Shown: piece after piece, positions 1 to 33,747 of the stretch
Position numbering within the stretch: position 1 is the stretch's first letter
How the letters are laid out: every line of letters starts with the position of its first letter
Assembly: GCA_015490315.1 (NCBI GenBank)
Contig: WFYB01000052.1
Location: forward strand, 1-33,747
Source of the DNA: Sulfurovum sp.
GTDB taxonomy: Bacteria; Campylobacterota; Campylobacteria; Campylobacterales; Sulfurovaceae
Direction: 5' to 3'
DNA length: 33,747 nucleotides
Program-made: the position numbers and the translations under genes
The notes under the pieces: generated by a model
What the model was told of the DNA's origin: nothing
The model's input: the letters and a program-made list of their open reading frames with translations, nothing else
Databases searched by the model: none

Positions 1-1021
1 CAATGACAGCCAGTGCCCAACCTGAACCTTGATTGTACATTTCTGTAGCTTTAAGATCTGCGACCCAATAGCGTCCACTCTGTTGAACATACTGTGTTAC
101 ATTAACAGCAGCACCGTAGTCAAAGATACTACCATCTACCATCCAATTAAACTTTTCATCTGCAGTTAGTGTAACATAGCCGCCTGTTGTAGGTGTTTTG
201 AATCTTATCGTAGCAGCTGATGCTCTTACAGTTTGGTTATCTGTATCTAATCTACCTATCCAATAAAGCCATGCTTCTATGACTTGGTCATTAGCATTAA
301 GTGTTAAATCTGCAGAGGTAGAATTGAGATAGCCGTTAGCAATGGCTTCCGGATCAAGATTGGCATATTCCTGATAGTAGCTATTGTTTGAAGCAGTGAA
401 ACCTGGATCTACACAACTTGAGGTACCGTTTTTCCAACATAATGACTGGTTACCAATCACTAATAAGTCACCATAAATATTGGTATTTTCAGCTCCAGCA
501 ACATTGACCTTTGTAAAGGGTCGAGGGTTGTTTGAGGTTAAAGATTTGGTTGTTGAAATTGAAAAATAGTCAATTCCAACCCATTCATCACTTGCAGTAG
601 AGTCGGGTACTACATCTAGTGTTACAAGACCATTATCATCTGTTGTAATTTCAAAGGATTCGATATAGTAATTACCAGCTCCTTGATATTGTTTGATGAG
701 TGAACCATTCATAAAAACGTTAAGGTAATCAACATAGCTTCCGGAAGTTTCCCATGTAGAAGGTACATAATAACGAAACGTAACATATAAGGTTTGATTG
801 GCATATGAAGTACCAAGATTATATGTCTTGGTTGCAATCTGGTCTCTATTGATATACATATACCCATTATTGTTCCATGTATAGGCATCACCTCCCCAAC
901 CGTCTAGACTGCCATTATTAAAGTCATCATAAGCTAATTGAGCACCAAAATTGATAGATGGGACTAGTATGAATAAGATTAAATATAAAAGTTGTTTGGG
1001 GTATCGAGTTAGATATGTCAC
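1..1021 (-). CDS. Secreted/surface protein, truncated at the left window edge (N-terminal ~340 aa visible)
   Basis: Minus strand is open from a GTG at 1021..1019 to the window edge: (M)TYLTRYPKQLLYLILFILVPSINFGAQLAYDDFNNGSLDGWGGDAYTWNNNGYMYINRD... with a signal peptide and then an Asn/Ser/Thr-rich extracellular-looking sequence. RBS-like AAGAAGG lies about 7 nt upstream. It is missing from the ORF track, probably because no stop falls in the window. Confidence 0.8.
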   Translation of the reverse strand, partial: MTYLTRYPKQLLYLILFILVPSINFGAQLAYDDFNNGSLDGWGGDAYTWNNNGYMYINRDQIATKTYNLGTSYANQTLYVTFRYYVPSTWETSGSYVDYLNVFMNGSLIKQYQGAGNYYIESFEITTDDNGLVTLDVVPDSTASDEWVGIDYFSISTTKSLTSNNPRPFTKVNVAGAENTNIYGDLLVIGNQSLCWKNGTSSCVDPGFTASNNSYYQEYANLDPEAIANGYLNSTSADLTLNANDQVIEAWLYWIGRLDTDNQTVRASAATIRFKTPTTGGYVTLTADEKFNWMVDGSIFDYGAAVNVTQYVQQSGRYWVADLKATEMYNQGSGWALAVI

Positions 1022-1096
1022 AATAGCACCTTCTTTGCTCAATTGAGCGCAAAATTTTTGTATGTATATTGAAAAGTGTTATCATTTAAAGAATAT

Positions 1097-1170
1097 GCTT
1101 ATGGTCGGCAACCCGGCTGTCTCTACAGACCCGTGGCTTTCTGTCCTTCCTTCAAGAAGTTTAGCTTTTC
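1097..1170 (-). ncRNA. c-di-GMP-I (GEMM-I) riboswitch aptamer
   Basis: Minus strand reads GAAAAGCTAAACTTCTTGAAGGAAGGACAGAAAGCCACGGGTCTGTAGAGACAGCCGGGTTGCCGACC. It matches GEMM-I landmarks (GCnAAAC, GGACnnAAAGCC, GCCGGGTTGCC). It sits in the 5' leader of the 1..1021 gene. Confidence 0.88.
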
Positions 1171-1189
1171 TCCATACATTACATCATTT

Positions 1190-1195
1190 AGTATA
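1190..1195 (-). promoter_or_regulatory. Putative -10 box (TATACT) for the riboswitch-led transcript
   Basis: Minus strand ATGTTATACTAAATGATG just upstream of the aptamer; -35 is not clear. Confidence 0.45.
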
Positions 1196-1378
1196 ACATA
1201 ATATAGGATAAAAAAACAGATGTAGTCATTCTAATGGACAATCTGCATAAAATACATAGAAGTATTTGGGGATATGACACATTTTGCACCATGGCGAGAT
1301 CTGTATCTCTGTAGGGCATTAATACACTTTTTACACACTCTACGCTATGATAAAGCAATCAAAACGTGAAGGCAGTGT

Positions 1379-2029
1379 ATGGATATGAAAAAGAGTATTT
1401 TGGTGGCGATGGTCATGGCGGTAGTGTTGGGCGGATGCGGTGCGTCGAAGGATGGCGTGGCGGAGTTCAACAAGCCTGCACTCTACTGGTACAAAAAGAT
1501 CGCAGCAAGTATCAGCGACGGCAATATGGACAAAGCAGATGCCTACTATATCTCTCTCAAGAGCGAACATATGCGCTCTCCGCTGATGCTTACGGCGATC
1601 CTGATGCTTGCCCATGCCCACATGAGCAAAGAGGAGTATCTACTGGCAAACTACTATCTCGATGAGTACAACAAGCGTTTTGGAGATCCCAAAAGCAGAG
1701 AGTACATCGACTTCATGAAGCTAAAAGCCTCTTTCCTCGGGATCAAAGATGTCTACAAGGATCAGAAGCTGATCATGGACTCCATCAGGCAGGCACGTAC
1801 CTATCTGATGCGCTATCCCGGCTCCGAGTATACACCGCTGGTCAACACGATCCTGGTCAGACTATTGATGAGTCAGTATCTGCTCAATGAAAATATCGCA
1901 GCGCTATATGACCGTATCGGCAAGCCCGAAGCGGCGAAGATCTACAGAGAGAAAAACAGCAACTCCGTGGTCGAGATGTCCGATATCACCCCTCCGGAAA
2001 AAGGGATCATCGGTAAGATCTTCGATTAA
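1379..2029 (+). CDS. bamD: Outer-membrane assembly lipoprotein BamD (ComL family)
   Basis: 216 aa; lipobox VLGGC; TPR-like body; adjacent to lon, an arrangement also known from Helicobacter (from memory). Confidence 0.85.
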   Translation: MDMKKSILVAMVMAVVLGGCGASKDGVAEFNKPALYWYKKIAASISDGNMDKADAYYISLKSEHMRSPLMLTAILMLAHAHMSKEEYLLANYYLDEYNKRFGDPKSREYIDFMKLKASFLGIKDVYKDQKLIMDSIRQARTYLMRYPGSEYTPLVNTILVRLLMSQYLLNENIAALYDRIGKPEAAKIYREKNSNSVVEMSDITPPEKGIIGKIFD

Positions 2030-2037
2030 CCTAAATG

Positions 2038-2077
2038 TGCTATAAAGTATCTTATAGTAATAACATACTTTGTAGCA
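2038..2077. repeat. 13-bp inverted repeat TGCTATAAAGTAT-N14-ATACTTTGTAGCA between bamD and lon
   Basis: Arms 2038-2050 and 2065-2077 are complementary at 12/13 positions plus one T/G (U-G in RNA). No U-tract follows. Confidence 0.8.
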
Positions 2078-2147
2078 GCTATTTCAAATATCTTTATCTG
2101 TTATCCGCTACATATTCATACAACTATTTTAAATAAAAGGAGTCAGA

Positions 2148-4568
2148 ATGCAACTCAGTGACTACGATGCATTTCCTACAACATTACCGATCGTGGTAGA
2201 AGATGAACTCTTCTTGTACCCCTTTATGATCAGCCCTATTTTTTTAAGCAATGAAAAAGATATCGCTGCTGTGAATGAGGCGATGGAGAACAATTCGCTG
2301 CTCTTTGTTACCTCTTCTATCCCCGGCAAAGAGGGGAGCCGTGACTTTGATGCGATGTATAGAGTGGGTGTGATCGGGACGATCATGCGCAAGGTACAGA
2401 TCCCTGACGGCAGAGTGAAGATACTCTTTCAGGGATTGACGCGAGGAAAGATACTCGAGCCTGTGGAAGGTGAGGTCAGCAAGGCGGTGATCGATGTGGT
2501 CGAGACGCAGCCCTATGATGAGGTGAGGGTCAATGCCCTGATGGAGGTGCTCAAAGACAAGATCAAGACCCTCTCATCACTAAGCAGCTCGCTACCTGGG
2601 GATCTGGTGCGTACGATAGAGGAGAATGACGAACCGCACCGTATCGCCGATCTCATCTCGTCGATGCTCAAGCTCGACAAAGAGGTGGCATACAGCCTCT
2701 ATATCGAGCCGGATATCGAAAAGAGAGTCCTTGGACTGATCGATGTGATCACTTCGGAGATCGAGGCAGCGAAGATCCAGCGTGAGATCCGTTCCAAAGT
2801 CCACAACAAGATAGAACAGACAAACAAAGAGTATTTCCTCAAAGAGCAGCTCAAAGAGATACAGCAGGAGCTGGGGATCGATACACACAGGGAAGAGGAG
2901 ATCGCCGCTTTTAGAGAGAAGATCGAAAAGCTCAAGCCCTATATGAGCGAGGATGCCTACAAAGAGGTCAGCAAACAGCTCGAACGCTTCGCAAGGATGC
3001 ATCCTGACAGTGCAGATGCCAACGTGATCCAGAGCTATCTGGAGTGGGTACTGGAGATCCCCTTTGGTGAATTCACCAAAAACAATCTGAGTATCATCAA
3101 AGTCTCTCAGGAGCTTGACAAAGACCACTATGGTCTCGAGAAGCCCAAAGAGCGCATCATCGAATACTTCTCTGTCAAAGAGCTTGCGGAACTCAGAGGG
3201 GTGAAAGATGCAGAGGCAGAGGGTGCGATCCTCTGTTTCGCGGGACCTCCGGGAGTGGGGAAAACCTCTTTGGCAAATTCCATCGCTACAGCGCTGGGGC
3301 GTCCGCTGGTACGTATAGCACTGGGCGGACTCGAGGATGTCAACGAACTGCGAGGGCATAGACGTACCTATGTCGGAGCGATGCCCGGACGTATCGTACA
3401 GGGCTTGATTGAAGCGAAGAAGATGGATCCTGTCATCGTCCTCGATGAGATCGACAAAGTAGGGCGAAGCATGCGCGGTGATCCTACTGCGGCACTGCTT
3501 GAGATACTTGATCCGGAGCAGAACAAGAAGTACAGAGACTACTATCTCAACTTTGATATCGATCTAAGCAAGGCGATCTTTATCGCAACTGCCAATGATG
3601 TCGGTCGTATCCCTGCACCGCTTAGAGACAGGATGGAGTTCATCGGACTTAACTCCTATACACCCAAAGAGAAGTTTGAGATCGCCAAGCGCTATCTCAT
3701 CCCGCAAGAGCTCAAGAAGCATGCACTCAAAGCCCGGGAGTTTTCCATATCTGACAAGGCGTTGAGGATCCTTATCGACGAATATACCCGTGAAGCGGGT
3801 GTGCGAAATCTGCGAAGAAAGATCGCTGCACTCATGCGTAAAGTAGCCCGTGAGCTTCTTGAGGATGCCAGCAAGCAGAAGGTACGCATCACCAAAAAGA
3901 ATCTCGCCAAATATGCTGACAAGAAGGTCTTTGAGTTTACTACCGTTGATGAGGCAACTCAGGTCGGTGTGGTCAACGGACTAGCTTGGACAGCTGTGGG
4001 TGGTGATGTACTGACGATCGAAGCGATCAAGATCAAGGGCAAAGGCGGACTGCAGCTGACAGGAAGTCTCGGTGACGTGATGAAAGAGTCTGCACGTATC
4101 GCCCATTCGGTCGTTAAGATACTCATCGATGAGGGCAAGCTCAAGATACCGCAGTCAGTTATCCCCAAAAGTGCTAAAGAGCGTGAAGAGGGTATCACAG
4201 TGGATCAGAGTGAGGTGTACAAAAGATACGATCTGCATATCCATGTACCCGAAGGTGCCACGCCAAAAGACGGTCCGAGTGCAGGTATCACGATGGTCAC
4301 AGCAATCGCTTCGATACTGAGTGAACGCAAGGTTGATAACAAAGTGGCGATGACCGGAGAGGTGACACTGATAGGGAAAGTACTGCCTATAGGCGGATTG
4401 AAAGAGAAGCTGATCGCCGCTTATAAGGCTGGCGTGACGAAAGCCTTGATCCCCAAAAAGAACTTTGAACGTGATATGGATGATATCCCAAGTGAGGTGA
4501 CCGAACATATCGAGATCATTCCGGTCGAGGATGTCAATGATGTCTTGAAAGAGGCTTTGGTAAAGTAG
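2148..4568 (+). CDS. lon: ATP-dependent protease Lon
   Basis: 806 aa; Walker A GPPGVGKTS, catalytic region DGPSAGITM, RBS AAAGGAG. Confidence 0.98.
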   Translation: MQLSDYDAFPTTLPIVVEDELFLYPFMISPIFLSNEKDIAAVNEAMENNSLLFVTSSIPGKEGSRDFDAMYRVGVIGTIMRKVQIPDGRVKILFQGLTRGKILEPVEGEVSKAVIDVVETQPYDEVRVNALMEVLKDKIKTLSSLSSSLPGDLVRTIEENDEPHRIADLISSMLKLDKEVAYSLYIEPDIEKRVLGLIDVITSEIEAAKIQREIRSKVHNKIEQTNKEYFLKEQLKEIQQELGIDTHREEEIAAFREKIEKLKPYMSEDAYKEVSKQLERFARMHPDSADANVIQSYLEWVLEIPFGEFTKNNLSIIKVSQELDKDHYGLEKPKERIIEYFSVKELAELRGVKDAEAEGAILCFAGPPGVGKTSLANSIATALGRPLVRIALGGLEDVNELRGHRRTYVGAMPGRIVQGLIEAKKMDPVIVLDEIDKVGRSMRGDPTAALLEILDPEQNKKYRDYYLNFDIDLSKAIFIATANDVGRIPAPLRDRMEFIGLNSYTPKEKFEIAKRYLIPQELKKHALKAREFSISDKALRILIDEYTREAGVRNLRRKIAALMRKVARELLEDASKQKVRITKKNLAKYADKKVFEFTTVDEATQVGVVNGLAWTAVGGDVLTIEAIKIKGKGGLQLTGSLGDVMKESARIAHSVVKILIDEGKLKIPQSVIPKSAKEREEGITVDQSEVYKRYDLHIHVPEGATPKDGPSAGITMVTAIASILSERKVDNKVAMTGEVTLIGKVLPIGGLKEKLIAAYKAGVTKALIPKKNFERDMDDIPSEVTEHIEIIPVEDVNDVLKEALVK

Positions 4569-4574
4569 ATGGAT

Positions 4575-4592
4575 GAGGCACTCATGTGCCTC
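4575..4592. terminator. Hairpin between convergent lon and response-regulator genes
   Basis: GAGGCAC-TCAT-GTGCCTC, 7-bp perfect stem with tetraloop; no long T-tract, so terminator function is uncertain. Confidence 0.5.
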
Positions 4593-4619
4593 TATCGTGT
4601 AGAGGAGAAGCGGGTCAGT

Positions 4620-4985
4620 CTATGACCACTGTGCGATCTTGCCGAAGAGTACTTCTTCTTTGATCGGCTTTCTTAGGAAGTCATTGGCACCGTTGTCAAA
4701 TACCTCCGTTTTACGTGTATCATCCGTAGAGAGTACAATGACAGGGATATGTGAGTTTGCCATATCCGATCTGAATATCTTCAAAAACTCTATCCCATCA
4801 ACGATCGGCATCATAACATCCAGAAGAATGATATTGACATCGGTCTCCTTTTTGAGCTTGTTCAGTGCATCGGAGCCGTTTTCGGCTTCGATGACTTCGG
4901 AAACCTCCGGATGCTTTTTCAGCAGTGTCTGTAACAGTTTTCGATTGATAAAGTCATCATCAACGATCAATACTTTTAGTGCCAT
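4620..4985 (-). CDS. Stand-alone response-regulator receiver (CheY-like) protein
   Basis: 121 aa; VLIVDDDFINRKLL, IILLDVMMPIVDGIEF, K in FLRKPI. Confidence 0.95.
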   Translation of the reverse strand: MALKVLIVDDDFINRKLLQTLLKKHPEVSEVIEAENGSDALNKLKKETDVNIILLDVMMPIVDGIEFLKIFRSDMANSHIPVIVLSTDDTRKTEVFDNGANDFLRKPIKEEVLFGKIAQWS

Positions 4986-4990
4986 ATCTC

Positions 4991-7900
4991 TTATCCTCTA
5001 TACTTTTTAATAATATTTTCTATCTCTTCTTTGGATTTGGAGCCTGTGATTATAGCGATATTCTCGACAGAAATGCTGATATTCCCGTTTGCAAGACCTT
5101 CATCGGCGAAGACAATATCGTATGCCCCGCTTGAGAGCATACTGTCGAGCCGGTTCAGCTCCTCTGCCAGGTCATATTCATAGCCCAGATTATCAAGCAC
5201 CTTGGCAAGTACTCTGCGCTCCAGGAGGAATTTTTTGGCGATGAGAATCTTTTTAGCTTGGCTCTCCTGTGGTGCTTCCTGGCTGCTTTCCACCTCGAGG
5301 GAGATCGTGTCATCTTCGTCGAGTGTAATCGTGTCAGTATCGCTTACAGGCGGCTTTTCTGCCGCCTTTGGTTCCTCTTTGGGAGCCGGGGCAGTTGTTT
5401 TGGCTTCAGCTGTTTGTGTCTGGGCTGTTTTCTCCTCTTTCTTCTCCCCTTTTCTGATCTTGTCACCAAGGAATTTATTGAGTACATAGAGCAGTTCTGC
5501 TGTTTCGATCGGTTTGGTGATATACTCATCCATACCTTCTCCAAGGAAACGCTCCCTGTCCCCTTTGAGGGCATTGGCTGTCAGTGCGACGATAGGGATA
5601 TGTGGTACCTCTTCATCCTCTTCATAGTCAAGGATCTCATGGGTCGCTTCGATCCCGTCCATCACAGGCATCTGAATATCCATAAAGAGCAGGTCATAGT
5701 CATTGGCTTTACGCTTTTCAAAGGCTTCGAGACCGTTGTTCGCAAGATCAACAGTGATACCGTGCTCTTCAAGGATACGCTTGATCAGTTTCTGGTTGAT
5801 GATATTGTCTTCCGTCACAAGGATCTTCGCATCGAACTTCGCAGCATGCAGCGGGATGGACTCCTCTTCAAGTTTCGGTGCCTCTGCAGAGGTAGCCTGA
5901 AGTGTATTTTTCATTTTGGTCAAAGTGACCGGTTTGAAGATGACATTATCAGGATTGACACCAAGCTCTTCGATCTTGCTTCTGCTGGTGACATTGGCAA
6001 TGACGATCAGTTTGGATTTGTCGATATTGGCGACTGCATCGATGATATTCTGCTTCGCTTTGTCGATATCGATCCAGTAGCTTCTGCAGACATCATTGTC
6101 ATTGAGCTCTTTGAGATCACCGACAGATTCGAAATGTTTTACGGATGGACCGAAATACTTGAAGTAGGCTTCAAGATAGTTATCGAGTTTGGTTGGGATC
6201 TCCTGCTCATATTTTCCGATCGTCATGTCGGTATAGGCATTCATATAGCTCGGCTCGGTCGATGCTACCTCTTCGAGAGGCAGGCTGAAATAGAATGTCG
6301 TACCGTGATCCTTGGCACTTTCGAGTTCAAGTTTGCCGCCCATGAGCTCCACAAACTGACTGGAGATTGTCAGACCGAGACCTGTACCTCCATATTTTCT
6401 TGTAACAGAGACATCAGCCTGCGAAAAGGCTTCAAAGATACGCGACTGCTGATCTTTGGTCATACCGATACCGTTATCCTGTACAGAGAAGTATATTTTC
6501 GGATTGAGATCTCCCTCTTCCTGTATTTTTTTGATTTCGAGATTGATCTCGCCGCCGTAGCTGGTAAACTTGATAGCATTGGAAAGGAGGTTGATCAGAA
6601 TCTCTTTGATCTTGGTAGGATCCCCTTTGAGCTTCGGACTGATCGTAGGATCCATATAGAAGTTGAGATCAATATTTTTCTCTGCAGCACCGACCGCATA
6701 GGTCTCGACCGCACTTTCAAATTCTGCTGCAGCGTCGAATACGACATTTTCGATCTCGATCTTGTTACTCTCGATCTTTGAGAGGTCAAGGATATTGTTG
6801 ATAATGCTCAGAAGGTTTTCGGAACTCTTATCGATAATAGAGAGGAACTCCTCCTGTTCCGGTGTCAAGTCGGTACTTCTGAGGATTTCTGTAAATCCGA
6901 CAATACCGTTGAGCGGAGTACGGATCTCATGTGACATATTGGCAAGGAAGAGTGACTTCGCCTCGTTTGCCTGCAGGGCGGTCATCTTATCCTCTTTGGC
7001 AGTCTCGACCAGTGATTCGAGGAATTTGTAGGCCTCTTTGGTACCATCGTGCGTATCCAGGTCGATGTTTTCGATCGCCATGGCATCGGAGGTAAGGTAC
7101 TGTTCAGAACTCTTCATCTCCTGAACCGCTTTGTTCAATACATCTTCAAGCTCTTTGATGTTTCTGGTAATATCTCTGGTCGTGGTATATCCCAAGTAGG
7201 CAAGGATAAAACTCAGAAGCCAGATAGCTGTCGCAATAGCAAGCAGCAGAAGCTGTTTCTGCAAGAAGACATTGGTCTTTTGCCAGAGCGCATTGGAGAC
7301 GATAAGCTCTGCTTTGGAGAGGAGTGCGATCTTCTGTGTCTGCAGAGAGAACCAGTCCATGACATCTTCTGCATAATCCCCGTTATCCACATCAGTCTGA
7401 ATCGCAGAGGAGGTTTCTGCAAGCTCTGTAAGCATCTCTTTTGTCTTGGGACTGTTCAGCAGTGCAGAGAGTTGATTTCTAAGTTCGATATCGGTCACCT
7501 GAGAAAGGTCAAAGGTATTCGCCTTGGTTTTAAATTGATCCCAAAGGGCGATCTCATCGAAGGACATAGAGGATTTTTTGGTCATGAAGTAGGCGACAAA
7601 GCCCCGCTCAAGACCTGTATTTTCTTTGGCGACATAGAGTTGGTCCAATGTACTGATGAGTGAAGCGATCTCTGTATTGATGGCAAAGTTGTTCGTCTGC
7701 AGGAGGTTGTCCAGCATCGGTGTCGCCAACTGTTTGGTATATCTGTCAAAAAAGACTTTTTTGAAGTCTGCACCGGGGGTCTGAGCCTCTTTACGGATCT
7801 TGTTTATCTGGGAGATGTTTCTCAGCATCTGCTGATATTTGTTGGTGTCTATTTCACTGTTTTTTGCCAATAGGTCGACCAGGAACGGTACATAACTTTT

Positions 7901-8200
7901 GTTCTCCATGATCAGCTGTGTACGCAACTGCTGATAGGATTTGTCTGTATTTTTGTACTGTTTTTTCAATGTATCGAGAAACGCTTTCTGGTCACTTCCG
8001 AGATACATCGCAGTGATGCCCCGTTCGGTTCCTGTGTTGTTGAGTGCGTCTGATATCTTGGCGTTATTTTTGAGGATCGTCTGGAGTGTATGTACCTTCT
8101 CAAAGTTCAGGTATGACGTGACAAAGAAATAACTTGAAAGCAATATAAGCAGGGTGATCGGTACCAGTCCGATCAGTTTAAGTCTGTTACGTATAGTCAT
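4991..8200 (-). CDS. Hybrid histidine kinase: NIT-like sensor, HisKA, HATPase_c, one canonical REC flanked by degenerate REC-like domains
   Basis: 1069 aa; NTGTERG...ENTGLERG sensor motifs, H-box [14 protein letters not shown]-box [26 protein letters not shown]-terminal REC-like segment [13 protein letters not shown]. Confidence 0.93.
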
Positions 8201-8213
8201 TGTCTATTTCCTT

Positions 8214-9623
8214 TTATTTTGAGATGAGATTCATTTGGTTTTCAAATGATATAAAATGTGCCCAATAGTTTTTGATGAGCGGTTCAAGCTGACTGCTGTC
8301 ATTGCAAAACTGAATTTCATAAAGCGTATCTGCGAGCGGTGTAATCCTCAGATTGCTCGCAGCACCTTTGAGCAGATGTCCGATCTTCTGGATCGTCTCC
8401 AATTCACCTTTTTCATAGGCTTCAAGCATCTTGGGAGTCTCGACTTTCGCCTGCGCAATGAAGTCATTGACAAACTCTTCGATCAGCTCAACAGGCAGAC
8501 TGAGATCGTTGGCAGCCTCTTCGAGCTGAAAGTCAAAATGGATCGGCTGCACATCGGAGAGGTCGATCGTACCGAAGCCTTCCGATGAAGGGGCAGTCGG
8601 TTCATGTCCTGGTTCACCGATGCTTAGCTCTTCTGTCTGAGGCGTTTTGGCAGTGCTCGCCGTGTCTTCCTGATGGGTCGTAAGTCTGGAGAGTGTCGCA
8701 TATAGTGTCGCGATATGTGACTGCTGGCTGGACGCGTCTGCGGTCTGGATCGCCTCCATGATCTCATTGACTTTCGGCAGATGGAGGACATCTGAGAGAT
8801 GGCTGAGCGTTTTGATCGCCGCTGTACGCTTCTCGGTCTCAGGACTCTGCAGCTCTTTTTCGAGGTTGATTGCCGTATCGATATACTCATTGAGAAAGAG
8901 ATTGTAATCTTCGGGAGTGATACCGATCATTGCACTGACTTTCTGTATATCGATAACGATAGGGGTATTATCTTCTTCTGTTTCTACGACATCCTGTTCG
9001 GGAGTATGGATCGCTTCAGGGATCTCATCGATGGTATCAGCCGCTTCATCAGGGAGGAGAAGTTCAAAGAGCTCATCTTCCTCGTCCGTTTCGGATGTAG
9101 GCTGTGCCTCCGGCTCTGCTGTATCTAAAGAGAGGAGTGTCTCTTCATCAGCAACGCTCTCATCTTCAGCCTCTTTGAGAAGCCGGTTGATATCGAGATC
9201 AATGCTCTCCTCTTCCAAAAGATCAGATGCTTCCGTAAGGCTCGCCGGCTCTTCCGGATGCTCGGATTCTACCGGGCTTTTCTCCTCTTCCAAGAGGGTA
9301 AAGAGTTCATCCTCCTGCTCGACATGAGGGGAAAGGATTGTAGCAACTTCTTCCTCTTCTTGCGTTTCAGGAGCCGTCTCATCAAGTATATGTATGATGG
9401 TCAGCTCGCCGAGTATACTTGAAAGTGTCGATTGTTCAACGGGATATTCGGTACTTTGCGCTTCTATAGATAAGAGCAGTTTGTTTGGAGATGAGAGTTG
9501 AAAGTCGATCTCCCCCAAAGCCACTCTTTTATAGAGATCCCTGACATCCTTTGCGTCAAGCAGCGTAAGCAGTGTATGATCTGCCGCAATGATCTCATCT
9601 GTTTGATTGGTAATATAGTACAT
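8214..9623 (-). CDS. Histidine phosphotransfer (Hpt) protein with long acidic linker
   Basis: 469 aa; Hpt signature IQKIGHLLKGAASNLRI near the C-terminus; an upstream Hpt-like segment lacks the HxxKG motif. Confidence 0.85.
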   Translation of the reverse strand: MYYITNQTDEIIAADHTLLTLLDAKDVRDLYKRVALGEIDFQLSSPNKLLLSIEAQSTEYPVEQSTLSSILGELTIIHILDETAPETQEEEEVATILSPHVEQEDELFTLLEEEKSPVESEHPEEPASLTEASDLLEEESIDLDINRLLKEAEDESVADEETLLSLDTAEPEAQPTSETDEEDELFELLLPDEAADTIDEIPEAIHTPEQDVVETEEDNTPIVIDIQKVSAMIGITPEDYNLFLNEYIDTAINLEKELQSPETEKRTAAIKTLSHLSDVLHLPKVNEIMEAIQTADASSQQSHIATLYATLSRLTTHQEDTASTAKTPQTEELSIGEPGHEPTAPSSEGFGTIDLSDVQPIHFDFQLEEAANDLSLPVELIEEFVNDFIAQAKVETPKMLEAYEKGELETIQKIGHLLKGAASNLRITPLADTLYEIQFCNDSSQLEPLIKNYWAHFISFENQMNLISK

Positions 9624-9636
9624 TCATCTTCCCCTT

Positions 9637-10053
9637 TTAGTCATTTTCTTTTTCCAACATCTCTTTGTAGAGTGCAGAAGATTCGGCGATTTCGGTCTCT
9701 GATGCAGGTCTGCGTGCCGCAGAGTATCCGATCGTTTCGCCATTGTCGTTTTTGATAGGTGTGATATGGGAGTAGACCCAGTAGTAGCGTCCGTCTTTGC
9801 GAAGGTTTTTGACGATGCCTGTCCACTCCTTGCCTGAGCGTATCGTATCCCAGAGATCCTGAAATGCCGCCTTTGGCATATCGGGATGCCGTACGATATT
9901 GTGATTCGATCCCTTCAATTCATCTTTGCTGTAACCCGATATCTCGCAGAATTTTCTGTTTGCATAGGTAATAATACCTCTAAGATCGGTAGAACTGATG
10001 ATCAATCCTTGCTCAAATCGGTACTCTTCGTCTATAGGGGTGGGTCTGACCAT
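9637..10053 (-). CDS. Single-domain PAS protein, Aer-type (redox/aerotaxis-like)
   Basis: MVRPTPIDEEYRFEQGLIISSTDLRGIITYANRKFCEISGYSKDELKGSNHNIVRHPDMPKAAFQDLWDTIRSGKEWTGIVKNLRKDGRYYWV. RBS AAGGAG 6 nt before the ATG at 10053. The longer tracked ORF (to 10191) runs into the riboswitch. Confidence 0.9.
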   Translation of the reverse strand: MVRPTPIDEEYRFEQGLIISSTDLRGIITYANRKFCEISGYSKDELKGSNHNIVRHPDMPKAAFQDLWDTIRSGKEWTGIVKNLRKDGRYYWVYSHITPIKNDNGETIGYSAARRPASETEIAESSALYKEMLEKEND

Positions 10054-10059
10054 GCGATA

Positions 10060-10116
10060 CTCCTTGTCCTTGTCCAACACAGTTATAAAGTTATTATATC
10101 CCAAGGAAGCAAGGAG
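10060..10116 (-). promoter_or_regulatory. SD-sequestering stem (expression platform)
   Basis: Minus strand CTCCTTGCTTCCTTG (10116-10102) is complementary to CAAGGACAAGGAG (10072-10060), which contains the SD AAGGAG. Two blocks of 7 and 5 bp, about 29-nt loop. Confidence 0.8.
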
Positions 10117-10133
10117 ATAGAAAGGGAACCTCG

Positions 10134-10207
10134 TGATAGGCAACCTGGCGATCTGCTTGAGACCCATGGGCTTTCTGTCCTCACTTCGCAATGAGTTTAG
10201 CTTTTCA
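10134..10207 (-). ncRNA. c-di-GMP-I (GEMM-I) riboswitch aptamer
   Basis: Minus strand TGAAAAGCTAAACTCATTGCGAAGTGAGGACAGAAAGCCCATGGGTCTCAAGCAGATCGCCAGGTTGCCTATCA shares GCTAAAC / GGACAGAAAGCC / GCC(A)GGTTGCC with the element at 1097-1170. Confidence 0.88.
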
Positions 10208-10341
10208 TAACAGTGTATTCAAGCGTATATAATAACTCTATTACTATAACATTAGTATAAATTAACTAAGAACAGCTTGAAAGAGAACGCTTTTTAGTAA
10301 AAAATATTAAAAAATAGGAAATTCAGCAATACAGTTTTATT

Positions 10342-12156
10342 TTATGGCAGAGTATTACCTTTGATTATAGAAGCGACTTTTTTGTTTGTAACATTTTTTA
10401 TCTCTTCGAAGCTTGCTTTTTCTATCGCTTCAAAGGTGCCGAAATAGTCGATCAGCTTCCCTACTGTTGCTTTGCCGATTCCCTTTTTGTTGAGTAGGGA
10501 GATTTGGGAGTCCTCTTTGCGTTTTTTGTTTTGGTGGTAGGTGATCGCATAGCGGTGTGCTTCATCCCGTTGACGCTGTATCCAGTGGAGGCGCTTGTCT
10601 GAAGCTTTGAGCTCTATGATCCCCTCTGGCGTGTAGAGAATGTCGCGTGCTGCCCCTTTGGCACGGTGTGCTTTGGCATCGAGTTTCTCTTTTGCGATAG
10701 CGATCACATCGAGATTGATCTTCGCCTCTGAAAGCAGGGAGCGTGCCAGATTGAGATTGGCTTGCCCGCCGTCAAGTATCCAGAGATCAGGAGCAGGCTG
10801 CTCTTTGAACGCTTCGATACGCCGTGTAAGCATCTCTCGCATCTGCCCATACTCGTCACGGCTGTGAAGCATGTAGCGTCGATAGCCCGATTTGTCCCAT
10901 TTTCCTTCATCCCAGACGACCATCCCCCCTACGGTGGCTGAGCCCATCATATGGGAGTTGTCGAAGGTCTCGACCCGGTAGGGGATACGGGAGAGATCGA
11001 GCAGGTCGGCGATACGCTGCTCTATAATTGTATCATGGGTGTCGTCCTGCTTTGTACGGAGCAGCTCCTGGCAGTTTTGAAGTGCCAGCTCTACAAGTTT
11101 TGCTTTTGGTCCGCGCTTGGGGGTGCTGATCTCAACCTTTTTGCCGTAGCGCTGTGAGAGTGTGCTGGCTATCTGTGCGGCATCCTCAAAGGTGTGAGCA
11201 GTGAGTATCTGCTGTGTCAGTGTGGGGGTATCGACGGTGTAGAACTCAAGCAGCGCTTGCTTATAGGCTTCGTTGGGATCAAAGATGTGGGTATGTCGGA
11301 AGTAACTGTAGGATGATGAGATGATCTTGCCGTTGCGCATAAAGAGCTTGACGATGACACCACGTTCATCTCCGTTCATGATCGCAAAGATATCTAGATC
11401 AAGCCCGTTTGCAAGGTCGATATTGGAGCTGATATTGAGTGTTTTGATCGCATCGATACGATCACGAAGCGCTGCCGCCTCTTCGAAGCGCTCCTGCTGT
11501 GCCAGTGTCAGCATCTTCTCTTCAAGTTTTTCAGTCAGTATGTTACGCTGAAGGATCGCTCTTTTGGCATCCTGAACGATCTTGGCATAGGCTTGGGGGG
11601 GTACTTTACCTTCACAGGGGGCGAGACACTTGTTGATCTGGTGAAAGAGGCAGGCTTTCCCCTCTCTCAGACAGCTCTTTTTCTGTACGAGCGGAAAGAT
11701 CTCATAGAGTGAATCAAGCAGGGCTCTTCCGCCGTTGGGGAAAGGACCGTAGTAGCTGATCTCTTTGCCTTTGATCACCTTGCGGGTGATCTCAAAGCGT
11801 GGATAGGGCTGCGATTCATCTATATAGATATAGGGGTAGGTCTTGTCGTCCCGCAGGAGGATATTGTACTTGGGTTTGAGCTGTTTGATCAGTGAGTTTT
11901 CCAGGATCAGCGCATCCTCTTCACTCTCTACGAGGATATACTCCAGCTTTGTTGCTTCGGTGAGCATCATCAGGATGCGGGGGGAGAGTGTCGGATTGGG
12001 TCTGAACTGGGGTGTGAAACGCCAGTAGCTTTTGAGACGGTGTTTGAGCTGTTTTGCTTTGCCGACATAGAGCAGTTTACCGCTGCTGTCAAAATACTGG
12101 TATACCCCCGGAGAGGCGGGGAGATTCCGGATAGTCTCTTTCATTTCGGTTCTCAT
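10342..12156 (-). CDS. uvrC: Excinuclease ABC subunit C
   Basis: 604 aa; LPASPGVYQYFDSSGKLLYVGKAKQLKHRLKSY GIY-YIG start, UvrC C-domain ILDGGQANL, HhH end. Confidence 0.97.
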   Translation of the reverse strand: MRTEMKETIRNLPASPGVYQYFDSSGKLLYVGKAKQLKHRLKSYWRFTPQFRPNPTLSPRILMMLTEATKLEYILVESEEDALILENSLIKQLKPKYNILLRDDKTYPYIYIDESQPYPRFEITRKVIKGKEISYYGPFPNGGRALLDSLYEIFPLVQKKSCLREGKACLFHQINKCLAPCEGKVPPQAYAKIVQDAKRAILQRNILTEKLEEKMLTLAQQERFEEAAALRDRIDAIKTLNISSNIDLANGLDLDIFAIMNGDERGVIVKLFMRNGKIISSSYSYFRHTHIFDPNEAYKQALLEFYTVDTPTLTQQILTAHTFEDAAQIASTLSQRYGKKVEISTPKRGPKAKLVELALQNCQELLRTKQDDTHDTIIEQRIADLLDLSRIPYRVETFDNSHMMGSATVGGMVVWDEGKWDKSGYRRYMLHSRDEYGQMREMLTRRIEAFKEQPAPDLWILDGGQANLNLARSLLSEAKINLDVIAIAKEKLDAKAHRAKGAARDILYTPEGIIELKASDKRLHWIQRQRDEAHRYAITYHQNKKRKEDSQISLLNKKGIGKATVGKLIDYFGTFEAIEKASFEEIKNVTNKKVASIIKGNTLP

Positions 12157-12614
12157 GATTGCTTTTGCTGACGGTTTTGTTTTATCACGGCTTTGAGCTG
12201 TTCAAAGCGTTTTTTGATCTCTTGGTCATCACTTAGCACCTGGAACTCCTGTGAAGCGAGCTCATGATAGTGTGGTACGGTGTCTAATGCAGGTTCCTTC
12301 TGAAGTACAGAGTGATACTTGGCGTGAAAGATCGCTACCTTGTCGGCTTTGAGACCGCTGCATGCTTTGTCAAGCGTGCCAAGCTGTGTTAATACGCTTT
12401 TTAATAAATCTCTATTATAATTGAGTTCCATTTTGAAGCCTGGATGCTTGACGGCGACAAAGAGCGTGTTGTCTCTGACATAGACAAAGGCGATCGCTTT
12501 TTGCCATTTGGCACCCAGCAATGAGATATATTTTTGATAGCACGCCTGTTTTTTGAGGGGTGTAAATTGAGGAAGGTTGCCAAGTTGAGACAAAATAAGA
12601 GAGGCTTTTTTCAT
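12153..12614 (-). CDS. DUF721 family protein
   Basis: Likely start MKKASLILSQLGNLPQF at 12614; DUF721-like pattern (A-x-x-L at the N-terminus, LFVAVKHPGFKMELN). The tracked upstream extension to 12716 overlaps other coding sequence. Confidence 0.65.
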   Translation of the reverse strand: MKKASLILSQLGNLPQFTPLKKQACYQKYISLLGAKWQKAIAFVYVRDNTLFVAVKHPGFKMELNYNRDLLKSVLTQLGTLDKACSGLKADKVAIFHAKYHSVLQKEPALDTVPHYHELASQEFQVLSDDQEIKKRFEQLKAVIKQNRQQKQS

Positions 12615-12710
12615 GTGCTGATTATAGCATCTGTTTGCTGTGGGATTCTCGTAGGGTGTGGTCACAAAATCAACCCTGTCTATGTGAAAAAAACAGAGCA
12701 AAGGAAATAG
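12615..12710 (+). CDS. Small LptM (YifL)-like lipoprotein, 31 aa
   Basis: GTG start: MLIIASVCCGILVGCGHKINPVYVKKTEQRK*. Lipobox LVGC followed by GHKINPVYVKK; stop immediately precedes the nadB start. Too short for the ORF track. Confidence 0.65.
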   Translation: MLIIASVCCGILVGCGHKINPVYVKKTEQRK

Positions 12711-14159
12711 GTGCAAAAATATGATGTGCTAATCATCGGTGCAGGGATTGCGGGGCTCTATGCCGCTATGCAACTGCCGACATCCAAAAAGGTACTGGTG
12801 GTATGCAAGGATATCCCCTGGGAGTGCAACACCTTTTACGCACAGGGCGGGATGGTCACTGCACTTGATGAAGCAGATGTGCCCTTGCATGTAGCCGATA
12901 CGATGGCTGCGGGTGCCTACCATAATGACCGTGAAGCGGTTGAGATCCTCTCCAAGACATCGCTGGTGACTACTCCAGATATGATCGCCAGGGGGATGTC
13001 ATTTGACACGGATGCGCAGGGGCATATCCTCTATACCAAAGAGGCTGCCCATTCGGTACCCCGCATCGTCCACGCCGGAGGGGATGCCACCGGTCGCTAC
13101 ATGCACTACTTTATGATGGTGCAAAACAAACATCAACTTCAAAAGAACACACTTGTCTATGACCTGCTGATAGAAAACGGCAGATGCTACGGGGTCAAAG
13201 CGACGGTCAATTACGAGCCGACCACGATCTATGCCGATGATGTGATTATTGCCAGCGGCGGCATCGGTTCGCTCTATCAGTACAACACCAACTCAAGAAC
13301 GGTTTCGGCAGACATCCACGGCATCTGCGTCGAAAAGGGGATTGAGCTTGCCGATATGGAGTTCATGCAGTTTCACCCGACCGTTTTTGTCGATACACCC
13401 TATGCCCGGAAGCTGCTCCTGACTGAAGCGCTCAGAGGTGAGGGCGCGCATGTGGTCGATGATGAAGGCAGACGCTTTTTGTTCGACTATGATGAGCGCG
13501 GAGAGCTGGCAAGTAGAGATATCGTCTCCAGAGGGATTTTTGATTATAAACGCAAAACAGGCAAGCAGGCATATCTCGATTTTTCGATGTTTGAGCCGGA
13601 GTGGTTTCATGAGCGTTTCCCTAACATTACACGTACGTTTGAGGCACTGGGATACCACTTTCCCCAAGACAGGGTGCCGATCTCTCCGGCATTCCACTAT
13701 GCCAACGGAGGTATCAAGTGCGATACCAACGGCCGCATCCCGGGCATGGAAGGTCTCTATGTCATCGGTGAGGCGGCACGTACCGGAGTGCATGGTGCCA
13801 ACCGTCTCGCTTCCAACTCCCTGCTTGAGGGTGTTGTTTTTGCCAAGCGTGCGGTAGATCATCTGTTGGGCAAAGGACATCAGGCAGTCAAAACACCTGC
13901 ATTTGATAAGGATTATGGTAACATTCTACACAAGGAAAATGACAAAATCTACAAAGAAAAACTTCGCCACATTATGTGGGAAGATATAGGCATTATCCGT
14001 ACGACCGAAGGCTTGCATGAAGCAAAAAACCTTATCTACGATATGAAAAACAGGGAGATAGGGCGACTGCTTCAGCTTCGTCTCAATACTGCTTCGGCTA
14101 TCGTCGAGGCGGCATTGGCACGCAAAGAGTCTTTGGGCTCACACTATATTGAAAACTAA
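12711..14159 (+). CDS. nadB: L-aspartate oxidase
   Basis: 482 aa; FAD motif DVLIIGAGIAGLYAA, HPTVF, GEAARTGVHGANRLASNSLLEG. Confidence 0.95.
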   Translation: MQKYDVLIIGAGIAGLYAAMQLPTSKKVLVVCKDIPWECNTFYAQGGMVTALDEADVPLHVADTMAAGAYHNDREAVEILSKTSLVTTPDMIARGMSFDTDAQGHILYTKEAAHSVPRIVHAGGDATGRYMHYFMMVQNKHQLQKNTLVYDLLIENGRCYGVKATVNYEPTTIYADDVIIASGGIGSLYQYNTNSRTVSADIHGICVEKGIELADMEFMQFHPTVFVDTPYARKLLLTEALRGEGAHVVDDEGRRFLFDYDERGELASRDIVSRGIFDYKRKTGKQAYLDFSMFEPEWFHERFPNITRTFEALGYHFPQDRVPISPAFHYANGGIKCDTNGRIPGMEGLYVIGEAARTGVHGANRLASNSLLEGVVFAKRAVDHLLGKGHQAVKTPAFDKDYGNILHKENDKIYKEKLRHIMWEDIGIIRTTEGLHEAKNLIYDMKNREIGRLLQLRLNTASAIVEAALARKESLGSHYIEN

Positions 14160-14168
14160 AGGGAGACT

Positions 14169-15557
14169 ATGAGATATCTCATTACACTGCTGCTATTGAC
14201 TGCTGTCGGATTTGCATCTGCAGATGCAACTACAGCTGAACACATTGATCTTACCAAGACGTGGGTGGGTATTCTCTCACTGATTATCTTTGTTGCCGGA
14301 TACTATTTTATCGCTGCTGAGGATAAATACCATATCAACAAAGCCAAGCCTGCGCTTCTTGCGGGAACCAGTATTTTTATGCTGATCGGGCTCTATTTTG
14401 CGATCAATGGTATCGATGGGCATCCGCTTGAAGAGGAGGTCAAAAATCTGATCTATGAGATTGCCGGGATCTACTTCTTTCTGCTCGTTGCGATGACCTA
14501 TATCGAAGCGATGATCGACAGGGGTGTATTCTCCGCTTTGCGCTACCGTCTTGTCTCCCATGGTTATACCTATAAAAAGCTCTTCTGGGTGACCGGGCTG
14601 TTGGCATTTTTCATCTCTCCAGTTGCCGACAACTTGACAACAGCACTCATCCTTTCGACAGTGCTCTTGACGATCGACAAGATGAACAAGCAATTTCTTG
14701 TACCCGGTGCGATCAATATCGTCGTCGCTGCTAATGCCGGAGGTGCCTGGTCGCCTTTTGGGGATATCACGACTTTGATGGTATGGGTAGACGGCAAAGC
14801 GGACTTTACCGAGTTTCTCTTCCTCTTCCCTGCCGCGATTGTCGGATGGTTTGTGACAGCCTATCTTCTGTCACGTTTTGTCCCTGAAGGTGAGCCGCCG
14901 TTCAGCGCAGATGAGAAGCGTATAGAGATCGCAGAGGGAGGCAAGACGATTATTGGACTCTTTGCCTTTACGATTGCGATGGCGGTACTCTCGCATCAGG
15001 TGCTTCATCTCCCGGCAATGTGGGGGATGATGTTTGGTCTGGCACTCTTGAAGATGTATGTCTACTATATCAACAGAAACTCAGGGTCGACCCAGCTCAA
15101 TGCCTTCTCATGGATCGCCAAGATCGAGAATGACACACTGCTCTTCTTCTTTGGTATCCTTGCGGCAGTCGGCGGGCTGCACTTCCTTGGTTACCTGGAA
15201 TATTTTACAGCACTCTATGATCAATTTGGACCGACAGTGGTCAATATCGGTGTCGGGTTCCTCTCTGCAGTGGTCGACAATGTACCGGTGATGTCAGCGG
15301 TGCTCAAAGCAGATCCCAACATGGGTCCGGATGCACAGTCCCAATGGATGCTTGTGACGATGACAGCGGGTATCGGAGGAAGCTTGATCTCATTTGGTTC
15401 TGCCGCAGGTGTAGGCGTAATGGGAAAAATGCACGGTATCTACACCTTTGCATCCCATATGAAATATGCCTGGACGGTACTTGTGGGGTATATCATCTCG
15501 ATTATTATCTGGTATATCCAGTTTGAGGTGCTTCATATCGGTGCACACCATATATAG
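14169..15557 (+). CDS. nhaD: NhaD-type Na+/H+ antiporter
   Basis: 462 aa polytopic protein; signal peptide, ISPVADNLTTALILSTV, GGAWSPFGDITTLMVW, VDNVPVMSAV. Confidence 0.9.
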   Translation: MRYLITLLLLTAVGFASADATTAEHIDLTKTWVGILSLIIFVAGYYFIAAEDKYHINKAKPALLAGTSIFMLIGLYFAINGIDGHPLEEEVKNLIYEIAGIYFFLLVAMTYIEAMIDRGVFSALRYRLVSHGYTYKKLFWVTGLLAFFISPVADNLTTALILSTVLLTIDKMNKQFLVPGAINIVVAANAGGAWSPFGDITTLMVWVDGKADFTEFLFLFPAAIVGWFVTAYLLSRFVPEGEPPFSADEKRIEIAEGGKTIIGLFAFTIAMAVLSHQVLHLPAMWGMMFGLALLKMYVYYINRNSGSTQLNAFSWIAKIENDTLLFFFGILAAVGGLHFLGYLEYFTALYDQFGPTVVNIGVGFLSAVVDNVPVMSAVLKADPNMGPDAQSQWMLVTMTAGIGGSLISFGSAAGVGVMGKMHGIYTFASHMKYAWTVLVGYIISIIIWYIQFEVLHIGAHHI

Positions 15558-15622
15558 GGTGCGGATTGCTATTATAAAGTAGCGGGTATATTTACCCTTA
15601 AATTATTTTAAACAGGATTGGA

Positions 15623-17170
15623 TTGAATATGAAACAAGTTCCTATTTTGGTACTCGACTTCGGGTCACAGTATACACAGTTGATCGCACGTAAACTGAGA
15701 GAATCAGGTGTCTATACAGAAGTAGTGCCTTACAGAGAAAAGATAGAGGATATCAAAGCGAGAAAACCGCAGGGGATCATACTCTCCGGCGGTCCGGCAT
15801 CGGTTTATGCCGAAGATGCCTATAAACCGGATGAAGGTATCTGGGATCTTGGGCTGCCGATTCTCGGTATCTGCTATGGGATGCAGCTGATCACACAGCA
15901 CTTTGGCGGTGAAGTGATCCCTGCAGATCATCATGAGTACGGCAAAGCCAAATTGCATATCGAAAAAGAGGATTCACCTATTTTTAAGGATGTTAAACAG
16001 GATTCTATAGTATGGATGAGCCATGGCGACCGTGCAGAGCGGATTCCTGAAGGGTTTGAAGTGATCGGTACGAGTGAGAACTCTCCTTATGCAGCGATCG
16101 CGGATGAATCACGCAAGATCTATGCATTTCAGTTTCACCCGGAGGTACACCACTCCGAAGAGGGAACAGTAATGCTCAAGAACTTCGCCAAACATATCTG
16201 TGGCTGTGAGAGTACTTGGAATATGGGCAGCTTTGCCAAAGAGAAGATCGCAGAGATCCGTAAACAGGTTGGCGACAAAAAGGTACTCTGCGGCGTAAGC
16301 GGCGGGGTAGACTCCTCTGTCGTTGCCGCTATGCTCAATGAGGCACTGCCCAAAGAGCAGCTCGTCTGTGTCTTCGTCGATCAGGGGCTGTTGCGCAAAG
16401 ATGAAGCCCAGCAGGTACAGGATATGTTCAAGCTGCTGGATATCCCGCTCATTACGATCGATGCCAAAGAGGAGTTCATGAATGCGCTTAAAGGCGTGAC
16501 AGATCCGGAGCGTAAACGGAAGATCATTGGAGAGAAGTTCATCGAAGTCTTTGACAAAGAGGCGAGCAAACATACCGATGTGAGTTTCCTGGCACAGGGG
16601 ACACTCTATACCGATGTGATCGAATCTGTCTCTGTCAAAGGGCCTTCCAAAACGATCAAGTCCCACCACAATGTCGGCGGACTGCCAGACTGGATGACCT
16701 TTGAGCTGGTCGAGCCGCTTCGGGAGATCTTCAAAGATGAGGTACGTAAACTCGGACTTGAACTGGGGCTTCCTAAACACATGATCGGTCGCCACCCCTT
16801 CCCCGGACCGGGACTGGCGATCCGTGTCATGGGAGAGGTCAACGAAGAGGCGCTTAGACTCCTACGTGAGAGTGATGCGATCATGCAGGAAGAGCTGCGC
16901 GCCACAGGCTACTACGACCAAGTATGGCAGGCATTTACCGTTCTGCTCAATGTACAGTCCGTCGGCGTCATGGGTGACAACCGTACCTACGACAACACCG
17001 TCTGTGTCCGTATGGTAGAGTCCGTTGACGGGATGACCGCGACTTTCGCCCACGTGCCGCATGATGTGCTTGAGGGAATCAGCCGCAGGATTATCAATGA
17101 GATTGATGGGATTAACAGGGTAGTCTACGATATATCCTCCAAGCCCCCAGCCACCATCGAATGGGAATAA
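15623..17170 (+). CDS. guaA: GMP synthase (glutamine-hydrolysing)
   Basis: 515 aa; [38 protein letters not shown]-terminal KPPATIEWE. Start may be the internal ATG at 15629. Confidence 0.98.
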
Positions 17171-17228
17171 CTTGCTCCTTATTTCACGTCATCTTTGGAT
17201 GATGTGGCTCAGTCACTTACTTCTCAGT

Positions 17229-17269
17229 AAGCTCCTTCGCACAAACATCCAAATCTGACGCAAACTAAG
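17229..17269. repeat. 41-bp direct repeat, copy A
   Basis: AAGCTCCTTCGCACAAACATCCAAATcTGACGcAAACTAAG; matches 17413-17453 with 2 mismatches. Confidence 0.9.
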
Positions 17270-17337
17270 GGCAAGTTGTTTTTTATATTTCATTTGATCT
17301 GCAAGGGAGTTTGTTCGGTCACAGGAGGAGCGTTAAG

Positions 17338-17361
17338 CAAACAACAATAGTTTGTTGTTTG
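17338..17361. repeat. Perfect 10-bp hairpin
   Basis: CAAACAACAA-TAGT-TTGTTGTTTG. Confidence 0.85.
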
Positions 17362-17412
17362 TAGCTTCGCACGGCGATCCGTTTATGCCTTGGCATAGGA
17401 TACGCCCCAGGC

Positions 17413-17453
17413 AAGCTCCTTCGCACAAACATCCAAATATGACGTAAACTAAG
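17413..17453. repeat. 41-bp direct repeat, copy B
   Basis: AAGCTCCTTCGCACAAACATCCAAATaTGACGtAAACTAAG. Confidence 0.9.
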
Positions 17454-17483
17454 TGCACGCGTTTTTCCATAGGTTCTTTCTTT

Positions 17484-17512
17484 ATTGTAGGGTGCTGTGC
17501 CCTCACGGCACC
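17484..17512 (+). repeat. REP-like palindromic element, forward orientation
   Basis: ATTGTAGGGTGCTGTGCCCTCACGGCACC. Confidence 0.6.
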
Positions 17513-17554
17513 AATTATTCATTATGCAGACCTATCTGTTGTATCAAAAGACAA

Positions 17555-17584
17555 GGTGTTGTCAGGGGACAACTCCCCTACAAT
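17555..17584 (-). repeat. REP-like palindromic element, reverse orientation
   Basis: Reverse complement ATTGTAGGGGAGTTGTCCCCTGACAACACC has the same ATTGTAGGG head and imperfect-palindrome layout as 17484-17512. Confidence 0.6.
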
Positions 17585-17636
17585 TATGAACAAAAAGAAT
17601 GATCATCCTATGTTATAATCCTACTAAAAAGGCAAG

Positions 17637-17921
17637 GTGATGTGTTTTCCAAAGTATGTGCAGTATATGCTTCTGGCGGTGGTGGTTGGGACGTTGGTGA
17701 TTTTGGCGGTATTTTACCATCGGCCGTTCTACTATATCCCTGCATTGGTTTTTGCTGTGATCTGGAGCAGGGTGTGTTGTATCAAGTGTGGGAGCTCTCT
17801 GCTCAAAGAGCCTAACGGGTGGTATCTTTTTCGAATGCGTCCTGTTTGCAGACATTGCGGTCAGGATACGATGCTTTGTGAAGTTGAGCCCGATGACATC
17901 ACACAGGCAAGGTTGCGATGA
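17637..17921 (+). CDS. Small membrane protein with zinc-ribbon-like CxxC pairs
   Basis: About 94 aa; two TM-like segments, then CCIKCGSS...PVCRHCGQD. Overlaps the start of the next gene. Confidence 0.6.
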   Translation: MMCFPKYVQYMLLAVVVGTLVILAVFYHRPFYYIPALVFAVIWSRVCCIKCGSSLLKEPNGWYLFRMRPVCRHCGQDTMLCEVEPDDITQARLR

Positions 17922-18520
17922 GCTCGAAGTTTGCCAGAGGGATCGCACTGCTGATTATGGCAGTGGCGTTTGTCGCGTTTGTCTATGGCACCTACAAGGC
18001 GATAGGTATCGTACAGAAGCGGCAGATTGGTACGGATGAGGGGATATACAGCAACCATGTCACGACCAACCGGCAGATCGAAGCACAGGCACATCGGCTC
18101 ACAAAGGGGTGTGGGAGCCGGCTTTGTGAAGTACAGCGTCTTTTGGACTATGTGACACATATCCCCTACAGGATCAACAGATTTCAGGCACACTCGCCGC
18201 AGCGAACGATCCAGAACAACTTCGGTGACTGTGATGACAAGAGCAATCTGCTGATCTCTATGCTGCATGCTTTGGGGATAGAGGCCTATTTTGTCTTGGT
18301 ACCCAAGCATATCTTTGTGATCGTCCCGCTGGATGATGCCCGTCTCAACGGCATACCCGGTCTATGGATAGACAGCAGAAAATTCTATATCCTTGAGAGT
18401 ACGGCAGAGGGGAGCCGTGTCGGGTTTCCGTTTCGTTATCGGATAGATCAGATAGAGGCGATCGTGGAGCCGTTTAGCAATCAAAAAGTAGAATACAGAG
18501 AGATTATATACAAACCTTAG
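17918..18520 (+). CDS. Membrane-anchored transglutaminase-like cysteine peptidase-fold protein
   Basis: 200 aa; N-terminal TM, core NNFGDCDDKSNLLISMLHALGIEAYFVLVPKHIFV...ILESTAEGS consistent with a Cys-His-Asp/Glu arrangement. Confidence 0.75.
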   Translation: MSSKFARGIALLIMAVAFVAFVYGTYKAIGIVQKRQIGTDEGIYSNHVTTNRQIEAQAHRLTKGCGSRLCEVQRLLDYVTHIPYRINRFQAHSPQRTIQNNFGDCDDKSNLLISMLHALGIEAYFVLVPKHIFVIVPLDDARLNGIPGLWIDSRKFYILESTAEGSRVGFPFRYRIDQIEAIVEPFSNQKVEYREIIYKP

Positions 18521-18551
18521 TCACTTATACTAAACTTATTTGAACAAAAAC

Positions 18552-18580
18552 TTGAAATATTTTTCAAATTAAGGTATACT
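18552..18580 (+). promoter_or_regulatory. Sigma70-type promoter of htpG
   Basis: TTGAAA (18552-18557), 17-nt spacer, TATACT (18575-18580). An inverted repeat TTGAAA-N4/5-TTTCAA covers the -35. Confidence 0.75.
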
Positions 18581-18606
18581 TCTTGCAAAAAATGCAGGAG
18601 TATGCT

Positions 18607-20469
18607 ATGTCAAAACATCAATTCCAAACGGAGATCGGGCAGCTGTTGCAGCTGATGACCCACTCACTCTATTCGAACAAAGAGATCTTTCTTAGAGAGC
18701 TTGTCTCCAACGCCAGTGATGCGCTGGACAAGTTCAACTACCTCAGACTGACAGATGAACGCTTCAAGGATGAAGATTGGTCAGGCAAGATCAATATCAA
18801 ACTGGACAAAGAGGATGGCTCTCTAACTGTTTCTGACAACGGTATCGGTATGAATGAAGAGGATCTGATGGAGAATCTCGGAACGATCGCCAAGTCAGGT
18901 ACCAAAGCCTTTATGGAGCAGCTCACCGGTGATGCGAAAAAGGACAGCAATCTCATAGGTCAGTTTGGTGTCGGGTTCTATTCGGTATTTATGGTCGCAG
19001 ATCATGTCGATGTCATCACTAAAAAAGCGGGAGAGGATCAGGCATACAAGTTCTCGACCGACGGGCAGGGTGAGTATGAGATCAAGCCGGTGGTCAAGGA
19101 GTCACACGGTACGGTGATCTATATCAAACTCAAAGAGGATGAGAAGGAGTTCCTCGATCCGTGGAGAGTCAAGGAGATCGTGCGCAAATACTCCAACCAT
19201 ATCGCCTATCCTATCATGCTGCACTACGAAGATGTGGAGTTTGAAGGTGAGGAGGAAGAGCGCAAAGAGAAGAAGGTACAGAAATCGGAGCAGATCAACG
19301 AAGCGACAGCACTCTGGACACTACCAAAAAGCGAGCTGAAAAAAGAGGACTACGTGGAGTTCTACAAGACCATCGCGCATGACAGTGAAGAGCCTCTGAC
19401 CTATATCCACAACAAAGTAGAGGGTGCGACAGAGTATACGACACTTTTCTATATCCCCCGCACCGCACCGATGGATATGTATAGAGCCGACTATCAGCCC
19501 GGAGTTAAGCTCTATGTCAAACGTGTCTTCATCACCGATGATGAGAAGGAGCTTCTGCCTGTCTATCTGAGATTTGTCAGAGGGATCATCGACAGCGAAG
19601 ATCTCCCGCTCAATGTCAGCCGTGAGATCCTGCAGGAGAACCGCATCCTTGCCAATATCAGACAGCATTCGGTCAAGAAGATCCTCGAAGCGATCAAAAA
19701 GCTCGAGGGTGAGGACCGTGACCGTTTCACAGAGCAGTACAACAAGGTAATGAAAGAGGGGATCTATATGGATCATCTCAACAAAGAGACACTGCTTGAG
19801 ATCGTCCGATACAAAAGCTCTCTTGAAGAGGGGATGATCTCGCTGGACGACTATATCTCACGCGCGGACAGTGAGAAGAAAGAGATCTACTACATTGTCG
19901 GTGAAGATGAGAAGATACTCAGAAACTCACCGTTGCTTGAAGCCTACAAGAAAGCAGGCATCGAAGTGCTGATCATGGATGACAAGGAGATCGATACGAT
20001 CGTAGCACCGACGATTGGTGAGTATAAAGGGTGGCAGTTCAAGGATATCACAACCATAGAGGCACCTGAGAGCAAGAGTGAAGAGGAGCGAGAGGAGATC
20101 GCCAAGGCATTCGAGCCTCTGACCAAGAAACTCAAAGAGGCATTGGGTGAGGAGGTCAAAGAGGTGAAAGTCTCTACCCGTCTGACAGAGTCACCTTCAT
20201 GTGTACTCAAAGATGCTTCCGATCCGATGGCCGGTATGGCAGAGATATTCGCTCAGATGGGACAGGAGGTACCGGAGATACCACTGATACTGGAGATCAA
20301 CCCTGAGCATGAGGTGATTAAAAAACTCGAGAAAGTCGAGGATGAAAAACTCTTTGGCGATATGGCGCATATCCTTTTGGACGGTGCCAAACTTGCCGAA
20401 GGCATGGAGCCCAAAGACAAAGTGTCATTTGCACACAGAGTAGCGGATATCGCTGCGAAAGTACTGTAG
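18607..20469 (+). CDS. htpG: Chaperone HtpG (Hsp90)
   Basis: MSKHQFQTEIGQLLQLMTHSLYSNKEIFLRELVSNASDALDKF; DNGIGM; GQFGVGFYS. ATG at 18607 has GGAG upstream; tracked start 18583 is only a few bases from the predicted -10. Confidence 0.98.
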   Translation: MSKHQFQTEIGQLLQLMTHSLYSNKEIFLRELVSNASDALDKFNYLRLTDERFKDEDWSGKINIKLDKEDGSLTVSDNGIGMNEEDLMENLGTIAKSGTKAFMEQLTGDAKKDSNLIGQFGVGFYSVFMVADHVDVITKKAGEDQAYKFSTDGQGEYEIKPVVKESHGTVIYIKLKEDEKEFLDPWRVKEIVRKYSNHIAYPIMLHYEDVEFEGEEEERKEKKVQKSEQINEATALWTLPKSELKKEDYVEFYKTIAHDSEEPLTYIHNKVEGATEYTTLFYIPRTAPMDMYRADYQPGVKLYVKRVFITDDEKELLPVYLRFVRGIIDSEDLPLNVSREILQENRILANIRQHSVKKILEAIKKLEGEDRDRFTEQYNKVMKEGIYMDHLNKETLLEIVRYKSSLEEGMISLDDYISRADSEKKEIYYIVGEDEKILRNSPLLEAYKKAGIEVLIMDDKEIDTIVAPTIGEYKGWQFKDITTIEAPESKSEEEREEIAKAFEPLTKKLKEALGEEVKEVKVSTRLTESPSCVLKDASDPMAGMAEIFAQMGQEVPEIPLILEINPEHEVIKKLEKVEDEKLFGDMAHILLDGAKLAEGMEPKDKVSFAHRVADIAAKVL

Positions 20470-20512
20470 ATGTTATTGTCTCTGCCCGTTGCTTTTGCAA
20501 GCAGAGCAGAGG

Positions 20513-22822
20513 CTAAAGCATGGTTTTGAAAGTATCGAATACCAAGGGGTGAGAACCGTAATTGCCTTGGTAATAGTCACAGTCGATTTGTTTTAGATAG
20601 TCAAGCACTTCGGCATCTTCCACTCCTTCAGCGAGGACTTTCATATGGAACTTCTTGCCAATCGCCACAACAGATTCTACAATCATAGCATCCCCAATAT
20701 CTTTATGTATATTCATAACAAAGGACTGGTCGATTTTGATCATATCTACAGGAAGTTCTTTGAGATATGCCAGAGAGGAGTAGCCCGTACCAAAGTCATC
20801 GATAGAAAAAGTAAATCCAAATGCTTTGAGTTCATTGATCTTATGGATCGCCTCTTTGATATTCTGCATAATCCCGCTTTCTGTCAGTTCAAGCTCGATC
20901 CACTCGGGATTGATATGGTACTTTTGCATCAGAAGCATAAGCCTTTCTACAAAATAGGGTTGTAAAAAATGGATAGTACTGACATTGACTGCGATATGAT
21001 GCAGAGGGAAGCCTCCCTGCTCTTTAACAAGGAGATTGATCTCTTGAAATATCTTTTCAAAGATGGACTCTTCAAGTTTGATGATGACCCCGCTCTCTTC
21101 AGCGATCGGAATAAATTTGGAAGGAGAGATCATCCCTTTTTCGGGATGCTGCCAGCGTACTAGGGCTTCTGCACCGATGGTTTTGCCGGTTTTGATATCC
21201 ATCTGGGGCTGGTAGCAGATTGAGAGCTCATCGTTCTTGATCGCCTTGTGGATCTCATTTTCCAGCATCAACTGCTCTTTGGCGTAGATACTCATACTGC
21301 TTTGATAGAACTTGACAGTACCTCTGGCACTCTTTTTGGCTTCATACATGGCTGTCTCGGCACGTTTGAGGATATCGTAGGCACTGAGATCGTCATTGTT
21401 GAATAACACAGCCCCGATTGTAAAGGTGAGATGATACTCTTCATCGGCGATATTCAGCGGCTGGGAAAAGTGCCGGTTAATCGTTTCGATATATTTCTCC
21501 GTCATGATACGCGACTGCTGCTCATCCATATGCAGTGAGGGGATCAATATGACAAATTTATTGCCGCTGACTCTGGCGAAGATCTCTCTGCTTCCTACGA
21601 TACCTTCAATCCGATGTACAACCTGTTTGAGGAGATGGTCACCCACATGATGCCCGTAGGTCTCGTTGACTTTTTTGAAGTTGTCTATATCAAGAAAGAG
21701 CAGTGCCGCATACTCCTCATGCGGATTGCGTTCGGAGAGAAAGTGTTTGAGTTTGTCCATGAGGAGTGTACGGTTTGGAATCTTTGTTAGCATATCATAG
21801 TAGGCGTTGCGTATCATCTGCTCTTTGGCTGTGATCTCATTGGTAATATCATTGACGATCGTGATACCTCCGGCGACATTGCCTTCGGCATCCATCATAG
21901 GTACGGTAGAGAGGTTGACATAGAGATTGTTGTTGGTGTGCAGTACCTCAAAAGGACCTCTGTATTTTCCTGTTTTCCCCCCAAAGACATCCTCATGGGC
22001 TTTGATAACCTGAGGATTGCTAAGACCATGCAAGTTGATGCCGATAAGGTCATTTTTTCCCTTTGCTTTGTTCATCTGCAAAAAGTGGGTATTGATATCC
22101 TGAAGCTCGAGATCCTTGTTGTAATAGTAGATACCTACAGGGGCACGCTCAAAGAGAGAGAAGAAGCGCTCTTTGAGTTTTTCATGTGTTTGTTTGATCG
22201 TGATGAAATGTTGACGATTGTTGAGTGAATTGTTGATGATATTACCGTAATAGTTGGCGAAGATGATCATCATAAGCAGCAGGGCGAGAACTACATAGCC
22301 TATCGTAGTATAGATAGGCTCTTCCATGAAAAAGAGACGTGCGACCAAGGGTGTATAGGTGACCATGACATAGGTAAGCAGCAGATCTTTTTTGGAAGCC
22401 AGTACCCCCATGGATGAGAATCCGATAGCGAAAAGAAAGAGCATGACAACCATCTGATTCATCAAGTCGTGTTCGGGAAATAGCAAAAAGGCGGCACTGC
22501 CCCAGACGATACCGTTGAGCAGGATATTGGTGTAGTACTTATCCAGCCAGATATCGGCATCTCTGAGCTTGTTCTCTTCAGGCTCATTTTTGAACCGGTA
22601 GTAGTGGTAGAGCTGATAGAGGAAAAGTATCAGTGTGACAGAGAGCCAAATAATAATGGAGCGCAGATCAATGACATTGAACTGTATTGCGCTGAGCAGA
22701 AAAGCACCGAGCACATTCCCCAAAAGTATGATCGGCAGTGAGATATAGTAAAAGCTCAGTTTGTCATATAACAGACGCTCTTTGAAGGATGCTTCCAGCT
22801 CCTGATCGATACTCTTCTCCAA
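20513..22822 (-). CDS. Membrane PAS-GGDEF-EAL protein; GGDEF degenerate, EAL intact (likely c-di-GMP phosphodiesterase)
   Basis: 769 aa; several N-terminal TM segments, PAS region, FARVSGNKFVIL at the GGDEF position, GAEALVRWQHPEKG, SIDDFGTGYSSLAYLKELPVDMIKID. Confidence 0.92.
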   Translation of the reverse strand: MEKSIDQELEASFKERLLYDKLSFYYISLPIILLGNVLGAFLLSAIQFNVIDLRSIIIWLSVTLILFLYQLYHYYRFKNEPEENKLRDADIWLDKYYTNILLNGIVWGSAAFLLFPEHDLMNQMVVMLFLFAIGFSSMGVLASKKDLLLTYVMVTYTPLVARLFFMEEPIYTTIGYVVLALLLMMIIFANYYGNIINNSLNNRQHFITIKQTHEKLKERFFSLFERAPVGIYYYNKDLELQDINTHFLQMNKAKGKNDLIGINLHGLSNPQVIKAHEDVFGGKTGKYRGPFEVLHTNNNLYVNLSTVPMMDAEGNVAGGITIVNDITNEITAKEQMIRNAYYDMLTKIPNRTLLMDKLKHFLSERNPHEEYAALLFLDIDNFKKVNETYGHHVGDHLLKQVVHRIEGIVGSREIFARVSGNKFVILIPSLHMDEQQSRIMTEKYIETINRHFSQPLNIADEEYHLTFTIGAVLFNNDDLSAYDILKRAETAMYEAKKSARGTVKFYQSSMSIYAKEQLMLENEIHKAIKNDELSICYQPQMDIKTGKTIGAEALVRWQHPEKGMISPSKFIPIAEESGVIIKLEESIFEKIFQEINLLVKEQGGFPLHHIAVNVSTIHFLQPYFVERLMLLMQKYHINPEWIELELTESGIMQNIKEAIHKINELKAFGFTFSIDDFGTGYSSLAYLKELPVDMIKIDQSFVMNIHKDIGDAMIVESVVAIGKKFHMKVLAEGVEDAEVLDYLKQIDCDYYQGNYGSHPLVFDTFKTML

Positions 22823-23048
22823 CGCTAATCCTTTGAGGTTATTTGCACGGGTTTTTTCCGACTACTATGCCGAAATGCTACTTAGATAGCAAAAGAAACA
22901 GTTTATGTTTTTGTACTATATCACAAGTGCAATTAGAAAAGAGTGTGGTGAATCCGGACTAAGAAATCGGGTGTTGCAAAGTATTCCCGACAGTTCGGTA
23001 TGATCCTTCTCTTCTGTGTTGCAAATAGATTAAACAAAAGGATGAAAT

Positions 23049-23498
23049 ATGGCAGTAGTTGGATTTACAAAATTGGAATCGCTTTTTAGAAAAGCGGCAG
23101 GTTTGGATATCAAAAAAGGGCATGCAAAGGATATCACCGATATCGTAGAGCAGAAGCTTGTCGATCTTCTCATTGCAGGAGAGCGCAATGCAAATATGAA
23201 CGGACGTGACGTGATCTGGGAGGCAGACCTGCCTATCACCAAAGGGCTGCAGGAGACCATTATAGCGTTCAAAAAGCTGGAGGAGGAGATAGATCTGCAG
23301 GATGTATTGGATACGCTGACCACTTTCCCTCCGTTGAAGTATCCCTATTCGGCAGAACTGGAAGCGAAGTTGCCGGAGATTACTGGGGCTTTGCTGGTTG
23401 TTATGGCAAAGATCATGAAAGAGGTCGATGACAACGATAGAGCAGTCGATCACAAAACGATCGAGACAACAAAGAGAATCATGGATCTCACACTCTAA
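23049..23498 (+). CDS. DUF1931 family bacterial histone-fold protein
   Basis: 149 aa; MAVVGFTKLESLFRKAAGLDIKK...NGRDVIWEADLPITKGLQETI...LPEITGALLVVMAK matches the DUF1931 pattern as recalled. Confidence 0.85.
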   Translation: MAVVGFTKLESLFRKAAGLDIKKGHAKDITDIVEQKLVDLLIAGERNANMNGRDVIWEADLPITKGLQETIIAFKKLEEEIDLQDVLDTLTTFPPLKYPYSAELEAKLPEITGALLVVMAKIMKEVDDNDRAVDHKTIETTKRIMDLTL

Positions 23499-23518
23499 AT
23501 TGAAAAGGAGAACAAACG

Positions 23519-24079
23519 ATGGTACGTTATAGCTTATTTACAAATAACAAAGAGATGCTGGATAAATTCAGTAAATATTCGAAGATCTATGGGGTGATTT
23601 TTCTCTTGATCGGATTGGCGGGAATATTCTATCCTGCCGTAATGTCATTAGCAACAGCAATTTTTTATGGTTGGCTACTGATGTTTAGTGCTATTATGAT
23701 GGCACTACATACTTGGCAGACCAATAAGAAAGATTGGCTTGGCTGGCTCAAGTCCTTTATCTTCTTTATCGTAGGTGCGATGATCGTGATCTATCCCACA
23801 GCGGGTGTAGCGGCATTGGGTCTTATGTTCGCAGTCTATTTCTTGATGGATGCTTTTGCGTCATTTACGCTGGCATTTGAGCTCAAGCCTGCATCAATGT
23901 GGTGGATTTCACTGCTCAACGGGATACTTTCAGTGGCGATAGGACTCTACTTTATTATAGGCTGGCCGATCAGCTCTATCTTCCTAGTTGGGTTCTTGGT
24001 GGGTGTAAGTCTCTTCTTTGACGGCATTGCATTGCTTACGATGAGTAAAGTTGCAAAAGAGGTTGAAAAAGAGAGATAA
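23519..24079 (+). CDS. HdeD/DUF308 family membrane protein
   Basis: 186 aa, about six TM segments; YGVIFLLIGLAGIFYPAVMSLATAIFYGWLLMFSAIMMA. Confidence 0.8.
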   Translation: MVRYSLFTNNKEMLDKFSKYSKIYGVIFLLIGLAGIFYPAVMSLATAIFYGWLLMFSAIMMALHTWQTNKKDWLGWLKSFIFFIVGAMIVIYPTAGVAALGLMFAVYFLMDAFASFTLAFELKPASMWWISLLNGILSVAIGLYFIIGWPISSIFLVGFLVGVSLFFDGIALLTMSKVAKEVEKER

Positions 24080-24215
24080 TCTCTTGATCTGTTCCCTTTG
24101 GGGACAGATATCTTCAATATACAATCAAACTTTAGATATGATCTACTACGAAAATATCAATGAGATGAGATCATCAGTCAGATGATATCTCTTTCGCGAA
24201 CGAAAAAGGATTTTC

Positions 24216-25184
24216 TTGAATACATCTTCCCTCAAAACTAAACGTTCACCGCAACGCTTAGCCACGATTATCTCTACATCAGTAGCGACTTTTCTGGTAC
24301 TGGTCAAACTGGTCATAGGTATCATGAGCGGTTCTGTAGCAGTACTGGCATCTGCGATCGACTCTATCCTCGATACGATCGTTTCGATCTTCAACTATTT
24401 TGCGATTAAAAAAGCGGAAGAGTCTCCTGATGACAAGTACCCCTACGGCAAAGGAAAGATCCAGGCGATCGCCGGGGTGATCGAGGGGACGATCATTACG
24501 ATATCGGGGCTCTTTATCATCTATGAGGGTATCGATAAAATTCTTCACAAAAAAGAGACGGCACTGCTGACCCCCTCTATCATCGCGATGACTATCTCGA
24601 TCGTAGTGACCTTCTTTCTGGTGCGTTATCTGCTCAAGGTCGCCAAAGAGACAGGCAATATTGTCATCAAGGCGGATGCGGTACACTATCAGACCGACCT
24701 TTTGAGCAACGGGGCAGTGCTACTCTCTCTGGTACTGGTCAAGTTCACAGGTCTTGACTGGATCGATGCGATTTTCGGTATCGGTATCGGTATCTATATC
24801 ATCAAAGAGGCATACGGCATCATCTACGAAAGCATCGGTATCCTGCTCGATCGTGCTTTGGATGAAGAGATCGTAGAGAAGATCAAGGAGATCATCAGTT
24901 CGCATCCAGAGGTACAGGGGTACCACTGGCTCAAAACACGTACAGACGGCACGACCAACTTTGTTGAGTTCCATATGGTACTGCGCCCCAATATGCTGCT
25001 GCTTGAGGCACACCGTATCGCAGATGAGATCGAAGAGAAGATCGTCTGTCTGGAGCCCAAAAAGCGCTGGGTGATCACTCCGCACTTCGATCCCTACGAC
25101 GACGAAGATGTCAATGATGCACTGCTGAACGGACATCCGCCTTTTGCCGCATGCAAACAGATAATGGATCAAGAGGAGTCCTAA
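24216..25184 (+). CDS. Cation diffusion facilitator family transporter
   Basis: 322 aa; SVAVLASAIDSILDTIVS, DAVHYQTDLLSNGAVL, C-terminal cytoplasmic domain. TTG start after AAAAAGGA. Confidence 0.92.
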   Translation: MNTSSLKTKRSPQRLATIISTSVATFLVLVKLVIGIMSGSVAVLASAIDSILDTIVSIFNYFAIKKAEESPDDKYPYGKGKIQAIAGVIEGTIITISGLFIIYEGIDKILHKKETALLTPSIIAMTISIVVTFFLVRYLLKVAKETGNIVIKADAVHYQTDLLSNGAVLLSLVLVKFTGLDWIDAIFGIGIGIYIIKEAYGIIYESIGILLDRALDEEIVEKIKEIISSHPEVQGYHWLKTRTDGTTNFVEFHMVLRPNMLLLEAHRIADEIEEKIVCLEPKKRWVITPHFDPYDDEDVNDALLNGHPPFAACKQIMDQEES

Positions 25185-25185
25185 G

Positions 25186-25842
25186 TTGCCCCGGTCTATA
25201 TATCTCCTCTCACCGATTGCCAAGGAGGGGGTATGCTCTCTGCCTATGATTTCGTTTGAGACGACAGCGAAGCAGATCGATTTTCAGGGGTGCGATACAC
25301 TGATGTTCACCTCCAAGCAGGCGGTTGTCACAGCAGAGGAGATAGACAAAAAGTGGCGCAACTATCCTTCGATCGCTATCGGCAAGGCAACAGCGGGGAT
25401 GATAGAAACGCTAGGCGGCACACTTCTCTATCAGCCGGAAAACTTTTACGGTAAAACCCTCAGTGAAGATATCGCCAAAATATTTCGAGACCGGAAGATT
25501 CTCTATCTGCGTCCCAAAGAGATATCGTTCGATGCCAAAAGTCATCTTGCTAAAGAGGGGATCACACTTTTTGAGCAGATCATCTACGAGACAAAGTGTG
25601 TCCGCTATGCATCATCGCAACGTCCGCCCAAAGATGCGGTGATCATCTTCACTTCACCCTCTACGATTCGCTGTTTTTTGGAGAACTTCGCATGGGAGAG
25701 CAGCTATACGGCGGTGGTGATCGGTCAGGCAACGCTGGAGCATCTTCCTCCGAGTGCGGATTATGTTGTAGCCGACAGACCCCTGATCGATGCCTGCATC
25801 GCAAAAGCAAGAGAGGTTTCACTCACCTCTAACCCCAAATAG
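25186..25842 (+). CDS. hemD: Uroporphyrinogen-III synthase
   Basis: 218 aa; LMFTSKQAVVTAEEI, AIGKATAGMIETLGG, VIIFTSPSTIRCFLENF. TTG start. Confidence 0.8.
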   Translation: MPRSIYLLSPIAKEGVCSLPMISFETTAKQIDFQGCDTLMFTSKQAVVTAEEIDKKWRNYPSIAIGKATAGMIETLGGTLLYQPENFYGKTLSEDIAKIFRDRKILYLRPKEISFDAKSHLAKEGITLFEQIIYETKCVRYASSQRPPKDAVIIFTSPSTIRCFLENFAWESSYTAVVIGQATLEHLPPSADYVVADRPLIDACIAKAREVSLTSNPK

Positions 25843-25844
25843 GT

Positions 25845-25850
25845 TATAAT
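25845..25850 (+). promoter_or_regulatory. Putative -10 box TATAAT upstream of the 6S-like RNA
   Basis: AGGTTATAATCTACCC, overlapping the 3' end of hemD region. Confidence 0.5.
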
Positions 25851-25858
25851 CTACCCAA

Positions 25859-25876
25859 GAGGCAATCGCCTCTTTT
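25859..25876 (+). terminator. Possible hemD terminator hairpin
   Basis: GAGGC-AATC-GCCTC followed by TTTT; could alternatively be the 5' hairpin of the downstream RNA. Confidence 0.45.
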
Positions 25877-26063
25877 GCCTGAGTGGAGCGACCACTGTAT
25901 ATGGGGTCCAACATTAAATCTTAGTGGGACATGTAGCCTCTCGGTGTGCGGATGTCTTCGTTTGAGTTCCGGAAACGGAACGAGAAGATATCCCCTAAAG
26001 AGAGGCTCTCTCCTGCGCTGTTGGCTTATTAGGGCCGACTTTAAACAGAACGCCCACTCGGGT
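25877..26063 (+). ncRNA. ssrS: 6S RNA-like structured RNA
   Basis: Nested pairing across about 187 nt: CCTGAGTGG (25878-25886)/CCACTCGGG (26054-26062); AGCCTCTC (25935-25942)/GAGAGGCT (26000-26007); GATGTCTTCGTT/AACGAGAAGATATC; apical GTTCCG-GAAA-CGGAAC (25966-25981). Location upstream of purD. Confidence 0.65.
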
Positions 26064-26224
26064 ATTCATTAGTTACCGTCATTGCACGCATAGGCTTTCC
26101 AAAAGCTTTTCGACGTACATTTGAGTACGCCTTCAAACCTTTTGAAAACCCTCTGCGCACAAGCACGGCAACTACTGACACAATAAATATATGGTATTGT
26201 TTACTAAACGGGAGAATCACAAGC

Positions 26225-27493
26225 ATGAAGATATTGATCATAGGCAGCGGCGGTCGTGAGTATGCTATAGGTAGAGCACTCAAGCAGGATGAAAATGTAG
26301 AGAAGATATGGTTTGCACCGGGTAACGGAGCGACGGATGAGCTGGGAGAGAATCTCGATATCACCGATTTTGATGCACTGGCGGATTTCGCGGAGGCAAA
26401 CGGGGTGGATCTGACAATAGTCGGTCCTGAAGCACCTCTGGTTGAGGGGATTGTCAATGTGTTTAAAGCAAGAGGCTTGACGATCTTTGGACCTACTGCC
26501 AAAGCGGCACAGCTTGAGGGATCCAAGATCTTTATGAAGAACTTCCTGGCACGTCACAATGTCCCTACGGCAAGATATATCGAGACAGATTCTCTTGAGG
26601 ATGCCTACAGCTTTATCAACTCGCTTGAAGCACCTATCGTTGTCAAGGCAGATGGTCTTTGCGGTGGCAAAGGGGTGATCATCGCACAGAGCCACGATGA
26701 GGCGAAAAAAGCAGCAGGCGAAATGCTCTCGGGCAATGCTTTCGGCGAAGCGGGTACAAAGATCGTCGTCGAAGAGTTCCTTGACGGTTATGAGCTCTCC
26801 GTTTTTGCCATATGTGACGGGAAAGACTATGTGGTACTGCCTGCGGCACAGGATCACAAGCGACTGCTCAACAATGATGAAGGCCCCAATACCGGCGGTA
26901 TGGGAGCCTATGCGCCGACACCTCTGGTCAACGAGGATATCTACCGAAAACTCGACGAGCGTGTGATCAAGCCGACTCTTAAAGGGATGGAAGAGGAGGG
27001 GATGCCTTTTACCGGCGTGCTCTTCATTGGTGTAATGGTGGTCAAGGGTGAGCCTATTATTTTGGAGTACAATGTCCGTTTCGGTGACCCTGAGTGCGAA
27101 GAGTTGATGCCGCTGCTCAAATCCCCGGCAAGCGAGCTCTTCTACAAAGCGGCAACAGGTGATCTGAAAAATGCCAAGATCGAATTCCATGACAAGTATG
27201 CGGTAGGTGTAGTGATGGCAAGCAAAGACTACCCCTACAAAAGTTCTCCTCCGGCGGAGATCATCATCGATGAGATCCATCATGAGGATGTCAGAGAGAA
27301 TACCCATATCGCCTTTGCCGGTGTCAGCCGCGGAGAGGATGGCAAGCTTTATGCGACAGGTGGACGTGTCCTGGTCTGTGTAGGATTGGGTGAGAGCATC
27401 AAAGAGGCGCGTGACCGCGCTTATATGCTGGTGGGACAAGTCCACTTTGCCGGCAAACAGTGCCGTACCGATATCGCCTATCAGGCGCTATAG
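26225..27493 (+). CDS. purD: Phosphoribosylamine-glycine ligase
   Basis: 422 aa; MKILIIGSGGREYAIGRAL, VVKADGLCGGKGVIIA, FGDPECE. Confidence 0.97.
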   Translation: MKILIIGSGGREYAIGRALKQDENVEKIWFAPGNGATDELGENLDITDFDALADFAEANGVDLTIVGPEAPLVEGIVNVFKARGLTIFGPTAKAAQLEGSKIFMKNFLARHNVPTARYIETDSLEDAYSFINSLEAPIVVKADGLCGGKGVIIAQSHDEAKKAAGEMLSGNAFGEAGTKIVVEEFLDGYELSVFAICDGKDYVVLPAAQDHKRLLNNDEGPNTGGMGAYAPTPLVNEDIYRKLDERVIKPTLKGMEEEGMPFTGVLFIGVMVVKGEPIILEYNVRFGDPECEELMPLLKSPASELFYKAATGDLKNAKIEFHDKYAVGVVMASKDYPYKSSPPAEIIIDEIHHEDVRENTHIAFAGVSRGEDGKLYATGGRVLVCVGLGESIKEARDRAYMLVGQVHFAGKQCRTDIAYQAL

Positions 27494-27582
27494 CCGCAAA
27501 CGTTTTTTAACGAAGGATCCCCTGATGCACATGAGATTTTGTCTACATGAGATTGTTTTTATCTACTGGGCAAGGTAGACAA

Positions 27583-29658
27583 ATGTGTAGATTGTGCCTT
27601 GTTGCAGTATGGGTTTTCTATAGTTTATACAGTGTGGCATGGGCAGCCCAACCACAATCCAAAATAGAGATCTTGGCAAAAACGATCCATTCAACCAAAG
27701 AGAGAATGGAAGCAAAAGAGGGTGTCGTTGTCTATTATGATGATGCCGTGATCAAGGCGGAGCGTGCCTCTTTTGACAAAAACAAAAAACTGCTGGTACT
27801 TGAAGGCAATGTCGAGTTTATAGGATACAAAGGTACTAAAGAGCATACCAGACGGATGGAGATCCATACAGAGCACAACCGTGTCTCCTTTCAAAACCTC
27901 TTTCTTGCAAGTGACAATGATATCTGGCTCTATGCACAAAAGGCGGAGCGGAGCGAAGGAAACTATACGCTTGGAAAGACGATCCTTTCAAGTTGTGATA
28001 TCGATGATCCCCTGTGGGAACTGCGTTTTTCACACGCTTTTTATGATGCCAACCGAAAATATATGAAGATATACGGTGCCAAAGCCTATTTTCTGGAGAT
28101 GCCGATCTTCTATTTCCCCTATATGGCATTCTCCACCAACCGTGAGCGTACATCGGGTTTTCTTTTCCCTCTGCTTGGGTATTCCGGGACAGAGGGATTT
28201 GTCTATGAACAACCCTTTTTCTGGGCGATCGATCCCAGTATGGATCTCGAGATCAATCCGCAGATACGTACCAACCGTAGCGCGGGGGTCTATAGTACTT
28301 TCAGGTTTGTCGATACCCCAAACTCGGGAGGGATGCTACGCACAGGGTATTTCCGTGACAAAAAGAGCTATCTGATAGCGCAGCAGCAGACCCAAGATGA
28401 GCACTACGGCTTTGAGTTTAACTATCACTCGGCAGATTTTCTGCAGCAGTATAGACCCAAAGGGTACAGTGACGGGCTCTATGTCAATATGACCCTGCTC
28501 AATGATATTGACTATCTCAACCTCCAAAAGAGTACCTTGAGTCACTTTGGATTGACACCGCTTCAGGAGTCGCGTCTCAACTACTTTTTACACAACGAGA
28601 ACTACTACTACGGGATCAATGCTAAATATTTTATCGATACGCGAAAATCGGACAATGACGATACCCTTCAGATCCTTCCATCTATGCAGTTTCATAAATA
28701 TCTGAATCATTTTTTATGGAAGCAGCTTACCTACAGTTTTGATATGAAGTTCAACCACTATGATAGGAAAAAGGGTGCAACACTCAAACAGGTAGAGATG
28801 CGTCTGCCTCTGGAGTATACCTACGCATTGTTTGATGACTATCTTCGTTTCTCGTTGGGTGAAGAGTTCTATTACAGCAAATTCTACTTTGACAACGGGA
28901 ACTTTAACGAAAATATTTTTCAGTACTACAGCAATATCCATAAATTGAAACTCTTTACCGATTTGACGAAACACTATAGCGGTTTTACGCATGTGCTGCA
29001 GCCCTCTCTGACCTATCTCTATCCGGGCAATGAGATTGAACGCCCTGTCTCTTTCGCATCACTGGGTGATGCGCAAAAAGCATTGTTTACTGTGGGCTTA
29101 CCCAAAGAGCAGTATCAATTTGCGCTGAGTCACTATTTCTACAATGCAAAAACAGAATTGGTCTTCTACCAGCGGCTCTTTCAAAACTATTATGTCAACG
29201 GACCGATACATTTCTCCGATCTGGGCAATGAGATGCAGTACAACTGGAACGGATGGCGTTTTTACAATGATATGCTCTACTCTGTGGAGTATGGTAAAAT
29301 CCGAAGATCATCGATCCACATTTCGAGACAGCAGGAGGGGTACAACTTCACCATCGGACACTCTTACAAACAGGTATTGGCGGATCAGCCCGATGATGTG
29401 AGCGCCAATGACATTCTTTTCGACTTCTCGTATAGGTGGGACGACAAGATAGATCTCTACGGCGGCTTTTCCTACAGTCTCAATCGAACATCCGATACAC
29501 AATGGCATATCGGAGGTAAATATACAAGAAATTGTTGGAGTGCGGGAGTATCTATGCGCAAAGAGCTCGTTCCCAGACCAAGCGGATATACCAAAGAGAG
29601 CAATCTCTATGTGCAGTTGAACTTTATCCCGTTTGGCGGCATAGGAACGGGGGAGTGA
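27583..29658 (+). CDS. lptD: LPS-assembly protein LptD
   Basis: OstA-like N-terminus (AKTIHSTKERMEAKEGVVVYYDDAVIKAERASFDKNKKLLVLEGNVEF) and a long beta-barrel C-domain. Likely start MCRLCLVAVW at 27583 within tracked ORF 27547..29658. Confidence 0.85.
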   Translation: MCRLCLVAVWVFYSLYSVAWAAQPQSKIEILAKTIHSTKERMEAKEGVVVYYDDAVIKAERASFDKNKKLLVLEGNVEFIGYKGTKEHTRRMEIHTEHNRVSFQNLFLASDNDIWLYAQKAERSEGNYTLGKTILSSCDIDDPLWELRFSHAFYDANRKYMKIYGAKAYFLEMPIFYFPYMAFSTNRERTSGFLFPLLGYSGTEGFVYEQPFFWAIDPSMDLEINPQIRTNRSAGVYSTFRFVDTPNSGGMLRTGYFRDKKSYLIAQQQTQDEHYGFEFNYHSADFLQQYRPKGYSDGLYVNMTLLNDIDYLNLQKSTLSHFGLTPLQESRLNYFLHNENYYYGINAKYFIDTRKSDNDDTLQILPSMQFHKYLNHFLWKQLTYSFDMKFNHYDRKKGATLKQVEMRLPLEYTYALFDDYLRFSLGEEFYYSKFYFDNGNFNENIFQYYSNIHKLKLFTDLTKHYSGFTHVLQPSLTYLYPGNEIERPVSFASLGDAQKALFTVGLPKEQYQFALSHYFYNAKTELVFYQRLFQNYYVNGPIHFSDLGNEMQYNWNGWRFYNDMLYSVEYGKIRRSSIHISRQQEGYNFTIGHSYKQVLADQPDDVSANDILFDFSYRWDDKIDLYGGFSYSLNRTSDTQWHIGGKYTRNCWSAGVSMRKELVPRPSGYTKESNLYVQLNFIPFGGIGTGE

Positions 29659-29662
29659 CTGT

Positions 29663-29932
29663 ATGAAAACGCCCGTTGAAGAGATAAGCGAAGCACTGGA
29701 GATACTGGAGCTCCCCAAGCTTATTACCAAAGAGGACATCAAGCGGCAGTACCATTTCCTGGCAAAGCGGTACCATCCTGATCTCGGCGGTGATCTGCAG
29801 CGGATGGAGCGTATCAATGATGCCTACCGGATTTTGATGAAGTATATAGAAGAGTTTCGTTATACTTTTGATGAAGAAGAGATAAGCAAACAGTTTCCAG
29901 AGGTAGATTATGTCAAACAGCACAGACCGTGA
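29663..29932 (+). CDS. J-domain (DnaJ-like) protein
   Basis: 89 aa; ITKEDIKRQYHFLAKRYHPDLGGDLQRMERINDAYRIL with HPD. Confidence 0.85.
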   Translation: MKTPVEEISEALEILELPKLITKEDIKRQYHFLAKRYHPDLGGDLQRMERINDAYRILMKYIEEFRYTFDEEEISKQFPEVDYVKQHRP

Positions 29933-30614
29933 TTACTATTTTGAAGATAGAGAAGATGCCGCAGCTAAGTTGATAGAGACCCTTCCGCTGGATATCCTCA
30001 GGAACAATGAGACAGTGGTGATCGGTGTAAGTGAGGGGGGTGTCTTTTTTGCCGACAAGATCGCGCAGGCGACACGGTCACAGATGGATATACTGCTTAC
30101 TGAACCGATCTGCGCCCCCAACAATCCCGAACTCTCTATCGCGATGATATCCGAGACCGAAGAGGTTGTGATGCACAAGGCACTGATCGATGCCTTTGAC
30201 ATCTCGGAGGATTTTGTCTACAGTGAAGCCCAGCGCAAATATGATGAAGAGGTGCTCAGCTATGTCTACAGATACCGAAAAGGCAAGGATCTGGTCTCTT
30301 TGGAGGGCAAGTATGTGGTACTGGCAGATGAGTGTATCGAGACGGGACTGACGATGATGGTCGCACTCAAGTCTGTCATTGCCAGAGGCGCAAAAAATAT
30401 CTATATCGCGACACCGATACTCGACCAAGCCGTTTATCAAAATCTGCTGAGTGTCTGTGACGGGGTATTTTGCCCTCATAAGATACAACACTATATTTCG
30501 ATAGAATACTATTATAAGAATTTTGAGAAGATGACATTTGAGGAGATCTCCCGGATCGTCGATCTCTATGAGAATAAAAAAGGAAAGCAAACAGATGCAA
30601 GCAAAGAGCGTTGA
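29910..30614 (+). CDS. Phosphoribosyltransferase family protein
   Basis: 234 aa; PRPP-loop-like KYVVLADECIETGLTMMVAL. Overlaps the J-domain gene and pnp. Confidence 0.75.
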   Translation: MSNSTDRDYYFEDREDAAAKLIETLPLDILRNNETVVIGVSEGGVFFADKIAQATRSQMDILLTEPICAPNNPELSIAMISETEEVVMHKALIDAFDISEDFVYSEAQRKYDEEVLSYVYRYRKGKDLVSLEGKYVVLADECIETGLTMMVALKSVIARGAKNIYIATPILDQAVYQNLLSVCDGVFCPHKIQHYISIEYYYKNFEKMTFEEISRIVDLYENKKGKQTDASKER

Positions 30615-32787
30615 AATCAATGTCAACAATTTGGACGAGATTTATGAGTTTAACAAGATAGCCAAACAGGCAAGCGGTGCAGTGATGTACCGACAGGGCA
30701 AAGCCGTTTTGATCGCGGCAGTAGCGATCGATGAAAAGGCGGTCGATGAGGATTTCCTTCCTCTGACGGTGCAGTATATCGAGAAATCCTATGCGGCGGC
30801 GAAGATCCCCGGAGGATTTATCAAGCGTGAGACCAAACCGGGTGATTTTGAGACATTGACTTCACGGATCGTTGACCGCTCACTCAGACCGCTCTTTCCT
30901 GACGGTTTTCACTACCCTGTGACGATCACAGTAATGGTTGTCAGCAGTGACAGCGAAGTCGATATGCAGGTAGCGGCACTCCATGCGGCTTCTGCAGCAC
31001 TGTATGTATCGGATATCCCGGTGACTCAGAGTATCGCTGCTGTGAGACTCGGGAAGATTGACGGAGAACTTGTGGTCAACCCTACATTGTCTCAGCAGGA
31101 TGAGAGTGTCCTCGATCTGTTGGTGGTCGGATCGGGCAGGGATGTGATCATGATCGAAATGCGCACGATCGCGTCTGAGGTGATCGATGATATCGAGATC
31201 GATCCCGTACTCGACCCTGTGGTGAGCAGCGTGCCTATGGTACTTGAACATCAGGAGTGCAATGAGCTTGATGAAGAGGCACTTGTAGAAGCCATTGCCT
31301 TGGCAAAGGAGAAGATCGACGCAGTATCCAAAGCGTATGAGAGTGCGTTTGCGGAGTTTGTGAGAGAACCGCTGGCGCTGGAAATCGCAGATGAGAAGAT
31401 CGATGAGGTACTCTATGACTATATCGCCAAACACTTTGCCGAAGATATCGAAAAAGCGATCTCTCACATGGCAAAGAGCGAACGTTCAACCGAGCTGAAA
31501 AAGGTACGTACCAAGATACTCGAACAGCTTGAAGCAGAGGGACTCGAAGCAGACAAAGAGCTGGTATCCAAAGTCCTCGAACGCTACAAGAAAACCGTGG
31601 TGCGCAGCCAGATACTGGACAAACATATCAGAGCTGACGGCAGAAAGCTCGATGAGGTACGCCCGATCTCGATCGAGACCAACCTGCTTCCGTCTGTACA
31701 CGGCTCCTGCCTCTTTACACGCGGACAGACGCAGGTGCTTGTCACCGCGACACTGGGCGACAAAAAGGATGCCCAGATGTTCGAGCTGATCACCGACAAG
31801 CAGAGCAGATCGGAGCACTTCATGGTGCATTACAATTTCCCGGGCTTCTCAGTAGGGGATGCGAAGTTTATCGGTGCGCCGGGTCGTAGAGAGCTGGGAC
31901 ACGGCAACCTCGCTAAGCGTGCGCTCGAGCCTGCAATCCCTCTGGACTTTGACGGTACGATCAGACTGGTATCGGAAGTGTTGGAGAGCAACGGCTCCTC
32001 CTCTATGGCGACGATCTGCGGCGGTTCACTCGCACTGCGCTCTGCTAATATTGAGATGGTAGACCTTGTTGCGGGTATCGCAATGGGACTGGTCACTGAC
32101 GGTGAACGCTATGCGGTACTGACCGATATCATGGGGCTCGAGGATCATGACGGCGACATGGACTTCAAGGTAGCGGGTACCTCCAAGGGGATCACGGCAC
32201 TGCAGATGGATATCAAGCTTGGCGGTATCGACCTTGGCATCCTCAAAGATGCACTGATTCAGGCAAACAAAGGCAAGCAGCATATCCTCTCGATCATGAA
32301 AGAGGCAGAGGCGAATATCCAGGAGAGTACCGCACTTCCAGCAACAGAGCACTTCTCTATTCATCCGAGCAAGATCGGTGAGATCATCGGCAAAGCGGGA
32401 GCAACGATCCGGGATATCATCGAGAAATTCGAAGTGAGTATCGATCTTGATCGAAGTGAAGGCAAAGTCAAAGTCTCCGGAGAGGACAAAGAGAAGGTAG
32501 CCGCCGCCAAAGCACATATCCAGAAGATCGCAGAAGCGCCGGTCAAGCAGCAAATGACCTATGAACCGGGCAAGATCTACAAAGGAAAGGTCAAACGCAT
32601 CGTTGATTTCGGTCTCTTTGTCGAGATGCCGGATGGCTACGATGCCCTGCTACACATCTCCAAGATCGCCAAAGGGCGCATCAACGATCTGCAAGAGCGT
32701 TACAAAGAGGGTGATGAGATCGATGTCGTCGTGCTGGAGCAAAAAGGTAAAAAAGTAGAGCTTGCAACACCGGAGTATTTAGCCTGA
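30595..32787 (+). CDS. pnp: Polyribonucleotide nucleotidyltransferase
   Basis: MQAKSVEINVNNLDEIYEF start at 30595 (tracked ORF begins at 30538); KH motif IGEIIGKAGATIRDI and S1 domain GKIYKGKVKRIVDFGLFVEM. Confidence 0.97.
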   Translation: MQAKSVEINVNNLDEIYEFNKIAKQASGAVMYRQGKAVLIAAVAIDEKAVDEDFLPLTVQYIEKSYAAAKIPGGFIKRETKPGDFETLTSRIVDRSLRPLFPDGFHYPVTITVMVVSSDSEVDMQVAALHAASAALYVSDIPVTQSIAAVRLGKIDGELVVNPTLSQQDESVLDLLVVGSGRDVIMIEMRTIASEVIDDIEIDPVLDPVVSSVPMVLEHQECNELDEEALVEAIALAKEKIDAVSKAYESAFAEFVREPLALEIADEKIDEVLYDYIAKHFAEDIEKAISHMAKSERSTELKKVRTKILEQLEAEGLEADKELVSKVLERYKKTVVRSQILDKHIRADGRKLDEVRPISIETNLLPSVHGSCLFTRGQTQVLVTATLGDKKDAQMFELITDKQSRSEHFMVHYNFPGFSVGDAKFIGAPGRRELGHGNLAKRALEPAIPLDFDGTIRLVSEVLESNGSSSMATICGGSLALRSANIEMVDLVAGIAMGLVTDGERYAVLTDIMGLEDHDGDMDFKVAGTSKGITALQMDIKLGGIDLGILKDALIQANKGKQHILSIMKEAEANIQESTALPATEHFSIHPSKIGEIIGKAGATIRDIIEKFEVSIDLDRSEGKVKVSGEDKEKVAAAKAHIQKIAEAPVKQQMTYEPGKIYKGKVKRIVDFGLFVEMPDGYDALLHISKIAKGRINDLQERYKEGDEIDVVVLEQKGKKVELATPEYLA

Positions 32788-32951
32788 TTTAACACAATAC
32801 CTGCTATACTTTCGCCGTTTAATGAAGTGATAAGTAGGGAAATCGGTTGCATTTATGTGCCGGTTGGCAGTGGTGACACTGTTTACGCTATCCGAACGGA
32901 CTTCTAAAACAGTCGAAGAGACTTAAACTCTATTAATAAAAAGGATACAAA

Positions 32952-33257
32952 ATGAAAAAGTTTTTCTTACTTTTCTTGGCACTCGGTGCTGTTGCTTTCG
33001 CCGGTGAAGGTGAATCTATGATCAAAGCATACTCTGTAGTCGCTGCAGGTGTTGGTCTCGGTCTTGCTGCTCTTGGTGGAGCGATCGGTATGGGTCACAC
33101 TGCTGCTGCAACTATCGCTGGTACAGCGAGAAACCCAGGTCTTGGCGGTAAATTGATGACTACAATGTTCATTGCACTTGCTATGATCGAAGCGCAGGTT
33201 ATCTATACACTTGTTATCGCGCTTATCGCACTTTATGCAAATCCATTTATCGGATAA
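32952..33257 (+). CDS. atpE: F0F1 ATP synthase subunit c
   Basis: 101 aa; two TM helices, GLAALGGAIGMGHTAAATIAGTARNPGLGGKL...IALAMIEAQVIYTLV. Confidence 0.93.
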   Translation: MKKFFLLFLALGAVAFAGEGESMIKAYSVVAAGVGLGLAALGGAIGMGHTAAATIAGTARNPGLGGKLMTTMFIALAMIEAQVIYTLVIALIALYANPFIG

Positions 33258-33357
33258 GTTTTAAAGCTATTTTTTAAGGTTGTGCGGGTATAATCCCGTC
33301 ACAACTTTTGTTCAAGTCCTGATCAGACTTTCAAAACGATCGCTACATTTCAGATAT

Positions 33358-33443
33358 GCGTCAGTGGTGGAACGGTAGACACGCCAGCTTGAGGGGCTGG
33401 TGGGCATTAGCCCGTGGAGGTTCAAATCCTCTCTGACGCACCA
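33358..33443 (+). tRNA. tRNA-Leu (anticodon GAG), CCA encoded
   Basis: Acceptor GCGTCAG/CTGACGC; anticodon arm CCAGC-TTGAGGG-GCTGG; extended variable arm; T-loop GGTTCAAATCC; ACCA end. Confidence 0.97.
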
Positions 33444-33500
33444 TCATCATAAAATCCCCAAAATGACACAATTTCTTCTCTCAATGAGATAAAAAACCTT

Positions 33501-33632
33501 CGCCCATTCAAATCATAAGTGCAATTCACATCTAAATTAAGCAGCTACTTCTTTAGCGTATTCTTCCGCCCATTCAAATCATAAGTGCAATTCACATCTA
33601 AATTAAGCAGCTACTTCTTTAGCGTATTCTTC
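33501..33632. repeat. Exact 66-bp tandem duplication of an IS end
   Basis: Copies 33501-33566 and 33567-33632 are identical: CGCCCATTCAAATCATAAGTGCAATTCACATCTAAATTAAGCAGCTACTTCTTTAGCGTATTCTTC. Confidence 0.95.
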
Positions 33633-33747
33633 GAAAAAGACCTCATAAGGTGTCCTGAATCCAAGTACCTTCCGTGGTCTGTGATTTAACTTTTCCTGTA
33701 TGGTAATGATTTCCTCCTTTGAAACTTTTGTAAAGTCAGTTTTTTTA
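33603..33747 (-). mobile_element. IS30-family transposase, C-terminal part, truncated at the right window edge
   Basis: Minus strand KTDFTKVSKEEIITIQEKLNHRPRKVLGFRTPYEVFFEEYAKEVAA*; LNxRPRKxLGxxTPYEVF is typical of IS30 transposase C-termini. Confidence 0.88.

Follow-up and report, generated by a model that had tools for sequence, protein, structure and literature searches.

The window, i.e. the whole stretch of 33,747 nucleotides that was analysed, is a complete contig, C52, from a metagenome-assembled genome of Sulfurovum (1.8 Mb, 84% complete), whose genus was assigned from the nearest named relative. At the left end of the window, the 5' part of a large gene was found on the reverse strand, in a frame of 340 codons that runs off the contig. 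A Sec-type signal peptide was recognized by eye at the N-terminus of the predicted protein. The gene is preceded by a leader that carries a promoter, a c-di-GMP-I (GEMM-I) aptamer, several elements of a putative expression platform and a Shine-Dalgarno (SD) sequence (Table 1). The earlier note, made from the letters of this DNA, had described a TATACT –10 box, an aptamer at 1097–1170, a hairpin just before the SD sequence AAGAAGG and a GTG-started signal-peptide ORF open to the edge. All of these were recovered, with the aptamer displaced by about 5 nt from its earlier coordinates.

Table 1. Features of the large gene and its leader, in positions of the window
Feature	Position	Strand	Basis
–10 box TATACT, extended –10 TGtTATACT	1190..1195	–	read from sequence; position conserved in L041
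P1 5' strand UAUGG	1172..1176	–	pairs with CCAUA 1104..1100; covaries
c-di-GMP-I (GEMM-I) aptamer	1104..1175	–	RF01051, 55.3 bits
CCAUA, common to P1 (3' strand) and hairpin A (5' arm)	1100..1104	–	alignment and covariation
Candidate anti-Shine-Dalgarno AUAACACUUUUC	1071..1082	–	complementary to GAAGGUGCUAU of the SD/start region; shuffle test with p about 0.11
Platform motif UACAUAC (GAUGUACAUAC in homologs)	1060..1066	–	alignments; conserved
Hairpin C, GCUC-AAUU-GAGC (GCTCAATTGAGC), directly 5' of the SD	1037..1048	–	comparative
Shine-Dalgarno AAGAAGG	1029..1035	–	conserved in syntenic relative L041
GTG start	1021..1019	–	conserved in syntenic relative L041
N-terminal 340 codons, putative PilY1/MshQ-like pilus-tip adhesin, GTG start	2..1021	–	frame open to the contig edge (position 2)

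The Rfam covariance model RF01051 matched the leader with an E value of 2.3e-8, its score lying well above the gathering score of 35 bits. The promoter block with TATACT was found to recur 5' of homologous leaders, nearly all of which carried a hairpin of different sequence at the place of hairpin C. A generic promoter scan of the leader performed no better than on shuffled sequences. Hairpin C folded alone was no more stable than its shuffles, and single-sequence folding of the whole leader was uninformative (z of –0.8).

Another c-di-GMP-I aptamer (50.4 bits) was located in the window at 10211..10136 (–), directly 5' of a PAS-domain gene; the same strand then carries one gene that matches Hpt weakly, a NIT-sensor hybrid histidine kinase and a response regulator. 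In the whole genome, 14 c-di-GMP-I matches were obtained. According to Pfam, some of these aptamers precede surface or envelope domains (SdrD_B, GEVED, Calx-beta, LysM-NlpC/P60, beta-helix) and others precede CZB or PAS domains. The window also contains a purD RNA motif (RF01069, 92.2 bits) at 25933–26063 (+), and it had no match in a plasmid collection.

Leftward extension of the large gene, which had been proposed earlier as a check, ended at the contig edge, but two further contigs of the bin were found to hold the remaining 1119 codons. Among relatives in which the gene is intact, the nearest was L041 (JALWKQ010000071, Sulfurovum sp.; 1483 aa), whose promoter-side neighbours, a 216-aa lipoprotein-like gene and a lon-like gene, match those of the window. 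A search of the window's own genome with the C-terminal part of the L041 protein yielded contigs G000:C36 (L057) and G000:C168 (L058). In gene direction both contigs begin with the same 151 bp, and each has 1119 open codons that end in RLEW. The window breaks off at ...GWALAVI-G and the two contigs start with TT-GTT-GAG...; the joined frame (...GWALAVIIKDKT...) reads like homolog L045, with NISLYDGF against NISLFDGF. We infer that the gene continues into C36 or C168, by a join without sequence overlap and with two candidate 3' contigs, which would give a full gene of about 1460 codons (340 + 1119). The two contigs could represent paralogs or variants from different strains; their 79% identity over the length suggests strain variants at an assembly fork. 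A frameshifted or degraded gene, named beforehand as an outcome that would refute a c-di-GMP-controlled surface factor, was not observed, as both contigs continue the gene in an open, undamaged frame. The protein fragment encoded in the window had no match in Pfam, NCBIfam or the PDB sequences. AlphaFold modelling of the N-terminal head, with two sequences, reached a mean pLDDT of 53, and Foldseek of the model returned meaningless matches, with query TM-scores near 0.2, except for a hint of a CBM36-like jelly roll.

On C36, on C168 and in L041, four prepilin-like genes were found 3' of the large gene. Their prepilin motifs read, in order, IAMIELIFAIV..., FTMLELLFVIV..., FSMITAIFVIV... and FTMLELVFVIV..., with Thr in place of Glu5 in the third. 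Three of the four were backed by Pfam or NCBIfam prepilin motifs, one of the three below the cut-off. Nearly all homologs with enough flanking sequence had at least two prepilin genes directly 3', often with a third one placed divergently. It has been reported that PilX/GspK lacks Glu5, and that PilY1-minor pilin clusters comprise one large protein and four minor pilins, one of them without Glu5 (PMC7541494). The large protein has a conserved C-terminus with 11 invariant columns, ending in RxxW, and head domains that vary among relatives (F5/8C discoidin, Ig/cadherin, PKD, PA14). The C-terminal profile was present in 134 of 175 family genomes and in 92 of 298 sampled genomes of the phylum; against the PDB it gave one non-significant match, laminarinase 16A (E 0.12). 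A PilY1 beta-propeller was not matched by Pfam in the full-length relatives scanned. DUF6701 (PF20419), which we take to be the MshQ domain, matched in 43 of the 175 family genomes, often in the same ORFs as the adhesin family. A C-terminal fragment of L053 reached 65.9 bits for this domain, which a whole-protein Pfam scan of L053 had missed, and the large protein of the window's own genome stayed below the DUF6701 thresholds. MshQ is a putative adhesin of MSHA pili (PMC7096442). Because the operon-mates are four prepilins, one of them without Glu5 as in PilX/GspK, the large gene is best read as encoding the big PilY1/MshQ-like component of an operon for a type IV pilus tip, with swappable heads and a conserved C-terminus.

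To relate the aptamer to this operon, 79 leaders of the adhesin operon were collected and searched with a model derived from 16 aptamer sequences. As three of these 16 had themselves been taken from leaders of the operon, a few matches are not independent. An aptamer on the gene strand was found in 26 of the 79 leaders, being cut by the contig end in one and interrupted by an insertion in another. By genus, these were 23 of 51 leaders in the genus of the window, three of nine in genus g7 and none elsewhere. Rfam confirmed 11 aptamers in a subset of 20 leaders. RF01051 occurred in 106 of 175 family genomes with about 1–21 copies each, so that well under one chance coincidence would be expected in 79 genes. 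Two thirds of the sampled operons had no aptamer, and c-di-GMP control of the operon therefore appears to be optional. The idea of the earlier note, a surface factor controlled by c-di-GMP, stood in that the aptamer lies in the 5' leader of a secreted adhesin-like gene and this arrangement recurs; its stand-alone surface protein was refined to the product of an operon's leading gene, with four minor-pilin genes behind it.

Several leaders showed features of their own. At ∼151–400 (+) of L106, the aptamer 5' of the G070 adhesin is split in P3 by a long insertion, which is nearly perfectly self-complementary and MITE-like, with aptamer halves on both sides. In L133, L134 and L140 the riboswitch may not control the adhesin, because a second promoter-like TAGTATAAT lies between the aptamer and the adhesin start. 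Among Sulfurovaceae aptamers, RF03167 (c-di-GMP-I-GGC) scored above RF01051 in L016, L017, L020, L045, L047, L112, L127, L148 and L151.

The residues equivalent to G20, A47 and C92 of Vc2, whose positions were assigned by aligning to the Rfam consensus and to PMC4744006, were present in the leader aptamer, and these columns were invariant across the aligned own-genome and homologous aptamers. For this reason c-di-GMP, and not 3',3'-cGAMP, is the expected ligand. The flanks form a P1 helix, UAUGG/CCAUA, that covaries among homologs.

The window copy was atypical in P2. The GNRA tetraloop of P2 usually, though not universally, docks into a receptor in P3. Such a loop was found in 36 of 38 parsed aptamers, with a P2 of 16 nt in nearly all. 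In the window P2 is only 14 nt long and, with 2 nt missing, has no GNRA but at best a UGAA loop; the one exception besides the window, L098, has AUAA. The missing loop lowers the expected affinity, not the membership in RF01051. The platform of the window has also diverged, in that hairpins A and B (described below) are poorly kept and hairpin A is poorly formed. In the syntenic L041, the promoter, hairpin C (with another loop), the SD and the start remain, the P2 5' arm and an AGAAAG segment are deleted, and no aptamer was detected in the leader either by Rfam or by the custom model with filters off. The aptamer of the window has probably lost affinity, on the way to a complete loss like that in L041. 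It is quite conceivable, with a probability somewhat below even, that this has gone further and the leader is a decaying relic, insensitive to c-di-GMP, with the operon expressed constitutively from the conserved promoter. The damage to the loop and platform and the fate of the L041 aptamer are consistent with this, as is the report that the tetraloop mutation A24-26U of Cd1 abolishes binding (PMC9262584). Nevertheless, the match scores above several sibling aptamers of the same genome, all three residues that contact the ligand are preserved, as is the complementarity of P1, and the 5-bp P2 with its UGAA loop still folds. The 2-nt loss could itself be an assembly error, the genome being a metagenome bin.

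Alignment of 16 leaders gave a common order 3' of the aptamer, namely hairpin A (CCAUAAGC...GCUUAUGG), hairpin B (CAUC...GAUG), GAUGUACAUAC, hairpin C and the SD. The GAUGUACAUAC stretch (columns 150–160 of alignment A3, window 1060–1070) was among the best conserved of the platform, mostly without assigned pairing. Hairpins A and B were 88% paired, with a covariation of 0.278 against 0.210 when shuffled (0/500), and P1 was 85% paired, with 0.272 against 0.183 (3/500); these counts are inflated by kinship of the sequences and are supportive, not proof. The P1 pairs over the 16 leaders were UAUGG/CCAUA and UACGG/CCGUA. In these alignments P1 and hairpin A emerged as mutually exclusive predicted pairings on CCAUA, both covarying, which is the best evidence for a switch. 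An intrinsic-terminator mechanism was rejected: no terminator was found on the gene strand of the leader, the sole terminator-like site (1036–1049) lying on the + strand and facing away. Because the gene strand has no such site, control is likely translational. Pairing of CTTCTT in the aptamer with AAGAAG at the SD, put forward earlier as the switch, was also rejected. Both sequences are there, but within the aptamer CTTCTT makes up the 5' arm of P2; the P2 arms of other leaders are unrelated (CCTGTC, CCCGTT and others), so that the pairing is not conserved.

When P1 was locked in silico, the accessibility of the SD fell in L112 (0.18 versus 0.38) and L092 (0.36 versus 0.66), and also in L124 and L099. 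It changed little in the remaining leaders, that of the window included, and a comparable rise was not observed in any leader. Duplex energies for SD sequestration were suggestive at most when compared with shuffles, with a p value of 0.11 for the window and above 0.5 for several leaders. In the proposed mechanism, binding of c-di-GMP would stabilise P1, and P1 formation would break hairpin A, since both need CCAUA. The broken hairpin would free a stretch able to pair with the SD and start, and this pairing would lower translation of the adhesin, i.e. an OFF switch. As the SD becomes less accessible on locking P1 in four leaders and hardly changes elsewhere, OFF at high c-di-GMP is slightly favoured over ON. 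OFF switches are known in this class, Vc2 being a translational one (PMC9262584) and the class I switches of C. difficile acting mainly in this direction (PMC6200980).

The same riboswitch and operon might instead work as an ON switch, in which c-di-GMP would make the SD accessible and so switch on expression of the adhesin and the minor pilins, in keeping with the usual sessile programme. We regard this as possible but somewhat doubtful. Activation by c-di-GMP is common among genes for pili and adhesins, as with pilA1 of C. difficile through the class II switch Cdi-2-4 (PMC6200980), and extension of MSHA pili is activated by c-di-GMP through MshE (PMC7096442). In the minimum free energy fold of the window leader, moreover, the 3' strand of P1 is paired with the start region, and P1 formation could free the start codon. 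Against this stand the direction of the change in the leaders that respond to locked P1 and the C. difficile class I precedent.

It is unlikely that the prepilins build a type II secretion pseudopilus or a DNA-uptake pilus, with the large protein as its substrate or DNA-binding tip and not an adhesin. This would suit the weak GspH/GspG/ComG matches and the finding of no more than a single T2SSF/PilC gene and a single prepilin peptidase in the window's own genome, but in a bin that is 84% complete missing machinery genes mean little, the heads contain lectin-like and cadherin-like modules, and the gene content with its Glu5-less pilin fits the PilY1-minor pilin clusters (PMC7541494). A chance aptamer match, or a promoter and leader of another transcript, is highly improbable, for although the aptamer fold alone was no more stable than shuffles, the E value is low, the motif is present in 14 copies in the genome, and its position and strand recur before the same gene family.

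Taken together, the leader at 1019–1195 (–) is probably a class I c-di-GMP riboswitch that controls translation of an operon for a type IV pilus tip, with a slight lean towards OFF switching, and is probably weakened in this copy. The adhesin and the minor pilins would form the tip or priming complex of a pilus, and c-di-GMP would set the number of pili or which head they carry. For Sulfurovum and its relatives in general, we propose only tentatively that a class I riboswitch with an undescribed translational platform switches the pilus tip complex off (or on), and that this control is also being lost. If true, this would place pilus initiation and adhesive specificity under direct control at the RNA level. 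In the usual account the points at which c-di-GMP acts on type IV pili are the extension ATPase or the transcription of the major pilin, and a riboswitch on the tip or priming complex would be a different control point, which would suggest how sulfur-oxidising Campylobacterota tune attachment. The lineage also offers a natural series of intact, loop-damaged and erased aptamers on homologous operons. The riboswitch class is known; the target operon and the platform appear to be unreported, and no study of c-di-GMP riboswitches in sulfur-oxidising Campylobacterota was found in the literature searched.

Among known systems, the leader is closest to the RF01051 switches Vc2, Vc1/gbpA and Cd1, with which it shares the aptamer fold, the G20/A47/C92 equivalents, the P1/P2/P3 helices and a place in the leader of a surface or motility gene. 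It differs from them in its P2, which is 2 nt short and without the GNRA loop, in its target, a predicted pilus-tip operon in Campylobacterota, and in its platform of hairpins A, B and C and GAUGUACAUAC, of which no description was found. Cdi-2-4 on pilA1 of C. difficile is likewise a c-di-GMP riboswitch on type IV pilus genes, but it belongs to class II and controls the major pilin by transcriptional ON switching, whereas the present switch is of class I, precedes minor pilins and a tip protein, and is apparently translational. The pilM riboswitch of Geobacter has a GEMM-I fold 5' of pilus assembly genes; it senses cGAMP and is a terminator-based ON switch (PMC9262584), whereas here the G20 equivalent is kept and the gene strand lacks a terminator-like site. 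On the protein side, the PilY1-minor pilin clusters of Myxococcus xanthus resemble the operon in having a tip protein with a variable N-terminus and a conserved C-terminus and four minor pilins, one without Glu5. In contrast to them, no PilY1 beta-propeller was detected here, the C-terminal module is different, and the own-genome copy has no Pfam match. MshQ of the MSHA pili is similar as a large putative pilus adhesin, and some members of the present family match DUF6701. The own-genome protein falls below the thresholds of that domain, and the c-di-GMP control of MSHA pili described so far runs via the ATPase MshE.
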